Positions 1-64,000 of a stretch of DNA of 64,000 nucleotides are shown here, one piece after another. Both the position numbers and the translations under genes were made by a program. Origin of the DNA: Collinsella sp. BA40 (GTDB lineage: Bacteria; Actinomycetota; Coriobacteriia; Coriobacteriales; Coriobacteriaceae); contig NZ_VOWY01000011.1 of NCBI RefSeq assembly GCF_008014645.1, forward strand, positions 62,293 to 126,292, given 5' to 3'. The notes beneath the pieces are model-generated. The model ran no database searches, was not told the DNA's origin, and saw only the letters and a list, made by a program, of their open reading frames with translations. How positions within the stretch are numbered: position 1 is the first letter of the stretch; each line of letters opens with the position of its first letter.

Positions 1-6
1 CCGAAC

Positions 7-444
7 CTATTTCACAACCAGAATGTCGCAGTCCGTGTTCCGCAGCAGGAACGTGGAGATCGACCCCAGCAGCGCGTACTTGATGGATGACAGCCCGCGT
101 GCGCCGCACAGCACGAGGTCCGGCTGGATCACGTCGAGCATCTCGTCCTTGAGCGTCTCGCGGATGCGTCCAGCGCGGATGACGACTTCGACCTCGGGGA
201 TGTCCGGGTTGGCCTCGGCTTCGGCCACCTGGTCCGCGATGGAGCTGCGGAAGGCGGTTTCTAGGCCGTTGACCAGGTCGACGGGGTAGGAACCGGCGGA
301 TTCGAGCGCGGTCGAGTCGATGACGTGGCCGATGACGAGTTTCGCGTTGTTGTTCGCCGCGACCTTGATGGCGCGTGCCAGCACGAAGTCTTGCTGCTCG
401 GTGCCGTCGAGCGAGACAAAGATCTTGGAATACCCTTCGTTCAT
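7..444 (-). CDS. UspA-family universal stress protein
   Basis: A single-domain cytoplasmic Usp protein of 145 aa, the usual length for the family. The C-terminal nucleotide-binding signature G-x2-G-x9-GS is intact (GARG...LLGS near residues 114-128), so it belongs to the ATP-binding UspA type rather than the non-binding type. The ATG at 444 has an AGGAGG Shine-Dalgarno five bases upstream on the minus strand, and the stop is inside the window, so the gene is complete. It is transcribed away from uppP. Usp proteins are linked to stress and growth arrest; the specific role here cannot be read from sequence. Confidence 0.9.
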   Translation of the reverse strand: MNEGYSKIFVSLDGTEQQDFVLARAIKVAANNNAKLVIGHVIDSTALESAGSYPVDLVNGLETAFRSSIADQVAEAEANPDIPEVEVVIRAGRIRETLKDEMLDVIQPDLVLCGARGLSSIKYALLGSISTFLLRNTDCDILVVK

Positions 445-678
445 AAGATCCTCCTGTCAACCGGTGGCCGGCGAGCGTTTGCTGGTCACCAACGTTTGCT
501 GACGCTTTACCTAGCTAAACATATACCCATATGTTGCATGGGAACCTCTCTATTCCGTGAACGAATCCGCATTTTTCTTGCAGCGGCTCCGCCTGGGCGA
601 TAATGAATGACACGTTCAAACATATTGTGCGGGTCCGCATCGCTGGGTATTCGGGCGCGCCGTCGATTGGAGGCGCCG

Positions 679-1635
679 ATGGACATCGTCGAGCTGCTTA
701 AGTCTGCGTTCCTCGGCTTGGTCGAGGGCATCACGGAGTGGTTGCCCATCTCGTCGACCGGCCACATGATCTTGGTCGACGAGTTCATCAAGCTCAACGT
801 GACCGAGGAATTCTGGAACATGTTCCTGGTCGTCATTCAGCTGGGCGCCATCCTGGCGGTGTGCGTGCTGTTCTTCCGCGATCTCATCCCCTTCGGTTTC
901 GGCAAGGACCGCGAGGAGCGCCGCAGCACTTGGAGCCTGTGGGGCAAGATCATCGTGGGCTGCCTCCCCGCGGCGATCATCGGTATCCCGCTCGACGATT
1001 TCATGGAAGAGCATCTCTACAGCTCGACGGTCGTCGCCGCCGCGCTCATCGTGTACGGCATCGCGTTCATCCTCATCGAGAACTGGCGCGCGAAGAAGCT
1101 CGCGGCGCGCCTCGCCTCTGGTCGGCCTGCTCCGGGCGCTCGCCCCGCCGGCGCGCATTTTGCGGCGTCCCCTGCCGTCGCCGACGCCACGCCCGAAAGC
1201 GACTTCGGTTCCATCACCTCGCTGGACGACCTGTCGTATAAGACCGCGCTGGGCATCGGCTGCTTCCAGGTGCTCTCGCTTATCCCCGGAACCTCGCGCT
1301 CCGGTTCCACCATCATCGGCGGCCTGCTGCTGGGCACCACGCGTTCCGTTGCGGCCAAGTTCACGTTCTTCCTGGCTATACCCGTCATGTTCGGCGCTAG
1401 CTTTCTCAAGCTCGTGAAGTTCTTCCTCAAGGGCGGCGTGTTCGACCCCAGCGGTCTGGCCATCCTCGGCGTGGGTTGCGCCGTGGCCTTCATCGTGTCG
1501 CTGCTCGCCATCAAGTGGCTCATGGGCTTCGTCCGCCGTCACGATTTCAAGGTGTTCGGTGTCTACCGCATCGTGCTGGGCGTGATCGTGCTGGCGTACT
1601 TCTTCGGCATCGCGCCGGCGCTCGGGTTGGCGTAG
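679..1635 (+). CDS. uppP: Undecaprenyl-diphosphatase UppP (BacA)
   Basis: This integral membrane enzyme dephosphorylates undecaprenyl pyrophosphate, recycling the lipid carrier for peptidoglycan synthesis; it also confers bacitracin tolerance. Both family signatures are present: EGITEWLPISSTGH near the N-terminus and SLIPGTSRSGST in the second half. The ATG at 679 is preferred over upstream starts because a TTGGAGG Shine-Dalgarno lies just before it. The 318-aa product is longer than the usual 260-280 aa because a hydrophilic Ala/Pro-rich stretch of about 45 residues (DNA about 1095-1230) sits between the two signature halves. It appears monocistronic, with a hairpin downstream. Confidence 0.95.
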   Translation: MDIVELLKSAFLGLVEGITEWLPISSTGHMILVDEFIKLNVTEEFWNMFLVVIQLGAILAVCVLFFRDLIPFGFGKDREERRSTWSLWGKIIVGCLPAAIIGIPLDDFMEEHLYSSTVVAAALIVYGIAFILIENWRAKKLAARLASGRPAPGARPAGAHFAASPAVADATPESDFGSITSLDDLSYKTALGIGCFQVLSLIPGTSRSGSTIIGGLLLGTTRSVAAKFTFFLAIPVMFGASFLKLVKFFLKGGVFDPSGLAILGVGCAVAFIVSLLAIKWLMGFVRRHDFKVFGVYRIVLGVIVLAYFFGIAPALGLA

Positions 1636-1670
1636 GCGCTCTTCATACGGGAAAGCGCGAACGAGCGCGC

Positions 1671-1702
1671 GGGGCCGCAGGACGTAAGGTGCCTGCGGTC
1701 CC
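1671..1702 (+). terminator. Hairpin downstream of uppP
   Basis: An 11-bp stem (GGGGCCGCAGG with CCTGCGGTCCC, one G-U pair) and a ten-base loop lie 36 bases after the uppP stop. Only short, interrupted T tracts follow, so this is a probable but not ideal intrinsic terminator. Confidence 0.55.
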
Positions 1703-1719
1703 GCTGCGTTTGGGAGTCT

Positions 1720-1746
1720 TTTACAGCGTGTAGCTGCTGTTATACT
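1720..1746 (+). promoter_or_regulatory. Candidate sigma-70-type promoter of the NCS2 permease gene
   Basis: A TATACT -10 box at 1741-1746 is preceded by TTTACA at 1720-1725. The 15-base spacer is short, so the -35 assignment is weak. No purine-riboswitch core was recognised between here and the start codon. Confidence 0.35.
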
Positions 1747-1792
1747 TTTACGAGTGTTTTCCATACGAGGAACACAATGTGCCCGCGTTCTG

Positions 1793-1823
1793 CTATGGTG
1801 AAGCAGTTTTTTGTTCGCCATAG
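1793..1823 (+). promoter_or_regulatory. Inverted repeat next to the permease ribosome-binding site
   Basis: A 10-bp stem (CTATGGTGAA with TTCGCCATAG, one G-U pair) with an 11-base T-rich loop ends one base before the AAGGG Shine-Dalgarno of the permease gene (ATG at 1835). It could be a repressor operator or an RNA hairpin influencing translation initiation; the sequence does not decide between these. Confidence 0.5.
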
Positions 1824-1834
1824 AAGGGTAACGC

Positions 1835-3151
1835 ATGGACAAATTCTTCAAGTTCACGGAGCGTGGCTCCAGCCTGGGCACCGAGGTCCGCGCTGGTATC
1901 ACCACGTTCCTCGCGATGGCATACATCATCGCGGTCAACCCCGCGCTGCTCTCGGCGGCCGGCATCCCGGTCTCCGCAGCCGTCACCTCCACCTGCTTTG
2001 CCGCGGGTATCATGACCATCCTCATGGGCCTGTTCTCCAACCGTCCGCTCGCCTGCGCCTCCGGCATGGGCATCAACGCGGTCGTGGCGTTCTCGCTCAC
2101 CGCTGCCGCCGGCGGCGACTGGAAGGTTGCCATGGCCGTCATCCTGCTCGAGGGCCTGGTTATCCTGGCGCTTGTGCTGTGCGGCCTTCGCGAGGCTATC
2201 ATGGACGCCGTGCCCGTTTCGCTGCGCCACGCCATCGCCGTGGGCCTGGGCATCTTCATCGCCCTGCTCGGCCTTATCAACGGCGGCATCGTGGTGAACG
2301 ATGAAGCCACCCTCATCACCTTCGGCTCGGTGTACGACCCGGTCTTCCTCGTCGGCATGATCTCCGTCGTGGTCACCTTCATGCTCTATGTGTTCAAGAT
2401 CAAGGGCTATATCCTGTGGGGCATCATCATCGCTGCCGTCGTGGGCATTCCCCTGGGCGTCACCGCCCTGCCCGAGGGCATCGTCTCCATGCCCGATTTC
2501 ACCACGTTCGGCGCACCCTTCCAGCAGGCTGCCGATGGTTCCGGCATGGCTATCGTCAAGGTGTTCGTGAACCCCACGCTGCTGGTGTTCGTCTTCTCCA
2601 TCATGCTTTCCGACTTCTTCGATACCATGGGCACCGCCGTGGCCGTGGGCAAGCAGGGCGACTTCCTCGATGAGGACGGCAACGTCAAGGACATCCGTCC
2701 GATCCTGATCGTGGACTCGCTGGCCGCGTCCGTGGGCGGCCTGCTGGGCGCTTCTTCCTGCACCACCTTCGTCGAGTCCTCCGCCGGCGCCGCCGACGGC
2801 GGCCGCACCGGCCTGTCCTCCATCGTGACCGGCATCATCTTCCTGCTCGCTGCGTTCTTCTCGCCGCTGGTGGGCATGATCGCCGCGCCCGCGACCTGTG
2901 GCGCGCTGGTCATGGTTGGCTTCCTGATGATGAACGTCGTGGCGGACATCGACTTCACCAACCCGCTCGACGGCATCCCCGCCTTCATGACCATCATCGG
3001 CATCCCGCTGACCTACTCGATCTCCATCGGTATCGGCTTGGGCTTCCTCACCTACACCGTGATGGCCGCCTGCACCGGTAACATCAAGAAGATCAAGCCG
3101 CTCACCTGGGTGGTCGACATCGCCTTCATCATCTCGTTCATGATCGCCTAG
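1835..3151 (+). CDS. NCS2-family purine permease (AdeQ/PbuG-like)
   Basis: A 438-aa polytopic membrane protein of the AzgA-like branch of the nucleobase-cation symporter-2 family, which imports adenine, guanine or hypoxanthine by proton symport. The N-terminal FFKFTERGSSLGTEVRAGITTFLAMAYI-like opening, the NPALLS segment and the CASGMGINA motif are typical of the branch, as are the SDFFDTMGT and ESSAGAADGGRTGLSS stretches. Length matches the family. The start has an AAGGG ribosome-binding site. Exact substrate cannot be assigned by eye. It is flanked by a hairpin upstream and a strong terminator downstream, so it is a single-gene unit. Confidence 0.92.
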   Translation: MDKFFKFTERGSSLGTEVRAGITTFLAMAYIIAVNPALLSAAGIPVSAAVTSTCFAAGIMTILMGLFSNRPLACASGMGINAVVAFSLTAAAGGDWKVAMAVILLEGLVILALVLCGLREAIMDAVPVSLRHAIAVGLGIFIALLGLINGGIVVNDEATLITFGSVYDPVFLVGMISVVVTFMLYVFKIKGYILWGIIIAAVVGIPLGVTALPEGIVSMPDFTTFGAPFQQAADGSGMAIVKVFVNPTLLVFVFSIMLSDFFDTMGTAVAVGKQGDFLDEDGNVKDIRPILIVDSLAASVGGLLGASSCTTFVESSAGAADGGRTGLSSIVTGIIFLLAAFFSPLVGMIAAPATCGALVMVGFLMMNVVADIDFTNPLDGIPAFMTIIGIPLTYSISIGIGLGFLTYTVMAACTGNIKKIKPLTWVVDIAFIISFMIA

Positions 3152-3180
3152 CAAGCGCGAACAACGAGTTACACTCCGTG

Positions 3181-3220
3181 CCCTGGCACGCCCTTCTGCG
3201 GCGTGCCAGGGCTTCTTTTG
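3181..3220 (+). terminator. Intrinsic terminator after the NCS2 permease
   Basis: A perfect 12-bp stem (CCCTGGCACGCC at 3181-3192 with its complement at 3200-3211) and seven-base loop are followed by CTTCTTTTG. Confidence 0.85.
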
Positions 3221-3299
3221 CGATAATGGGCGCTATAGTTTCGTTTGGTTGATTATCATTCGCTTGATCGCTGCAGATAATATACAGAATTCTCTATAT

Positions 3300-3331
3300 A
3301 ACACTATTGCGTAAGCAATTCGTAAAGTGTT
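3300..3331 (+). promoter_or_regulatory. Nested inverted repeat upstream of the ABC module
   Basis: An inner perfect hairpin ATTGC-GTAA-GCAAT (3306-3319) lies inside an outer repeat AACACT/AGTGTT (3300-3305 and 3326-3331). The surrounding DNA is AT-rich and contains -10-like GATAAT and GATAAA strings. It sits 70 bases before the first ABC gene and is a plausible operator or promoter region. Confidence 0.4.
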
Positions 3332-3400
3332 ATTCGCGTAGACGCCATTGGGACTCTACTGTGATAAAGTGACCTCACTCGTTAATGATTGGAGGTCAGA

Positions 3401-4528
3401 TTGATTCGCTATCTTGAAAGCAATCTCTTAAGAGACAGGGGCATATGGATAGGCGTGGTGATTTTATGCGTAATTGGACTTATGCCGTTTCTTCTTGCTA
3501 CTCCGACGAGCAATTATAATTTTTCGCCAGAGCGCTTTAAAATGGAGCAGCAGATCCTATCGGATGGGATGCTTGCGGGCGCATATGATACTGCTCCCTC
3601 TGGTCTGCAGGAGCTGCTTGGGCGTGAATCCGAGGCGTACGGTAGGATTTTGGCGCAAAGTCCAGGGTCTGTTCTGTATTACAAGGCTGTAGACGACCTG
3701 GAGGGGCTCCAGGCTGAAGAGCGTGGTGCGGGGTATCTTGTCGGCGACGATGGCGTGGGCGATTTCTGTGCCTCTATTGCTGGGCGCCTTTCGGATATGA
3801 GAGAGCCTGGGTTGTTTGCCTCGGCTCGAGAGCTGCCTGCAGCGTATTACCTTTCTTTCTTGTTTTCACAAGTGCCGTCACCGGTCTTCTTTTGTCTTGC
3901 ATTTTTGGTTTGCTGGAAGAGTCGGTCGGTTTGGATGTCTACATCCATTCTGTTTCGATCTCCAATACCGGCAGGCAGGCGGTATTTCACGTACCTCTTG
4001 CTATCGATAGGGAATTCTGTCGTTTTATATAGCGCGGTCGTCTTCATCATCTGCCTTCCGGCGTTGGCGTATAACGGAATCGGCTACCTTGAGTACCCGG
4101 TGGCTATGCTCCAGGGCGGCGGGGTGACCGAGAGTACCGTCGGACTCTCTCTTGCCCAATCTTTTACGTCAGTTTTGCTGGTTTCCAGTTTGAGCGCGGC
4201 TCTGATGGGCCTATTTCTCAGGTGCGATGGCTGGGCTTTTGTCTCCCTCCTCATCCTTGTAGGTTTTTCTTTGCTTCCAATGACCCCTCTTTTCTTTGGT
4301 CTTGGAGATGCAGCGATGGGGGCTTTTTATTCTTCTCCTCTTGCTGTGTTTGATTTCAACCGAGTGTTCGGCGGCTTTTCGTATGTTGCTGATATCGAGA
4401 ATGCTCACATCTTGATCGACTTGGATTTGATCTTGTTTACCGCCTGCGCATTTGTGATTGCATGTGTTCTGCTTGGGGTGGTTGTATGTGCTGCATATAA
4501 GGGGGGTCGTAGAAATGCTGCTACTTGA
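3401..4528 (+). CDS. ABC-2-like membrane permease subunit (putative)
   Basis: A membrane protein of about 375 aa that I do not recognise by family name. One hydrophobic helix near the N-terminus (GIWIGVVILCVIGLMPFLL) is followed by an extracytoplasmic region of about 110 residues, then about five hydrophobic segments in the C-terminal half. This is the topology of ABC-2 type permeases. I choose the TTG at 3401, which has GGAGG six bases upstream, rather than the in-frame TTG at 3389, which would include the Shine-Dalgarno itself. The ATPase gene starts inside its 3' end (14-bp overlap), so the two are translationally coupled. Base composition is clearly lower in GC than the flanking genes. 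Confidence 0.7.
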   Translation: MIRYLESNLLRDRGIWIGVVILCVIGLMPFLLATPTSNYNFSPERFKMEQQILSDGMLAGAYDTAPSGLQELLGRESEAYGRILAQSPGSVLYYKAVDDLEGLQAEERGAGYLVGDDGVGDFCASIAGRLSDMREPGLFASARELPAAYYLSFLFSQVPSPVFFCLAFLVCWKSRSVWMSTSILFRSPIPAGRRYFTYLLLSIGNSVVLYSAVVFIICLPALAYNGIGYLEYPVAMLQGGGVTESTVGLSLAQSFTSVLLVSSLSAALMGLFLRCDGWAFVSLLILVGFSLLPMTPLFFGLGDAAMGAFYSSPLAVFDFNRVFGGFSYVADIENAHILIDLDLILFTACAFVIACVLLGVVVCAAYKGGRRNAAT

Positions 4529-5183
4529 GGATGTTTCCATTAAGCGAGGCGGTCATTCTTGTCATGTGGAGAAGCTTCATTTGAAACCAGGTACCGCTCT
4601 TGGGCTTGTAGGTCCAAATGGATCGGGTAAAACAACCTTCATGAACGCGCTCGTCGCCGCTCCGGGAATTCGGATTTGCGGGAAAGTCGAAGCCGATGGA
4701 GCTGGTTACGGAAGCTATTCGGGCTATCTTGCTCATTTCTTTTACTCCGCAGGAACCGGACGCGATTTATACCGAAGGCTGACCGTGCGGGAGACTCTGG
4801 AGCTAGTTCGATCTGCCTGGAAATCGCATTCCGATGTTGATAGTACGCTGCAGCTGTTCCACATGGAAGCGTACTCCAACAAAAGGGTCGAGGCTCTTTC
4901 GCAGGGGCAGGAGCAGATTCTCTACCTGTCTCTAGCATGGATATCAGATGCGCCGTACGTGCTGCTTGATGAGCCGATGAATGCACTGGATCCCATTCGA
5001 TCTCGGCTCGCATGTCGGATCGTTCTCGATTTAAAGCAGCAGGGGAAGGGCGTGATCATTTCATCGCACATCATGAGCGATATCGATGCGTTATGCGATT
5101 CTGTTGCTTTTCTAGTGGATGGCGAACTCCGCTTAGAGGAGGTGACGGACAGCAGGGAGCGCTATCTACAGCTGTACTCGTAG
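4515..5183 (+). CDS. ABC transporter ATP-binding protein
   Basis: A 222-aa ATPase with a complete nucleotide-binding domain: Walker A GPNGSGKT at residues 33-40, signature LSQGQ, Walker B YVLLDEP and an H-loop ISSH. The start ATG at 4515 is preceded by an A-plus-G-rich Shine-Dalgarno (AAGGGGGG) and lies within the end of the permease gene. The pair resembles small exporters for peptides or bacteriocin immunity, but no substrate can be assigned. No response regulator, precursor peptide or protease lies beside it. Codon use and GC content match the permease and differ from the neighbouring housekeeping genes, suggesting joint acquisition. Confidence 0.88.
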   Translation: MLLLEDVSIKRGGHSCHVEKLHLKPGTALGLVGPNGSGKTTFMNALVAAPGIRICGKVEADGAGYGSYSGYLAHFFYSAGTGRDLYRRLTVRETLELVRSAWKSHSDVDSTLQLFHMEAYSNKRVEALSQGQEQILYLSLAWISDAPYVLLDEPMNALDPIRSRLACRIVLDLKQQGKGVIISSHIMSDIDALCDSVAFLVDGELRLEEVTDSRERYLQLYS

Positions 5184-5308
5184 ATGACAATCATCTTTCT
5201 ATGGAAGAAGTGACAACAAGTGTGAGTACAGGGTCTGGTGAGCGGGCTCGGTGGGACCTGGGCGATATAGCCTGCCGCACGCATCTTCTGAAATGAGAGC
5301 TCTTGTAG

Positions 5309-5347
5309 ACGGGATGGCTGTCAACGGACGGTCATCCCGTATTATTT
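5309..5347 (+). terminator. Terminator of the ABC module
   Basis: ACGGGATG at 5309-5316 pairs with CATCCCGT at 5333-5340; an inner CTGTC/GACGG pairing extends the stem. ATTATTTC follows, giving a modest T tail. Confidence 0.65.
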
Positions 5348-5402
5348 CAAAAGAGTAGAAATGCATCGCGACCGTAGGTGTCGCCACGAAGGAGGGAAGA
5401 CT

Positions 5403-5744
5403 GTGAACATCCAGATCTTCGGGACCAAGAAGAGTTTCGACACCAAGAAGGCGCAGCGCTGGTTCAAGGAGCGCCGCATCACGTTCCAGTTCATCGACCT
5501 TAAGGAGAAGGGGATGAGCAAAGGTGAGCTCGAGAGCGTGATGCGCTGCGTGGGCGGCATCGACGGCGTGCTTGATGCAGGTGCCAAGGACCAAGACACC
5601 GTGGCGCTCATCACCTACCTGGCCGAGAGCCAGAAGTTCGAGAAGCTGTTGGAGAACCAGCAGGTGCTGCGCGAGCCCATCGTGCGCAATGGGCGGCAGG
5701 CCACCGTGGGTTACCAGCCCGATGTATGGGGCGGCTGGGAGTAG
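5403..5744 (+). CDS. ArsC/Spx-family thioredoxin-fold protein lacking the active-site cysteine
   Basis: A 113-aa protein with the ArsC/YffB/Spx architecture: N-terminal beta strand NIQIFGT, a central RITFQFIDLKEKG strand and helix, and a C-terminal LREPIVRNGRQATVGY segment carrying the LxRPxxxxG-like signature of the fold. In active members the first loop reads xxCxT; here it is KKSFDTKKA with no cysteine anywhere in the loop, so reductase activity of the usual kind is not expected. GTG at 5403 is chosen because GGAGGG lies seven bases upstream. It stands alone between a terminator and the helicase gene. It is commonly annotated as arsenate reductase family, which this sequence does not support functionally. 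Confidence 0.8.
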   Translation: MNIQIFGTKKSFDTKKAQRWFKERRITFQFIDLKEKGMSKGELESVMRCVGGIDGVLDAGAKDQDTVALITYLAESQKFEKLLENQQVLREPIVRNGRQATVGYQPDVWGGWE

Positions 5745-5908
5745 CTCGCAAGTGGGACGCGTGCGGGAGCTGTGACGAACGGGCGCGGTGCGCGAGACGA
5801 CGGGCGCGCGGGCATGGCGTTGGCGCGGGAGCCGTCGCGGCGGAGGCGGAGTCGCGTGGGAAAACGGTAGGCGCGCCCGCGTGCGGCGGACGCGTTGGTA
5901 CGGCTCGG

Positions 5909-5914
5909 TATACT
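5909..5914 (+). promoter_or_regulatory. Candidate -10 box for the helicase gene
   Basis: A TATACT hexamer lies about 70 bases before the helicase start. No convincing -35 box is seen 16-18 bases upstream, so the assignment is tentative. The rest of 5745-5981 shows no gene. Confidence 0.3.
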
Positions 5915-5981
5915 AAGTGGGTTCAAATGAGGGGTCTGCTCGCATGCGGGCGGGCCGCGTGAATGAGTCCAAGGAGTGTCC

Positions 5982-8960
5982 ATGCCTCGCCAGCCGTATC
6001 CGTGGGAGAAGAATATGAGTGCCCAGCAGGGCGAAGCCGAACAGCCGACGCGCCCCGCGTATCCGTGGGAGAAGGCCTCGCCTGCGTCGCCGTCGCGTCC
6101 TGCTGCCGCCCCGGCGCCCCGGGCGGTTCAGGGCTCGCTGTTCGGCGATGCAGCGCCCTCGCCGACGCCCGAGCCGCTGCCGTGGCAGACGGCTGCCCCC
6201 GCGCCTGCTGCGGCTCCGACGCCGTTACCGTGGGAGGCGCCCGCGCCCGTGCCGGCGGCCCCGGAGCCCGACCTCGTGCCGCTCGATGCCTATGGCGCCG
6301 CCCCCGAGGCAGCCGCGCCGCGCCCGCGCCCGCAGCTGCCGAAGGTGGATATCGACTCGCTCAACCCCGCGCAGCGCGAGGCCGTTACCACCACCGAGGG
6401 CCCGCTGCTGGTGCTCGCCGGCGCCGGCTCCGGCAAGACGCGCGTGCTCACCTTTCGCATCGCGCATATGATCGCCGACCTGGGTGTGCGCCCCTGGCAG
6501 ATCCTCGCCATCACCTTCACCAACAAGGCCGCGGCCGAGATGCGCGAGCGCCTGGGCGCCCTTCTGCCCGACGCCACGCGCGGCATGTGGGTGTGCACCT
6601 TCCATGCCATGTGCGTCCGCATCCTGCGCGAGGACGCGGACCTGCTGGGCTACTCCGGGCAGTTCACCATCTACGATGATGACGATTCCCGCCGCATGGT
6701 GCGCGAGATCATGCAGGGCCTCGACATCGACCAGAAGAACTTCCCCATTAACATGATTCGCGGCAAGATCTCTGCCGCCAAGAACGCCATGGTGGGCCCC
6801 GAGGAGATGCTCGAGCGCGCCGACGATCCCAAGGAGCGCAAGGCCGCCCAGGTCTACCTGGAGCTGGAGCGCCGCCTTCGCGCCGCCAACGCCATGGACT
6901 TCGACGATCTGCTCGTGCGCACGCTCGAGCTGTTCCGCACGCGCCCCGAGGTACTGGAGAAGTACCAGGAGCGGTTCCGCTACATCAGCGTCGACGAGTA
7001 CCAGGACACCAACCACGTCCAGTACGAGATCGCCAACCTGCTTGCCGCCAAGTACCAAAACCTCATGGTCGTGGGCGACGACGACCAGTCCATCTACAGC
7101 TGGCGCGGCGCCGACATCTCCAACATCCTCGATTTCGAGAAGGACTTCTCTCAGGCCAAGGTGGTCAAGCTCGAGCAGAACTACCGCTCTACCGGGCACA
7201 TCCTCAACGCGGCGAACGCCGTGGTGCGCAACAACTCGCGCCGCAAGGACAAGCGCCTCTTCACGGCGCTGGGCGACGGCGAGAAGATCCAGGCGTACCA
7301 GGCCGGTGACGAGCGCGACGAGGGCCGCTGGATCGCGGGCGAGATCGACAAGCAGCACGACGCGGGCGTGAGCTACGACGACATGGCCGTGTTCTACCGC
7401 ACCAACGCGCAGTCGCGCGTGCTGGAAGATATGTTCCTGCGCGCCGGCGTGCCGTATAAGATCGTGGGCGGCGCGCGATTCTTCGACCGCGCCGAGATTC
7501 GCGACGTGATGGCCTATCTCAAGATGATCGTGAACCCGGCGGACGAGATGAGCGTGAAGCGCGTGATCAACACGCCGCGCCGCGGCATCGGTTCCAGCTC
7601 CATCGAGAAGATCGAGCAGCTTGCGGCCGAGAACGGATGCTCGTTCTTCCAGGCCTGCGAGCTCGCGTGCGCCGAGACCGGGCGCTTCACGGCCAAGGTG
7701 CGCAACGCTCTGGGCGCCTTCGTGAACATCGTGCGCGAGGGGCGCCGCATGGACGGCGAACTCAAAGACGTGGTGGATGCCATCGTCGATCGTTCCGGTC
7801 TCATCCAGGCGTTTCGCGCCGAGGGTACCATGGAGGCCGAGGGCCGCATGGAGAACATCCAGGAATTCCTGGGCGTTGCGGCGGAATTCGAGGAGACGCA
7901 CGACGACATCGAGGGTACGCTGGAGAGCTTGGCCGAGCTGCGTGCCGCGGGCCTGGCCGATGTACCGCAGGACGTTCCCGCAGGCGCGGTTGGCGCGGTG
8001 AGTGCCGCGGCGCTGCCCACGGGCGCCGGCATGCCGCTCAACGCCGCCCTGGCATCGGCGGGCTCCGCGCTCGGGGGCGTACCGGCCGATCCCGCCATGG
8101 AGCCGGCGGGCGAGGGGCCCAATGCGGCCGTCATCGCCGCGGCCGAGCTCGAGCGCACGTACGGACCGCTGGCGTGCAAGGCGCTGCCGGCGCTGCTCGA
8201 GTGGTTGGCCCTTCGTAGCGACCTCGACTCCCTTGCCGGCGACTCGCATGCCATCACCATGATGACCGTGCACTCGGCCAAGGGGCTGGAGTTCCCCGTG
8301 GTCTTCGTGGCGGGCATGGAGGAGAGCATCTTCCCGCATGTGGGCGGTTTCGGGGGAGACGACGATCCGGGCAAGCTCGAGGAGGAGCGTCGCCTGGCCT
8401 ACGTCGCTATCACGCGTGCGCGCAAGCGCCTGTTCCTCACCTACGCGGCGACGCGCCGTACCTACGGTTCGACGCAGGCGAATCCGCGTTCGCGCTTCAT
8501 CAACGAGATCCCCGCCGAGGACATCGAGTTCTCCGGCGTTGGTTCGGCCGGTTTCGAGGGCGTGGGCTGGGAGAAGCGCGGCGATCGTCGCGGAACCTAC
8601 GGTTCCGGCACCGGCAGCGAGTACGGTGGCAGCGTCTTTGGCTCGTATACGCGCTCGACCGGTCGTACGCAGCGCCGCACGGGCGTGAGTCCGGACGCCG
8701 GGCGCAAGCCCGCGACCTTCGGGTCGGGCTCCGGCGCCGCGCGGCCGCGCAAGGCTGCCGCCACGCCCGCGGTCGAGCAGCGTCGACCCGATGCGGCGAA
8801 GGCCGCCGAGACCTTCGCGCCGGGCGACCACGTGAGCCATAAGACGTTCGGTCCGGGTACGGTCGTGTCGGCATCCGGCGACATGATCGAGGTGCAGTTC
8901 GAGAAAAGCGGGCAGACGAAGAAGCTTATGAAGGGGTTCGCTCCCATCGTCAAACTCTAG
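5982..8960 (+). CDS. pcrA: UvrD/PcrA-type superfamily 1 DNA helicase with extended N-terminal tail
   Basis: ATP-dependent 3'-5' helicase for nucleotide excision repair, replication and RNA polymerase removal. After a disordered tail of about 115 residues come LNPAQREAV (Q motif), AGAGSGKT (Walker A), TFTNKAA, VDEYQDTN (Walker B), GDDDQSIYSWRGA, QNYRS, TVHSAKGLEF and VAITRARK. The last 50 residues (FAPGDHVSHKTFGPGTV...) form the Tudor-like domain that binds RNA polymerase in PcrA. The 992-aa length exceeds the usual 720-800 because of the tail and an Ala/Gly/Pro-rich insertion near residues 650-725. ATG at 5982 is preferred over GTG at 5976 because AAGGAG is correctly spaced. The tail repeats a PWEK/PWQT motif four times and contains QGSLF. 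Confidence 0.95.
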   Translation: MPRQPYPWEKNMSAQQGEAEQPTRPAYPWEKASPASPSRPAAAPAPRAVQGSLFGDAAPSPTPEPLPWQTAAPAPAAAPTPLPWEAPAPVPAAPEPDLVPLDAYGAAPEAAAPRPRPQLPKVDIDSLNPAQREAVTTTEGPLLVLAGAGSGKTRVLTFRIAHMIADLGVRPWQILAITFTNKAAAEMRERLGALLPDATRGMWVCTFHAMCVRILREDADLLGYSGQFTIYDDDDSRRMVREIMQGLDIDQKNFPINMIRGKISAAKNAMVGPEEMLERADDPKERKAAQVYLELERRLRAANAMDFDDLLVRTLELFRTRPEVLEKYQERFRYISVDEYQDTNHVQYEIANLLAAKYQNLMVVGDDDQSIYSWRGADISNILDFEKDFSQAKVVKLEQNYRSTGHILNAANAVVRNNSRRKDKRLFTALGDGEKIQAYQAGDERDEGRWIAGEIDKQHDAGVSYDDMAVFYRTNAQSRVLEDMFLRAGVPYKIVGGARFFDRAEIRDVMAYLKMIVNPADEMSVKRVINTPRRGIGSSSIEKIEQLAAENGCSFFQACELACAETGRFTAKVRNALGAFVNIVREGRRMDGELKDVVDAIVDRSGLIQAFRAEGTMEAEGRMENIQEFLGVAAEFEETHDDIEGTLESLAELRAAGLADVPQDVPAGAVGAVSAAALPTGAGMPLNAALASAGSALGGVPADPAMEPAGEGPNAAVIAAAELERTYGPLACKALPALLEWLALRSDLDSLAGDSHAITMMTVHSAKGLEFPVVFVAGMEESIFPHVGGFGGDDDPGKLEEERRLAYVAITRARKRLFLTYAATRRTYGSTQANPRSRFINEIPAEDIEFSGVGSAGFEGVGWEKRGDRRGTYGSGTGSEYGGSVFGSYTRSTGRTQRRTGVSPDAGRKPATFGSGSGAARPRKAAATPAVEQRRPDAAKAAETFAPGDHVSHKTFGPGTVVSASGDMIEVQFEKSGQTKKLMKGFAPIVKL

Positions 8961-8993
8961 GGCGGCTTCCCCGGGCACCGCATCTCGGCCTTC

Positions 8994-9031
8994 AAGCGGG
9001 GGACGCGCCACCCTAAGGTGCGCCCCCGCTT
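8994..9031 (+). terminator. Terminator after pcrA
   Basis: AAGCGGGGG pairs with CCCCCGCTT, and an inner CACC/GGTG pairing closes on a CTAA loop. The T tail is short (CTTTC). Confidence 0.65.
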
Positions 9032-9232
9032 TCGGACCGATCCGCGGCACCTAGGAAACCTGCTGGCGTTACGGGTGGGCGGTTTCTGATACCGTTTGTG
9101 GAACCAGTAGGGCCTTTCGCCGAAAATGTGCATTGCTATCTGCTTTATACCAATAACCTAGATTGGATTACCTATGTGAACGCTGCGCCCTGGAGGGTGG
9201 GGCGGTGAGGTGTTCGCAGATTGGAGTAAGGC

Positions 9233-12200
9233 ATGCACATGTCTGGAAAGGGCGCGCGTTTCTCGCTGACGCGCATGGTCGCTGCGGTTGCAGTGGCTGT
9301 GGCGTTCGCGCTGCTCGCCGTTCCGCTCGGGGTGGCCTACGCGGCTGACACCGTAGTGGACACGGTGGGCGTGAACCACGTGCGCACGGCCACGATGGAG
9401 GCAAGCGCTTCCGAGGCGCCGACGCTCGGTGCCGAGAAGGCCAACGATGGAAGCAAGGAGAAGGCTTCCCGTTGGTCCAGCGGTACCCAGGTGCCCGCCA
9501 AGGACGACAAGACGTTCCTTTCGGCAACGTTCAAGGTCCCGACGCTCATCAAGCGCGTCGAGGTGACGTTCGAGAACCGCGACGTCGACATCAAGCCCAG
9601 CAACGTTAAGGGCTTCGAGCTGCAGTATCAGGATGCGAACAGCTCCGAGTGGAAGACCGCCCAGGTTGTGAGCAACAAGACCAGCGGCTCGACCGGCGGC
9701 TTCGCCACCGAGGTCACCGTCGACCTCAAGACCGCTATTACGGCCAAGGCTATCCGTCTGACCAAGTTCGATGTTGCTGCCGGTTCCACCGAGTGGAACG
9801 GCGTGTCCGTCGTCGAGCTCGAGGCGTATTCCAACGAGAAGCTCGATATCGAGGAGACTGCCGACGTCAACCACGTTCGTAAGTCCACGATGTCCGCAAG
9901 CGGCCAGGAGGCCCCGACCCTCACCCCCGACAAGGCGGGCGACGGCGACAAGGGCACCCGTTGGTCCAGCGGCGAGCAGAAGCCCGGCAAGGACGAGCGC
10001 ACCTACCTGGTCTCCACGTTCGAGAAGGCCACCAAGGTCCGCTTCTTCAAGGTTCAGTTCGAGGATCGCGGCTCCAACCCCGTTGCCCCCAGCAACGTGA
10101 AGGCGTTCGACATCCAGTACAAGGCTCCCGGTAGCGATGCCTGGACGAAGCTCCAGACCGTTACCAATAAGAAGAGCGGCGAGGGCTACACCCCCAACGT
10201 CGACGTCTTGCTGAGCGAGGACGTCGTCGCGACGGCCGTCCGTCTGACCAATTTCGATATCGCTGCGGGCACGAGCCCGTGGAACGGCGTGTCCGTCGTC
10301 GAGCTCGAGGCGTACTCGAACGACCGCACCGCCGTGAAGACGCTCGACCAGGTCGTATCCGAGATCGCCAACAACGTGACCGTTGAGGCCGATGCCGCGC
10401 AGCTGCCGAAGCCCGTCGTTCCCGAGGGCTTCACCGTCGCGCTGAACGGCTGCGATTTCGAGCAGGTCGTCGCTGCGGACCGCACCGTCGTGCATCCGCT
10501 CACCGACAAGGACGTCAAGATCTCCTGGACCGTTACGGAGACCAAGACCGGCGCCAAGAAGACCACGGGCGACCTCAACTACGTGATCAAGGGCAAGAAT
10601 ACCCAGGCCGAGGGCAAGAACGCCCGTCCCGTGGTGGTCCCCGAGATCCAGGAGTGGTTCTCCAACTCCACCGCCAAGGTTGCGCTGAGCAAGCTCACCA
10701 AGGTGACCTACCAGGCTGACGAGCTCGAGGCCGTCGTCGAGGAGTTCGTTGCCGACTACAAGGACTTCACCGGCACCGAGCTCAAGGTCGTGAAGGGTGC
10801 CGCCCAGGCCGGCGCCTTCAACTTCACCTTCGGCGCGCCCGAGGGCGATAAGATCCTCGGCGACGAGGGCTACACGATGGACATCCAGGCCGACCGCATC
10901 AACGTGCAGTCGCAGTCCGTCACCGGCAACATGTACGGCATGCAGACCATCCTGCAGATGACCAAGACCGAGACCGATGGCTTCCCCGTCGGCCAGATGC
11001 GCGATTATCCGCGCTTCCCGATCCGTGGTTTCATGTGGGACATCGCGCGCAAGCCCATCTCGCTCGAAATGGTCGAGATGACCGCCCGCACCATGCGTTA
11101 CTACAAGATGAACGACTTCCAGCTTCATCTGTCCGACAACCTGATCTTCCTGGAGAACTACAAGTCCGACGACGAGGCTCTGGAGAAGGCGTACGCTGCG
11201 TTCCGTCTGGAGAGCAGCGTGAAGAACGAGAAGACCGGCGAGACCGCTACGGCGAAGGACTACTTCATCACCAAGGATGAGATGCGTTCCTTCATCAAGA
11301 CGCAGCGCTCCTACGGCATGAACATCGTTCCCGAGATCGATATGCCCGCGCACGCCGTCGCGTTCACGCGTGCATTCCCCGAGCTCGCCGTTATGGACGC
11401 GACGGTCACCACGCGTCCTGCCGACCGTTGGGCCGTCGACCACCTGGATCTTCGCAACCCGAAGACCATGCCTTTCATCAAGAGCATCTTCGACGATTAC
11501 ACCACGGGCGATAACGAGGTCTTCGACGACGAGACCGTCGTGCACATCGGTGCCGACGAGTTCATCATCCCCAACGGCCGTCCGGTGTACTGCGAGTTCT
11601 ACAACGACCTCGTTCCGCACCTGCAGGCTAACGGCAACACGCCGCGCGTGTGGGGCAGCTTCGACAGCTCCTGGCTCGCGGGCGGCGGCACCGAGCCGGC
11701 CGACGGCTCCGTGCTGTGCACCGGTGTCCAGATGGATATCTGGTCGCTTGGCTGGGCTAACCCCATCCGTATGCACCAGAAGGGCTTCTCGCTCATCAAC
11801 ATCCTGGATAGCTACGGCTACATGGTTCCCAACGGCGGCGGCAACCGCGGCGCCTATGGTGACTACCTGAACACGAAGAGCCTCTACAAGAGCTTCGATC
11901 CCAACAACTTCGGCGGTAGGGTCCTCCCCGCCAGCGATCCGAAGATCCTGGGTGCCGAGTTCGCCATCTGGAACGACAACATCGATACCAACGCCTGCGG
12001 TCTCACCGAGGCCGACGAGTACGCGCGCTTCTTCGATGCGATGCCGGTCTACGCCGAGAACAACTGGGCTCCCACCGGTCAGGAGAAGGGTGCCGGCGAC
12101 GAGGGCTTCAACAAGCTGTACGAGATCGTCGAGACCACCGGCGATGCTCCGCGCGTGAACCCCTACAGCAAGGTGTCCAAGAAGGGTGACACCTACGCCG

Positions 12201-14014
12201 AGTACACCTTCGAGAACGGTCTGAAGGATTCCAGCCAGAACGGCCGCAACCTCACCGAGGGCGCCAAGGCACAGGTCAAGAAGGGCGAGCTCGTCCTCGA
12301 GGGCGGCGCTTCCTACGTGACCTCCCCGATCCAGAAGATCGCCACCGGCACCGAGCTGTCCTTCGACATCACGCTCGATGAGCCCGCCTGCCCCGGCGAC
12401 GTCCTCTTCGAGGCCGACGCCCCGTACGGCACCCTCGACATCCGCGTGATGGACAACGGCAAGCTCGGCTTCACCCGCGAGCTGTACGATTACTACTTCG
12501 ATTACAAGCTCCCGGTGGGCAAGAAGGTCAGCATCATGCTGCGCGCCGAGACCCAGAAGACGACGCTCTTCGTTGACGGCGAGAAGGTCGGCACCGCAAC
12601 CGGTCGCTTCTTCGATCACGACATGGTGAAGAAGGACGGCATCGAGCACGCCACCCTGACCATGCCGCTCGAGCGCATCGGCTCCAAGGAGAACGGCATC
12701 GCCGCTCGCATCGACAACGTCGTGGTGAAGCCTGCTCAGGCTGAAGAGGCTGTCGACCAGTACAACAAGGCTGCCTGGAAGGGCAAGACCAACTCCCAGA
12801 CCCTCACGGGCGAGAGCGCTGGCGGCCACATCGAGCATGCGTTCGACAACAATGCGTCTACGATCTGGCATTCCAACTGGAAGGCCGCCACGAGCGATAA
12901 CGTCAACGGCAGCCTGAAGGTCACGCCCATGATCTGGGCCGAGATCGACTTCGGCAAGGGTTATGAGATCAACCAGTTCTCGTTCACCCCGCGCCAGGAC
13001 GGCACCGGCAGCGGTCGCATCACCAAGGCCAGCCTGTTCCTCAAGAAGTCTGCTGACGGCGAGTTCGAGAAGGTCGCTACCGATCAGGTCTTCGCAAATG
13101 ATTCCAAGAAGAAGGTCTTCACGTTCGACACCCAGAAGGTATACGGCGTGAGGCTCGAGATCACCGATGCCAACGAGCACGGTAACAACAAGTACGTTGC
13201 CGTCTCCGAGTTCGATATCGCCAACAAGCCGGTTCCCACCAACACCGTCTACGTTGCCGCTAACAGCTACGCTGCGGCCGAGGACGGCACGCTCGATCTT
13301 GCCACCGGCAAGCCCGTCGACGGCGTCGTGACCGGCACCGGCAAGGACCTGGACGATTCCAAGTCCGTGTACCGCGCCGAGGTCAAGGCCGGCAGCGAGC
13401 TCACCATGACCGCGAAGCCCGGCGAGAAGCTGGAGTTCGTGGGCTGGTTCGCTCCGTGCTCCGATGAGCCCGTGTCCGAGGACCTGGCCTACAAGGTTCC
13501 CACCGCCTACAACGTTGCGCTCGAGGCCCGCTTCAAGCGCGTCGACGGCGGCGTGACCCCCGAGCCCAAGCCCGAGACGTTCACCGTGACGTTCAAGGCC
13601 GACGGCAAGGTCGTCGAGACCCAGACGGTCGAGGAGGGCAAGGTCGCTACCAAGCCCGCAACCGATCCGGTGAAGGACGGCTACACGTTCGTGGCCTGGC
13701 AGCTCGACGGCAAGGACTTCGACTTCTCCACCAAGGTGACCTCCGACCTGGAGCTCGTCGCCAAGTTCCAGAAGAACGAGGATCCGAAGCCTCCGGTCGA
13801 CCCCGACAAGCCGGTCGATCCCGACAAGCCCGTGAACCCGGACAAGCCCGTGAACCCGGACAAGCCGGCCAAGCCCGGTAAGCCCGACGGCGGCAACAAG
13901 GGCGACTCGCTCGTCCAGACCGGCGACGCCTCCATGGCCATTGCAGCCCTCTCCATGCTGGGCGGCAGCGGCCTGCTGGCAGCTGGCTACGCGCGCGCTC
14001 GTCGCCGCAAGTAA
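9233..14014 (+). CDS. Cell-wall-anchored GH20 beta-N-acetylhexosaminidase, multidomain
   Basis: A secreted 1593-aa enzyme expected to release terminal beta-GlcNAc/GalNAc from host glycans. Domains in order: signal peptide (about 1-38); two related discoidin-like F5/8-C modules (about 45-200 and 210-370, both opening with VNHVR); GH20b domain (about 460-590); GH20 catalytic barrel with the Asp-Glu pair in HIGADEF (D775, E776); a LamG-like module (about 985-1165); a third F5/8-C module (about 1180-1330); an InlB-B/Flg_new-like repeat (about 1440-1510); a (V/A)(D/N)PDKP repeat linker; and the sorting signal LVQTGD (L1560) with hydrophobic helix and RARRRK tail. The start has GGAG upstream. It is a single-gene unit ending at a strong terminator. 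A sortase gene is not in the window. Confidence 0.93.
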   Translation: MHMSGKGARFSLTRMVAAVAVAVAFALLAVPLGVAYAADTVVDTVGVNHVRTATMEASASEAPTLGAEKANDGSKEKASRWSSGTQVPAKDDKTFLSATFKVPTLIKRVEVTFENRDVDIKPSNVKGFELQYQDANSSEWKTAQVVSNKTSGSTGGFATEVTVDLKTAITAKAIRLTKFDVAAGSTEWNGVSVVELEAYSNEKLDIEETADVNHVRKSTMSASGQEAPTLTPDKAGDGDKGTRWSSGEQKPGKDERTYLVSTFEKATKVRFFKVQFEDRGSNPVAPSNVKAFDIQYKAPGSDAWTKLQTVTNKKSGEGYTPNVDVLLSEDVVATAVRLTNFDIAAGTSPWNGVSVVELEAYSNDRTAVKTLDQVVSEIANNVTVEADAAQLPKPVVPEGFTVALNGCDFEQVVAADRTVVHPLTDKDVKISWTVTETKTGAKKTTGDLNYVIKGKNTQAEGKNARPVVVPEIQEWFSNSTAKVALSKLTKVTYQADELEAVVEEFVADYKDFTGTELKVVKGAAQAGAFNFTFGAPEGDKILGDEGYTMDIQADRINVQSQSVTGNMYGMQTILQMTKTETDGFPVGQMRDYPRFPIRGFMWDIARKPISLEMVEMTARTMRYYKMNDFQLHLSDNLIFLENYKSDDEALEKAYAAFRLESSVKNEKTGETATAKDYFITKDEMRSFIKTQRSYGMNIVPEIDMPAHAVAFTRAFPELAVMDATVTTRPADRWAVDHLDLRNPKTMPFIKSIFDDYTTGDNEVFDDETVVHIGADEFIIPNGRPVYCEFYNDLVPHLQANGNTPRVWGSFDSSWLAGGGTEPADGSVLCTGVQMDIWSLGWANPIRMHQKGFSLINILDSYGYMVPNGGGNRGAYGDYLNTKSLYKSFDPNNFGGRVLPASDPKILGAEFAIWNDNIDTNACGLTEADEYARFFDAMPVYAENNWAPTGQEKGAGDEGFNKLYEIVETTGDAPRVNPYSKVSKKGDTYAEYTFENGLKDSSQNGRNLTEGAKAQVKKGELVLEGGASYVTSPIQKIATGTELSFDITLDEPACPGDVLFEADAPYGTLDIRVMDNGKLGFTRELYDYYFDYKLPVGKKVSIMLRAETQKTTLFVDGEKVGTATGRFFDHDMVKKDGIEHATLTMPLERIGSKENGIAARIDNVVVKPAQAEEAVDQYNKAAWKGKTNSQTLTGESAGGHIEHAFDNNASTIWHSNWKAATSDNVNGSLKVTPMIWAEIDFGKGYEINQFSFTPRQDGTGSGRITKASLFLKKSADGEFEKVATDQVFANDSKKKVFTFDTQKVYGVRLEITDANEHGNNKYVAVSEFDIANKPVPTNTVYVAANSYAAAEDGTLDLATGKPVDGVVTGTGKDLDDSKSVYRAEVKAGSELTMTAKPGEKLEFVGWFAPCSDEPVSEDLAYKVPTAYNVALEARFKRVDGGVTPEPKPETFTVTFKADGKVVETQTVEEGKVATKPATDPVKDGYTFVAWQLDGKDFDFSTKVTSDLELVAKFQKNEDPKPPVDPDKPVDPDKPVNPDKPVNPDKPAKPGKPDGGNKGDSLVQTGDASMAIAALSMLGGSGLLAAGYARARRRK
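13797..13874 (+). repeat. 18-bp tandem repeats encoding the PDKP wall-spanning linker
   Basis: About four units encode the hexapeptide (V/A)(D/N)PDKP immediately before the sorting signal. The units are near-identical DNA, differing mainly at the Asp/Asn codon, and could vary in copy number between strains. Confidence 0.8.
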
Positions 14015-14047
14015 GCCCAGCGCCTAGGCGCCGTGCTTATATAAAGC

Positions 14048-14084
14048 AATAGGGATGGAGCCCTCGGGTTCCATCCCTATTTTT
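14048..14084 (+). terminator. Terminator of the GH20 gene
   Basis: A perfect 12-bp stem (AATAGGGATGGA at 14048-14059 and its complement at 14070-14081) is followed by a run of T. Confidence 0.9.
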
Positions 14085-14156
14085 ATGGCTCGCGGTCCTG
14101 CGAACATCCCCTGCATGCGAATCCTCTTCGTGGTCGCCCAACATGGCGGCGATGCG

Positions 14157-14204
14157 AAAACGAGCCGCGCCCGCATCGCGATGGCGACATGCGGGCGCGG
14201 CTCG
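14157..14204 (-). terminator. Terminator of the nrdAB operon
   Basis: A perfect 16-bp GC-rich stem (14161-14176 with 14189-14204) has TTTTC on its minus-strand 3' side, 58 bases beyond the nrdB stop. Confidence 0.88.
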
Positions 14205-14262
14205 TATAGTCCCGTGCGAATGATCGGGGGGCGTTATCGAAGCGGGCGGGTCGTCGCGGGTC

Positions 14263-15321
14263 TTACAGGTCGTCGACGAGCGCCGTGGACTTTGCGTAGG
14301 CGGTCGACTTCGCCTCGAAGAAATCGGTCTTCACCATGTTAGCGTTGCTGTACTGCGAGACCCAGGCCATATCGGCGGGCTCGCGCTGGTTGTCGTCGAA
14401 GAGGTAGCCGTACCCCAGCGAGCTCCAGCGCAGGTTGCCCAAGTAGCGGATGTAGTCCGTCACCATCTGCTTGGTGAGGCCGCGGATGTGGTCGCCGATG
14501 ACGTAGTGGCCCCACGCGATCTCCTGGCGCACGCCCTCCTCGAGCATGGCGCGCAGCTCGGCGACCGCCTCGTCGGTGAAGAGCCGGGGCTCCTCCTTCT
14601 GCAGCTCCAGGATGATGCTGCGGAAGAGCCAGAGGTGCGTGTTCTCGTCGCGGTTGATATAGCGGATCTCCTGCGCGCTACCGGGCATTTTGCCCATGCG
14701 CGCGAGGTTGTAGAAGAACATGAAGCCCGAGTAGAAGTACACGCCCTCCAGGATGTAGTTGGCCATGAGGACCTTGAGCAGCGTGGCGCCGTCCTTCTTC
14801 TGCTGGAACTCGTTGTAGCGCTCGCCGATGAAGGTGTTGCGCGCGAGCAGGCGCTCGTCGGTCTTCCATTGATAGAGGATGGAGTTGCGCTGTTCGGGGC
14901 TGCAGATGGTATCGAGCATGTAGCTGTAGCTCTGGCTGTGCACGCACTCCTGGAACGCTTGGATGTGCAGGCAGAGGTTCACCTCGTTGGCGGTGACGTA
15001 CTCGCTGATGTTGGGCAGATTGGCCGTCTGCAGCGAGTCGAGGAACACCAGGAACGACAGGATCTTGTCGTATGCCGCGCGCTCGTCGGGCGACAGGTTG
15101 GGGTAGTCCTTCACGTCCTGCATGAGGTTGATTTCCTCAGGGATCCAGAAGTTGTTCATGGCCTGGCGGTACCAGCTGGAGACCCAGGGGTACTTGAGGT
15201 TGTTGAAGTCGTTGAGGTTGGTGGTGTCGCCGCCGATCATGCGGCGCGCGGCGACGTCGGTGGGTCCGTCGGGGTTGAAGAGCGGCTTGGGCGCGAGCCC
15301 GGCTGCGGGGTCGATGGACAT
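14263..15321 (-). CDS. nrdB: Class I ribonucleoside-diphosphate reductase beta subunit
   Basis: The radical-generating subunit of aerobic ribonucleotide reductase, supplying dNTPs with NrdA. The 352-aa protein retains metal ligands D95, E125 and H128 and the radical tyrosine Y132 in the ECVHSQSY segment, which has the E-x2-H-x3-Y spacing of E. coli NrdB (E115, H118, Y122). This argues for a tyrosyl-radical enzyme and not a Tyr-less class Ic. GGAGG precedes the ATG at 15321. It lies 42 bases after nrdA in the same orientation. No nrdI or nrdE-type small protein is adjacent, so assignment to Ia rather than Ib rests on the partner's ATP-cone. Confidence 0.93.
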   Translation of the reverse strand: MSIDPAAGLAPKPLFNPDGPTDVAARRMIGGDTTNLNDFNNLKYPWVSSWYRQAMNNFWIPEEINLMQDVKDYPNLSPDERAAYDKILSFLVFLDSLQTANLPNISEYVTANEVNLCLHIQAFQECVHSQSYSYMLDTICSPEQRNSILYQWKTDERLLARNTFIGERYNEFQQKKDGATLLKVLMANYILEGVYFYSGFMFFYNLARMGKMPGSAQEIRYINRDENTHLWLFRSIILELQKEEPRLFTDEAVAELRAMLEEGVRQEIAWGHYVIGDHIRGLTKQMVTDYIRYLGNLRWSSLGYGYLFDDNQREPADMAWVSQYSNANMVKTDFFEAKSTAYAKSTALVDDL

Positions 15322-15363
15322 GGGTCCTCCTTCTGCGTGCGGTGCTGTCTGATGGCGCGGGGG

Positions 15364-17919
15364 CTAGCTGGAGCAGCTCTCGCACTCCTCGACCTCGAGG
15401 GACTTGCTGCGTACATAGTAGATGGTCTTCACGCCGCGCCGCCATGCCTCCAGGTAGAGGTCGAGCACCTGGCGCATGGTGTAGTCGTTGGTGATGTAGA
15501 GGTTCATCGACTGGGCCTGGTCGATGTGGCGCTGGCGCACGCCGGCGGCGCGGACGCTCCAGGTCTGGTCGATGTGGTGCGCGGGCTTGTAGTACCAGTA
15601 GGTGGCGGGGGAGAGCTCGGGGGCCACGCGCGGCAGCATACTGCCCTTCTTCTCCTCGAGGAAGAACTTGCGCATGACGGGATCGATGCCGGCGGTGGTG
15701 CCCGACAGGATCGAGGTCGAGCTGGTGGGGGCGACCGCCAGCAGGTAGCCGTTGCGCATGCCCTGCTCGCGGACGCGCGCCGCCAGGGCGTCCCATGCCT
15801 CGCCCGTGTAGCCGCGCTTCTCGAAGTACGCGCCGTTATCCCAGTCGCTGCCCTCGAAGAGCTGGTAGGCGCCGCGCTCGGCGGCCAGGTCGCACGAGGC
15901 CTCGATCGCGAAGCGGTTGATATCCTCGAAGACGCGGTCGACGAACTCCAGATGCGCGTCGCTCTCCCAGGCGATGCCGTTGACGGCGAGCATATGGTGG
16001 TAGCCCGAGACGCCCAGGCCGATGGCGCGATAGCGCTTGGTGGTGATCTCGGCGTACGGAAGCATGTAGTAGTTGAGGTCGATTACGTTGTCCAGCGCGC
16101 GCACCACGGTGCGGACGGTCTCGCGCAGCTTGGGCGCATCCGCCACGGGCAGGCGGCCGAGCGACAGGCTCGCCAGGTTGCACACGACGAAGTCGCCGGG
16201 GCGCGTGGTCTTGACCACCACGGTGTCGCCGTCCTCGGTGCGCACCTCGCACGAGACCTCCTCGATGGGGCTCATGTTCTGCGCGATCTCGGTGCAGAGG
16301 TTCGAGCAGTAGATGATGCCCGCCTGGGGGTTGGGGTTCGCGCGGTTCACGGCGTCGCGGTTGAAGGTGAAGGGCGTGCCGGTCTCGACGGCGCTCTTCA
16401 GGATGAGGCGGACGATGTCCTTGATCGAGAGCGTGCGCTTGGGTATGCGCGGGTCGGCCACGCAATCGAGGTAGCGGCGCTCCCACTCCTCTCCGTAGTA
16501 GTCCTCGAGCGCGTAGCCCTTCACGGTGAGGATGTCGTGCGGGCACATGAGGTGCCAGGACTGGTCGAGGTCCTCGTCGGCCATGCGCCAGAAGAGGTCG
16601 GGATAGCAGATGGCGGGGAAGACGTCGTGCGCCTTCATGCGGTCGTCGCCGTTGTTGGTGCGCAGCTGCAGGAACTCGGGCAGGTCGCGGTGCCAGGCGT
16701 CGAGGTAGACGGCGACGGCCCCCTGGCGCATGCCGAGCTGGTCCACGGCGACGGCGGTGTCGTTGATGACGCGGATCCAGCGGATCACGCCGCCGGCGAC
16801 GCCGGAGAACCCGCGGATCGAGCCGCCGGTCGCGCGGACCTTGCCGAGGTACATGCCCATGCCGCCGCCGTACTTGGAGACCTGGGCGAAGTTGTCGACG
16901 CTGCGGTAGATGCCGGCGAGGCTGTCGGGCACGGTGTCGATGAAGCAGCTGGAGAGCTGGTGGTAGGGCTTGCGGGCGTTGGAGAGCGTGGGCGTGGCCA
17001 TGGTGACCTCGAGGCGCGACAGCATGTCGTAGAAGCGGCGCACCCATCCCAGGCGGTCGACCGGCTCGCGCATGGCCAGGTGCAGCGCGATGCCCAGGTA
17101 CATCTCCTGCGGGCTCTCGAGCACCTCGTGGTCGTGCGAGCGAACGGTGTAGCGCTTGAGCACGAGGTCAAGGCCGGCGTAGGTGAACAGCTCGTCACGG
17201 GAGTCGTCGATGAACCCTGCCGCCTCGTCGATCTCGGCGCGCGCGTAGCTCTCGAGGATATACGGGCCGTAGAGGCCCTCGTCGGTGAGGAAGCGGATCT
17301 TGTCGTACAGCGACGCCAGGCCCCGGCGCGCCTCGGCGCGGCTGAGCGCGCGGTGCGCGGAGAATGCGAGCAGCCGTCCGGCGATGAGCTCCCAGCGCGG
17401 CGCCTCCTGGCAGGTGAGCTCGACGGCGGCCTTGGTGAGGGCGTCGAGCCGGTCCTCGATGGACATGCCCGGCTTCGCGAACGACTGGAAGCGATGGTCG
17501 AGCTGGTCGAGGCTGTAGGCGGGTTCGGGGAAGTCGCGGGCGATGCGCTCCAGGACGGGCTCGAGTCCGGAGTCGCCGGCCGCGCGGGCGATCCCCGCCC
17601 GGAGCCCGCGCTGCTCGGCGCGCTCGTGGCGGTAGAGGATGTAGGCTTTTGCGACGTCGTAGTAGCCCTGTTCCATCAGCGTGCGCTCGACGAGGTCCTG
17701 GATCTCCTCCACGCTGCGCGCCCCGGTGCGCCCCATGGCGTCCTCGACGGAGGAGAGCAGCTCGTCGAGCTGCTCGTCGGCAGCCTGCTGGTCGATGTCG
17801 GCGAAGGCGCGCTGCATGGCTACGCGGATCTTGCTGCCGTCGTAGCTCTCGACGCGGCCGTCGCGCTTCGTGATCTGCGCGGCACGCGGTCCGGTTGCGG
17901 TGGATGCGGTTTGCTGCAT
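15364..17919 (-). CDS. nrdA: Class I ribonucleoside-diphosphate reductase alpha subunit
   Basis: The catalytic subunit reducing NDPs to dNDPs. An N-terminal ATP-cone (ITKRDGRVESYDGSKIRVAMQRAF) senses ATP/dATP and gives overall activity control. The barrel follows with typical stretches such as QLSSCFIDTVPDS, GGGMGMYLGKVRATGGSIRG, NLCTEI, CNLASL and MLAVAPTSSTSILSGTTAGIDP, and the C-terminus ends ECESCSS, the mobile Cys pair that receives electrons from thioredoxin. I choose ATG at 17919 (AAAGGA upstream) over ATG at 17961, which lacks a Shine-Dalgarno. Product 851 aa. First gene of the nrdAB operon, read away from brnQ. A clear NrdR box pair was not found upstream. Confidence 0.95.
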   Translation of the reverse strand: MQQTASTATGPRAAQITKRDGRVESYDGSKIRVAMQRAFADIDQQAADEQLDELLSSVEDAMGRTGARSVEEIQDLVERTLMEQGYYDVAKAYILYRHERAEQRGLRAGIARAAGDSGLEPVLERIARDFPEPAYSLDQLDHRFQSFAKPGMSIEDRLDALTKAAVELTCQEAPRWELIAGRLLAFSAHRALSRAEARRGLASLYDKIRFLTDEGLYGPYILESYARAEIDEAAGFIDDSRDELFTYAGLDLVLKRYTVRSHDHEVLESPQEMYLGIALHLAMREPVDRLGWVRRFYDMLSRLEVTMATPTLSNARKPYHQLSSCFIDTVPDSLAGIYRSVDNFAQVSKYGGGMGMYLGKVRATGGSIRGFSGVAGGVIRWIRVINDTAVAVDQLGMRQGAVAVYLDAWHRDLPEFLQLRTNNGDDRMKAHDVFPAICYPDLFWRMADEDLDQSWHLMCPHDILTVKGYALEDYYGEEWERRYLDCVADPRIPKRTLSIKDIVRLILKSAVETGTPFTFNRDAVNRANPNPQAGIIYCSNLCTEIAQNMSPIEEVSCEVRTEDGDTVVVKTTRPGDFVVCNLASLSLGRLPVADAPKLRETVRTVVRALDNVIDLNYYMLPYAEITTKRYRAIGLGVSGYHHMLAVNGIAWESDAHLEFVDRVFEDINRFAIEASCDLAAERGAYQLFEGSDWDNGAYFEKRGYTGEAWDALAARVREQGMRNGYLLAVAPTSSTSILSGTTAGIDPVMRKFFLEEKKGSMLPRVAPELSPATYWYYKPAHHIDQTWSVRAAGVRQRHIDQAQSMNLYITNDYTMRQVLDLYLEAWRRGVKTIYYVRSKSLEVEECESCSS

Positions 17920-18134
17920 GCGCGTGGTTCCTTTCAAGCGTATTGGTTCGATTCGTTTCATGTGGCTAACTATGCTACCAAAACTATCTCATTTATAGGA
18001 CGCGAAACGGCGGGCGATGGTCCCTTCTTATTAACAACGGGAGTCATCGAGAAGTTTGTACCCATCGCGCAGGGGGAGTTTGATAGAGTACATCCCTAAT
18101 ACGCCGGCGCAATCTCGACGTGAATGGAGCGGCC

Positions 18135-19454
18135 ATGGAAAAGCAGGCTTTAAGCCCACGGCAATCGGTTCTTGTGGGCGTCACGCTGTTCTCGATGTTC
18201 TTCGGTGCGGGAAACCTTATCCTGCCTCCGCTCGTCGGCTTCCAGGCGGGCTCCGAAGGCGTTCCCGCCATGGTTGGATTCCTGCTGGCGGGTATCGGAT
18301 TGCCCGTGCTCGGCATCATAGCAGTGGCGCTTGCGGGAACCATTCGCGATTTAGCCTCGCGCGTGCACCCCGTATTCGCAAGCGTGTTCGTGGCCGCCGT
18401 CTACCTGGCGATCGGCCCCTGCCTGGCGATCCCGCGCACCTCTTCGACGTCGTTCGAGATGCTACAGCCCCTGCTTCCCGTCGGGGTTCCGCTCGAGGCG
18501 GGCCGCCTGGCGTTTTCCATCGCATTTTTCGTGGCGGCGTACCTGCTGGCCATGCACCCTGGGCGCCTGACGCATCTTTTGGGCCGCGTGACCGGTCCCG
18601 CGCTCATCGCGCTCATCATCGCCGTCACGGGCGCCGCGCTGCTCAGCCCCGCCCCCGAGGGCGTGGCCGCAGCCCAGGGCGCGTACGCGCAGGGTGCGGG
18701 CATGCAGGGATTCCTGGTGGGCTACCAGACCATGGACCTGCTGGCCAGCCTCACGTTCGGCATCGTGATCGCCACTAATATCCGCGAGCTCGGCGTAACG
18801 AGCGACGCCGGCCTCACGCGCGAGGTGTCGCGCGCGGGCCTGTTCGCCGGCATCCTCATGGCGCTCATCTATTGCGGCCTCGCCGCGGTGGGCGCCAACC
18901 TGAGCGTCGCGCAGCCGGAGCTTACCAACGGCGCCGCCATCTTGAGCGCTTCCGCGTCCCTGCATTTCGGCACCGTGGGCTTGGTGCTTGTCGCCGCGAT
19001 CTTCCTGCTTGCCTGCTTGAACGTCTGCATCGGCCTCATCAGCTGCTGCGGAACGTATTTCGCCGGCGTGTTCCCCCGTGTTCCGTACAAGATGTGGGCG
19101 CTTGGCTTCGCGGTGTTCTCCTGCGTGGTTTCCAATTTCGGCCTCGATGCCATCCTGGCGTTCTCGGTGCCGTTGCTCAATTCCATGTACCCCATTGCCA
19201 TCGTGCTGGTGCTCATGGGGTTGCTGCATACGGCGTGCGACCGGCTTCCGCAGCTTTGGCCCTGGGTGGTGGGCCTTACCGCTTTGGTGAGCGTGGCGAC
19301 GAGCGTGCGCGATGCGTTCTTCACGGGCGCTTGGCTGCCGTTCGACGCGATCCCGCTGGCGTCGCTTGGCATGGGATGGGTTCTGCCCGCGCTGCTGGGC
19401 GTGGTTCTCGGTGTAATTCATGCGCGGATCGAAGCTGCGCGCGAGAAGGCGTAG
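18135..19454 (+). CDS. brnQ: Branched-chain amino acid transporter BrnQ (LIVCS family)
   Basis: A polytopic sodium- or proton-coupled importer of Leu/Ile/Val of about 439 aa, the family length. The N-terminal FSMFFGAGNLILPPLVG segment is diagnostic, and YLAIGPCLAIPRTSSTSFE follows in the first third. ATG at 18135 has GGAG five bases upstream; the in-frame GTG at 18120 has none. It is divergent from nrdA and ends at a strong terminator, so it is probably monocistronic. No T-box or other amino-acid-sensing leader fits in the 200-base divergent gap. Confidence 0.93.
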   Translation: MEKQALSPRQSVLVGVTLFSMFFGAGNLILPPLVGFQAGSEGVPAMVGFLLAGIGLPVLGIIAVALAGTIRDLASRVHPVFASVFVAAVYLAIGPCLAIPRTSSTSFEMLQPLLPVGVPLEAGRLAFSIAFFVAAYLLAMHPGRLTHLLGRVTGPALIALIIAVTGAALLSPAPEGVAAAQGAYAQGAGMQGFLVGYQTMDLLASLTFGIVIATNIRELGVTSDAGLTREVSRAGLFAGILMALIYCGLAAVGANLSVAQPELTNGAAILSASASLHFGTVGLVLVAAIFLLACLNVCIGLISCCGTYFAGVFPRVPYKMWALGFAVFSCVVSNFGLDAILAFSVPLLNSMYPIAIVLVLMGLLHTACDRLPQLWPWVVGLTALVSVATSVRDAFFTGAWLPFDAIPLASLGMGWVLPALLGVVLGVIHARIEAAREKA

Positions 19455-19514
19455 CCGGACGCACCGTTCGGCATCGCCGGTGGCAGTAAAAGCAATAAAT
19501 GAGTCTTTCGAAGA

Positions 19515-19552
19515 CGCGGGCCCCCGAATGTATATTCGGGGGCCCGCGTTTT
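19515..19552 (+). terminator. Terminator of brnQ
   Basis: A perfect 15-bp stem (19515-19529 with 19534-19548), four-base loop GTAT region and TTTT tail. Confidence 0.93.
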
Positions 19553-19933
19553 GCTCTACACATGTGAAATAAAAGGTATGCTTCGGCGGCTAAAGCTCGA
19601 AATGCGAGGGCGTTTCGCCGTCCGGGTGGCAGGGCGGGGTTCTCCAGGTGCCCGCAGGACCCCTTCGCAACGCTGCCATGGACTCAAAATTTGCATTTTC
19701 TGCCATTGCATCCGGCGTTCAGGGCCTTGTGGTCGACAATGAAAACGGATGTCCATTATCTATATGCAGAAGATGGGAATTATTATTCAGTTTCGCCGTT
19801 GGAAACCAAAACCATTGCCAATAGTCCGAAATCGGACATATGGAGCTGTCGTGTACTCTGCTGGTCGAGCCTTGGTCGCATTTTTCTCGTTGGATACGCT
19901 GGAAGGGCAAACCATCGTAGGGGGATTATCGTC
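19553..19933. other. Gene-free leader region before the YitT-like gene
   Basis: No supportable gene. The first part (to about 19680) is GC-rich and can fold: GGCAG at 19628-19632 pairs with CTGCC at 19673-19677, enclosing GGGGT/ACCCC. The second part (19680-19930) is distinctly AT-richer. The transporter reading frame stays open upstream to 19691, but that extension has no hydrophobic or family-like content. It may be a structured 5' leader; no known riboswitch core was recognised. Confidence 0.4.
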
Positions 19934-20650
19934 ATGGGACAGGCTAGGGATATGCGCCGCCTCCGTGCGGCGCGCTTTTTGAAGAAGCTGGCCATCGTGC
20001 TGCTGGGCGCTGCCATCTTTACATTCGGCGTCCACAACATTCACGAGGTCACGGGTATCACCGAGGGCGGCGTTATCGGTTTCATGCTGTTTCTCAACAA
20101 GTGGTTCGCCGTTCCCTCGTCCATCGCGTCGCCGGTTTTGGACATCATCTGCTATGCCGTGGCGTTCAAGCTTCTCGGCGGCGGGTTTCTGGGTTGGTCC
20201 GCCATCGCCACCACGGCGGTTGCCGGGTTTTATCGCGTGTGGGAGAGCTTTCCGCCCATGCTGCCCGATTTTAGCGGCGACCCGCTGATCGCGGCTATTC
20301 TGGGCGGTCTGTTCGTAGGGGTGGGCGTCGGTCTGGTCGTGCGCCAGGGCGGGTCGGCCGGCGGAGACGATGCCTTGGCCCTGTCCATCTCGAAGGTGAC
20401 CGGCTGGCGCGTGGGGCGCTGCTATCTGTTTACCGACCTGTCCGTTCTCGCGTTGTCGCTCAGCTATATCCCGGTCGAGCGCATCGCCTGGTCGCTGATC
20501 ACGGTGACGATCTCGTCGGCCGTTATCGACGTTGTGGGAGAGATCTCGTGGAACCACGTGCACGAGCTGGGCGAGGCCCTGCGGGAACGCCGCCTGCCCC
20601 GCTTTGGCTCGGTGGAGGCGCTCCAGCCATGCGAGGAACGATCGGAATAG
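19934..20650 (+). CDS. YitT-family (DUF161) membrane protein, short form
   Basis: A 238-aa membrane protein with the YitT hallmark NIHEVTGITEGGVIGFMLFLNKWF followed by several hydrophobic segments and GGSAGGDDALALSISK near residue 140, typical of the family. Bacillus YitT proteins are about 280 aa and end in a cytosolic DUF2179 domain; here the chain stops soon after the membrane part. The function of the family is not established. ATG at 19934 follows a G-rich stretch; a second in-frame ATG at 19952 is an alternative. It lies 67 bases before luxS in the same direction and may be co-transcribed. Confidence 0.8.
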   Translation: MGQARDMRRLRAARFLKKLAIVLLGAAIFTFGVHNIHEVTGITEGGVIGFMLFLNKWFAVPSSIASPVLDIICYAVAFKLLGGGFLGWSAIATTAVAGFYRVWESFPPMLPDFSGDPLIAAILGGLFVGVGVGLVVRQGGSAGGDDALALSISKVTGWRVGRCYLFTDLSVLALSLSYIPVERIAWSLITVTISSAVIDVVGEISWNHVHELGEALRERRLPRFGSVEALQPCEERSE

Positions 20651-20717
20651 GGTAGGGGATACGGCTGCGTCGGAGTAGAATCTGATGCAGCCGTTTTTGT
20701 GTGAAGGAGAGCGCATC

Positions 20718-21206
20718 ATGCAGGACATGGAAAAGATCGCCAGTTTCACCGTCGACCACCTGGTGCTCGAGCCGGGCGTGTACGTATCGCGCGTGGACCG
20801 CGATCCCGCAAGCGGGGCCGTGGTGACCACGTTCGACCTGCGTCTGACGGCGCCCAATCGCCAGCCGGTCATGAACACCGCCGAGCTCCATACGATCGAG
20901 CACCTGGGCGCCACCTATCTGCGCAACCATGCCGAGTGGTCGAGCCGGGTGGTCTATTTCGGTCCCATGGGGTGCCGTACGGGCTTTTACCTGGTGGTAT
21001 TCGGCGAGGTCGCTTCTCGCGATATCCTGCCGCTGGTCACGGGCCTGTTCGAGTTCGTGCGCGATTTCGAGGGCGAGATTCCGGGCGCCCGCCCCGAGGA
21101 ATGCGGCAACTATCTTGACCAGAACCTGCCCATGGCGCGCTGGCTCGCCCGTCGCTATCTGGATGAAACGCTGCTCGTGGCCGACGACGCGCACCTGGCG
21201 TACTGA
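20718..21206 (+). CDS. luxS: S-ribosylhomocysteine lyase LuxS
   Basis: Cleaves S-ribosylhomocysteine to homocysteine and DPD, the precursor of autoinducer-2, in the activated methyl cycle. The metal-binding HTIEH motif is at residues 58-62 and the catalytic cysteine at C86 in PMGCRTGF. The 162-aa length is normal. The ATG at 20718 has AAGGAGAG upstream. The gene ends seven bases before the stop of the convergent RpiR regulator with no terminator in between. It links functionally to the metF/metH cluster elsewhere in the window through homocysteine, though not physically. Confidence 0.96.
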   Translation: MQDMEKIASFTVDHLVLEPGVYVSRVDRDPASGAVVTTFDLRLTAPNRQPVMNTAELHTIEHLGATYLRNHAEWSSRVVYFGPMGCRTGFYLVVFGEVASRDILPLVTGLFEFVRDFEGEIPGARPEECGNYLDQNLPMARWLARRYLDETLLVADDAHLAY

Positions 21207-21213
21207 TCTTGTG

Positions 21214-22095
21214 CTAGCGCGGTAGCTCCGCTTCGCTTCGACTGAGCGCGGGCAGCTTGGTACGAGGGAGCGCGTGCAGCAGAAACGCCTCGCTGCGCGC
21301 CCAGTTGCCGGCGAAGATGCGCGCGAAGAGCGAGTCGAGCACGTATTGCACGGCTATATGGCTGGCAAACTGCGTGATGCGCTGCTGGAGGTCCTCGCGG
21401 TCGCTGACATGCAGGTAATGGGCGAGGCCGGGGTTGAGCCGCGCGGCGCGGGGCGTCCCCACGAGCACGGCGGGGACGTGGCGCTCGGCGAGGACGGGTA
21501 AGAGCGTGGCGAGATTGGGGGCCATGCCGGAGTACGAGATGAGCAGCGCCGCGCTTCGATCGTCGGAGGCGAGCGCTCCCCAGATCTGGCGCTCCACGTC
21601 GGCGTGGCAGGCGGCGGGCATGCCGCATGAAAGCAGGCGGTTGCAGAACATCTGGGCGGGATAGAGGTTGTGCGACTGCGTGTAGATGTCGATACGGTCG
21701 GCTTGGATGAAGAGGGCCGCCGCGCGGTCGAGCTCATCGGGGTCGAGCAGCGCCCGGGTATCGCGAAGGGTTTCCTCGTATACGGAATTCATGCGGTCGA
21801 GGATGGCGGCCGCGTCGTCGTGTGCCGCGAAGGGGAAGTTGATGTCGACCGGTGCCTCGCGAGAGTCGCGCCCCGTCCGCGCGCGGGCGAACTCGACTTT
21901 GAGCTCCTTGTAGCCCGAGAGCCCGATTTTCTTGCAGAACCGATGCACGCTGGGGATGGAGGCGTGGGCCGCTTCGGCGAACGCTTGGATGCTGTAGGCT
22001 TCGAGGCGGTCGGCCAGGGAGAGCGCCGTGGCGGCGAGTTGCTGCTCGACCGGCGTGAGGCCGCGTGCATGCTCGATGCGGTGCAGAATATCCAT
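21214..22095 (-). CDS. MurR/RpiR-family transcriptional regulator
   Basis: A 293-aa sugar-phosphate-responsive regulator. The N-terminal HTH_6 domain (about 1-77: LTPVEQQLAATAL..., ASIPSVHRFCKKIGLSGYKELK) is followed by a SIS phosphosugar-binding domain (about 120-260: DRAAALFIQADRIDIYTQSHN...). The ATG at 22095 has AAAGGCGG upstream. It is divergent from the GH1 gene with a shared 187-base control region, so it most likely regulates the beta-glucoside locus in response to a sugar phosphate. That regulatory link is inferred from position only. Confidence 0.9.
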   Translation of the reverse strand: MDILHRIEHARGLTPVEQQLAATALSLADRLEAYSIQAFAEAAHASIPSVHRFCKKIGLSGYKELKVEFARARTGRDSREAPVDINFPFAAHDDAAAILDRMNSVYEETLRDTRALLDPDELDRAAALFIQADRIDIYTQSHNLYPAQMFCNRLLSCGMPAACHADVERQIWGALASDDRSAALLISYSGMAPNLATLLPVLAERHVPAVLVGTPRAARLNPGLAHYLHVSDREDLQQRITQFASHIAVQYVLDSLFARIFAGNWARSEAFLLHALPRTKLPALSRSEAELPR

Positions 22096-22189
22096 AGGGG
22101 CCGCCTTTCATCCTACGGTGGTATCAGAATGTATCAAAAATATCATGCCCATCATCATGAGCTTGGAAAATAAGTATCGGATTCGATGA

Positions 22190-23722
<1,533 letters not shown>

Positions 23723-23923
23723 GGCGGATCCAACCGCCCGCCCGCCGGCGATGTCCGCGGAGGCGTTCCGTTGCGCGCGGCGCAGATCGCGACCGACGGG
23801 CACGGGGCGGCGTGCGTCCGTTCGTCGTGTGCTAACATACCGCTCGCCGTGAAATACCTACCGTTTACGGTGTGATATACCGAGCGATTGCGGGCCCTGT
23901 TCTACCATCCATGGCTGCAGCAA

Positions 23924-23951
23924 GGTTGTTACTCCTCGGGAGGCATCACTT
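23924..23951 (+). promoter_or_regulatory. RAT-like ribonucleic antiterminator site for LicT
   Basis: The string GGTTGTTACT at 23924-23933, a short CCTCGGG loop region and AGGCATCACTT at 23941-23951 reproduce the layout of LicT/SacY RAT elements (GGATTGTTACT ... AGGCAAAACCT). It sits directly upstream of licT and overlaps the 5' arm of the terminator at 23931-24016, so the two structures are mutually exclusive. Confidence 0.82.
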
Positions 23952-24016
23952 GCGCACCAAGATGCGGGGGCCTGGTGGCTCCGGTTCGTGCGCAGCGATG
24001 TTCCGAGGAGTTTTTT
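23931..24016 (+). terminator. LicT-controlled terminator that also sequesters the licT ribosome-binding site
   Basis: ACTCCTCGG at 23931-23939 is perfectly complementary to CCGAGGAGT at 24003-24011, directly followed by five more T bases. Inner pairings GCATC/GATG(T) and GCGCAC/GTGCGC lengthen the hairpin. The 3' arm contains the GAGGAG Shine-Dalgarno of licT (ATG 24018). Confidence 0.8.
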
Positions 24017-24017
24017 C

Positions 24018-24845
24018 ATGCTCATCCTGAAGAAAATCAACAACAACGTGGCCCTGGCGTCCGATGGCGCCGGCGAGGAGATTGTTGTCTTCGGCAAGGG
24101 CGTCGGGTTTCCCCGCATGCCGTATGAGCTCGAGGACGAGTCGGTGGTCGAGCGCGTGTTCGCGCACGTGGACGAGGAGTATCGGGCGGTTCTGCAGTCG
24201 GTGTCCGACGACGTCTTGCTGGCGGCGTCCGATATCGCCGCCATGGCCGCCGAATCCCTCGATTGCGCGCTTTCGGGCAACCTTGCATTCACCCTGGCAG
24301 ACCACTTGCAGTACGCCATCGAGCGAACCGCCGACGGTATCGTGTTCGAGAATCCCCTGGCGAACGAGGTCCGCTTCGTGTACCCCCGCGAGGTCGAGCT
24401 CGGCGCCCGCGGCATCGAGATCGTGCGCGGGCGCACGGGGGCGGAGCTCCCTGGCTGCGAGGCCGTCTCGATCGCGCTGCATCTGGTGAACGCCGAGCTC
24501 GACGGCATGGGGTCCGTGCAGGATATGGACGTCGTCATGAAGAGCACCGCGGCGATCGAGCGCGCCACGCAGATCATCGAGCGCCGTTTCGGCATCGAGC
24601 TCGATCGCACATCCTATGCATACGTGCGCTTCGTCGCGCACATGCGCTTCCTCATGCGCCGCCTCATGCAGGGCGGCGGCAAGCAGACGCAGAACTCCAG
24701 CCTGTTCCGGCGCGCCTCCCGGGAATTTCCCGAGGCATACGCATGCGCGCGCGATATCGACGAGCACCTGTGCTCCGCCTACGGCTGGAATTGCTCCGAT
24801 GAGGAGCTCCTCTACCTCATGATGCACGTCAACCGCCTGCGCTAG
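24018..24845 (+). CDS. licT: BglG/LicT-family transcription antiterminator
   Basis: A 275-aa RNA-binding antiterminator. The N-terminal CAT domain begins LILKKINNNVALA and is followed by two PTS regulation domains. The four regulatory histidines are recognisable: TLADHLQYAIE and SIALHLVNAEL in PRD1, FVAHMRFLMRR and LLYLMMHVNRL in PRD2. EIIB phosphorylates PRD1 to inactivate the protein and HPr phosphorylates PRD2 to activate it in the B. subtilis paradigm. A RAT site overlapping a terminator lies immediately upstream, so the protein is predicted to control its own operon. ATG at 24018 has GAGGAG seven bases upstream. Confidence 0.94.
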   Translation: MLILKKINNNVALASDGAGEEIVVFGKGVGFPRMPYELEDESVVERVFAHVDEEYRAVLQSVSDDVLLAASDIAAMAAESLDCALSGNLAFTLADHLQYAIERTADGIVFENPLANEVRFVYPREVELGARGIEIVRGRTGAELPGCEAVSIALHLVNAELDGMGSVQDMDVVMKSTAAIERATQIIERRFGIELDRTSYAYVRFVAHMRFLMRRLMQGGGKQTQNSSLFRRASREFPEAYACARDIDEHLCSAYGWNCSDEELLYLMMHVNRLR

Positions 24846-24956
24846 CGCGGCGGGCTCGCAACATTTGTTTGGTCTCATATCGCCGGCGCCGGGCCCGTGC
24901 CGTGCGGTCGAGCATAGTTCGTAACGTATTTTCCTTGATGAGAAAGGAACGTATCC

Positions 24957-26408
24957 ATGGCAGGAACGTACGATGACCTCGCACGCGTCATCCTTGAAAA
25001 CGTGGGCGGCAGCGCCAACGTGGACAGCATCGGCCACTGCATCACCCGTCTTCGCTTCAAGCTCAAAGATGAGGCGAAGGCGAACGACGAGGTGCTCGAG
25101 GCGACCGACGGCGTGGTGAAGATCATGCACGCCGGCGGCCAGTACCAGGTCGTCATCGGGCCGCACGTGAACGAGGTCTACGATGCCGTGGTCGCGGCGG
25201 GCGATTTGAACGCCGGCGGCTCGGTGGACGAGGACGCGCCCGCCAAGAAGCAGACCTTTATGAACGTCGCCATCGACCTCATCTCGGGCATCCTCCAGCC
25301 CGTCCTGCCCGTGCTCGCCGCGGGCGGCATGACCAAGGGTTTGCTGAGCCTCGCCGCTTTCCTGGGTTGGATCAGCAAGGACTCCGGAACCTACACCGTG
25401 ATCTGCTCCTTTGCCGACGGTATCTTCTACTTCCTGCCGATCTTCTTGGGCCTTACCGCCGCTCGCAAGTTCAAGATCAACGAGTTCGTGGGCGCGGCCA
25501 TCGGCGCCGCGCTGTGCTTCCCGGCCATGGTGAACATCGGCGCCACCGCCGAAGCGCTGGGCTCCGTGCTCGCGGGCACGCCGTTCGAGATGAGCTACTA
25601 CGCAACGTTCCTGGGGCTGCCCGTGATCATGCCGCAGTCCGGCTACACCTCGAGCGTCATCCCCGTCGTCCTGGCCGTGTGGTTCGCCTCGGTTCTCTAT
25701 AAGAAGCTCGAGTCCGCTACGCCGTCCGCCATCCGATTCTTCGTGGTGCCCATGGCGACGCTGCTCGTGACCGTGCCCATGACCTACCTCGCGATCGGTC
25801 CCGTGGCCTCGATCGTCACCAACGGCTTGTCGCTGCTGCTCCAGAGCATCTACGAGATCCCCATGGTCGGCGGCCTGCTGTGCGGCGCGTTCCTGGGTGG
25901 CGTCTACCAGGTCATGGTCATCTTCGGCCTGCACTGGGCATGTGTTCCCATCGTCCTTACCAACCTTTCCGTCCTGGGCTTCGACGCCGTGCTGTCCGGT
26001 CGCGAGGTGTGCACCTTCGCCCAGACCGCCGCGACGTTCGCGATCTTCCTGAAGACCCGCGATTCCAAGCTCAAGCAGATCGCGCTGCCCGCTGCCATCA
26101 CCGGCTTCTTCGGTACGACCGAGCCCTGCATCTACGGCGTGACCCTGCCCAAGAAGAAGCCGTTCATCATCAGCTGCATCGCTTCGGCTATCGGCGGCGG
26201 CTTCGTGGGCCTGATGGGCGTCAAGAAGTTCACCTCCGGGTTCTCCGGCATCCTGGGCCTGCCGATCTTCGTCGATCCCTCGGGTGCCGAGGGCGTCACC
26301 AACGTGATCTGGCTCGTGGTGGGCATCCTTATCGCCATGGCCATCTCGTTCGTGGGCACCTGGCTGACCTACCGCGATGAGGATAAGCAGGCGGCTGCTG
26401 CTCGATAG
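24957..26408 (+). CDS. PTS beta-glucoside-type EIIBC permease
   Basis: A 483-aa fusion of an N-terminal EIIB domain, with phospho-cysteine C28 in SIGHCITRLRFKL, and a polytopic EIIC. The EIIC segment FFGTTEPCIYGVTLPKKKPF matches the conserved GITEPAIYG element of the glucose-glucoside superfamily. BglF/BglP proteins usually carry a C-terminal EIIA domain and reach about 610-630 aa; here the chain stops before it and EIIA is encoded by the next gene. ATG has AAGGAA upstream. It lies 111 bases after licT in the same direction. Confidence 0.93.
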   Translation: MAGTYDDLARVILENVGGSANVDSIGHCITRLRFKLKDEAKANDEVLEATDGVVKIMHAGGQYQVVIGPHVNEVYDAVVAAGDLNAGGSVDEDAPAKKQTFMNVAIDLISGILQPVLPVLAAGGMTKGLLSLAAFLGWISKDSGTYTVICSFADGIFYFLPIFLGLTAARKFKINEFVGAAIGAALCFPAMVNIGATAEALGSVLAGTPFEMSYYATFLGLPVIMPQSGYTSSVIPVVLAVWFASVLYKKLESATPSAIRFFVVPMATLLVTVPMTYLAIGPVASIVTNGLSLLLQSIYEIPMVGGLLCGAFLGGVYQVMVIFGLHWACVPIVLTNLSVLGFDAVLSGREVCTFAQTAATFAIFLKTRDSKLKQIALPAAITGFFGTTEPCIYGVTLPKKKPFIISCIASAIGGGFVGLMGVKKFTSGFSGILGLPIFVDPSGAEGVTNVIWLVVGILIAMAISFVGTWLTYRDEDKQAAAAR

Positions 26409-26486
26409 GAGGCCTGCCGTTCGGTTGCGGTTCGCGGGAGAGCCCGCCGTGCAGGAAAAACGGTTCATATGATTGGGGAATGTGCC

Positions 26487-27041
26487 ATGGGTTTGTTCGA
26501 TGTGTTCAAGAAGAAGGACGCGCCGTCGAAGCGCGAGGAATCTCGGGTCGCCATCGAGGCGCCCGCGACGATCGAGGTCCAGGCGGGGGCGGGCATCGTG
26601 TGCGCTCCGGTGACCGGAACGCTCATCGCGATGTCCGAGGTGCCCGACCCGGTGTTTTCCAGCGAGGTGCTGGGTCGCGGCTGCGCCGTCTGGCCCGCGT
26701 CCGATGTGGTACGCGCGCCCGTTTCCGGCGAGGTCACGGTCACCATGGGCCACGCGGCCGGCATCAAGTCGGACGACGGCATCGAGGTGCTCGTGCACGT
26801 GGGCATCGATACGGTGAATCTCGAAGGCAAGGGGTTCACGGGGTATGTGGCCGCTGGGGACCGCGTGGTGGCGGGCCAGCCGCTGCTGGCGATGGACCGC
26901 GCGGCGATCGCCGCGGCGGGGTATAAGGACTGCGTCATCGTTGCCGTATCGAACTCCGCCGCCTTCTCGTCGGTCGAGCTCGCGGCCGATGCGAACGCCG
27001 AGATTCAGGCTGGCGCCGCCGCGCTGCGGGTCACGCGCTAG
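26487..27041 (+). CDS. PTS EIIA, glucose/beta-glucoside type
   Basis: A 184-aa phosphocarrier that passes phosphate from HPr to EIIB. It contains the two histidines of the fold: GHAAGIKSDDG, and the phosphorylated H104 in LVHVGIDTVNLEGKGF. The N-terminal MGLFDVFKKK resembles Crr starts. ATG at 26487 has GGGGA upstream; the in-frame ATG at 26469 is a possible alternative start adding six residues. It follows EIIBC, which lacks its own EIIA, so the pair rebuilds the EIIBCA set. Confidence 0.92.
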   Translation: MGLFDVFKKKDAPSKREESRVAIEAPATIEVQAGAGIVCAPVTGTLIAMSEVPDPVFSSEVLGRGCAVWPASDVVRAPVSGEVTVTMGHAAGIKSDDGIEVLVHVGIDTVNLEGKGFTGYVAAGDRVVAGQPLLAMDRAAIAAAGYKDCVIVAVSNSAAFSSVELAADANAEIQAGAAALRVTR

Positions 27042-27063
27042 CATATCCTTCGAAAGGACGCCC

Positions 27064-27321
27064 ATGCAGACGTTTGTCTATGAAATCACCGATCCCGCGG
27101 GCTTGCATGCCCGGCCTGCCACGAGCATCGCCGCCGAGGCGAGCAGATGGCCGTGCGAGATCATCGTAGCCCTCGACCGCACGCGGGATCGCGTCTCGGC
27201 GTGCGACCTCATGGGGCTTATGGGGCTCGATGCGCGCCAGGGCGACCGCCTGCAGGTGAGCGCGGACGGCTCGCGCGCCTCCGAGGCGCTGGCATCGCTG
27301 CTGCCGGTGTTCGATTTCTAG
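27064..27321 (+). CDS. HPr-like phosphocarrier with Asp at the regulatory serine position
   Basis: An 85-aa HPr protein with the active-site H15 in AGLHARPAT. In typical Gram-positive HPr the second motif reads KSIMGVMSL with Ser46 the target of HPr kinase. Here it reads ACDLMGLMGL, placing D48 at that position (two extra residues precede it). The aspartate could mimic phosphoserine or simply make the protein insensitive to HPr kinase. AAAGGA precedes the ATG at 27064. Being last in the licT-EIIBC-EIIA cluster, it appears dedicated to this PTS; Enzyme I is not in the window. Confidence 0.9.
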   Translation: MQTFVYEITDPAGLHARPATSIAAEASRWPCEIIVALDRTRDRVSACDLMGLMGLDARQGDRLQVSADGSRASEALASLLPVFDF

Positions 27322-27368
27322 CCGTCTTGCCCGGGGCCGTCGCGCCCGGGTGGTCAGCGGGTCCCATC

Positions 27369-27414
27369 AACCGCCCCTTTCGTTTCCGTACGGAAATGGA
27401 TGGGGCGGTTTTTT
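27369..27414 (+). terminator. Terminator of the beta-glucoside PTS operon
   Basis: AACCGCCCC pairs with GGGGCGGTT, an inner TTTCCG/CGGAAA pairing closes the stem, and TTTTTT follows. Confidence 0.9.
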
Positions 27415-27549
27415 GCGCCCGCTGGGGGCGCGCGACCCAGCGGGCCATGCGCCGCGACGCGCGCGATGCCCGTGCTTGCTCCATCGCAATAAAGCGGCCG
27501 CCATATGTCTATAATGGTGAACATTCGTACGCAAGCGGAAGGAGCGCCT

Positions 27550-27861
27550 ATGGCACTCACCGAAACGGACGTGCGCGGCATTGCGGAATATGCGCGCATC
27601 GCCCTGGATACCGACGAGCTCGCCGAGATGACGGCCTATCTGAACGATGCCGTGGCCATGCTCGATCCCATATTGGAATATGCCGATGCAGACGTCGAGC
27701 CGACGTTCCATCCCATCGGGGACCTTGCGAACGTCGTGCGCGCGGACGCCGCGGACGCGGGGCGCTCGCTTCCGATCGACGAGGCGCTCAAGGATGCGGC
27801 GTCCACGCGCGGGCGCTCGTTCCGCGTGCCCTCGATTCTGGGCGAAGGGGGTGATTGCTGA
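27550..27861 (+). CDS. gatC: Asp/Glu-tRNA amidotransferase subunit C
   Basis: A 103-aa GatC chain that clamps GatA to GatB. The family pattern is visible: EYARIALDTDELAEM near the N-terminus, then MLDPILEYADADVEPTFHP and a proline-rich C-terminal half. ATG at 27550 has AAGGAG upstream. Its TGA overlaps the gatA ATG, so the genes are coupled. Confidence 0.93.
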   Translation: MALTETDVRGIAEYARIALDTDELAEMTAYLNDAVAMLDPILEYADADVEPTFHPIGDLANVVRADAADAGRSLPIDEALKDAASTRGRSFRVPSILGEGGDC

Positions 27862-29354
27862 TGGCGTGGATCGATTCGCTTTCGGCGGCCCAGATCGCCG
27901 CGGGCGTGGTGGCGGGCGAGTTCGGCGCAACCGAGGTCGCGCGCGCTTCGCTCGATGCGGTCGAGTGCCGCGATGCCGAAGTGGGCGCGTTTTTGCAGGT
28001 GTCGGCAGACGCCGCGCTCGAGGCGGCGGCGCGCATCGATGCCTCCCGCGCGGCCGGCGACCCGCTGCCCCCGCTGGCCGGCGTCCCGCTGGCCATCAAG
28101 GACAACATGAACCTGGCCGGGACGCGCACCACATGCGCCTCGCAGATGCTGGCATCGTATGAGAGCGTCTACACGGCCACGTGCGTGCAGCGCATGCTCG
28201 ATGCCGGCTGCCTGCCCATCGGCAAGGTGAACATGGACGAGTTCGCGTTCGGCTCGTCCACCGAGAACTCGGCATTCCACCCCACCAACAACCCATGGGA
28301 CCTCGAGCGCGTGCCCGGCGGGTCGTCGGGCGGCTCGGCTGCCGCGGTGGCGGCGGGCGAGGTGGCGCTCTCCTTGGGCTCCGATACCGGCGGCTCCATT
28401 CGCCAGCCTGCATCTTTCTGCGGCGTCGTGGGCATGAAGCCCACGTACGGCGCGGTCTCGCGCTACGGCGTGGTGGCTTTTGGCAGCTCGTTGGATCAGG
28501 TGGGCCCGTTCGGCCGCACGGTCGAGGACGTCGCGCTCGCCATGAACGCGCTCACCGCGCCCGGCCGCGATCCGCTCGACGGCACCTCGCAGGAGTTCGC
28601 CGTTGATTTCTGCGAGCACCTGGATGACGGCGTGACGGGGAGACGCGTGGGCGTCGTCCCGGCGCTCATGGAGGCCGAGGGCCTCGCGCCCGAGGTGCGC
28701 CGCGCCGTCGAACGCGCGGCCGCCCAGCTGGAGCAACAGGGCGCGCAGGTCGTTGAGGTTGAGCTTCCGCATCTCGACGCCGCTATCGCCGCTTATTACG
28801 TGATCGGGCCCGCGGAGGCGTTCTCTAACCTGGCCCGCTTCGACGGCATTCGCTACGGCTATCAGGAGGAGGACTGCGCGAACCTGGCGCAGCAAAGCGC
28901 GCTGTCCCGTGCCCACGGCTTCGGTAGGGAGGCGAAGCGTCGCCAGATGCTCGGCGCCTACCTGCTGTCCAGCGGCGTGTACGACAAGTATTACTACGCG
29001 GCCCAGAAGGCGCGCACCATGATCACGCGCGATTACGCTCGGGCGTTCGAGCAGGTGGACGCCATCCTCATGCCCGCCGCGCCGCGTACCGCGTTCAAGC
29101 ACGGCGAGCTGTCCGACCCCACGCAGATGTACCTGTCCGACCTGTATACGATCTCGCTCAACATCGCGGGCAACGGCGGTATCTCCGTGCCGCTCGGCCT
29201 GGGCGAGGATTCGGGTCTGCCCGTGTCCGCCCAGCTGGTGGCGCCCGCGTTCCACGATCGCGAGCTTCTCACGTATGCCCGTGCACTCGAGGTCGCGTTC
29301 GGTGCGGCGCCCGTAGCGCCCGCTTGCGCCCAGAAGGGAGGTGAGCTTGCATGA
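27861..29354 (+). CDS. gatA: Asp/Glu-tRNA amidotransferase subunit A
   Basis: The glutaminase subunit supplying ammonia to convert mischarged Glu-tRNA(Gln) or Asp-tRNA(Asn). A 497-aa amidase-signature protein with catalytic Lys in VPLAIKDNMN, the cis-Ser in GGSSGGSAAAVAAG and the nucleophile Ser in SDTGGSIRQPASF. It starts at ATG 27861 overlapping the gatC stop, and its own TGA overlaps the gatB ATG at 29351. Confidence 0.96.
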   Translation: MAWIDSLSAAQIAAGVVAGEFGATEVARASLDAVECRDAEVGAFLQVSADAALEAAARIDASRAAGDPLPPLAGVPLAIKDNMNLAGTRTTCASQMLASYESVYTATCVQRMLDAGCLPIGKVNMDEFAFGSSTENSAFHPTNNPWDLERVPGGSSGGSAAAVAAGEVALSLGSDTGGSIRQPASFCGVVGMKPTYGAVSRYGVVAFGSSLDQVGPFGRTVEDVALAMNALTAPGRDPLDGTSQEFAVDFCEHLDDGVTGRRVGVVPALMEAEGLAPEVRRAVERAAAQLEQQGAQVVEVELPHLDAAIAAYYVIGPAEAFSNLARFDGIRYGYQEEDCANLAQQSALSRAHGFGREAKRRQMLGAYLLSSGVYDKYYYAAQKARTMITRDYARAFEQVDAILMPAAPRTAFKHGELSDPTQMYLSDLYTISLNIAGNGGISVPLGLGEDSGLPVSAQLVAPAFHDRELLTYARALEVAFGAAPVAPACAQKGGELA

Positions 29355-31009
29355 AGGAGCTCGCCGAGGTCCTGAAGGACTGGGAGGCCGTGATCGGCCT
29401 CGAGATCCATACCGAGCTCACCACGCTCGATACGAAGATGTTCTGCGGCTGCACGCTCAGCCATGACGACGAGCCCAATGCGCACGTGTGCCCGGTGTGC
29501 CTGGGCCTGCCCGGCGCGCTGCCCGTGCCCAACGAGCGCGCGATCGAGTATATCGTCAAGGCGGGCCTGGCAACCAACTGCCAGATTCAAAAGCGCTCGA
29601 TGTTCTATCGCAAGCACTACTTCTATCCCGATATGGCCAAGAACTTCCAGACAACGCAGGGGCCCGTGGCGTTCTGCATGCACGGCAGGTTGGACCTGGA
29701 CGTGCGCGGCCGCGGCGCCGCCGAGCGCCCGGAGTGCGCGTTCGGCGAGGGCGAGGCGAGCAGCCTCGCCAGTGCGAGCGCCAACGCCGTGGGCCTGTCG
29801 GCGAGCATGGGCGAGCAGATGCCCGAGGGCGCGTCGTGCGGAGGTGCGGGCGAGCTGGGGCTGCCCGAGCGCTTCGACGACGGCAGCTACCGCGTGCCCA
29901 TCCGCATTCTGCGTATCCACATGGAGGAAGATGCGGCCAAGCTCAACCACCTGGGTGGCGAGGAGGGCCGTATCACGGCGGCTGCCGAGAGCCTGGTCGA
30001 TTACAACCGCTGCGGCACCCCTTTGATCGAGCTGGTGACCGAGCCCGACCTGCGTACGCCCGAAGAGGCTCGCCTGTTCATGGAGAAGCTGCGCCGCATC
30101 TTCCTGACGCTGGGCATCTCCGATTGCTCGATGGAGAAGGGCTCCATGCGCTGCGACGGCAACGTGAGCCTGCGCCGCCGCGGCGAGACGGCCCTGGGTA
30201 CCAAGACCGAGCTCAAGAACCTCAACAGCTTCAAGGCGTTGCACGACGGCTTGGCGTACGAGATCTGTCGCCAGGCCGAGGTGCTCGAGGAGGGGGGCGT
30301 CATCTACCAGGAGACTCGCCACTGGGAGCCGAGCCGCAAGCGCACCGTGGTGATGCGCGTGAAGGAGACGGCCGACGACTACCGCTTGTTCCCCGACCCC
30401 GATCTGGCTCCGTTCGACTTGTCGGATGAGTTCATCGATCGCTGCGCATCGGAGCTGCCCGAGCTGCCCGATGCGAAGCGCGACCGCTTCGAGGGCGCAT
30501 TCGGCATCAAGCGCGCGGACGCCGAGCAGATCGCCGGCGACCCGGCGACCGCGGCGTTCTTCGAGCAGGCGGCCGACGGTCTTGCCGGAAAGGCGGCGCA
30601 GGTGGTGGCCAACCTCATCGTGAACGAGCTGGCAGGCTATCTCAAGGCCGCGGGGGCGTCGTTGGAAGAGAGCGGCATCGCGCCGACGCAGGTTGCCTCC
30701 CTGGCCCGCCTGCTCGCCGAGGACGCGATCTCGAGCAACCAGGCGCACGAGGTCTTCGAAGCCATGGCGGAGAGCGGCGACGACCCCGAGAAGATCGTGG
30801 ACGAGCGCGGCATGCGCCAGGTGAGCGATGCGGGCGCGTTGCAGCCCATCGTGGACGAGGTGCTTGCGCGATGCGCCGACCAGGCCCAGCAGTATCGCGA
30901 CGGCAACCAGAAGGTCATCGGCTTTTTGGTGGGGCAGTGCATGAAGGCGAGCCGTGGTAGCGGCAACCCCAAGCTCTTCAACGAGTTGCTGCGCGCGAGC
31001 CTGTCGTAG
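29351..31009 (+). CDS. gatB: Asp/Glu-tRNA amidotransferase subunit B with a lineage-specific insertion
   Basis: The tRNA-binding transamidation subunit. Conserved stretches are WEAVIGLEIHTEL, KMFCGC, CPVCLGLPGALPVPN, YFYPDMAKNFQTTQ, RIHMEEDAAKL, DYNRCGTPLIELVTEPD, MRCDGNVSLR and the C-terminal YqeY-like tail. At 552 aa it exceeds the usual 475-500. The surplus is a Gly/Ala/Glu-rich stretch of about 50-60 residues (DNA about 29700-29890) between the Gln-Thr-Gln loop and the RIHMEED motif. A four-base overlap couples it to gatA. Confidence 0.95.
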   Translation: MKELAEVLKDWEAVIGLEIHTELTTLDTKMFCGCTLSHDDEPNAHVCPVCLGLPGALPVPNERAIEYIVKAGLATNCQIQKRSMFYRKHYFYPDMAKNFQTTQGPVAFCMHGRLDLDVRGRGAAERPECAFGEGEASSLASASANAVGLSASMGEQMPEGASCGGAGELGLPERFDDGSYRVPIRILRIHMEEDAAKLNHLGGEEGRITAAAESLVDYNRCGTPLIELVTEPDLRTPEEARLFMEKLRRIFLTLGISDCSMEKGSMRCDGNVSLRRRGETALGTKTELKNLNSFKALHDGLAYEICRQAEVLEEGGVIYQETRHWEPSRKRTVVMRVKETADDYRLFPDPDLAPFDLSDEFIDRCASELPELPDAKRDRFEGAFGIKRADAEQIAGDPATAAFFEQAADGLAGKAAQVVANLIVNELAGYLKAAGASLEESGIAPTQVASLARLLAEDAISSNQAHEVFEAMAESGDDPEKIVDERGMRQVSDAGALQPIVDEVLARCADQAQQYRDGNQKVIGFLVGQCMKASRGSGNPKLFNELLRASLS

Positions 31010-31215
31010 GCCGGGGCGCGGTGGCGCCGGGCTGTTACGATGGGAGTCGCCATCACGTCTGCACGTTCGCGGCGCGCGGTCGGCTCCGTGGTTTAGCAAC
31101 GACGTAAACGTGGTAGAATACGTAACCCAGCCATCGCGTTGCCGCGAGGGCGGTGTACTTTGACAGGTCGATGCATGCGCGGCGCATGGCCGCGGTGCCC
31201 AGACCTCTCGCACGA

Positions 31216-31581
31216 GGGGGCGACTGGTTTCGACACGATAGCTCTGAGAGAGGAAGCAAGCCGTGGTCTCCTCGCCCACGTTAAACTGGGGTACCGTCAA
31301 AATGAATTGACAACAATAATTTCTCTGGGCAGTATGCCCTCGCTGCTTAATTAATTAGCGGCGCGTCAAACCGGGGATTTCCCCGACTCCGGGGCGACGT
31401 CATGTTAGGGGAATGCTCCCGTGCACGTAGCCGGTATGGCACGGGATAAGATCGAACCAGCTAGGAACCTGCGAGCGCGTTGCCGCGCGCAACGGTTCCG
31501 AATCTAAATCGGCGACTGAGCTTGGAGATGCCGATCAGGGAGCTTTCGTGGACCGGAGTTCGATTCTCCGCGCCTCCACCA
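31216..31581 (+). ncRNA. ssrA: Transfer-messenger RNA (ssrA)
   Basis: Rescues stalled ribosomes with SmpB. The 5' end GGGGGCGACTGGTTTCGACA and 3' end GGAGTTCGATTCTCC...CCTCCACCA are diagnostic; GGGGGCG pairs with CGCCTCC to close the tRNA-like acceptor stem and CCA is encoded. The internal frame ends NNFSGQYALAA then TAA at 31348-31350. An in-frame TGA at 31303-31305 limits the tag start to ATT (31306) or GAC (31309), so the tag is (I)DNNNFSGQYALAA. A candidate promoter (TTTAGC at 31092, TAGAAT at 31114-31119) lies about 100 bases upstream, implying a processed 5' leader. Confidence 0.95.
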
Positions 31582-31590
31582 ACCGTTACA

Positions 31591-31622
31591 GCAGGTAGAT
31601 GTATGCGTCTACCTGCTTTTTT
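31591..31622 (+). terminator. Terminator of ssrA
   Basis: A perfect 9-bp stem (GCAGGTAGA with TCTACCTGC), eight-base loop and TTTTTT tail, ten bases past the tmRNA CCA end. Confidence 0.93.
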
Positions 31623-31846
31623 CTTGTGTATGGATCTTGCTGGGAGCGATGCCGGGGCGGGGCTCGGGGGCCGTGTGCGACGCTCGCGCCCCGCCTTCGA
31701 GCCCGCTGCACGGCCGGCAAGTCTCGCCGCGGGCTCGGGCTTGCTCGGATACGGCGTCCTGATTGTCTGGAGGGTGTTTGCGCGGCGCGTGTTTGTGGTA
31801 GAAGAACAGTTGTCGCTCATGTGCCTCGCCGAGAAAGGACATCGTC

Positions 31847-32722
31847 ATGGATGCTCAGCAAAAAGCCGCCAACGCGGGAAAGGTCGCCCTGGTGCTCGAG
31901 GGTGGTAGCTTCCGCTGCGAGTTCACGGCGGGCGTCCTCGACGTGCTGCTTGAGCACGGCGTCGATTTTGCCGCGTGCTATGGCGTATCGGCTGGTGCGC
32001 TGAGCGGTATGAATTACAAGTCGCGCCAGATCGGCCGCGTGAACCGCGTCAACCTGGCGTACTGCAACGACGGCAACTATATTGGCGCGAAGTCGCTCGC
32101 AACGAGCGGCAGCATCGTTGGTTACGATTTCCTGCTCAACGATATCCAGGATCGAATCGATCCCTTCGATAACGAGACATTCGAGGCAAACCCCATGAAG
32201 CTGTTTGCCGTAGCCACCGACGTGGTGTTCGGTACGGCCGCCTACCTTCCGGTTGCCAACGCCGTGCTCGATGTCGACGTCTTGCGTGCCACCACCTCGC
32301 TTCCCTTGGTGACGCAGCCGGTCGAGATCGACGGCGACCTGTACCAGGATGGTGGCGTGGCGGACTCCGTGCCCATCGAGCACGCGCTCGAGGAGGCGGG
32401 CTTCGACCGCGCGGTCGTGGTGCTTACCCAGGATCGTTCGTATGTGAAGGGCCCCTATGACCTCATGGGTCCCGCCCGCGCCCGCTACAGCGCCTATCCG
32501 TATTTCCTGGAGGCGCTTGAGAACCGTCATGAGCGCTACAACGAGCAGCGCGAGCATATCTGGGAGTACGAGCGCCAGGGCCGCGCGCTCGTGGTTGCCC
32601 CTCCGACGCCGGTGGAGATCGGGCATATCGAGCATGATCCAACCAAGTTGCTGGGCCTGTATATCCAGGGCCGCCAGGAGGGTAAGCGCCTACTAGGGGC
32701 GATCTGCGATTTCTGCGCATAG
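31847..32722 (+). CDS. Patatin-like phospholipase family protein
   Basis: A 291-aa cytoplasmic lipid acyl hydrolase of the bacterial YjjU/RssA-like group. It has the Ser-Asp dyad: S48 in GVSAG and D168 in YQDGGVADS, plus the glycine-rich oxyanion segment LEGGSFRCEFTAG at the N-terminus. No signal peptide or membrane segment is seen. ATG at 31847 has AAAGGA upstream. It stands between tmRNA and rplM with no operon partner. The substrate is unknown. Confidence 0.9.
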   Translation: MDAQQKAANAGKVALVLEGGSFRCEFTAGVLDVLLEHGVDFAACYGVSAGALSGMNYKSRQIGRVNRVNLAYCNDGNYIGAKSLATSGSIVGYDFLLNDIQDRIDPFDNETFEANPMKLFAVATDVVFGTAAYLPVANAVLDVDVLRATTSLPLVTQPVEIDGDLYQDGGVADSVPIEHALEEAGFDRAVVVLTQDRSYVKGPYDLMGPARARYSAYPYFLEALENRHERYNEQREHIWEYERQGRALVVAPPTPVEIGHIEHDPTKLLGLYIQGRQEGKRLLGAICDFCA

Positions 32723-32794
32723 GCGACCGCCGTCATGTGCGCTGACAATCATGTTCCGTCTGTGCAGAAACTCTGGTAGACAGCCGAAAGCACG

Positions 32795-32822
32795 TTGACT
32801 CGCGCCGCCTAAGCGGTATACT
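32795..32822 (+). promoter_or_regulatory. Promoter of the rplM-rpsI operon
   Basis: TTGACT at 32795-32800 and TATACT at 32817-32822 with a 16-base spacer form a near-consensus housekeeping promoter. The transcript would have a 5' leader of about 60 bases before the GTG start; no defined L13 autoregulatory structure was identified in it. Confidence 0.75.
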
Positions 32823-32888
32823 CAACAGGTTACTTTGCAGAGCCCCGTGAAACTCTGTTAAGACACGTACTGTACATGGAGGAGTCAA

Positions 32889-33332
32889 GTGATTCAGAAG
32901 TCGACTCACTACGCCAAGCAGGGTGAGGTTTCCCGTAACTGGGTCCTCATCGACGCCGAGGGCGCTATCCTGGGCCGCCTTGCCACCCAGATCGCAGCTA
33001 TTCTGCGCGGTAAGACCAAGCCCCAGTTCACGCCCAACTCTGACTGCGGTGACTTTGTGGTAGTCATCAACGCCGATAAGGTCCAGCTTAGCGGCAACAA
33101 GGCAGACCACAAGGTTTACTACCGTCACACCGGCTACAATGGCGGCCTCAAGGCCGAGAGCTTCCGCCAGGCCATGGAGAAGCACCCCGAGCAGGTCATC
33201 GAGCGCGCCGTCCGCGGCATGCTCCCCAAGACCACGCTTGGTCGTCAGCAGCTCAAGAAGCTCAAGGTCTACGCTGGTGCAGAGCATCCGCACGCTGCCC
33301 AGAACCCCGTTAAGATTGACCTGGAGGCTTAA
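32889..33332 (+). CDS. rplM: 50S ribosomal protein L13
   Basis: A 147-aa L13 protein with the typical opening [19 protein letters not shown], the [18 protein letters not shown] segment and [12 protein letters not shown]. The start is GTG at 32889 with GGAGGAG upstream. It forms the conserved rplM-rpsI pair. Confidence 0.97.
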
Positions 33333-33334
33333 AG

Positions 33335-33730
33335 ATGGCTGAGAACACCGTTGTTTACTACGGCACCGGCCGTCGCAAGAACGCCGTTGCTCGTGTCCGT
33401 ATCGTCCCCGGCACCGGCAAGGTGACCATCAACAAGCGTGACGCTGCCGAGTACTTCGGCCGTCAGCAGCTGCTCGATGGCGCCCTGGCCCCCTTCAAGG
33501 TTACCGACACCCTCGGTTCCTTCGACGTCATCGCCCTGTGCGATGGTGGCGGCATCTCCGGTCAGGCTGGCGCCCTGCGCCTCGGCATCGCTCGTGCTCT
33601 GCTGAACGCTGGCGACTACCGTGCCGACCTCAAGCGCGCTGGTTTCCTTACGCGCGATGCTCGCGTCGTCGAGCGCAAGAAGTTCGGTCTCAAGAAGGCC
33701 CGCCGCGCTCCGCAGTTCTCCAAGCGCTAA
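33335..33730 (+). CDS. rpsI: 30S ribosomal protein S9
   Basis: A 131-aa S9 protein: [27 protein letters not shown] at the N-terminus, [19 protein letters not shown] in the middle, and a basic tail ending RRAPQFSKR whose last residues reach the P-site tRNA. It starts three bases after the rplM stop, with the Shine-Dalgarno inside rplM. Confidence 0.97.
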
Positions 33731-33757
33731 TTTCTTCTCCAAGAAATACACGCTTCG

Positions 33758-33792
33758 ACGGGATCCACCCATTACGGTGGGTCCCGTTTTTT
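33758..33792 (+). terminator. Terminator of rplM-rpsI
   Basis: ACGGGATCCACC at 33758-33769 pairs with GGTGGGTCCCGT at 33776-33787 (one internal mismatch/wobble pair), followed by TTTTTT. Confidence 0.9.
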
Positions 33793-33825
33793 CATTGCAT
33801 GGCATATTAAGAACATTGCAGTATA

Positions 33826-33842
33826 TAGGTATAGGCTACCTA
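33826..33842 (+). promoter_or_regulatory. Candidate operator before the EIIA-nagB operon
   Basis: A perfect inverted repeat TAGGTA-TAGGC-TACCTA. Its centre (GGTATAGGCTACC) resembles the GGTnTAGACC cores bound by NagR/DasR-type GntR repressors of amino-sugar genes. It lies 71 bases before the EIIA start. No such regulator gene is in the window. Confidence 0.4.
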
Positions 33843-33912
33843 ACACAGATGTTTTGGGTTACGATAATGACGTCTGCCAAAACGGTCTCTGCACGGGTGA
33901 TCGAGGGAAATA

Positions 33913-34410
33913 ATGTTCAGTAGGCTTCTACAGTCGTTTGGTTTGGGTGTTCGCGAGCGCGTGCTGTGCGCTCCGCTTGCGGGCAACGTGAAACCGCTCT
34001 CCGAGGTCCAGGATCAAACGTTCGCGCTTGGTTTGCTGGGCGAGGGCGTTGCGATCGAGCCCACGGGAAACCGTGTGGTTGCGCCTGCCGACGCAAAGGT
34101 CGAAGCCATATTTCCAACCGGTCACGCTGCCGCCCTTCGTACTGACGACGGCTTCGATGTCCTCATTCACGTGGGTCTCGAGACGTACAATCTGGAAGGG
34201 CGCCACTTTTCCGTGAAAGCGGAGCCGGGAGATAGCGTTGCCAAGGGTGATGTGCTGATCGAGTTTGATCGCGAGGCCATCGCCGCCGAAGGATACGACA
34301 TCACGGTGTTGGTTCTCATCCGCAACGCTGCCGAGTTTGCAAGCCTCAAGGGCAGCGTGGGTACCCATGTTGCCGAGCTTGACAAGTTGATTGCCGTCAA
34401 AAGTCGGTAA
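33913..34410 (+). CDS. PTS EIIA, glucose type (stand-alone)
   Basis: A 165-aa EIIA phosphocarrier with GHAAALRTDDG and the phosphorylatable H86 in LIHVGLETYNLEGRHF. It is a paralogue of the EIIA at 26.5 kb. No EIIB or EIIC is next to it; instead nagB follows after 27 bases. It may serve an unlinked N-acetylglucosamine or glucosamine EIIBC. ATG has GAGGGA upstream. Substrate specificity is inferred from the nagB linkage only. Confidence 0.9.
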   Translation: MFSRLLQSFGLGVRERVLCAPLAGNVKPLSEVQDQTFALGLLGEGVAIEPTGNRVVAPADAKVEAIFPTGHAAALRTDDGFDVLIHVGLETYNLEGRHFSVKAEPGDSVAKGDVLIEFDREAIAAEGYDITVLVLIRNAAEFASLKGSVGTHVAELDKLIAVKSR

Positions 34411-34437
34411 TCCGCGATCCTAGGGAAAGGGGTCACT

Positions 34438-35169
34438 ATGATCAGGATCGTTCGTGCTCGTGACTACGAGGATATGAGCCGTAAGGCTGCCAATATCATT
34501 TCCGCTCAGGTGGTGCTGAAGCCCAATTGCGTCCTTGGCCTCGCTACGGGCTCTACTCCCATCGGTACCTATGAGCTTCTCGTCGAGGGCTACAAGAAGG
34601 GCGACCTCGACTTCTCCCAGGTTTCCAGCTACAACCTGGATGAGTATCGCGGTCTCACCCACGATGATCCCCAGAGCTATCATTATTTCATGAATGAGAA
34701 CCTCTTCAAGCATGTGAACATCGACGTTGCCAACACCCACGTGCCCGACGGTGCCAACCCGGATGCCGCCGCCGCATGCTCCGAGTACGATGAGATGGTC
34801 GCTTCCGCCGGCTATCCCGACCTCCAGCTGCTGGGCATCGGCAATAACGGCCACATCGGCTTCAATGAGCCGGCCGAGGCGTTCTCGAAGGGTACCCACT
34901 GCATCGATCTTACCGAGAGCACCATCGAGGCCAACAGCCGTCTGTTCGACAACATCGAGGACGTGCCGCGCCAGGCGTACACGATGGGTGTTCAGACCAT
35001 CATGAGCGCCCGTAGCATTCTGGTTGTCGCCAACGGCGAGAAGAAGGCCCAGGCCGTGTACGACATGTGCTTTGGTCCGATCTCCCCGGCTTGCCCCGCT
35101 TCCATTCTTCAGCTGCATGGCAACGTCACCCTGGTTGCCGACGAGGCCGCCCTCGCGCTCTGCAAGTAA
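34438..35169 (+). CDS. nagB: Glucosamine-6-phosphate deaminase
   Basis: Converts glucosamine-6-phosphate to fructose-6-phosphate and ammonia, joining amino sugars to glycolysis. The 243-aa protein has LGLATGSTPIGTY, SSYNLDEYRGL and the catalytic-loop GIGNNGHIGFNEP. Length is normal for the short bacterial form without the allosteric C-terminal extension. The ATG has AAAGGGG upstream. It pairs functionally with the surface GH20 enzyme that releases N-acetylhexosamine; nagA is not in the window. Confidence 0.96.
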   Translation: MIRIVRARDYEDMSRKAANIISAQVVLKPNCVLGLATGSTPIGTYELLVEGYKKGDLDFSQVSSYNLDEYRGLTHDDPQSYHYFMNENLFKHVNIDVANTHVPDGANPDAAAACSEYDEMVASAGYPDLQLLGIGNNGHIGFNEPAEAFSKGTHCIDLTESTIEANSRLFDNIEDVPRQAYTMGVQTIMSARSILVVANGEKKAQAVYDMCFGPISPACPASILQLHGNVTLVADEAALALCK

Positions 35170-35221
35170 GCGCGCGCTGCTGGCGGAAGGCTTAACTGCC
35201 ATAGGCATCGTTCCATGTTGT

Positions 35222-35266
35222 CGAAGCCGCTCGGTCATGTACGACCGGGCGGCTTCGCTGTGTTTT
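35222..35266 (+). terminator. Terminator of the EIIA-nagB operon
   Basis: CGAAGCCGC pairs with the G(C)GGCTTCG arm at 35249-35257 and CGGTC with GACCG inside. A TTTTG tail follows after a few bases. Confidence 0.8.
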
Positions 35267-35659
35267 GAGCTTCTTTGGACCGAGCGACGATGTATCCACA
35301 GCTGGTCCGGGAATTCGATTGTGACTAACAGCTGGCTAACAGTTTTCTAACAACCGGTGGATCTCCGCGCATCGCCCTCTCATTATCACAATTACCATGA
35401 AGATGGTAATAAATTATGCCAAGGGTCCCTATAGTTCTGCGAGGGGTTCTCGTTACACTCTCAACTGAATACCTGCTACCATAGGAAACGGGATAATGCA
35501 TGCAAATGTGCATAAACCTGTTCTGTATGGATCAACTGTGACCCTACAGACAGGTATTGGTTCTCTTACCGGCAAAGCGAATGAGAGAAGATCCCTGACC
35601 CTTGATCACCTCATTCGCTTTACCGTGTAAGCGTGCACGCGAGGTGATTGGGGGAAGGA
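35267..35659 (+). promoter_or_regulatory. Palindrome-rich leader upstream of the SARP-like regulator
   Basis: A gene-free, AT-richer region with four inverted repeats: ATTACCAT-GAAG-ATGGTAAT (35391-35410, perfect); ATGCA/TGCAT near 35496-35513; ACCTGTTCTGT/ACAGACAGGT near 35517-35555 (one bulge); and AAGCGAATGAG/CTCATTCGCTT (35575-35585 and 35610-35620, perfect 11-mer, extendable to 16 with one mismatch). The first could be an operator; the last two, close to the start, could be transcript hairpins. Confidence 0.6.
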
Positions 35660-38600
35660 ATGGACGAGATGACCAATGCACGTGCGATGGCGCGATCCGT
35701 GGGGAGCCAAGTAGGTGATTGCAGTCCGGTCGACCGTGGGGACCACTTGGTGGTTCGAGGTGAACAGGTTCGAGCGCTGCTTGCGGCGATGGATGGCGCG
35801 GGAATCGTATTTTTAAGCGCGCCGAAGGGATTTGGCAAGACATCCATGTTGATGCAGTGCGCCGGCACGCTGCGCGAGATGCCCTCGACGGGCGACGTGG
35901 TGCTTCGGGATGCATCGAGCTGCGACGCTCCGGGATTCGTCGGGCTGCTTGATGATCTTTCGAATTCGCTTTCGCCCCTTCCCACGCCGTATGTGCTGCT
36001 GGATGGTTTGCCGCTTTTAAATAAAGAACAAGTACAGGTAGTTGCGGCACGCCTGAGGGCCATGAGGGACGAGGGAATGAAAATCGCCATCGCGTGCACG
36101 CCGGCGAGTGCGAATCTGATTCGTGCGGTTTCGGACTCGACGAAGTACGGTGCTCCGTTTTTGCTGGTGCAGCCGCGTGAATACGCTGCATGGTCCAAGC
36201 TGTATGCCATCTCGCCCTCGGTGGATATCTATGCGCTGACACGCGGTATCCCGTGCTTGGTTGCCGAGGCGCATGGTGTGGGAGCGTCGGGGGAGCGCGG
36301 GCAGCTTGAACGGGCCGTGGCGACCTTGTACCAGGATGTTTTGCAGGATCTGGGGGAGCGTAAAGACCCTCTCGCGGTTTTGCTCGCATTCATGGTGATG
36401 ATGGGCAGCGGAACGATTGCCGACTTCGAGAGAAACGGCATGGGGGTTCATACGGAGCTGCTCGTGCGCCTGCAGCGCGAGTATCCGATCGTGATATACG
36501 ATGCGGAGCAGCGCGCGTTTCGCTGTTTGGGAAGCGATTCCGGTGTGCTTTCGCTGCTGCGTCGATCAATCGTGGAAACTCGTCGCCAATTCGCGATGAA
36601 GACGGTCAGAATGCTGATGCGTGCTCGGCGCGTGGATGCTGCCGTAGCCCTTCTGGAAGAGCTTTGCGATACCGCGGAATGCCTGCAAGCCATCTCGCAA
36701 TTCCCCGTTTTGTTTGCGCTGCATGGCCATGTTAAGTTCATTCGGTCGGTGCTTGCCCATATGGACGGAGAGCAATTGGCGACCATGGATGTTTCCGTTG
36801 CGTTGGCTGGATGGATGGCCGGGCTCTTTACCGGGGAGTATAAGCTCGCTCGTGCGATGGCTACCGAGTTGCGTCATCGCGCGCATGAGATTGCCTCGTG
36901 CGTAAGCTATGAGGACTGGGTGATCGCGGTCGCCGTATCGGGACTGTGGAGCGATTGCAGGGCTGTGAACTTGCCCGCCATTATGGATTCGTATAAGGAG
37001 ACGGGCTCGGTACGCGAAGCGGAGATCTTGAAGCGCCATGTGTCGAGGCTGGATGGCGTGCTGAGCGAATCGGCATCCAAGATGGCGATGCCGTATAGCG
37101 CGCCCGAGGAGGGCGAGGACGACGTTATCGTAACGAATATCCTCGAATACCTCGATGGTGTCTATATCGGGGCGCTTGTAGACGGTTGCGAATGGGACAC
37201 GTCGGTCGACGAAAGGCTGACGAACCTGGTAAGACTGCTGAATGCGCACGATATGGGTGCGATCGCCGCTCGCGCCCGCGTGGTCGCATCGGTGCATCGA
37301 CTCATGCATGCACGTCCGCTGATCGATGAACGAGCGTTTTCCGATGCGTCTCGCGTGGCGGTTCGCGAGTCGAATTTGGATGAGCAGCTTTTGATGTTGT
37401 TGCTCGAGGGCTGGCAATTCTTGATGTTGGGGCAGTTCCTGAATGCGCGCTTCCGTGCCCAGCAGGTGCAGAAGCTATCGGATGGTAGCAGGACGTTTCT
37501 GGTTGGTTGGGCGCAGATTCTCGAGCGCGTGGCAAAACTGCGTACGGACGCACGGCTGACGGTGCGCGAGGAGGCCGAGCAGTGCGATCTGTCAACGACC
37601 GCCCGTACGCCGGCGGAGGCATGGGTGACTGCGATGCAGCTTTCGGTGGCGCGCTTCGATGCCGATTTGTCGGCATGGTTCTCGGTGAACCGTGCGCAGC
37701 TGCTCGATCCGGCGTTTCGCATGCGCATACGCGTTGCCCTGTATGCGCTGGGAGGCCGCGCCGAATCCGTGCAGCGATTGATTCCACGCGATATGGCCAA
37801 TTCGTACATGCTCGAGGACGGGCTTACGAAGGGGTCGTCGGGGCATACGGACTCCGTCGCGCTGCGTGAATGCATGGAGGATGCGGACATGGTGAACGTG
37901 AGCCTGTTTGGAGGCTTCAGCGTATCCCAGGGTGGCCGTATCTTGACGAACGAGGTGTGGAAGCGTCGCAAGGCGGCGATCCTGACGGCGCGCTTGGCGC
38001 TGGGAATTCCTAGCTTCGTAAGCAAGACGGTGCTGACGAACGAGCTATGGCCGGAGATGGAGCCGAGAAAAGCGCGGCAGAACCTGTATGTGAATCTGAC
38101 GGCGGTGCGCCGGGCATTCGGCCAGCGCGACCAGGGGCCGCAGTATATCGTGACGCAGGCGGACGGCATAGCGTTGAATGGGGAGTATTCGGATACCGAT
38201 ATACGTGATTTCAATACGCTGGCGCGCGAGATATTGGTTCAGCGGGCGGGCGTCTCCATGCGTCAGGTGGTGGATGCCGCGCTAAAGCTGGAAGAGGTGT
38301 ATAAGGGACCGCTCTACGTGCCCGATTGCGGCGATACGCGCTTCTTCGTCCGTATGAGGAAGATGTATCAGGCTAAGTTCATCGACTGCATGATGCGGGG
38401 AGTCGATGCGGCGATCGAGGAGGGCGATCTCTTGTCGGCATCCTGGCTGTCGAATGCAGCGATACGGCAGGAGCCGACAAGAGAAGACGTGGTGCGCCGG
38501 GCGATGCGCGTGATGGATCTTGAAGGCCGACGTCGCGAGCTCGTGGAGCTGTATCAAAGCCATCTCCATTATGTGCGTACGGAGCTGCATGGTCAGCCCG

Positions 38601-38665
38601 AGCGCGAGACCCGCGAGCTCTATGAGCGCATCATCAAGGAAAACGAGGATAGGGTCTTGTTGTAA
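35660..38665 (+). CDS. MalT-like STAND ATPase fused to a C-terminal SARP/BTAD regulator domain
   Basis: A 1001-aa cytoplasmic transcription regulator. The N-terminal Walker A is SAPKGFGKTS (residues 53-62), the form seen in MalT and large LuxR-type (LAL) regulators. A long helical, repeat-like middle follows. From about residue 746 an OmpR-like winged helix begins (VSLFGGFSVSQGGRILTNEVWKRRKAAIL), with NELWPEMEPRKARQNLYVNLTAVRRAFG, then a BTAD helical domain to the end. In classic SARPs this DNA-binding unit is N-terminal, so the order is reversed. ATG at 35660 is chosen by the G-rich Shine-Dalgarno just upstream; ATG at 35669 is an alternative. The target genes and ligand are unknown. Confidence 0.85.
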   Translation: MDEMTNARAMARSVGSQVGDCSPVDRGDHLVVRGEQVRALLAAMDGAGIVFLSAPKGFGKTSMLMQCAGTLREMPSTGDVVLRDASSCDAPGFVGLLDDLSNSLSPLPTPYVLLDGLPLLNKEQVQVVAARLRAMRDEGMKIAIACTPASANLIRAVSDSTKYGAPFLLVQPREYAAWSKLYAISPSVDIYALTRGIPCLVAEAHGVGASGERGQLERAVATLYQDVLQDLGERKDPLAVLLAFMVMMGSGTIADFERNGMGVHTELLVRLQREYPIVIYDAEQRAFRCLGSDSGVLSLLRRSIVETRRQFAMKTVRMLMRARRVDAAVALLEELCDTAECLQAISQFPVLFALHGHVKFIRSVLAHMDGEQLATMDVSVALAGWMAGLFTGEYKLARAMATELRHRAHEIASCVSYEDWVIAVAVSGLWSDCRAVNLPAIMDSYKETGSVREAEILKRHVSRLDGVLSESASKMAMPYSAPEEGEDDVIVTNILEYLDGVYIGALVDGCEWDTSVDERLTNLVRLLNAHDMGAIAARARVVASVHRLMHARPLIDERAFSDASRVAVRESNLDEQLLMLLLEGWQFLMLGQFLNARFRAQQVQKLSDGSRTFLVGWAQILERVAKLRTDARLTVREEAEQCDLSTTARTPAEAWVTAMQLSVARFDADLSAWFSVNRAQLLDPAFRMRIRVALYALGGRAESVQRLIPRDMANSYMLEDGLTKGSSGHTDSVALRECMEDADMVNVSLFGGFSVSQGGRILTNEVWKRRKAAILTARLALGIPSFVSKTVLTNELWPEMEPRKARQNLYVNLTAVRRAFGQRDQGPQYIVTQADGIALNGEYSDTDIRDFNTLAREILVQRAGVSMRQVVDAALKLEEVYKGPLYVPDCGDTRFFVRMRKMYQAKFIDCMMRGVDAAIEEGDLLSASWLSNAAIRQEPTREDVVRRAMRVMDLEGRRRELVELYQSHLHYVRTELHGQPERETRELYERIIKENEDRVLL

Positions 38666-38667
38666 GG

Positions 38668-38967
38668 CTAGGAGAGCACGATCCTTTCGATATCGTCACG
38701 GCTGCTCTCGCGATACAGGGCGAAGCGATGGCCGATAACCTGCACGACTTCGGCGCCGGTGCTGTTGGCGAGCAGGTTGGCGGCCTCGCGCGTCTCGAGA
38801 GTGCTGCCATCCTGGACGGCGCATTTGATGAGCTCGCGTGCCTCGAGTGCGGCCTCGGTTTCCTTGACGAGGGAATCGGTGATGTCGGACTTGCCGATAT
38901 GGATGATGGGGTTGAGGTGGTGGGCCAGGCTACGGAGCTGGCGAATGTTCTTACCTGAGAGGGCCAT
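38668..38967 (-). CDS. yhbY: YhbY-like CRM-domain RNA-binding protein
   Basis: A 99-aa single CRM domain: LRSLAHHLNPIIHIGKSDITDSLV, the ELIKCAVQD strand, and GAEVVQVIGHRFALYRES at the end, carrying the family GxxG-like IIHIGK loop. YhbY associates with ribosome precursors. The ATG at 38967 has only a weak AAGCGAG upstream. Its stop lies two bases from the stop of the convergent SARP-like gene. Confidence 0.9.
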   Translation of the reverse strand: MALSGKNIRQLRSLAHHLNPIIHIGKSDITDSLVKETEAALEARELIKCAVQDGSTLETREAANLLANSTGAEVVQVIGHRFALYRESSRDDIERIVLS

Positions 38968-39163
38968 GGGTGATCGCTCGCTTTCTGGATGGCTTGAAAA
39001 TGACTGATGCATTACCGTAGCGCAGCTTTCGGCGGGAACAAGGGAATACGTGGTAGTTCGCAAAGAATGCGCAAGCGGAGAAGGGGAGGCAGGGGGCATG
39101 GTCCGGCGGTGCCGTGTCGTGGCGCGAATCGAAACCGGACGGTCGGGGTAGCTTGGGAAGGCA

Positions 39164-40036
39164 TTATGCGCCGGCAGGATTCCAGGAGATGAAGGCCCAG
39201 GTAACGGTGCGCTCGTGGTCGAGCCGCAGGGCGCCTTGAGGCTTGCCTTTGCCTCCGGGTTCACCTGCATGCGGATTATCGAGAAGATGGTCGGCGAGAT
39301 ATGAACGCAGTTCGGGAAGCTTGTGGGCATGTGCATCGTCGAGCATGCGGGAATAGTCGGCAACGGCCTCGTCGAGGGAGTCGAAGGTGTCAAGGCGGGG
39401 GGAGACGATATAGGAGACTTCGGGCAGACGACCGAGTTCTATAAGCATGTTGAAGGCATAGATGAAGTCGTTGCTAGGGGTGACATCGATGCCGATGCCC
39501 TCCATGACTCGAGCGTCATAGCGCGGGCTCGGTCCGACTACGAGCGTGGTGCAGCAGCGACGACGCGCTGTTTGGTCGAGCTTGAACAGGGCGGCCTGGA
39601 GGTCGGTGGTGGCGATGGATCTGCTGGCGATTGCTACGTCTACGGATTTACGGGCGATGCCGCAGGCTTCCCAGTCATCTTCCCACGCAAGGTGGCGGCA
39701 TGAGATCTGCTGGCCGAGGGAGGCTTCTTCGGCGCACTCGCGCAGCGTGTCGAGCATGGCGTGCGAGAAGTCGCATGCCAGGACCAAGGCTCCGTTATGG
39801 GCGAGCGGGATGGCGAGGGAGCCGGCGCCGCAGCCCATGTCCAATACGGTTTCGCCGGAGAGGACGCCTGCGTGCTCGAGGAAGGCGGTACTGTAGGGAT
39901 GGGTTGCGTGGGGTCGAAAATGACGGGCGCGCTGGTCCCAGATGGCGGGGTCGTCGGCGGCGCGACGGTGCTGCTGTCGAGCTTTCCAGGCTTCGCTCCA
40001 GTTGATAGAGGAGGGGTCTGCGATGTCGTCGTGCAT
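39164..40036 (-). CDS. Class I SAM-dependent methyltransferase
   Basis: A 290-aa protein with the Rossmann SAM-binding motif VLDMGCGAGSLAIPLA at about residues 64-79 and a second acidic strand VLACDFS. The N-terminus is helical and the C-terminus has no recognisable accessory domain. ATG at 40036 has AAAGGA nine bases upstream. It is followed by yhbY in the same direction with a 196-base gap. The methyl acceptor cannot be assigned; tRNA, small-molecule and corrinoid-related roles are all open. Confidence 0.85.
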   Translation of the reverse strand: MHDDIADPSSINWSEAWKARQQHRRAADDPAIWDQRARHFRPHATHPYSTAFLEHAGVLSGETVLDMGCGAGSLAIPLAHNGALVLACDFSHAMLDTLRECAEEASLGQQISCRHLAWEDDWEACGIARKSVDVAIASRSIATTDLQAALFKLDQTARRRCCTTLVVGPSPRYDARVMEGIGIDVTPSNDFIYAFNMLIELGRLPEVSYIVSPRLDTFDSLDEAVADYSRMLDDAHAHKLPELRSYLADHLLDNPHAGEPGGKGKPQGALRLDHERTVTWAFISWNPAGA

Positions 40037-40175
40037 ATCGCATGTCCTTTCGGGTCGATCGGTCGATGCGCGGATACGCTGCGTGCAGCCGGTGGGGAGC
40101 GTCCGCTTCGTCGGGCCGTCCTGTTCTTGAGCACCCGCATATGACACGGGCGTGAGGGGAGGCGCCCCGCATGGG

Positions 40176-40204
40176 AAAAGGGCCGCACCCGAAGGATGCG
40201 GCCC
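40176..40204 (-). terminator. Terminator of the UPF0210 gene
   Basis: GGGCCGCA and TGCGGCCC form a perfect 8-bp stem; on the minus strand TTTT follows. It lies 65 bases beyond the UPF0210 stop. Confidence 0.8.
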
Positions 40205-40268
40205 AGGTGTGCCTTGCGATTGCGCTCGCCGGAGGCCGCGTGGAGAGCGGCGTGGAGAGGGGTGGATG

Positions 40269-41633
40269 CTAGTTCTTGAGCGAGTTGAGGGGAGCCGGGA
40301 AGCGACCGCCGCGATGGGCGAGGACGGTGCCGGCATGGGGGTTGACGCGCATGATGGGGGCGCGACCGAAGAGCCCGCCGTAGTCCACGCATTCGCCTTC
40401 CTTCTTGCCGAAGGCGGGGATGATACGGACCGCGGTGGTTTTGTTGTTGATGACGCCGATCGCCATCTCGTCGGCGATGATGCCGGCGATGGCCTCCACG
40501 GGGGTGTCGCCAGGGATGGCGATCATGTCGAGGCCGACCGAGCAGACGCAGGTCATGGCCTCGAGCTTTTCGAGGGACAGGGCGCCGGATTCGGCGGCGG
40601 CGATCATACCGGCGTCTTCGGACACCGGGATGAAGGCGCCGGACAGACCGCCGACGGACGAGCTCGCCATGACGCCGCCCTTCTTGACGCAGTCGTTGAG
40701 GAGGGCGAGGGCCGCGGTGGTGCCGGGGCCGCCGCACTGGCCGACGCCGATGATCTCGAGGATGCGGGCAACCGAATCGCCGACGGCGGGGGTGGGGGCG
40801 AGAGAAAGGTCGACGATGCCCTTCTCCACGCCGAGGCGACGTGCGGCCTCGCGGCTCATGAGCTCACCGGCACGGGTGATCTTGAAGGCGGTCTCCTTGA
40901 TCTTCTCGGCGACCTCCATCATGTCCGCCGTATCGGGCAGCTCCTCGAGGGCGGCGGCCATGACGCCGGGCCCGGAGACGCCGACGTTGATGACGGCGTC
41001 GGCCTCGCCGCTGCCATGGACGGCGCCCGCCATGAAGGGGGAGTCCTCTACCATGTTGGCGAAGCAAACGAATTTCGACGCGCCCACGCACTCGCGGTCC
41101 TGGGTGATGCGGGCGGCTTCCTGGATGGTCCGGGCGCACATCAGCACGGCGTCCATGTTGATGCCGGCGCGCAGGCTGGCAACGTTGACCGAGGAGCATA
41201 CGCGGCTCGTCTCGCTGAGGGCCTGCGGGATGCAGTTGATGAGGCGACGGTCGGCATCGCCGATGCCCTTGTGGACGAGGGCGGAGTAGCCGCCGAGGTA
41301 GTCGATGCCCAGGGTCTCCGCGGCGCGGTCGAGCGCATGGGCGAGCGGGACCAGGTCGACGTCGCTGCATGCGGCGGCAACCTGGGCGATGGGTGTAACG
41401 GAGATGCGCTTGTTGACGATGGGGATGCCGTATTCGCGCTCAAGGTTCTCGGCGGTTTCGACGAGGTGCTCGGCCGTTCGGGTGATGTGGTCGTACACCT
41501 TGGTGCACATCCGCTCGAGGTTCTCGTCTGCGCAACCCATGAGCGAGATGCCCATGGTGATGGTGCGGATGTCGAGGTTTTGCTTGGAGACCATGCCACG
41601 GGTCTCGGCGATTTCGGCGGGCGTGATTGACAT
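40269..41633 (-). CDS. UPF0210 / DUF711 (PFL-fold) protein
   Basis: A 454-aa protein of the UPF0210 family, about the family length, related in fold to pyruvate formate-lyase but without the radical glycine site. Recognisable stretches include [57 protein letters not shown] and [15 protein letters not shown]. The biochemical role is not established. In many genomes it follows a small ACT-domain (UPF0237) protein; no such gene lies next to it here. CAGGAGAGG precedes the ATG at 41633. Confidence 0.93.
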
Positions 41634-41784
41634 GCGCCTCTCCTGTCGGATTCTCGGGTTGCGTGCATCCCTGGATTTGCGGTTCTCACCATTCTACCGT
41701 GCACCCGAGGGGGTCTCTGCCATACGATTGAATTTATGCAGAAGTTACCTGCTCAAGCAGGAAAGGGAAGAGGAGGGCTCGGAT

Positions 41785-42798
41785 ATGGAGGAGAACGTCG
41801 TGGCGGGCACGGGCAGCGCGTGCGGTGCGTGCGAGCGGATGACGGCTGCCCGGCGAGCGGCGATCGAGCTGGTGGGTCCAGGCGTCTCCGTGCTGGGGGA
41901 TTCGATCAGCACGCTGCGCGGTGCCGTGCCCGAGGGCTGGCGCGTGCATTATGAGGGGGAGGTTCATGTCCCAGGTGTCGAGAGCCGGGGCGACACATGG
42001 TGGGGCAAGGTGATCGAGCACGTGGGTGGGCGCCTCGTTGCGAATTCATCGTATTCTGGTTCGGTGGTCGAGGGCTTCGGCTTTCCCGCGGGCATAAGCG
42101 ATGCGCGCATCGGGGCCCTGGTGGGCGCTGCGGGCGAGAAGCCCGACCTCGTCTTGGTGTACATGGGAATCAACGATTACGGATGGGGTGGCGGCAGGAA
42201 CCAGGTGATGGGTGGAAGCCTGTCGGCGTCGGCGCGTCGGGAGGAACTCGAGGGACCCGCCATGGTGGAGCGCGTCGTGGGCCCTGTCTCGCTCGAGCGG
42301 TTTGAAGCGGCGTACATGCGCATGCTGGAAGGTGTGCGACGGATAGCGCCCGAAGCGCAGGTGTGGTGCTTGACGCTGTGCCCCGGCCATACCGAGGAGC
42401 GGCGGTTCGCGTGCTTCAAATATGCGATCAGGGGCGTTGCGCTTGCAGAATACAACGATGCCATCAGGCGCGCGGCGGCCGTCGCCGGTGCCCATGTGGC
42501 GGATATCGCTTCGTGCGGCGTGTGCTACGACGCCGTCGATGCATGCCATCCCACGGCTGCGGGTATGCAGCAGATAGCGGACATGGTGATCGCGCAGATG
42601 GAGGGCGTGCCGGCTCCGGCGTGGGCGGCGCGAGCCCCGCATGCGCTGCCCGTGTGCGCCCGGCCGTACTGCGCCGGATGCCCCCGCGACGACGCGGACG
42701 TCCGTCGGTGGAGCATCGCTTGCGCGGGGCCGCGGGCGGAGCGCAACGGTCGCTGCGGGGCATCGCCGGATGCGGGTGACGGCGTGCTCCGCAGCTAG
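41785..42798 (+). CDS. SGNH/GDSL-family hydrolase with Cys-rich C-terminal tail
   Basis: A 337-aa esterase-fold protein. Block I is LGDSIS (S40), block III YMGINDYGWG and block V DACH (D252, H255), so all catalytic blocks are present. There is no signal peptide. The last 60 residues are outside the SGNH fold and contain five cysteines, including a CARPYCAGC cluster that could bind a metal. ATG at 41785 has GGAGGG upstream; the frame is open much further upstream without homology. Its stop shares the CTAG palindrome with the stop of the convergent metH. Substrate unknown. Confidence 0.85.
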   Translation: MEENVVAGTGSACGACERMTAARRAAIELVGPGVSVLGDSISTLRGAVPEGWRVHYEGEVHVPGVESRGDTWWGKVIEHVGGRLVANSSYSGSVVEGFGFPAGISDARIGALVGAAGEKPDLVLVYMGINDYGWGGGRNQVMGGSLSASARREELEGPAMVERVVGPVSLERFEAAYMRMLEGVRRIAPEAQVWCLTLCPGHTEERRFACFKYAIRGVALAEYNDAIRRAAAVAGAHVADIASCGVCYDAVDACHPTAAGMQQIADMVIAQMEGVPAPAWAARAPHALPVCARPYCAGCPRDDADVRRWSIACAGPRAERNGRCGASPDAGDGVLRS

Positions 42799-45290
42799 CT
42801 TGAGAAAACGCGCTCGGCGATGCGCGCGGATTCGGCGGCGTCCTTGGCGTAGAAGTCCGCCCCGATCTGCTGCGCGTATTCGGGGGTGAGGACGGCTCCG
42901 CCCACGAATACGCGAACGCCGGGGGCTTCGCGCCGCAGGATCGCGATGGTCTCCTCCATGCTGGCGACGGTGGTGGTCATGAGGGCGGAGAGCCCGACCA
43001 GGGGGATATCGTGCGTGCGGACGGCGTCGAGCACGGCGAGCGGATCCACATCGCGACCCAAGTCGAATACGTGGTAGCCGTAGTTTTCCAACAGCATCTT
43101 CACGATGTTCTTGCCGATGTCGTGGATGTCGCCCTTGACGGTGGCGAGCGCGATGCGGCCCTTGTCGGCGACGTCGCCGGCGGGCATCGCATCACGGATC
43201 GTGTCGAATCCGGCGCGCGCCGCTTCGGCGGATGCCATGAGCTGGGGGAGGAAGAAGGTGCCGCGGTCGAAGCGTTCGCCCACCTCGTCCAGAGCGGGGA
43301 TGAGCATGTGGTCGATGATGTCGAGCGCGCCGTAGCCGGCGAGCAGCTGGCGTACGCGCGCGGGGACATCGGCCTTGCGCCCGGTGAGGACGAGGTGATG
43401 CAGTTCTTCGACGGGCGATTGCGAGCCGGGGGCGATCGGTGCGTCCGGGGCTCCGGCGCCAGGGGCTTCGATGCTCGCGCCCGCCGGGGTTGTATAGGGG
43501 TCGGACCATGTCGCGTAGCGCTCGATATAGGCGCCCGAACCGTCGTCCTCGCCGTTGAGCACGCGGTAGCTGCGGACCGTATCCATGTAGCGTGCGGATC
43601 CGGGGTTCATGATGGGCGCATCGAGGCCCGCTCCGAAGGCGGCGGCGAGGAAGGTGGAGTTCAGCAGCGAGCGGGCGGGTAGTCCGAAGCTCACGTTCGA
43701 GACGCCCAGCGCGCAATGGACGCCCAGCTCCGCGCGGCATCGCGCGACGGCGTCGAGGATCTGGCCGACCTGTTGCTGGTTGGTGGAGGCGGTCATGACG
43801 AGGCAGTCGATGAGGATGCGATCGCGGCCGATGCCGTAGCGCGCGGCCTCGTCGATGATGCGGCGCGCGATAGCGATGCGCCCCTCTGCCGTGGCGGGGA
43901 TGCCGTCCTCGTCGAGCGTGAGCCCGATGACGTTGCAACCGTAGTGCGCGGCGAGCGGCAACACGGCGTCGAGCGCCTCGCGCGACCCATTTACCGAGTT
44001 GATGATGGGTTTGCCCGCGTAGGCGCGTACGCCGGCCTCGATAGCGCGGACATCGGTGGAGTCGATCTGCAGCGGTAGCAACGTGGCGCCTTGCAGCGCC
44101 TCGACGGCGCGCGCGATGAGCGCGGGCTCGTCAAGGCCGGGAAGGCCGACGTTGACATCGAGGATGTCGGCGCCCTGCTCTTGCTGGCTGATGCCCTGGC
44201 CCACCACGTAGTCGATGGATCCCTCGCGCAGCGCCGCCTGCAGGCGCTTCTTGCCCGTGGGGTTGATGCGTTCGCCGATGACCGCGATACGGCGACCTTC
44301 GGCGGGCAGCTCTACCAGGCCTTGCGCGCTGGTGACGGTGAGCGAGCCGGGCGCGCGGCGCGGTTCGGGCGCCCGCCCGGCGATGATTCGAGCGAGCTGC
44401 TCGATGTGTCGCGGGTCGGTGCCGCAGCAGCCGCCGATGATGCCGACGCCGTCGGCGACCATGGCGGCAACGTCGTCGCGATAGGCGTCGGGCCCGATGT
44501 CGAACACCGTGCAGCCATCTTCGATATGGGGAAGCCCTGCGTTCGCCTGCACCATGACGGGCTTGGCGGTCGCGGCGAGCATATCGCGCGCGAAGGGGCG
44601 CAGCTCCGAAGGGCCGAGCGAGCAGTTGATGCCAAGGACCTCGACGCCGAGCGCATCGAGCGTGACGGCGGCTATGGCGGGGGACGTGCCCAGGAAGGTG
44701 CGTCCGTCGGCTTCGAAGGTCATAGTGGCGAAGATGGGCAGGTCGCATACGTCTTTGGCTGCGAGGACGGCGGCCTTTATCTCGGCGAGGTCCGTCATGG
44801 TCTCGATGACGATGAGGTCGCACCCCGCATCGGCCGCGGCACGCGCGCAGCGCGCGAATTGCCCGTAAGCCTCGTCGAAGCTCATCGTGCCCAAGGGGCG
44901 CAGCAGCGCGCCCAGCGGGCCGATATCGCCTGCGACGTAGCGGGCGCCGGCGGCGCGGGCGCACGCGGTGGCAGCTTGGTAGACCTCCTCGACTTCGGCG
45001 CGCCCATCGAGCTTGAGCGCGTTGGCGCCGAACGTATTGGTGGTGACGACCTCGGATCCCGCCGCTACGTACGCGGCGTGGATGCGCGTGATGGCGTCGG
45101 GATCGCTGAGGCACAGCAGTTCGGGTAGGGCGCCGGCGGCCAGGCCGGCGGCTTGCAGCATGGTGCCCATGCCGCCGTCGAACAGCAGATGGCGACGGCC
45201 CTCGAGCGCCGCGCGCAGGTCGGCATCGGCGATGCGGATGCTATCGAGGGTGCGTGGTGCTGCGGGGACATGATGGGCGTAGGTGGGCAT
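42795..45290 (-). CDS. metH: Cobalamin-dependent methionine synthase lacking the activation domain
   Basis: Transfers a methyl group from methyl-tetrahydrofolate via cobalamin to homocysteine. Domains in order over 831 aa: homocysteine-binding barrel with Zn ligands in GINCS and GGCCGTDP; pterin-binding barrel (IGERINPTGKK, DILDVNVGLPG); cobalamin cap; and cobalamin-binding domain with the axial histidine in GDIHDIGKN at about residue 722. Full-length E. coli MetH has 1227 aa; the C-terminal AdoMet-binding reactivation domain is absent and is encoded by the preceding gene. ATG at 45290 is chosen at the start of homology though its Shine-Dalgarno (GGA) is weak; a longer Pro-rich extension is unlikely. 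Confidence 0.94.
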   Translation of the reverse strand: MPTYAHHVPAAPRTLDSIRIADADLRAALEGRRHLLFDGGMGTMLQAAGLAAGALPELLCLSDPDAITRIHAAYVAAGSEVVTTNTFGANALKLDGRAEVEEVYQAATACARAAGARYVAGDIGPLGALLRPLGTMSFDEAYGQFARCARAAADAGCDLIVIETMTDLAEIKAAVLAAKDVCDLPIFATMTFEADGRTFLGTSPAIAAVTLDALGVEVLGINCSLGPSELRPFARDMLAATAKPVMVQANAGLPHIEDGCTVFDIGPDAYRDDVAAMVADGVGIIGGCCGTDPRHIEQLARIIAGRAPEPRRAPGSLTVTSAQGLVELPAEGRRIAVIGERINPTGKKRLQAALREGSIDYVVGQGISQQEQGADILDVNVGLPGLDEPALIARAVEALQGATLLPLQIDSTDVRAIEAGVRAYAGKPIINSVNGSREALDAVLPLAAHYGCNVIGLTLDEDGIPATAEGRIAIARRIIDEAARYGIGRDRILIDCLVMTASTNQQQVGQILDAVARCRAELGVHCALGVSNVSFGLPARSLLNSTFLAAAFGAGLDAPIMNPGSARYMDTVRSYRVLNGEDDGSGAYIERYATWSDPYTTPAGASIEAPGAGAPDAPIAPGSQSPVEELHHLVLTGRKADVPARVRQLLAGYGALDIIDHMLIPALDEVGERFDRGTFFLPQLMASAEAARAGFDTIRDAMPAGDVADKGRIALATVKGDIHDIGKNIVKMLLENYGYHVFDLGRDVDPLAVLDAVRTHDIPLVGLSALMTTTVASMEETIAILRREAPGVRVFVGGAVLTPEYAQQIGADFYAKDAAESARIAERVFSS

Positions 45291-45400
45291 GGGGAATCCA
45301 ATCGGGGATGGGGTGGTGGATGACGGTTGGCCGGCGGGCCGAAGGCCGGTGCCGGGCGAGGGCGCCGCCGCGTGTGTGGCGAGGGTTCGCGCAGGCGGGG

Positions 45401-46168
45401 CTAGCTGTAGCAGACGAGGCCCCGGGAGCGGTACGGGCACGCGTTGGATTGCCGGCAGATGGCGCAGCTCGGGCGCGTGTCCGCATCGCTGGCGGGCCCG
45501 TCGAACAGGCCTATGAGCGCGGTGACGCTCTTGCAGGGAACAAGCAGGTTGGATGGCGTGGGTGCCACGCCAAGCAACCGTGCGGCGTTGAGGGCGTCGA
45601 GCAGCGACGGTTGCGCATCGAGCGGGCAGTCGCCGTATCCGCAGCTAAAGCGCCAGTTGGTGGAAAGCCCGCGCGCGCTGCCCGTGGAGCGGATGCGCGC
45701 TTCCAAGGCGTCGACGGCGTCTTCGACATAGGCCGAGCAGGCCGCATCGTATAGGGTGGCTGCCAGCGGGTCGCTCGCGCTCAGGACGCGCATGCGCCGT
45801 TCGGTGCCCATCCCGAGGGTGCAGCAGAGCACGGCGCAGCCGACGGCGTCCTTGAGATGGCGGAAGATGTCGCGCCCGCGCAGCTCGATGCCGCTGCCTG
45901 CAAGGTGGATGCACGGCGCCCCGTTCGCGTCGACGCCGGCTGCATCCACGCCGAACGTGCGAAACGCCCCGGCGGGCCGGGCGTCTGCGACGGCGAGCTC
46001 GGCGGCTTCATCGATGCGCCTGGCAAGGTCTGGACCCAGTTGCTGGCCGGTGTAGCCGAGGTAGCGCAGCATCTCCGGTCGGCTCAGCTCGGGCAGCTCG
46101 TCTGCGCTCGGTTTCCAGACCATGGACGCGTGCAGCTCGCTCGCGGCTCGGGCGGCGTCGGCGCCCAT
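45401..46168 (-). CDS. Stand-alone methionine synthase activation domain protein
   Basis: A 255-aa protein corresponding to the C-terminal Met_synt_B12 domain of MetH, which binds AdoMet and re-methylates inactive cob(II)alamin. The segment WRFSCGYGDCPLDAQPSLLDAL matches the conserved R-x-x-x-GYxxCP AdoMet-binding loop, and a C-terminal CAICRQSNACPYRSRG cysteine cluster is present. Its ATG directly abuts the metF TAG stop, so it depends on translational coupling. metH follows after 110 bases. Together they form a split methionine synthase. Confidence 0.88.
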   Translation of the reverse strand: MGADAARAASELHASMVWKPSADELPELSRPEMLRYLGYTGQQLGPDLARRIDEAAELAVADARPAGAFRTFGVDAAGVDANGAPCIHLAGSGIELRGRDIFRHLKDAVGCAVLCCTLGMGTERRMRVLSASDPLAATLYDAACSAYVEDAVDALEARIRSTGSARGLSTNWRFSCGYGDCPLDAQPSLLDALNAARLLGVAPTPSNLLVPCKSVTALIGLFDGPASDADTRPSCAICRQSNACPYRSRGLVCYS

Positions 46169-47041
46169 CTAGCGTCGCAGCGCGCTCATGGCGGCGCGCG
46201 CCACATCGAGGCGGTTCATGGTGTAGACGTGGCAGCCGTCAACGCCGTGCGCGGCGAGGTCCTCGAGCTGGCGGCACGCGTACTCGATGCCCGCGGCGCG
46301 CAGGCTCGCGGGATCGTTCTCGTAGCGGGCGAGCAACTTGATAACGGGCGATGGAAGCGAGGCGCCGCACATGAAGACCATGCGGGTGATCTGCTGCTTG
46401 CTCATGAACGGCATGATGCCGGCCGTGATGGGAACGGCGATACCCGCGGCCGCCGCGCGCTCGCGGAAGCGGTAGAAGTATTGGTTGTCGAAGAACAGCT
46501 GGGTGACGAGGAAGCTCGCCCCGGCGTCCTGCTTCTGCTTGAGGCGCTGGATGGAGAGGGCGGGGTCGTCGCATTCGATGTGGCCCTCGGGGTACGCCGC
46601 GGCACCCACGCAGAAACCGGCGTCGACCAGCGCGGGGATGATGTCCTTGGCGTAGCGGTAGTCGGCGCAGCCCGGTCCGGTGGGCGCGCCATCGGGGACG
46701 TCGCCGCGCAGCGCGAGCACGTTGCGGATGCCCGCGCCGCGCATCTCCTCGATCTTCGCGGCGAGGTCGGCGCGCTTCAGCGATATGCAGGTGAGGTGTG
46801 CGACGGACGGTGTCTGCAGCTCGTCGTTGATCATGCGGGCTATGTGCGTGGTGGCGGCGTTGTTGCCCGATCCGCCGGCGGAGTACGTCACGCTCACGAA
46901 ATCGGGGGCGAGCGGTGCGAAGGCATGGGCTACCTCGCGGGCTCGCTCCAGTGAAAGCTCTCCTTTTGGCGGAAACATCTCGAACGACACCGGTAGGGTG
47001 CCGTCGTGCTGGGCGCGTTCGAATATCTGCGCGATCGTCAT
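46169..47041 (-). CDS. metF: 5,10-methylenetetrahydrofolate reductase
   Basis: Makes 5-methyl-THF for MetH using FAD. The 290-aa barrel protein has VSFEMFPPKG at the N-terminus, DFVSVTYSAGGSGNN, VAHLTCISL and NVLALRGDVPDG, all standard. ATG at 47041 has AAGGGGG upstream and a TATAGT -10-like box (minus strand, 47074-47079) further up. It heads the metF-activation-metH operon. No cobalamin or SAM riboswitch was recognised in its short leader. Confidence 0.95.
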   Translation of the reverse strand: MTIAQIFERAQHDGTLPVSFEMFPPKGELSLERAREVAHAFAPLAPDFVSVTYSAGGSGNNAATTHIARMINDELQTPSVAHLTCISLKRADLAAKIEEMRGAGIRNVLALRGDVPDGAPTGPGCADYRYAKDIIPALVDAGFCVGAAAYPEGHIECDDPALSIQRLKQKQDAGASFLVTQLFFDNQYFYRFRERAAAAGIAVPITAGIMPFMSKQQITRMVFMCGASLPSPVIKLLARYENDPASLRAAGIEYACRQLEDLAAHGVDGCHVYTMNRLDVARAAMSALRR

Positions 47042-47377
47042 ATGAAATCCCCCTTGTGCGACATGTGCAGTCCACTATAGCGCAGCAGCCTGATCGGCCC
47101 GGCGGGCGACAGCCTACGATACAGGTTGGTTACGAACGCTCGCTCGCGCGCGCGATTGGTTGGGTGTCGCTTTCCATCTGGGTGCTCCGTTGCCCGTCCA
47201 CCCATTTCGAGCTGGCATTATGATAGTGATACCAATATTGAAGCAATGTGCCGTTCGCCGTTTAATGGGTTGCGTTTGCCATGTAACCGGTGGGTTGGTG
47301 TGCTGGTTATGGCATGCTGCCCCTTATATATGGCGAAGCTATGCGTCGATATCGAGTCGATGCTAGAAGGAGGTTGC
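47042..47377. other. Divergent control region between metF and the GH2 gene
   Basis: No gene. It holds the metF -10-like box at the left end. On the right it has an ATACCAATA string at 47229-47237 also found upstream of the GH20 gene, and TATATAT-like -10 candidates near 47333. The GH2 Shine-Dalgarno AAGGAGG lies at its right edge. Confidence 0.5.
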
Positions 47378-50300
47378 ATGACTACATTGCACACCCAGAA
47401 TCGCCCTGAAAAGGGGGTGCGGAACACGCGGAAGCGTCGTGTTCTGTGCGCGGCGCTCGCGGGCGCCCTGGCGTTTGGCGCGCCCGCTACGGCGGCCATC
47501 GCTGCGGGCCTCGCTCCGTCGGTGCGCTCGCAGTCGACCACGCAGATGAGCTCCAAGCCGGAGGTCGTCTATATCAATAGCGTGGCCGATCCCGCCCAGC
47601 GCGTTCAGGGCTTCAACGAGAACTGGAAGTTCAAGCTCGGCGAGGCGTCCGGCGCCAGCGCCGAGGCCTTCGACGATTCCTCGTGGACCGTCGTCGATCT
47701 TCCGCACGACTACAGCATCGACCAGGACTACACCAAGACGGGCGAGGCCGAGAGCGCTTACAAGCCCGGCGGTATCGGCTGGTATCGCAAGTCGTTCGAG
47801 GTTGGCAAGGATCTTGCCGGCAAGCGGGTTCGCGTTGATTTCGACGGCGTGTACATGGATGCGACGGTGTATATCAACGGCCAGGAGCTGGGCAACCACC
47901 CCTATGGCTACACGCCGTTCTCCTTCGACCTCACCCCGTATCTCAAGGTGGGCGAGCAGAACGTCATCGCCGTTCGCGTGAACAACGAGATCCCGTCCTC
48001 CCGGTGGTACTCCGGTTCCGGCATGGGCCGCGACGTCGACCTGGTCGTGACCGATCCGGTCCATGTTGCCAAGGACGGCGTACAGGTAACCACCCCGCAG
48101 CTGGAGACCCAGAAGGGCGGCAACGTTACCACGCACCTCAAGACCACCGTCGCCAACGCGGGCGAGAGCCAGGTCGAGGCCACGCTGGTCCAGACCGTCT
48201 TCAAGCGCGGCGGCAACCCCGAGCAGGCCATCGGTACCCAGACCACCAAGGTCGCCGTCAAGGCCGGTACGTCCAAGGCCGTCGAGGCCGACCTCTCGGC
48301 TGCCAAGCCCGAGCTGTGGAGCACGGACAATCCCGTTCTCTACACCGTGCGCACCGAGGTGAAGGTGGGCGGCAAGACCCTCGACACCTACGATACGGAC
48401 TTCGGCTACCGCTTCTTCAAGTTCGACGCCAACAAGGGCTTTTCCCTTAACGGCAAGACCATGAAGATCAAGGGCGTCTGCATGCACCACGATCAGGGCG
48501 CCCTGGGCTCCGTCTCGACGCGCGACGCGCTCGAGCGCCAGGTCAAGATCTTGAAGGACATGGGCTGCAACTCCATCCGCACCTCGCACAACACGCCCGC
48601 CCGCGAGCTGGTGGAGGTCTGCAACGAGCAGGGCATGCTGCTCGACCTCGAGTTCTTCGACGGCTGGACCGCTCGTAAGAACCAGAACTCCAAGGACTAC
48701 GCGCGCTTCTTCAACAAGGCGATGGGTGAATCCAAGCTGGTGGGCGCCGAGGCGAACAAGCCCTGGGCCCGCTTCGACCTCGAGCAGAGCATCGCGCGCG
48801 ATTTCAACTCCCCGGCAGTCATCATGTGGTCCATCGGCAACGAGATGACCGAGGGCACCGATGCCGGCGTGCCGCAGTTCCAGAAGGTTCAGAAGGACCT
48901 GATCGACTGGGTGAAGGCCGCCGACGCCACGCGTCCGGTCACCACGGGCGACAACCAATATAAGAACAACGGGAGCACGGCGCTCAACCCGCAGGGCATC
49001 GCCGATGCCAACGGCATCGTGGGCTTCAACTACGCCGATGGGGGCGTGTACGACAAGGCCCATAGCGAGCATCCCACCTGGAATCTGATCGGTTCCGAGA
49101 CCGCCTCGGCCATCAACAGCCGCGGTGTCTACAACACGCACGGCAAGGACAACGCCGCCCAGCAGCTCACCGCCTATGACTACAGCGCGGTTGGCTGGGG
49201 CCATGTTGCCTCCCAGGCGTGGTACGACGTGCTGACCCGCGACTTCATGTCCGGCGAGTACGTATGGACCGGCTTCGACTACCTGGGCGAGCCCACCCCG
49301 TGGAACGGCATCGACGCCGGCGCCAAGGGCACCTGGCCGTCGCCCAAGAACTCCTACTTCGGCATCATCGATACAGCCGGCCTCCCCAAGGATTCCTACT
49401 ATCTGTATCAGAGCCTGTGGAACGAGGACCTCAACACCCTGCACGTCCTGCCTGCATGGAACGGCGACGTTGTGAAGAAGGACGGCCAGAACAAGGTCGA
49501 CGTCGTGGTGTACACCGACGCGCCGAAGGTCAAGCTGTTCTTCACGCCCAAGGGCTCCGACCAGCGCCAGCTCATCGGCGAGAAGTCCTTCACCACGAAG
49601 ACCACCAAGGACGGCCTGTCCTACCAGATGTACGAGGGCGAGGGCGCCTATACCGGTAGGGACATCCATCGCAACCTCTACCTCACCTGGAAGGTCCCGT
49701 ACGCCGACGGCACCATCACCGCCGAGGCCTACAACGCCCAGGGCGAGAAGATCGATACCACGAAGTGGCAGGGTCGCCAGAGCGTAACCACCGCCGGCCC
49801 CGCCGCCAAGCTCAAGGCCGAGGTCAACCGCGAGGGCATGACCGCTAACGGCACCGACCTCGCCTACATCACCGTGAGCGTGACCGACGCAGCCGGCAAC
49901 CTGGTTCCCAACGCTGCCAACAACGTGAAGTTCGAGGTTTCCGGCGCCGGTAGCCTTGCCGGTATCGACAACGGCAACTCCCCCGATCACCAGTCCTATC
50001 GCGACAACAACCGCAACGCGTTCTCCGGCCAGCTTGTGGGCATCGTCCGCGCTGGCGAGAAGGCGGGCGACGTCACCGTCAAGCTGAGCGGCAAGGGCCT
50101 GGAGACCCAGACCGTCACCATCCCCGTTGCCGCCGCCGCGGATGCGCCTGCCGCCAAGACCGCCGACAGCCTGCTGTTCGCGCGCTATCACTATGTGAAG
50201 ACCGGCTCTTCTCTCGAGCTTCCCAAGACCGTTCAGGTTCGCTACGTCGACGGCACCTCTGCCGACAAGGCCGTGGCCTGGGATCAGGTGCCCGCCGACA

Positions 50301-52720
50301 AGCTCGCTGCCCCCGGCAGCTTTACCGTGAGCGGCACCGTTGCCGACACCGATGTTCGCGCGACCGCCGTGGTCACGGTTGTCGACGACATCGCGGCGCT
50401 GCTCAACTACTCCACCACGGTGAGCAAGGGCGCCACGCCGGTGCTGCCTGATTCGCTTCCCGCCGTCATGTCCGACGGAACCGTGCTGAGCGCGAACTTC
50501 CCCGTGAAGTGGACCGAGCCCGAGGCCAGCGCCTACGACAAGGCGGGCACCGTCGAGCTCACCGGTACGTCCAACGTCTTCGGCAAGGATGTGACCGTCA
50601 CCGCGTCTATCCGCGTCCAGGAGGAGGCCATCGCCATCGGCGGCAATATCGCCAAGGATGCGATGAAGATCACGCAGAGCGTGCCCGAGAACAAGCAGAG
50701 CGACACGCTCATGGCCATCGTCGACGGCGCCACCGATCCCGGTGCCAATACCGACGGCGGCAAGAACCCGACCTTGTGGTCGAACTACGCTTACTCGCAG
50801 GACGGCAACAAGACCGCGAGCATCACCTTCGAGTACGCCACGCAGCAGCGTTTCGGCCAGTTCAAGGTCATGTTCGCCAAGGACAGCTGGTCCGCCCGCT
50901 TCCCGGCTGATAACACCACGAAGTTCGAGGTGTCCGAGAACGGCAAGGAGTGGACCCCGTTGACCGTTACCGAGACACGCGGCGAGGCCCAGGGCAACAA
51001 GCGCCTCTATACGTATGATTTCGCCCCGGTGACCGCGACGTTCGTGCGCCTCACGGTGACCAATGCCGACGAGACGCTTTCCGGCCGCAAGCCCTGCACC
51101 GCGATCACCGAGGTCGAGCTCAACACCGCCCAGGGCAGCTTCACGACCAACGCTACGGCCAAGCTGGCCTCCCTCAAGGTGAACGACCGCGCCGTGCCCG
51201 ACTCGGCGCTCAAGCAGGGTAGTTACAACACGGCCGCCCAGGCCGCCAAGGTGGAGCCCGTCTCCGCGGACAACGCTGCCGTGACGGTGCTTCCCGCCCA
51301 CGATGGCAAGATCTTGATCATCATCGAGTCCGAGGACCATCAGACCCGTAGCACCTTCACCATCAACCTCGGCGCTCCCGAGACGATGGATCCCGCGGAC
51401 GACTCGCGCGACTATCCGGTCGACAAGATCGTGAGCAAGGAGACCGGCAGCGTGCACGAGCCCGCTTCGGGCAACGAGGGCCCGCTGGCCTTCGCCTTCG
51501 ACAAGAACAACGACACCTACTACCACTCCCACTGGACGGCCACCACGCTCGACAACCTGTGGGTGACCATGGAGCTCGAGGAGCCCACCGCTATCGACGG
51601 CCTGCGCTATCTGCCGCGTCCCGCCAACAGCGGTAGCCACAACGGCACCATGTTCGGCGCCAAGCTGCAGTACAGCGAGGACGGCAAGACCTGGAAGGAT
51701 GCCGGCAGCGCCACCTGGCCCTCGCCGGAGGAGTCCGGCTACACGCGCGACTGGAAGCTCCTGCAGCTCCCCAAGCCCGTCACCGCCAAGTACTTCCGTC
51801 TCCAGGCTACGGCCACCTATGCCGACGGCGGCCGCAACAACGCGTTCCTGAGCGCGGCCGAGCTGCGCCTCACCAAGGCTGCCGCCAAGCCCGCCACGGA
51901 CATCGCTAGCGATGCCGTGTCCATCGAGGTTCCCGCCTCGGTGACGGTGGACCGCGTCGACGCCCAGCACCCCGTGGACGCCTCCCAGGTGAACGTCGTG
52001 GTCAAGCACGGAGACAAGACCCTGGAGAACGGCGTGGACTACACGCTCGAGTTCGCCGACAACACCGCTGCCGGCACCGCCAAGGTGACCATCAGCGGCA
52101 TGGGCGCGTATACCGGCTCCGTCGAGCGCTCCTTCGAGATCAAGCTCGCCGACCCCGTGCTCGAGGGCATCGCCGTGAAGGCTGCGCCCGCCAAGACCAT
52201 CTACAAGGTGGGTGACAAGCTCGACCCCGCGGGACTCGTGCTCGTTCTGAGCTTCTCGAACGGAACCACCCGCGAGGTGGCCTACGGCTCCGACACCGCT
52301 GCGGCCTTCTCCTTCGTGCCCGCGCTCGATACGGTGCTCGACCAGGAGAACCCCGCGCTCGAGGTCACCGTTGCCTACGAGGGCAAGACGGCCGTCTTCG
52401 ATGTTCGCGTCGAGAAGGCCGAGGACCCCAAGCCCGAGCCCGGTCCCGACCCCAAGCCCGAGCCCGGTCCCGACCCCAAGCCCGATCCCGAGCCCAACCC
52501 CGGCCCCAACCCCGAGCCCAACCCCGAGCCTGCTCCCGATCCGGAGCAGCCAGGCGGCGGCAACCAGGGCGGCCAGGGCAACCAGGGCAACCAGGGTGCC
52601 AACGGCAAGCCCGGCACCAACGGCGGCCTTGTCCAGACCGGTGACCCGGCGGGTATCGCCGGCATCATCGCCATGGGCGGCGCTGCAGCGCTCGTTGCCG
52701 CGCGCCGTCGTCGTCGCTAG
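47378..52720 (+). CDS. Cell-wall-anchored GH2 beta-galactosidase, multidomain
   Basis: A secreted 1780-aa enzyme. Domains in order: signal peptide (to about residue 45); GH2 sugar-binding domain (about 65-190); GH2 Ig domain; GH2 barrel with acid/base E489 in WSIGNEM and probable nucleophile E574 in GSETAS; DUF4982-like domain; a BIg_4-like repeat (about 895-1000); two F5/8-C modules (about 1085-1245 and 1345-1500); MBG- and BIg_3-like repeats (about 1505-1680); a P-x-P linker; a Gly/Gln/Asn stretch; and the sorting signal LVQTGD (L1751) with hydrophobic helix and ARRRRR tail. AAGGAGG precedes the ATG. A terminator separates it from the GH95 gene, which follows in the same direction. Confidence 0.94.
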   Translation: MTTLHTQNRPEKGVRNTRKRRVLCAALAGALAFGAPATAAIAAGLAPSVRSQSTTQMSSKPEVVYINSVADPAQRVQGFNENWKFKLGEASGASAEAFDDSSWTVVDLPHDYSIDQDYTKTGEAESAYKPGGIGWYRKSFEVGKDLAGKRVRVDFDGVYMDATVYINGQELGNHPYGYTPFSFDLTPYLKVGEQNVIAVRVNNEIPSSRWYSGSGMGRDVDLVVTDPVHVAKDGVQVTTPQLETQKGGNVTTHLKTTVANAGESQVEATLVQTVFKRGGNPEQAIGTQTTKVAVKAGTSKAVEADLSAAKPELWSTDNPVLYTVRTEVKVGGKTLDTYDTDFGYRFFKFDANKGFSLNGKTMKIKGVCMHHDQGALGSVSTRDALERQVKILKDMGCNSIRTSHNTPARELVEVCNEQGMLLDLEFFDGWTARKNQNSKDYARFFNKAMGESKLVGAEANKPWARFDLEQSIARDFNSPAVIMWSIGNEMTEGTDAGVPQFQKVQKDLIDWVKAADATRPVTTGDNQYKNNGSTALNPQGIADANGIVGFNYADGGVYDKAHSEHPTWNLIGSETASAINSRGVYNTHGKDNAAQQLTAYDYSAVGWGHVASQAWYDVLTRDFMSGEYVWTGFDYLGEPTPWNGIDAGAKGTWPSPKNSYFGIIDTAGLPKDSYYLYQSLWNEDLNTLHVLPAWNGDVVKKDGQNKVDVVVYTDAPKVKLFFTPKGSDQRQLIGEKSFTTKTTKDGLSYQMYEGEGAYTGRDIHRNLYLTWKVPYADGTITAEAYNAQGEKIDTTKWQGRQSVTTAGPAAKLKAEVNREGMTANGTDLAYITVSVTDAAGNLVPNAANNVKFEVSGAGSLAGIDNGNSPDHQSYRDNNRNAFSGQLVGIVRAGEKAGDVTVKLSGKGLETQTVTIPVAAAADAPAAKTADSLLFARYHYVKTGSSLELPKTVQVRYVDGTSADKAVAWDQVPADKLAAPGSFTVSGTVADTDVRATAVVTVVDDIAALLNYSTTVSKGATPVLPDSLPAVMSDGTVLSANFPVKWTEPEASAYDKAGTVELTGTSNVFGKDVTVTASIRVQEEAIAIGGNIAKDAMKITQSVPENKQSDTLMAIVDGATDPGANTDGGKNPTLWSNYAYSQDGNKTASITFEYATQQRFGQFKVMFAKDSWSARFPADNTTKFEVSENGKEWTPLTVTETRGEAQGNKRLYTYDFAPVTATFVRLTVTNADETLSGRKPCTAITEVELNTAQGSFTTNATAKLASLKVNDRAVPDSALKQGSYNTAAQAAKVEPVSADNAAVTVLPAHDGKILIIIESEDHQTRSTFTINLGAPETMDPADDSRDYPVDKIVSKETGSVHEPASGNEGPLAFAFDKNNDTYYHSHWTATTLDNLWVTMELEEPTAIDGLRYLPRPANSGSHNGTMFGAKLQYSEDGKTWKDAGSATWPSPEESGYTRDWKLLQLPKPVTAKYFRLQATATYADGGRNNAFLSAAELRLTKAAAKPATDIASDAVSIEVPASVTVDRVDAQHPVDASQVNVVVKHGDKTLENGVDYTLEFADNTAAGTAKVTISGMGAYTGSVERSFEIKLADPVLEGIAVKAAPAKTIYKVGDKLDPAGLVLVLSFSNGTTREVAYGSDTAAAFSFVPALDTVLDQENPALEVTVAYEGKTAVFDVRVEKAEDPKPEPGPDPKPEPGPDPKPDPEPNPGPNPEPNPEPAPDPEQPGGGNQGGQGNQGNQGANGKPGTNGGLVQTGDPAGIAGIIAMGGAAALVAARRRRR
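52429..52548 (+). repeat. Tandem repeats encoding the GH2 proline-rich linker
   Basis: A 24-bp unit encoding PKPEPGPD is repeated almost perfectly at the DNA level at least twice, then degenerates into PNPEP units. It is probably prone to length variation between strains. Confidence 0.75.
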
Positions 52721-52734
52721 TCGACAGCTTTGAT

Positions 52735-52773
52735 ACGAGGGAGAGCGCTGCAGCAAGCGCCCTCCCTCGTTTT
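52735..52773 (+). terminator. Terminator between GH2 and GH95 genes
   Basis: ACGAGGGAG pairs with CTCCCTCGT, an inner AGCGCT-type pairing closes on the loop, and TTTTG follows. Confidence 0.8.
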
Positions 52774-52831
52774 GTATCTGCGCTGCCTGCGGGCATGCGC
52801 TCATGAGCATCACGAGAGAATGGACCCAACC

Positions 52832-55800
52832 ATGTGGAACGGTCGAACATCAAAGGGGGCGAAGCGTCCGCTCGCAGCCGCCGCGATGGCGGTGCTGGCG
52901 GCGACCGTCGCCCTGCCGGGCGTAGGTTGGGCGGCATCGCGCATCGCCGATGCCGCCGACGTCACGGTGAACGCGGTGACGCTGGGCAACCCGCTGCGCC
53001 TGCGCTACGACGAGTCCGCGTCTGCGGCCGGTGACGCCGCGGGCGACGTGTGGGCGAAGCGCACGCTGCCCATCGGCAACGGCGATATGGGCGCCAACGT
53101 GTACGGCGAGGTGCAGACCGAGCACCTCACCTTCAACGAGAAGACGTTGTGGACGGGCGGCCCCAGCGATTCGCGCAAGAATTACAACGGTGGCAACAAC
53201 GCCTCGAAGGGCGATAACGGCCGCACGGTCAAGCGCATCCAGCAGCTCTTCGCCGAGGGTAAGAACGAAGAGGCCGCGCGTATGTGCGACCAGCTCATCG
53301 GCGATCAGGCGGGCTACGGTGCCTACCAGGCCTGGGGCGATATCTACCTCAAGCATACCGATGTCAAGGCGTCCGGCGCCACGGGCTACGAGCGCTCCCT
53401 CGACCTGCAGACCGGCGTGGCGGGCGTCGAGTTCGAGCAGGGGGGCAAGCGCTTCTCGCGCGAGTTCTTCGCCAGCCATCCCGACAAGGTGCTGGTGGGT
53501 CGCCTCGAAGCCGCCGGCAAGGCCGGCGTGAACGTGGAGATCAGCTTCCCCTCCAAACAGCCGGGCGCGCGCGTCCAGGCTTCCGGCGACCAGATCACCA
53601 TGACGGGCCAGGTGCAGGATAACCAGCTGCAGTACGCCGCGGTCCTGAAGGTGGTCGCAACCGGCGGCAGCGTGAAGGCCCAGGGCGACAAGCTCGTGGT
53701 GTCCGGTGCCGACGACCTCACGTTCTACGTCGCTGCGGCTACGGATTACAAGAACGACTATCCCGTGTACCGCACGGGCGAGAAGGCCGACGTCCTGCTC
53801 GCGCGCGTGCAGAAGACGGCCGACGACGCGGCCGGGCGCGGCTACGACGCCGTGCGCGCCGCGCACGTCGAGGACTTCTCCGCGCTCATGGACCGCGTCG
53901 AGCTCGACCTGGGCTTCGACGGCGCGGTGTCCGACCGCATGACCGACGACCTGCTGGCCGCCTACCGCAACGGCTCGGCCAGCGCCGCCGAGCGCCGCCA
54001 GCTTGAGACCATGCTGTTCCAGTATGGGCGCTACCTCACGCTGGGCTCCTCGCGCGAGGATTCGCAGCTGCCCAGCAACCTGCAGGGTGTGTGGAATGAC
54101 AGCAACGCGCCTATGTGGGCGTCCGACTACCACATGAACGTCAACCTGCAGATGAACTACTGGCCCACGTACTCGACGAACCTGGCCGAGTGCGCCACGC
54201 CCCTCATCTCCTACATCGATTCGCTGCGCGAGCCCGGCCGCGTGACCGCCGCCATCTACGCCGGCGTATCCACGCCCGAGGGTGATACGCAGGGCCAGGG
54301 CTTCATGGCCCACACGCAGAACACGCCCTTCGGCTGGACCTGCCCGGGCTGGCAATTCCAGTGGGGCTGGTCGCCCGCGGCCGTGCCCTGGATCCTCCAG
54401 AACGTTTACGATGCCTACCGCTACAGCGGCGACGTCGAGCTGCTGCGCCGCGATATCTACCCCGCGCTGCGCGAGGAGGCCCAGCTCTACAGCAAGACGC
54501 TCATCAAGGACGAGAACGGCAAGTACATCTCGTCTCCCGCGTACTCGCCCGAGCAGGGTCCGCGCACTGCGACCAACACCTATGAGCAGGTGCTCGTGTG
54601 GCAGCTGTTCCACGATGCCATCGAGGCCGGCAAGCTGGTGGGCGAGGACGAGGCCGTGCTCGCCGTGTGGCAGGACCGCTTCGACAACCTGCGCCAGCCC
54701 ATCGAGATCGGCGCCGACGGCCAGATCAAGGAATGGTATATCGAGGAGAAGTTCAACAAGGACGCCGCCGGCAACACGCTGGGCGAAGGCTACAACCATC
54801 GCCACATCTCGCACATGCTGGGCCTGTTCCCCGGAACCCTCGTGTCCCAGGACACGCCCGAGTGGTTCGAGGCCGCCCGCACGTCTATGAACCTGCGCAC
54901 CGACTCCAGCACCGGCTGGGGCATGGGCCAGCGCATCAACACCTGGGCGCACCTGCGCGATGGCGACCGCGCGCTCAAGCTCATCGGCGACCTGTTCCGC
55001 AGCGGCATCTATCCCAACCTGTGGGACACGCATCCGCCGTTCCAGATCGACGGCAACTTCGGCGCCACCTCGGGTATCGCCGAGATGCTGCTCCAGAGCT
55101 CCGGCGGCTACATCGACCTGCTGCCCGCCCTTCCGCGCGACTGGGACCACGGTAGCGTGTCGGGCTTGGTGGCGCGCGGTGACTTCGAGGTGTCCATGGA
55201 GTGGGCCGCGGGCAAGCTCGTGACCGCCGATATCACCTCGCGCGATGGCGGCGTGGCCACGGTGAACGTGAAGGATGCGGCGCTCGCTACCGTGACGGAC
55301 GCTTCCGGCGCGCCCGTTTCCGTGAAGGCTATCGCTGCCGACCGCATCAGCTTCGACACCGAGGCCGGTGCCACCTACCGCATCTCGCAGATTCCGTCGG
55401 TCGAGCGCCCCGCGGCCCCGCAGAACGTGGCCGTCGCCCGCACGGGCGAGGGCCAGGCTACCGTGAGCTGGGACGCCGTTGCCGAGGATGCGACCTATAT
55501 CGTCGAGCGCCGCGTGGATAACGGCGATTGGACGCCCGCGGGCAACGCGCTTGCCGCCACGAAGCTGGTTGACGATGCCTGCCCGATGGGCTTCGGCGTG
55601 GTCGAGTACCGCGTGACGGCCATCGTGGCCGGCCTTCGCGGCGATGCGAGCGCTCCCGTGGCGTTGCCCGAGGTGGGCGCCGTGTGCGAGGCCCTGGGCC
55701 GCGTGGACGACCAGGATCCGGCCGTGGCCTATAGCGGCGCTTGGGCCAACTGGAACAACACCACCGACGGCAACTATGCCAACACCATCAAGTACCTGCA

Positions 55801-57844
55801 GAACCCCACGGGTACCGAGACCGCCAGCCTCACCTTCCGCGGCACGGGCATCGAGGTCGTCACCGTGACCAACAACGACCGCGGCTACTACGAGGTGAGC
55901 ATCGACGGTAAGGTCGTGGCCGAGCGCGTCGACACCTACTCCGCCACCAGCGTTCGCCAGAAGACCGTCTATTCCAAGACGGATCTGGAGCCCGGCGTGC
56001 ATACCATCGTGCTGCGCGCCACCGGCGCCAAGAACAGCGCCTCTTCGCTTGCCAAGGTCGAGCTCGATGCGTTCAGCGTGATCGATGCGTCGGCCAAGCC
56101 GGTGACTGCTGTGACCGTGCGCTCCGCCAGCGGCATGACCACCCTGGCTCGCAGCGCCTCGACGCTGCAGATGGTGGCCGACATCAAGCCCGCCGATGCC
56201 CGCGTCGCCGACCTGAGCTGGTCGGTGGCGCCCAAGAGCGGTAGCGCCACGGGAGCTATCACCGCCGACGGCCTGCTGACGGTGCAGGGCGAGGGCGTGC
56301 TCACGGTAACCGCCGCATGCGGCGATGTGGCCGGCTCGATCGACATCACGGTGGCGCCCGCGGGCACCGTGTCCACGGCGGTGGAGGACTGCAAGGGCAC
56401 CCCGCCGGTGGACGCCCGCGGCACCCTGAACGACGACCCGCGCCTTACCTGGACGGGTGGCTGGTACAGCTGGGGCGAGGCCGGGCACCACGGCGGCTCC
56501 AAGGGCGAGAGCAACGCGCTGGGCGATTCCGTGACGCTGCGATTCGACGGCACGGGTATCCGCGTGTACTCCGCGCGCAACGACGACAACGTGGCCTTCA
56601 AGGTCGAGTTGGATGGCGCGGTCGTGGAGGAGGCCCTGTCGCTGGGCGGCGCTGATCAGAAGAACGTGAAGGTCTTCGAGAAGCTCGGCCTGGAAAACGG
56701 GCCGCACACCATCAAGCTCACGTCGGTCGCCCGCGCCGGCGCAGGCCAGAACAAGTCCAACGTGGACTGGTTCGAGATCATCGCCCCGAGCGATGCCGCC
56801 GATAAGACGGAGCTCCAGGCACAGATCGAGGCCGGCTCCGGTCTGCTCGAGGGTGCCTACACGCCCAAGAGCTGGGACGTCTACGACAAGGCGCTCGACG
56901 CTGCGGTGAAGGCCATGAACGATTCCAAGACCACTTCGCACGCGGCGGCCGAGCACGCGGCGGCCCTGAAGGACGCTCGCGAGCAGCTCGTCGAGGTGGA
57001 TGACGCGTCTATCGAGGTGGACACCTCGGCTAAGATCAGCTTCCGCGCGGTCGAGTCCCGTGCCGTGTTCGCCACCTGGGGCGCGGTGAAGGATGCGGCG
57101 AGCTACCGCGTGCGCGTCTACCAGGCGAGCGCCGAGGGCGAGCCCGTGGCCGAGCTCGTCGTCGACGGCGCCGCCGCACGTGCGAAGGGCCTGTCGCCCG
57201 AGACCGCGTACGTGCTGCGCGTGGATGCCCGCAACGCCCAGGGTCGTGTGATAAAGCGCATCGAGGGCGCCTTCGACACCTTGCCGTCGGCGTCCGCGGA
57301 CGCCCTGGCGGCACCGACCAACCTCGCCGTGAAGTTTGCCGCCGAAGCAGGCAAGGCCCTGCTCACCTGGGATGCCGTCGAGGGTGCCGAGCGCTATCGC
57401 GTGTACGTGAACGGCGTTGAGCGCGGCGTGTCGCAGACCGCTTCGGTCGAGTTGTCCGGCCTGCAGGAGGGCATGCTGTACTCGGTGAAGGTCGTGGCCG
57501 GCACTGATGACGGCGCGATGTCCCTACCGGGTGCGCTCGCGTTTACCTATGACGGTCCGCAGAAGCCCGACCCCGAACCGGAGCCGAATCCGGACCCGAA
57601 GCCCGGCCCCGAGCCGAATCCGGACCCGAAGCCCGACCCCGACCCCGAGCCCGATCCGGGGCAGCCGGGTGACGGCAACCAGGGTGGCCAGGGCGGCCAA
57701 GGTAGCCAGGGTAACCAGGGCGCTAACGGCAAGCCCGGCTCCAACGGCGGCCTTGCCCAGACCGGCGATCCGGCGAGCATCGCCGGCCTCGTCGCCATGG
57801 GCGGCGCGGCAGCGCTTGTTGCCGCACGCCGTCGCCGTCGTTAG
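52832..57844 (+). CDS. Cell-wall-anchored GH95 alpha-1,2-L-fucosidase, multidomain
   Basis: A secreted enzyme of about 1670 aa. The GH95 module (about 40-830) opens with [15 protein letters not shown]...[10 protein letters not shown] and keeps the catalytic set of Bifidobacterium AfcA: N436 and N438 in [14 protein letters not shown]574 in SPEQGP and D740 in [11 protein letters not shown]-terminal modules: FnIII, two beta-sandwich CBM-like domains flanking a BIg_2-like repeat, a helical FIVAR domain (about 1320-1385), two more FnIII domains, a P-x-P linker, a Gly/Gln/Asn stretch and the sorting signal LAQTGD (L1641). The start is uncertain: ATG 52832 has a weak GGA upstream, ATG 52820 lies right against GAGAG; both keep the signal peptide. 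Confidence 0.93.
57562..57666 (+). repeat. Repetitive coding DNA for the GH95 proline-rich linker
   Basis: Imperfect repeats encode PEPNPDPKP units immediately before the Gly/Gln/Asn stretch and sorting signal. The design is the same as the GH2 linker but the DNA differs. Confidence 0.7.
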
Positions 57845-57860
57845 CCGATAGCGCGATCAG

Positions 57861-57898
57861 GCGGGGGAGAACGCGATAACGCGTTCTCCCCCGCTTTT
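57861..57898 (+). terminator. Terminator of the GH95 gene
   Basis: A perfect 15-bp stem (57861-57875 with 57880-57894), ATAA loop and TTTT tail. Confidence 0.93.
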
Positions 57899-58284
57899 GT
57901 TTTGGAGCGACGGTGAGGAGCGTTCCGATGTCGCATACAAGGGCGTTTTGGAGGAGACGGAAGAGTGTGCCCAGTCGACTGCGCGGCGCGCCTCTTGCAT
58001 TGCGGAGGCGTGGTTGCCCTTGTGCCCCGCGCCCGTCCCATCACAGGAATGCGGGTCTGGCAGCGTACGGGACGCTGGAAGATATCTGACGTCGCACGTT
58101 GTCAATTGTTGTTTCAGAACGGCTCCGCTATGCTTAAGCGAATGCACTCTGTTGGGAACGCGCCTGCGTGTGAACCGCGGCGCCCGGTGTAGGCCGGCGG
58201 GGGAGCGCATCCGTAATGACCGTTCGTCAGGGAGCGGCGTCCTGCGACGCTGCGTCCGTCGCTCCATATGAAAGGGAACGCCCT
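57899..58284 (+). promoter_or_regulatory. Upstream region of glnN with candidate promoter
   Basis: No gene is supported here. TTGTTG at 58106-58111 and TATGCT at 58129-58134 with a 17-base spacer are a plausible housekeeping promoter, giving a leader of about 145 bases. No glutamine riboswitch or GlnR-type operator was recognised. Confidence 0.4.
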
Positions 58285-60375
58285 ATGGCTGATCTTACCG
58301 AGCGCTTTGGAACCATGGTCTTCTCGGAAGACGAGATGAAGCGCTGGCTGCCCAAGGATGTGTACAAGAAGCTCGCCAGGACCATCGAGGAGGGGGAGCC
58401 GCTCGACCTCGACGTGGCGAACGCCGTGGCGCACGCCATGAAGGAATGGGCGCTCCTGCACGGTGCAACGCATTACGCGCACTGGTTCCAGCCGCTCTCG
58501 GGTATCACCAGCGAGAAGCATGACAGCTTCCTCGAGCCCAACCACGACGGCACGGCCATCACCAAGTTCTCGGGCAAGGCGCTCATCAAGGGCGAGTCCG
58601 ATGCGTCGAGCTTCCCCAACGGCGGCCTGCGCGCGACCTTCGAGGCGCGCGGCTACACGGTGTGGGACGCTACCAGCCCTGCATTCATCAAGGACGACGT
58701 TCTGTGCATCCCCACGGCGTTTTGCTCCTATACCGGCGAGGCGCTCGACAAGAAGACCCCGCTGCTGCGTTCGATGACCGCGCTCGACATCCAGGCCAAG
58801 CGCGTGCTGGCGCTCTTCGGCAAGCATCCCAAGAAGGTCGTCCCCAACGTCGGCGACGAGCAGGAGTACTTCCTTATCAAGAAGGAGGCGTACCGCCGCC
58901 GCCGCGACCTGGTCATCACCGGCCGCACGCTGTTCGGCGCCGCGCCCGCCAAGGGCCAGGAGCTCGAGGAGCATTATTTCGGCGCGATTCGCCCCACGGT
59001 TTCGGCCTATATGAAGGATCTTGACAACGAGCTGTGGGCGCTGGGCATTCCGTCCAAGACCAAGCACAACGAGGTCGCTCCCTGCCAGCACGAGCTCGCG
59101 CCCGTGTACTCCGAGCTTAACGAGGCCGTGGACAACAACCTTCTCATCATGGAGAAGATGAAGCTCATCGCCAGCCGCCACGACCTGGTGTGCCTGTTGC
59201 ACGAGAAGCCGTTCGAGGGTATCAACGGCTCGGGCAAGCACAACAACTGGTCGCTCGGCACGGCCGACGAGAACCTGCTGGAGCCCGGCGACACGCCCGA
59301 GGAGAACCTGCAGTTCATCGTCTTCCTCACCGCCGTCATCGAGGCCGTGGACAAGTACCAGGACCTGCTGCGCGCCAGCGTCGCAAGCTGCGGCAACGAC
59401 CATCGCCTGGGCGCGGGCGAGGCGCCGCCGGCCATCATCTCGATCTTCCTGGGCGACCAGCTCACCGAGGTCGTGGAGATGATCATGGACGGCGAGGCTT
59501 CCGTTCACGCTACCACCGACACGCTCGACCTGGGCGCCGTGGTGCTGCCCAACCTCGAGCAGGACAACACCGACCGCAACCGCACGAGTCCGTTCGCCTT
59601 TACGAATAACAAGTTCGAGTTCCGCGCCGTGGGCTCCGAGGCCAACGTGTCCGACGCCAACATGGTGCTGGACACCGCCGTGGCGCAGGCGCTGCGCGAC
59701 TTCGCCGACGCGCTCGAGGGCACGCCGGCAGACGAGTTCCCCGACGCCGCGTTGGCCTACTGCGCCGAGCACCTGCGCGAGCACCGTCGCATCCTGTTCT
59801 CGGGCGACGGCTATTCCGAGGCATGGCACGAGGAGGCGGCTGCCCGCGGCCTGGTGAACCTGCCTACGACCGCCGAGGCCCTGCCCGCGTTCGTCGCGCC
59901 TAAGAACCTCGCGCTCTTCGCCGAGATGGGCGTGCTCACCGAGGCCGAAGCGGCGTGCCGCTACGAGGTGAAGCTCGAGAAGTACAACAAGCTCATGAAC
60001 ATCGAGGCAACCACGATGGTGCGCGAGGCGCGCCGCACGTACCGACCGGTCATCACCGCGTATGCAACGAAGGTGGCAAAGGGTCTCGAGACCATCCGCG
60101 CCGCCGGGGCCGAGGCTGCCATGGTCTTCGAGCAGGAGACGCTCAACGAGCTGTGCGAGGGCATCACGGCTATCAACATGTCCATCGCAAAGCTCGATCA
60201 GCTGCACACCAAGGCCGAGGCCGTCCAGGACGGGCAGTCCCAGGCCGAGGTCTACGCGCACGAGGTCGTGCCCGCCATGGCCGAGCTTCGCGCCGCTGTG
60301 GACGCGATGGAAGAGATCGTTGCCGCTGACTACTGGCCGGTGCCCACGTACGACGACATCCTCTTCTACGTGTAG
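58285..60375 (+). CDS. glnN: Glutamine synthetase type III
   Basis: Synthesises glutamine from glutamate and ammonia. The 696-aa length and architecture are those of GSIII (about 700 aa), not GSI (about 450). Typical stretches are [55 protein letters not shown] and [20 protein letters not shown], with the GSIII-specific N-terminal and C-terminal helical regions. ATG at 58285 has AAAGGGA upstream. It stands alone in the transcription unit. Confidence 0.97.
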
Positions 60376-60456
60376 GAGGCTTCTCCGCGTTGCTTGGGGC
60401 GTAATTCCAATTTGACGCAACCGCGACCGAAGATTTCTGCTATACTGTCACGCGCT

Positions 60457-60533
60457 GTCCCCATCGTCTAGCGGCCTAGGACGCCACCCTTTCAAGGTGG
60501 ATATCACGGGTTCGAATCCCGTTGGGGGCACCA
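60457..60533 (+). tRNA. tRNA-Glu (UUC anticodon)
   Basis: A full cloverleaf: acceptor GTCCCCA/TGGGGGC, anticodon stem CCACC/GGTGG with loop CTTTCAA giving UUC, T-arm CGGGTTCGAATCCCG, and encoded CCA (60531-60533). A TATACT -10 box lies at 60441-60446. Confidence 0.96.
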
Positions 60534-60544
60534 TCGAATTATCA

Positions 60545-60575
60545 AGCCCGGTTCCCTGGTGAGCCGGGCTTTTTG
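60545..60575 (+). terminator. Terminator after tRNA-Glu
   Basis: AGCCCGG (60545-60551) pairs with CCGGGCT (60564-60570), followed by TTTTT. It lies between the tRNA and bioY. Confidence 0.85.
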
Positions 60576-60600
60576 CTGTCGAGCCTCACGGAGGGCGAGT

Positions 60601-61134
60601 ATGCAGGCACGAACTATTACGACCGCGGGTATATCCGTCGCGCTGCTAGCGGTGTCGGCATGGTTCACCGTGCCGCTGGGCCCCGTTCCGTTCACGCTGC
60701 AGACCATGGTGCTGGCGATGCTTCCCGCTGCGCTCGATCGCAAGACGGCGTGCGCTGCGGTGGCGGTCTACCTGCTGGTGGGAGGCATCGGCGTGCCCGT
60801 GTTCTCGGGTTTCGGCGCCGGAGCGGGCGTGCTCGCCGGTCCTACGGGCGGTTACCTGTGGGGTTTCCTGCTGGGCATGCTGGCGGCCACGACCATCGTG
60901 CGTGCGCTGTCCGGCCGCTTGTCCCGCTTCGCTGCTTCGCTTGCGGGCGATATCGCCATGCTTCTGATCGCCTATGCGTGCGGCACGCTGCAGTTCATGA
61001 TGGTGGCGTCGCTCGATGCCGCCTCGGCGCTGATGCTCGCCGTCGTTCCGTTCGTAGTGCCCGACCTTGTAAAGCTCGTGGTGGGCGCTCGCGTCGGCTG
61101 TGCGGTTGCACGGGCGCGTGCTACCCGGCCGTAA
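60601..61134 (+). CDS. bioY: Biotin transporter substrate-binding component BioY
   Basis: A 177-aa S-component of an ECF-type biotin importer with about six hydrophobic helices. Family features are the opening TVPLGPVPFTLQTMVLAM, the GGIGVPVFSGFGAGAGVLAGPTGGYLWGF stretch and the PFVVPDLVKLVVG end. ATG at 60601 has GGAGGG six bases upstream. BioM/BioN or ecfAT genes are not nearby, so it probably uses a shared energising module. Confidence 0.95.
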   Translation: MQARTITTAGISVALLAVSAWFTVPLGPVPFTLQTMVLAMLPAALDRKTACAAVAVYLLVGGIGVPVFSGFGAGAGVLAGPTGGYLWGFLLGMLAATTIVRALSGRLSRFAASLAGDIAMLLIAYACGTLQFMMVASLDAASALMLAVVPFVVPDLVKLVVGARVGCAVARARATRP

Positions 61135-61234
61135 GCGCGCCTGCAGCATCGATGCGCAATCGTACGCGCTCGCCGAGCCTGATGCCTGCAAAACGAGGGT
61201 TTTGTACGATCTTTTGCGGAGCTTCGCAATAATC

Positions 61235-61272
61235 AAGAAAGCCGCAGGTGTTGCACCTGCGGCTTTCTTTTT
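61235..61272. terminator. Bidirectional terminator downstream of bioY
   Basis: A perfect stem of about 16 bp (AAGAAAGCCGCAGGTG with CACCTGCGGCTTTCTT) around a TTG loop. T follows on the plus strand; on the minus strand the adjacent bases are GATT after the AT-rich stem end. It can serve bioY and, less well, the minus-strand operon ending at 61357. Confidence 0.85.
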
Positions 61273-61356
61273 GAAAAAGCTGGGTATTTGCAGCCGCTGC
61301 GCCGGAGCCGTACAAAACGGCCACGGAACAGTCGGCTCGCATCCAATTCGAACACG

Positions 61357-62139
61357 CTACCCGCGTGCAGCATCGTAGCGCTCGGCTGAGCGCTGCTGGG
61401 CCGTGTGGCGCGTGCGCGGGGAGTAGATCACGTGCGTGCGGCAGTACGCGCAGCACAGGTCGCAGCCCGAGCAGGCATCGGCGTCCACGCGGTAGGCGGG
61501 GGGAGCGAAGACGAGCGCGGGACATCCCGTGATCTGCTTGCACCGGTGGCAGCCCACGCAGGCGTAGCGGTCGATGTCTACCGGTGCGGGCGCATCGCGA
61601 CCGATCAGCTGCGCGCACGGCGAGGCGAAGATCACGGCGCGCACGCCCGGCGCGTCCAGCGCCTCGCTCATCGTGTTCGCGGCGGCAACGGTGTCCAGCG
61701 GGTCGACTACGGCAACGCTCGTCGCGCCCAGTGCCGTAGCGCGCCCTGCAAGCCGTTCCAGCGACTCGTGAGTAAGGAATGAGCTGCTCGAGGCCATGAC
61801 GGCTAGAACGGTTACCGTGCCTTCAGCGGCCAGGTTCCCCAGCGGGCCGTCGTCTGCGGCCTCGGCGAGCTGCGTATCGCGGACGAAGTGCACGCAGGCT
61901 TCGACCGCGGGCTCCTCTGCGGTGCCGCCGGCGGGGACGGCCGCGCGATAGCGCTCGAGGAGCGCGTCCTCGCCGCCCGGGCAGGTGGTGGCGGCGGGAT
62001 GCATCGGCCCCGCCGCCGTGCAGCCCGCGTCTCCGCAGATCACGCGCCCTGCACCGCGCCCCAGGGCTTCTTTGCAGGCGATATATGCTGCTCGATGCGG
62101 GCAGCCGGCGCAGGCGACGCCCCGTTCCACCTTACGCAT
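61357..62139 (-). CDS. Ferredoxin-like protein resembling the C-terminal part of indolepyruvate oxidoreductase IorA
   Basis: A 260-aa protein. The N-terminus CAGCPHRAAYIACKEAL...VICGDAGC resembles the start of the TPP-binding domain of IorA (CPGCPHR...GDIGC), but the TPP diphosphate-binding GDG...N core is not seen. The C-terminal 60 residues carry two [4Fe-4S] motifs: CVGCHRCKQITGCP and CSGCDLCCAYC. It therefore looks like a shortened, possibly non-catalytic relative with an electron-transfer tail. ATG at 62139 has GGAGG five bases upstream and overlaps the FKBP gene by eight bases. No IorB partner is adjacent. Function unassigned. Confidence 0.75.
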   Translation of the reverse strand: MRKVERGVACAGCPHRAAYIACKEALGRGAGRVICGDAGCTAAGPMHPAATTCPGGEDALLERYRAAVPAGGTAEEPAVEACVHFVRDTQLAEAADDGPLGNLAAEGTVTVLAVMASSSSFLTHESLERLAGRATALGATSVAVVDPLDTVAAANTMSEALDAPGVRAVIFASPCAQLIGRDAPAPVDIDRYACVGCHRCKQITGCPALVFAPPAYRVDADACSGCDLCCAYCRTHVIYSPRTRHTAQQRSAERYDAARG

Positions 62140-62599
62140 GGGCGCCTCCGTCCACGGGCTCCGTGTAGTCCTCGCGCGACAGCAGCTCGAGCTCGAAGTT
62201 GAGTCCGCAGCCGGCCATGGGATGGTTGAAGTCGAAGATCGTCATGCCGTCGTCCTCGACTTTGACCACGCGCGCGAGCTGCTGGTAGCCCTCGTCGTTC
62301 ATGAGGTAGATCATCTCGCCTACAACGAGGTCGTCGTAGTTGGGAATCTCGACGGTGGGCATGGTGTAGAGCAGCTCCATGCGGCGCTCGCCGTAGGCCT
62401 CGCAGGGCTCCAGATGCACGCGCTTCTTCTCGCCGGGCTCCATCGAGAGGACGGCCGCCTCGAATCCAGGCACGACCTCGTGGTTGCCCTCGACGTAGGT
62501 GAGCGGCGTGCGGCCCTGCGTGGTGTCGAACACCTCGCCATCGTCGAAGCTGCCGGTGTAGTGAACGGTGACGGTGTGCTTGAGCGAGAAATCAGACAA
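62132..62599 (-). CDS. FKBP-type peptidyl-prolyl isomerase (SlyD-like)
   Basis: A 155-aa prolyl isomerase/chaperone: VTVHYTGSFDDGEVFDTT, then FEAAVLSMEPGEKKRVHLEPCEAYGER with an inserted-in-flap arrangement, and a closing DFNHPMAGCGLNFELELLS, all typical of SlyD. It lacks the long His-rich metal tail of E. coli SlyD. TTG at 62599 is chosen as start because AAGGGA lies seven bases upstream and homology begins there; the open frame to 62704 has no family content. It is co-transcribed with the overlapping ferredoxin-like gene. Confidence 0.9.
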   Translation of the reverse strand: MSDFSLKHTVTVHYTGSFDDGEVFDTTQGRTPLTYVEGNHEVVPGFEAAVLSMEPGEKKRVHLEPCEAYGERRMELLYTMPTVEIPNYDDLVVGEMIYLMNDEGYQQLARVVKVEDDGMTIFDFNHPMAGCGLNFELELLSREDYTEPVDGGAHA

Positions 62600-62678
62600 G
62601 GCGCGATCCCTTCTTGCGCGTGGAGCCGCCAAAGGCGACGTGAGTCTTGCAGATATTGCAGGTTGCAGGGGCGTTTGA

Positions 62679-62712
62679 CGAGCCGGTTGCAAGGATGTGC
62701 GCAACCGGCTCG
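62679..62712 (-). terminator. Hairpin after the TPR-like gene
   Basis: CGAGCCGGTTGC and GCAACCGGCTCG form a perfect 12-bp stem 14 bases beyond the stop of the gene at 62726. There is no clear T run on the minus strand, so termination efficiency is uncertain. Confidence 0.55.
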
Positions 62713-62725
62713 AGAGGAGCCGCTG

Positions 62726-63742
62726 CTAGAAGCCGCGGCGGCGGGCGAAGTCTTCCGAGGCGGCCTCGACGCCCTCGACGGTGGCGGCCCAATTGGCGAA
62801 ATCGGGCGTGTCGGCGATGATGCCGTCGGCTTCCCAGACCGCCTGATGCGAGCGCCGCCAGGCTTCGGAGACCTCGGGCCGTACCGGGAGGTAGGGTGTG
62901 AGGTACGTGGGGTTGAGCAGGAAGAACGCCCCGCCCTCGCAACGGCCTGCGAAGTCGCGCAGCGCCCGACGGGCGTTCTTGCGGCGGCCGAGCTTGTAGA
63001 ACAGCAGCGTGCGTCCGAGCAGGTACCAGGGCGATTCTTCCGCTGCCTCGCCGATTGCGCGGGAACAGGCGAAGAACGCGTCTTCGTCTTCGAGGCGCGC
63101 GAGCGCCAAGAACAGCGTGCCCTCGGCGTGGTTCGCGTAGCCGCGGGCACGAAGGACCTGCTGGGCGTATGTCCCCGCCGCACGGTAGCGTGCGCTGGTA
63201 AGGCTGCCCTGCGAGAGCGCCTCGACGCAGTGGAGCCATCCGATGACCTGAGGGTCTTCAAGCGTCCGCGCCGCGGCCTCGTCCTCGTTCGCGCCGCGCC
63301 ACAGGCCCGGTGCCTCGGGGTCGAAATCATCGTGCGCGCAGCGGATCTGCTCGCGTGCCTCGCGCTCGAGTGCCAGCAGGTCGCGCAGGCAGTCATCGAG
63401 CGGAACGTCGGCCAGCAGCAGGTCGAGTAGGCGCGCGTCGATGCACGACCGGTCGGTTTCGATGATCTTGAAGAGCGCGAGGCGTGTTTCGTCGAACAAC
63501 CGCGAGCGCTGCCGCTCGAACTCGCCGTCGGGAAGCTCCTCCATGCGCGCGAGCTCGGCGATCATACGGGCGTGCACGCGCGCGTACGAGACGAGCGCTT
63601 GCGCATGCGGTTCGTGCGCATAGGCCTCGGGGTTGCGTTCGATCTCGGAGCGCACGAGCTCGCGCGCGGCGTCGGTAAGATCGGGGTGCGCGGCAGCGTA
63701 CGACGCCTCGAGGTATCGGCATACGTAGATGGCGGGATCCAT
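62726..63742 (-). CDS. Helical, TPR-like protein of unknown function
   Basis: A 338-aa soluble protein, mostly helical, rich in Ala, Arg, Leu and acidic residues. The middle part (about residues 165-280: YAQQVLRARGYANHAEGTLFLALARLED..., SPWYLLGRTLLFYKLGRRKNARRAL) has the spacing of tetratricopeptide-like helical pairs. I do not recognise the family. GGAGGAACTG precedes the ATG at 63742, and that ATG overlaps the stop of the upstream reading frame, so it is the second gene of an operon that begins outside or at the right edge. Confidence 0.7.
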   Translation of the reverse strand: MDPAIYVCRYLEASYAAAHPDLTDAARELVRSEIERNPEAYAHEPHAQALVSYARVHARMIAELARMEELPDGEFERQRSRLFDETRLALFKIIETDRSCIDARLLDLLLADVPLDDCLRDLLALEREAREQIRCAHDDFDPEAPGLWRGANEDEAAARTLEDPQVIGWLHCVEALSQGSLTSARYRAAGTYAQQVLRARGYANHAEGTLFLALARLEDEDAFFACSRAIGEAAEESPWYLLGRTLLFYKLGRRKNARRALRDFAGRCEGGAFFLLNPTYLTPYLPVRPEVSEAWRRSHQAVWEADGIIADTPDFANWAATVEGVEAASEDFARRRGF

Positions 63743-64000
63743 CAGTTCCTCCCCTCGGGCGAGCCGCCGCGTCCGCTGGGCGAGGGCTCGGCGTGGGATC
63801 CCAGCGCGTCGCGGACGAGGTCGTGGTTGGCGATCCAGCTCGAGAAGCAGGCGTTGTCGGGAGATCCGATGCCTTCCTGCAGCAGGGGCGTGGCCTCGCT
63901 GAGCGCGAGCACCAGCTCGTCCTCGCTCCCCGGGGCCACGTGGACGCGGGCGAACACGCCTTCGGGGAATTCGGGTTGGAAGTAGAGCGCTTGCACGGCA
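63742..64000 (-). CDS. Unknown protein, 3' part at the window edge
   Basis: A frame of at least 84 codons runs from the right edge to a stop overlapping the next gene's ATG (TGATG). A GTG at 63996 could be the start but no Shine-Dalgarno is visible in the four remaining bases, so the gene may begin outside. The visible part opens QALYFQPEFPEGVFARVHVAPGSEDEL and ends in a Ser/Pro/Gly-rich tail. It probably forms an operon with the TPR-like gene. No family recognised. Confidence 0.55.
   Translation of the reverse strand, partial: AVQALYFQPEFPEGVFARVHVAPGSEDELVLALSEATPLLQEGIGSPDNACFSSWIANHDLVRDALGSHAEPSPSGRGGSPEGRN

Follow-up and report, generated by a model that had tools for sequence, protein, structure and literature searches.

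The leader of a licT gene in Collinsella raises the question of whether an antiterminator protein of the BglG/SacY/LicT family may govern the translation of its own mRNA as well as its transcription. Overlap between a ribonucleic antiterminator (RAT) and a terminator is canonical for this family (PMC12502629, PMC1489936), and the existence of RATs without terminators has led to proposals that these proteins have further functions (PMC12502629). In the leader described here the terminator is also fused to the ribosome-binding site (RBS) of licT, which is unusual for the family. An earlier note on this DNA had proposed that LicT both permits read-through and exposes its own RBS, a double gate with positive feedback. 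We analysed a 64 kb stretch of DNA (the window) within a 1.93 Mb Collinsella genome, together with related leaders. We assign a probability of about 0.68 to the reading that the licT leader exerts dual control, such that LicT allows read-through and also keeps its own Shine-Dalgarno sequence (SD) free, resulting in positive autoregulation.

Architecture of the licT leader

On inspection of the sequence, the 295 bases 5' of licT contain a -10-like element, a RAT and a terminator hairpin. The individual features are as follows.

23903..23908, + strand: TACCAT, a putative -10-like element from sequence inspection
23920..23953, + strand: RAT, with lower stem GCAAG/CTTGC, middle stem UUG/CAU and upper stem CTCC/GGAG
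23931..23939, + strand: shared strand ACTCCTCGG, which provides the 5' side of the RAT upper stem, the 5' arm of the terminator and the anti-SD
23932-23935, + strand: CTCC within ACTCCTCGG, the 5' side of the RAT upper stem
23931..24011, + strand: terminator hairpin with a branched interior; its basal helix joins 23931-23939 with 24003-24011
24003-24011, + strand: terminator 3' arm CCGAGGAGT, which holds the licT SD
24006..24010, + strand: licT SD AGGAG, inside the terminator 3' arm and 7 nt 5' of the ATG
24011..24016, + strand: terminator T tract, doubling as the spacer between SD and start codon; T 24011 is also the last base of the 3' arm
24017, + strand: C, followed by the licT ATG at 24018-24020, so that the T run ends one base from the start codon

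These coordinates confirm that, as the earlier note had stated, ACTCCTCGG is both a segment of the RAT and the 5' arm of a hairpin with CCGAGGAGT, that the SD of licT (AGGAG, 24006-24010) lies within the 3' arm of this hairpin, and that only one base, C 24017, separates the T run of the terminator from the ATG. The RAT-like element itself is present, but is longer than had been described, and extends from 23920 to 23953 when the lower stem GCAAG/CTTGC is counted. From the sequence, transcription is expected to start near 23915, a few bases 5' of the RAT, and the spacing between RAT and promoter resembles that of S. mutans bglP (PMC1489936). A GTG at 23988 was rejected as the start codon of licT, as it is located inside the hairpin and relatives start at the ATG that follows the T run.

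The RAT possesses the core GTTAC-N-AGGCA and a two-loop stem, in which the U-A pair of the middle stem is U-U in the licT clade. The RAT pattern matches only once in the 64 kb window, even when up to three mismatches are allowed (0.04 expected). No match was found at the locus with Rfam at gathering or relaxed thresholds, riboswitch families included, nor was a metabolite-binding aptamer found; the control element is a RAT, not a riboswitch. The hairpin was missed by a simple terminator scanner because the loop that the scanner allows (3-8 nt) is too short for a branched hairpin.

LicT and its operon

The genes surrounding the leader are as follows.

22283..23722, + strand: GH1 6-phospho-beta-glucosidase-like gene, upstream, which gives the substrate context
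24018..24845, + strand: licT, encoding a BglG/SacY-type antiterminator with a CAT RNA-binding domain and two PRDs
24957..26408, + strand: PTS EIIBC of the beta-glucoside type, following licT in the presumed operon
26469..27041, + strand: PTS EIIA (glucose family)
27064..27321, + strand: HPr-like protein

The reading frame of licT is intact in the window. Its product exceeds the Pfam cut-offs for both CAT_RBD (50.8 bits) and PRD (97.6 bits, in two stretches) and aligns with solved LicT structures, among them the RNA-binding domain entry 1l1c. With the NCBIfam LicT equivalog the protein scores 223.8 bits, below the cut-off of 300 although best among the listed models, and 'licT' is therefore used here as a type name. 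Histidines 96, 155, 208 and 270 occupy all four PRD phosphorylation-site positions. The first three are invariant in an alignment of nine sequences, while position 270 is histidine in the window and tyrosine in some relatives. Based on these histidines and on knowledge of the family, LicT is expected to be controlled through PTS phosphorylation.

The genome contains one PRD-domain gene and one convincing RAT; three other matches to the pattern are loose and do not carry the ACTC...GAGGCA core. The most likely consequence is that LicT regulates no operon besides its own. Moreover, because the single RAT fronts licT itself, control of its own gene would constitute positive feedback, and the feedback proposed in the earlier note fits this pairing of a single antiterminator with a single RAT.

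The HPr-like protein (27064-27321) retains the His15 motif (LHARPAT) and, when aligned by eye, has Asp at the canonical Ser46 position (SACDLMGLMG). It may be a naturally occurring counterpart of HPr S46D that serves a single sugar operon, and would merit attention.

Predicted alternative structures

CTCC (23932-23935) is predicted to pair with either of two GGAG segments, one in the RAT (23939-23942) and the other the SD within the hairpin (24007-24010). The leader has a folding energy of -55.1 kcal/mol, compared to -38.2 ± 3.7 kcal/mol in dinucleotide shuffles (z = -4.6, 0/200). Sequence, folding and conservation (see below) together point to a probable intrinsic terminator that overlaps the RAT and is mutually exclusive with it.

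The mean probability that the SD is unpaired in the free ensemble is predicted to be 0.00 in the window; among the 21 leaders of the licT clade, it does not exceed 0.10 in 19. Forcing the RAT raises the predicted value to 0.50 in the window and to 0.22-0.64 across those 19 leaders. In L072 and L096, where the hairpin occurs in a shifted register, SD openness is predicted to change from 0.19-0.20 in the hairpin state to 0.27-0.35 with the RAT forced. Folding with and without a forced RAT had been suggested in the earlier note as a check. The SD is predicted to be closed when the RNA is free, and to reach only about half openness with a forced RAT.

In the finished RNA, the hairpin is predicted to be more stable than the RAT state by 18.4 kcal/mol in the window, and by about 5-20 kcal/mol across the leaders. 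Because the hairpin is favoured by 18 kcal/mol, LicT would have to catch the RAT during transcription, before the 3' arm is made. We infer that the leader is a kinetic switch, in which LicT holds a kinetically trapped RAT state. Lasting exposure of the SD would likewise need kinetic trapping or quick ribosome loading. Since the AUG is still unmade while the polymerase is in the T run, ribosomes cannot affect the first gate, and the second gate, at the SD, is relevant to read-through RNA.

Termination is settled while the AUG is still to be synthesised, which would also be compatible with transcription attenuation only. In that case a terminator would have been moved beside licT, its GGAG would double as the SD by coincidence, and ribosomes would load regardless after read-through. 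However, the same helix would hide the SD in read-through RNA (probability unpaired about 0) unless it were held open. We consider attenuation alone rather unlikely, and return to it below with the leaders of other genes.

Conservation and covariation in relatives

Using LicT as query against 45 genomes of the genus, 400 genomes sampled from the class, and a collection of named genomes (matches listed), we recovered at least 21 distinct licT-clade leaders from Coriobacteriaceae and Atopobiaceae. Identity to the LicT of the window extends down to about 50% among the aligned members of this set. In all 21 leaders the RAT, the ACTC... strand, a GGAG-like SD with T run, and the start codon follow one another in that order, and the terminator arm with the SD is situated 6-8 nt before the start codon. 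The T run is likewise kept in every one (nearly always 5-7 T), and it ends zero or one base from the start codon across the fused relatives. Conservation of both arms in relatives, which the earlier note had named as a test of its proposal, is thus seen throughout the 21 leaders.

Base pairs were counted on anchored arms; a MAFFT alignment of whole leaders displaced the 3' arm in some rows. In the 17 leaders that could be anchored on GAGT, the six outer pairs of the basal helix are formed in 102 of 102 cells, a count that rests on related sequences. Pair 6 is T-A, T-G or C-G, and the inner pairs drift. When arms were swapped between species, pairing was as good in 12 of 5000 trials, a figure that relatedness may inflate. 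The lower stem of the RAT exhibits compensatory changes (GCAAG/CTTGC, GCAAA/TTTGC, GCACG/CGTGC and GCGC/GCGC). Given the pairing of the basal helix and the covariation in the RAT stem, both alternative structures therefore look selected. The invariant outer pairs of the GAGT leaders could, on the other hand, be fixed by the conserved SD and RAT stem for other reasons.

The only exception within the clade is L077, a second copy in C. vaginalis, in which the T run is lost, the RAT has decayed, and the SD is near the RAT-like element. The persistence of an SD at this position without a T run is what might be expected from translational control only, with a hairpin that hides the SD and a T run that is an unstructured spacer rather than part of a working terminator. 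The interior of the hairpin is not a compact stem but long and branched, which points in the same direction. However, this explanation does not account for the T run of 5-7 residues in nearly all of the 21 leaders, nor for spaced relatives in which the arm and T run are far from start codons and are sensible only as a terminator. The GGAG-T5 string GGAGTTTTT-N(0-4)-ATG occurs once in the 1.93 Mb genome, in the licT leader, and elsewhere in the genus such strings have a frequency similar to that of a reversed control pattern. We therefore regard translational control alone as improbable. The other loci of the genus with such strings, when inspected, led for the most part to a phosphoglycerate-dehydrogenase-like gene or to non-genes rather than to RATs.

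A further explanation is that a RAT-like string overlaps an RBS by chance, or that the element is a relic without function; in its favour, licT is frame-shifted in two related assemblies (L054 and L075). It is contradicted by conservation, as the stems co-vary and the layout is maintained across two families. In addition, the RAT pattern has an expectation of just 0.04 in the window, where the licT frame is intact, and we give this explanation very little credence. The two frameshifts, in C. stercoris DSM 13279 (L054) and C. tanakaei ET10 (L075), are located near codons 82-87 and go in opposite directions, and both leaders are intact despite them; they represent either independent decay or assembly errors. 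In C. aerofaciens D31t1 (L003/L053), ATT replaces ATG at the start of licT, and the SD and T run are unchanged.

RAT leaders of other genes

Outside the licT clade, we examined 15 RAT leaders from Gemmiger, Faecalibacterium, Isobaculum, Vagococcus and Collinsella paralogues. In these, about 18-167 nt lie between the end of the T run and the start codon (in some leaders the start is a few bases 5' of the position from which this was counted), and the RBS is separate. A class-wide scan for a RAT followed by a terminator yielded 24 sites in 400 genomes, versus one for the reversed control. Both arrangements can occur in one genome: in the Atopobiaceae genome G394 the two licT leaders are fused, whereas two RAT leaders of an EIIA gene are spaced by ~50 nt. 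In a tree of LicT proteins, which has long branches, the fused leaders group on one side with L077 nested among them, and the fused or spaced label changes twice, compared to 13.9 times with shuffled labels. Judging from these sequences, the fused layout is specific to licT among the RAT leaders examined.

A GGAGT-T(n) arm is already present in spaced relatives from Bacillota and Collinsella. The simplest history is therefore that the start codon moved next to an existing terminator, whose arm was presumably able to serve as an SD once the start codon adjoined it. Given this arm in spaced relatives, the fused form could also have arisen simply because the leader became shorter, as attenuation alone would have it, and overlap between RAT and terminator is canonical in the family (PMC12502629). 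Shortening does not predict, however, that the fused form would be kept over two families and only at licT among the RAT genes examined. The double gate of the earlier note gains partial support from this distribution, as its architecture is both conserved in the 21 leaders and, among the RAT leaders examined, particular to licT.

The leaders of paralogues or targets in Collinsella and Atopobiaceae (L018, L035, L144, L145 and, for EIIA, L151/L153) share with licT a RAT with an ACTC-type strand and a GAGT-T(n) arm, but differ in having a separate RBS downstream. These are expected to control transcription only. As fusion is seen at the regulator gene only, and ordinary RAT leaders exist in the same genome, the two forms provide a natural comparison of the effect of the second gate.

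Several other arrangements were observed. Another Collinsella antiterminator gene is preceded by two tandem RATs 46 nt apart (L019-L022, L040 and L041). In Atopobiaceae, two RAT-terminator leaders (L140 and L141) precede genes that are lipoprotein-like with a twin-arginine-like signal (SRRSFVG...AGCG) rather than PTS genes, and L141 also has an in-frame ATG directly after the T run.

A proposed dual-gate mechanism

In the mechanism that we infer, which comprises termination, LicT binding, control of the SD and an effect on induction, the ACTCC(TCGG) strand would leave the RAT stem when active LicT is absent and pair with CCGAGGAGT. The closed hairpin would cause RNA polymerase to terminate in the T run just 5' of the start codon, and any transcripts that slip past the T run would have their SD locked in the same helix. 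Active LicT, which would be the substrate-induced, dephosphorylated form, would hold the RAT as soon as it is made. CTCC would then stay with the RAT's own GGAG, so that the hairpin could not close and transcription would go on, while the licT SD would remain available for ribosomes. LicT would thereby allow its gene to be both transcribed and translated, and positive feedback would operate in two steps, at the gene of the regulator only.

Several characterized systems, namely B. subtilis LicT/SacY, E. coli BglG, S. mutans LicT-bglP and E. faecalis NagY, share with the window a protein with CAT and PRD domains, a GTTAC...AGGCA RAT core, a terminator mutually exclusive with the RAT and a beta-glucoside PTS operon. 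They differ in that the 3' arm of the window's terminator is the SD, whereas outside the window's clade the RBS is separate. A parallel for this feature is the riboswitch class termed 'dual transcription and translation attenuation', where the RBS is in the 3' side of the terminator (Barrick and Breaker 2007, PMC2258182). By the definition given there (PMC2258182), the licT leader has the corresponding features, a terminator with a U tail and an RBS in its 3' side. Both arrangements have a terminator adjoining the gene, with termination acting first and RBS hiding second. In contrast to those riboswitches (PMC2258182), the sensor in the window would be a protein-bound RAT, not a metabolite aptamer, the leader would be ON with the active protein, and the controlled protein would be the sensor itself. 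We found no description of an RBS-hiding RAT or of Collinsella antiterminators in the accessible literature, which covers few subscription journals and is thus weak evidence of absence.

If true, dual control would add translation to the reach of a textbook transcription antiterminator, and a single RNA strand would serve successively as stem of the antiterminator, arm of the terminator and block on the SD. Possible gains from a second gate in an autoregulatory loop include lower leak and a sharper threshold or bistability. We would give even odds to the wider proposal that in Coriobacteriales a BglG-type protein activates its own gene at the levels of transcription and translation alike, that the RAT stem bears a GGAG copy of the SD with which the genuine SD must compete for a single anti-SD strand, that the double gate is reserved to the regulator gene while target operons are ordinary, and that beta-glucoside induction is consequently sharp and possibly switch-like.

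Upstream motif and a second leader

An additional recurrent element is located further upstream.

23860..23868, + strand: ACCGTTTAC motif, upstream of the promoter; recurs in Coriobacteriaceae licT upstream regions

On either strand, the 9-mer ACCGTTYRC has 16 matches in 4 kb of licT upstream sequence versus three in 192 kb elsewhere, or 4.0 per kb versus 0.016 per kb; the motif was read off the same regions, and the enrichment is partly circular. It is found about 147-191 nt upstream of licT in L002, L004, L007-L009, L051-L054, L066, L075, L076 and L092, and L054 and L009 each have two copies exactly 21 nt apart. The ACCGTTTAC/ACCGTTYRC motif is probably the operator of a DNA-binding regulator.

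A second conserved leader is ~100 nt long, contains a CCCGC...GCGGG hairpin and leads into a gene that begins with MRKIKTIDDITKDGKVEFGEGYEFV across Collinsella species (L111-L113, L116, L118, L119, L123, L124, L127, L129, L133, L134 and L136). By eye the gene is phosphoglycerate-dehydrogenase-like, and its start region reads GGAGTTTTT(C)ATG.
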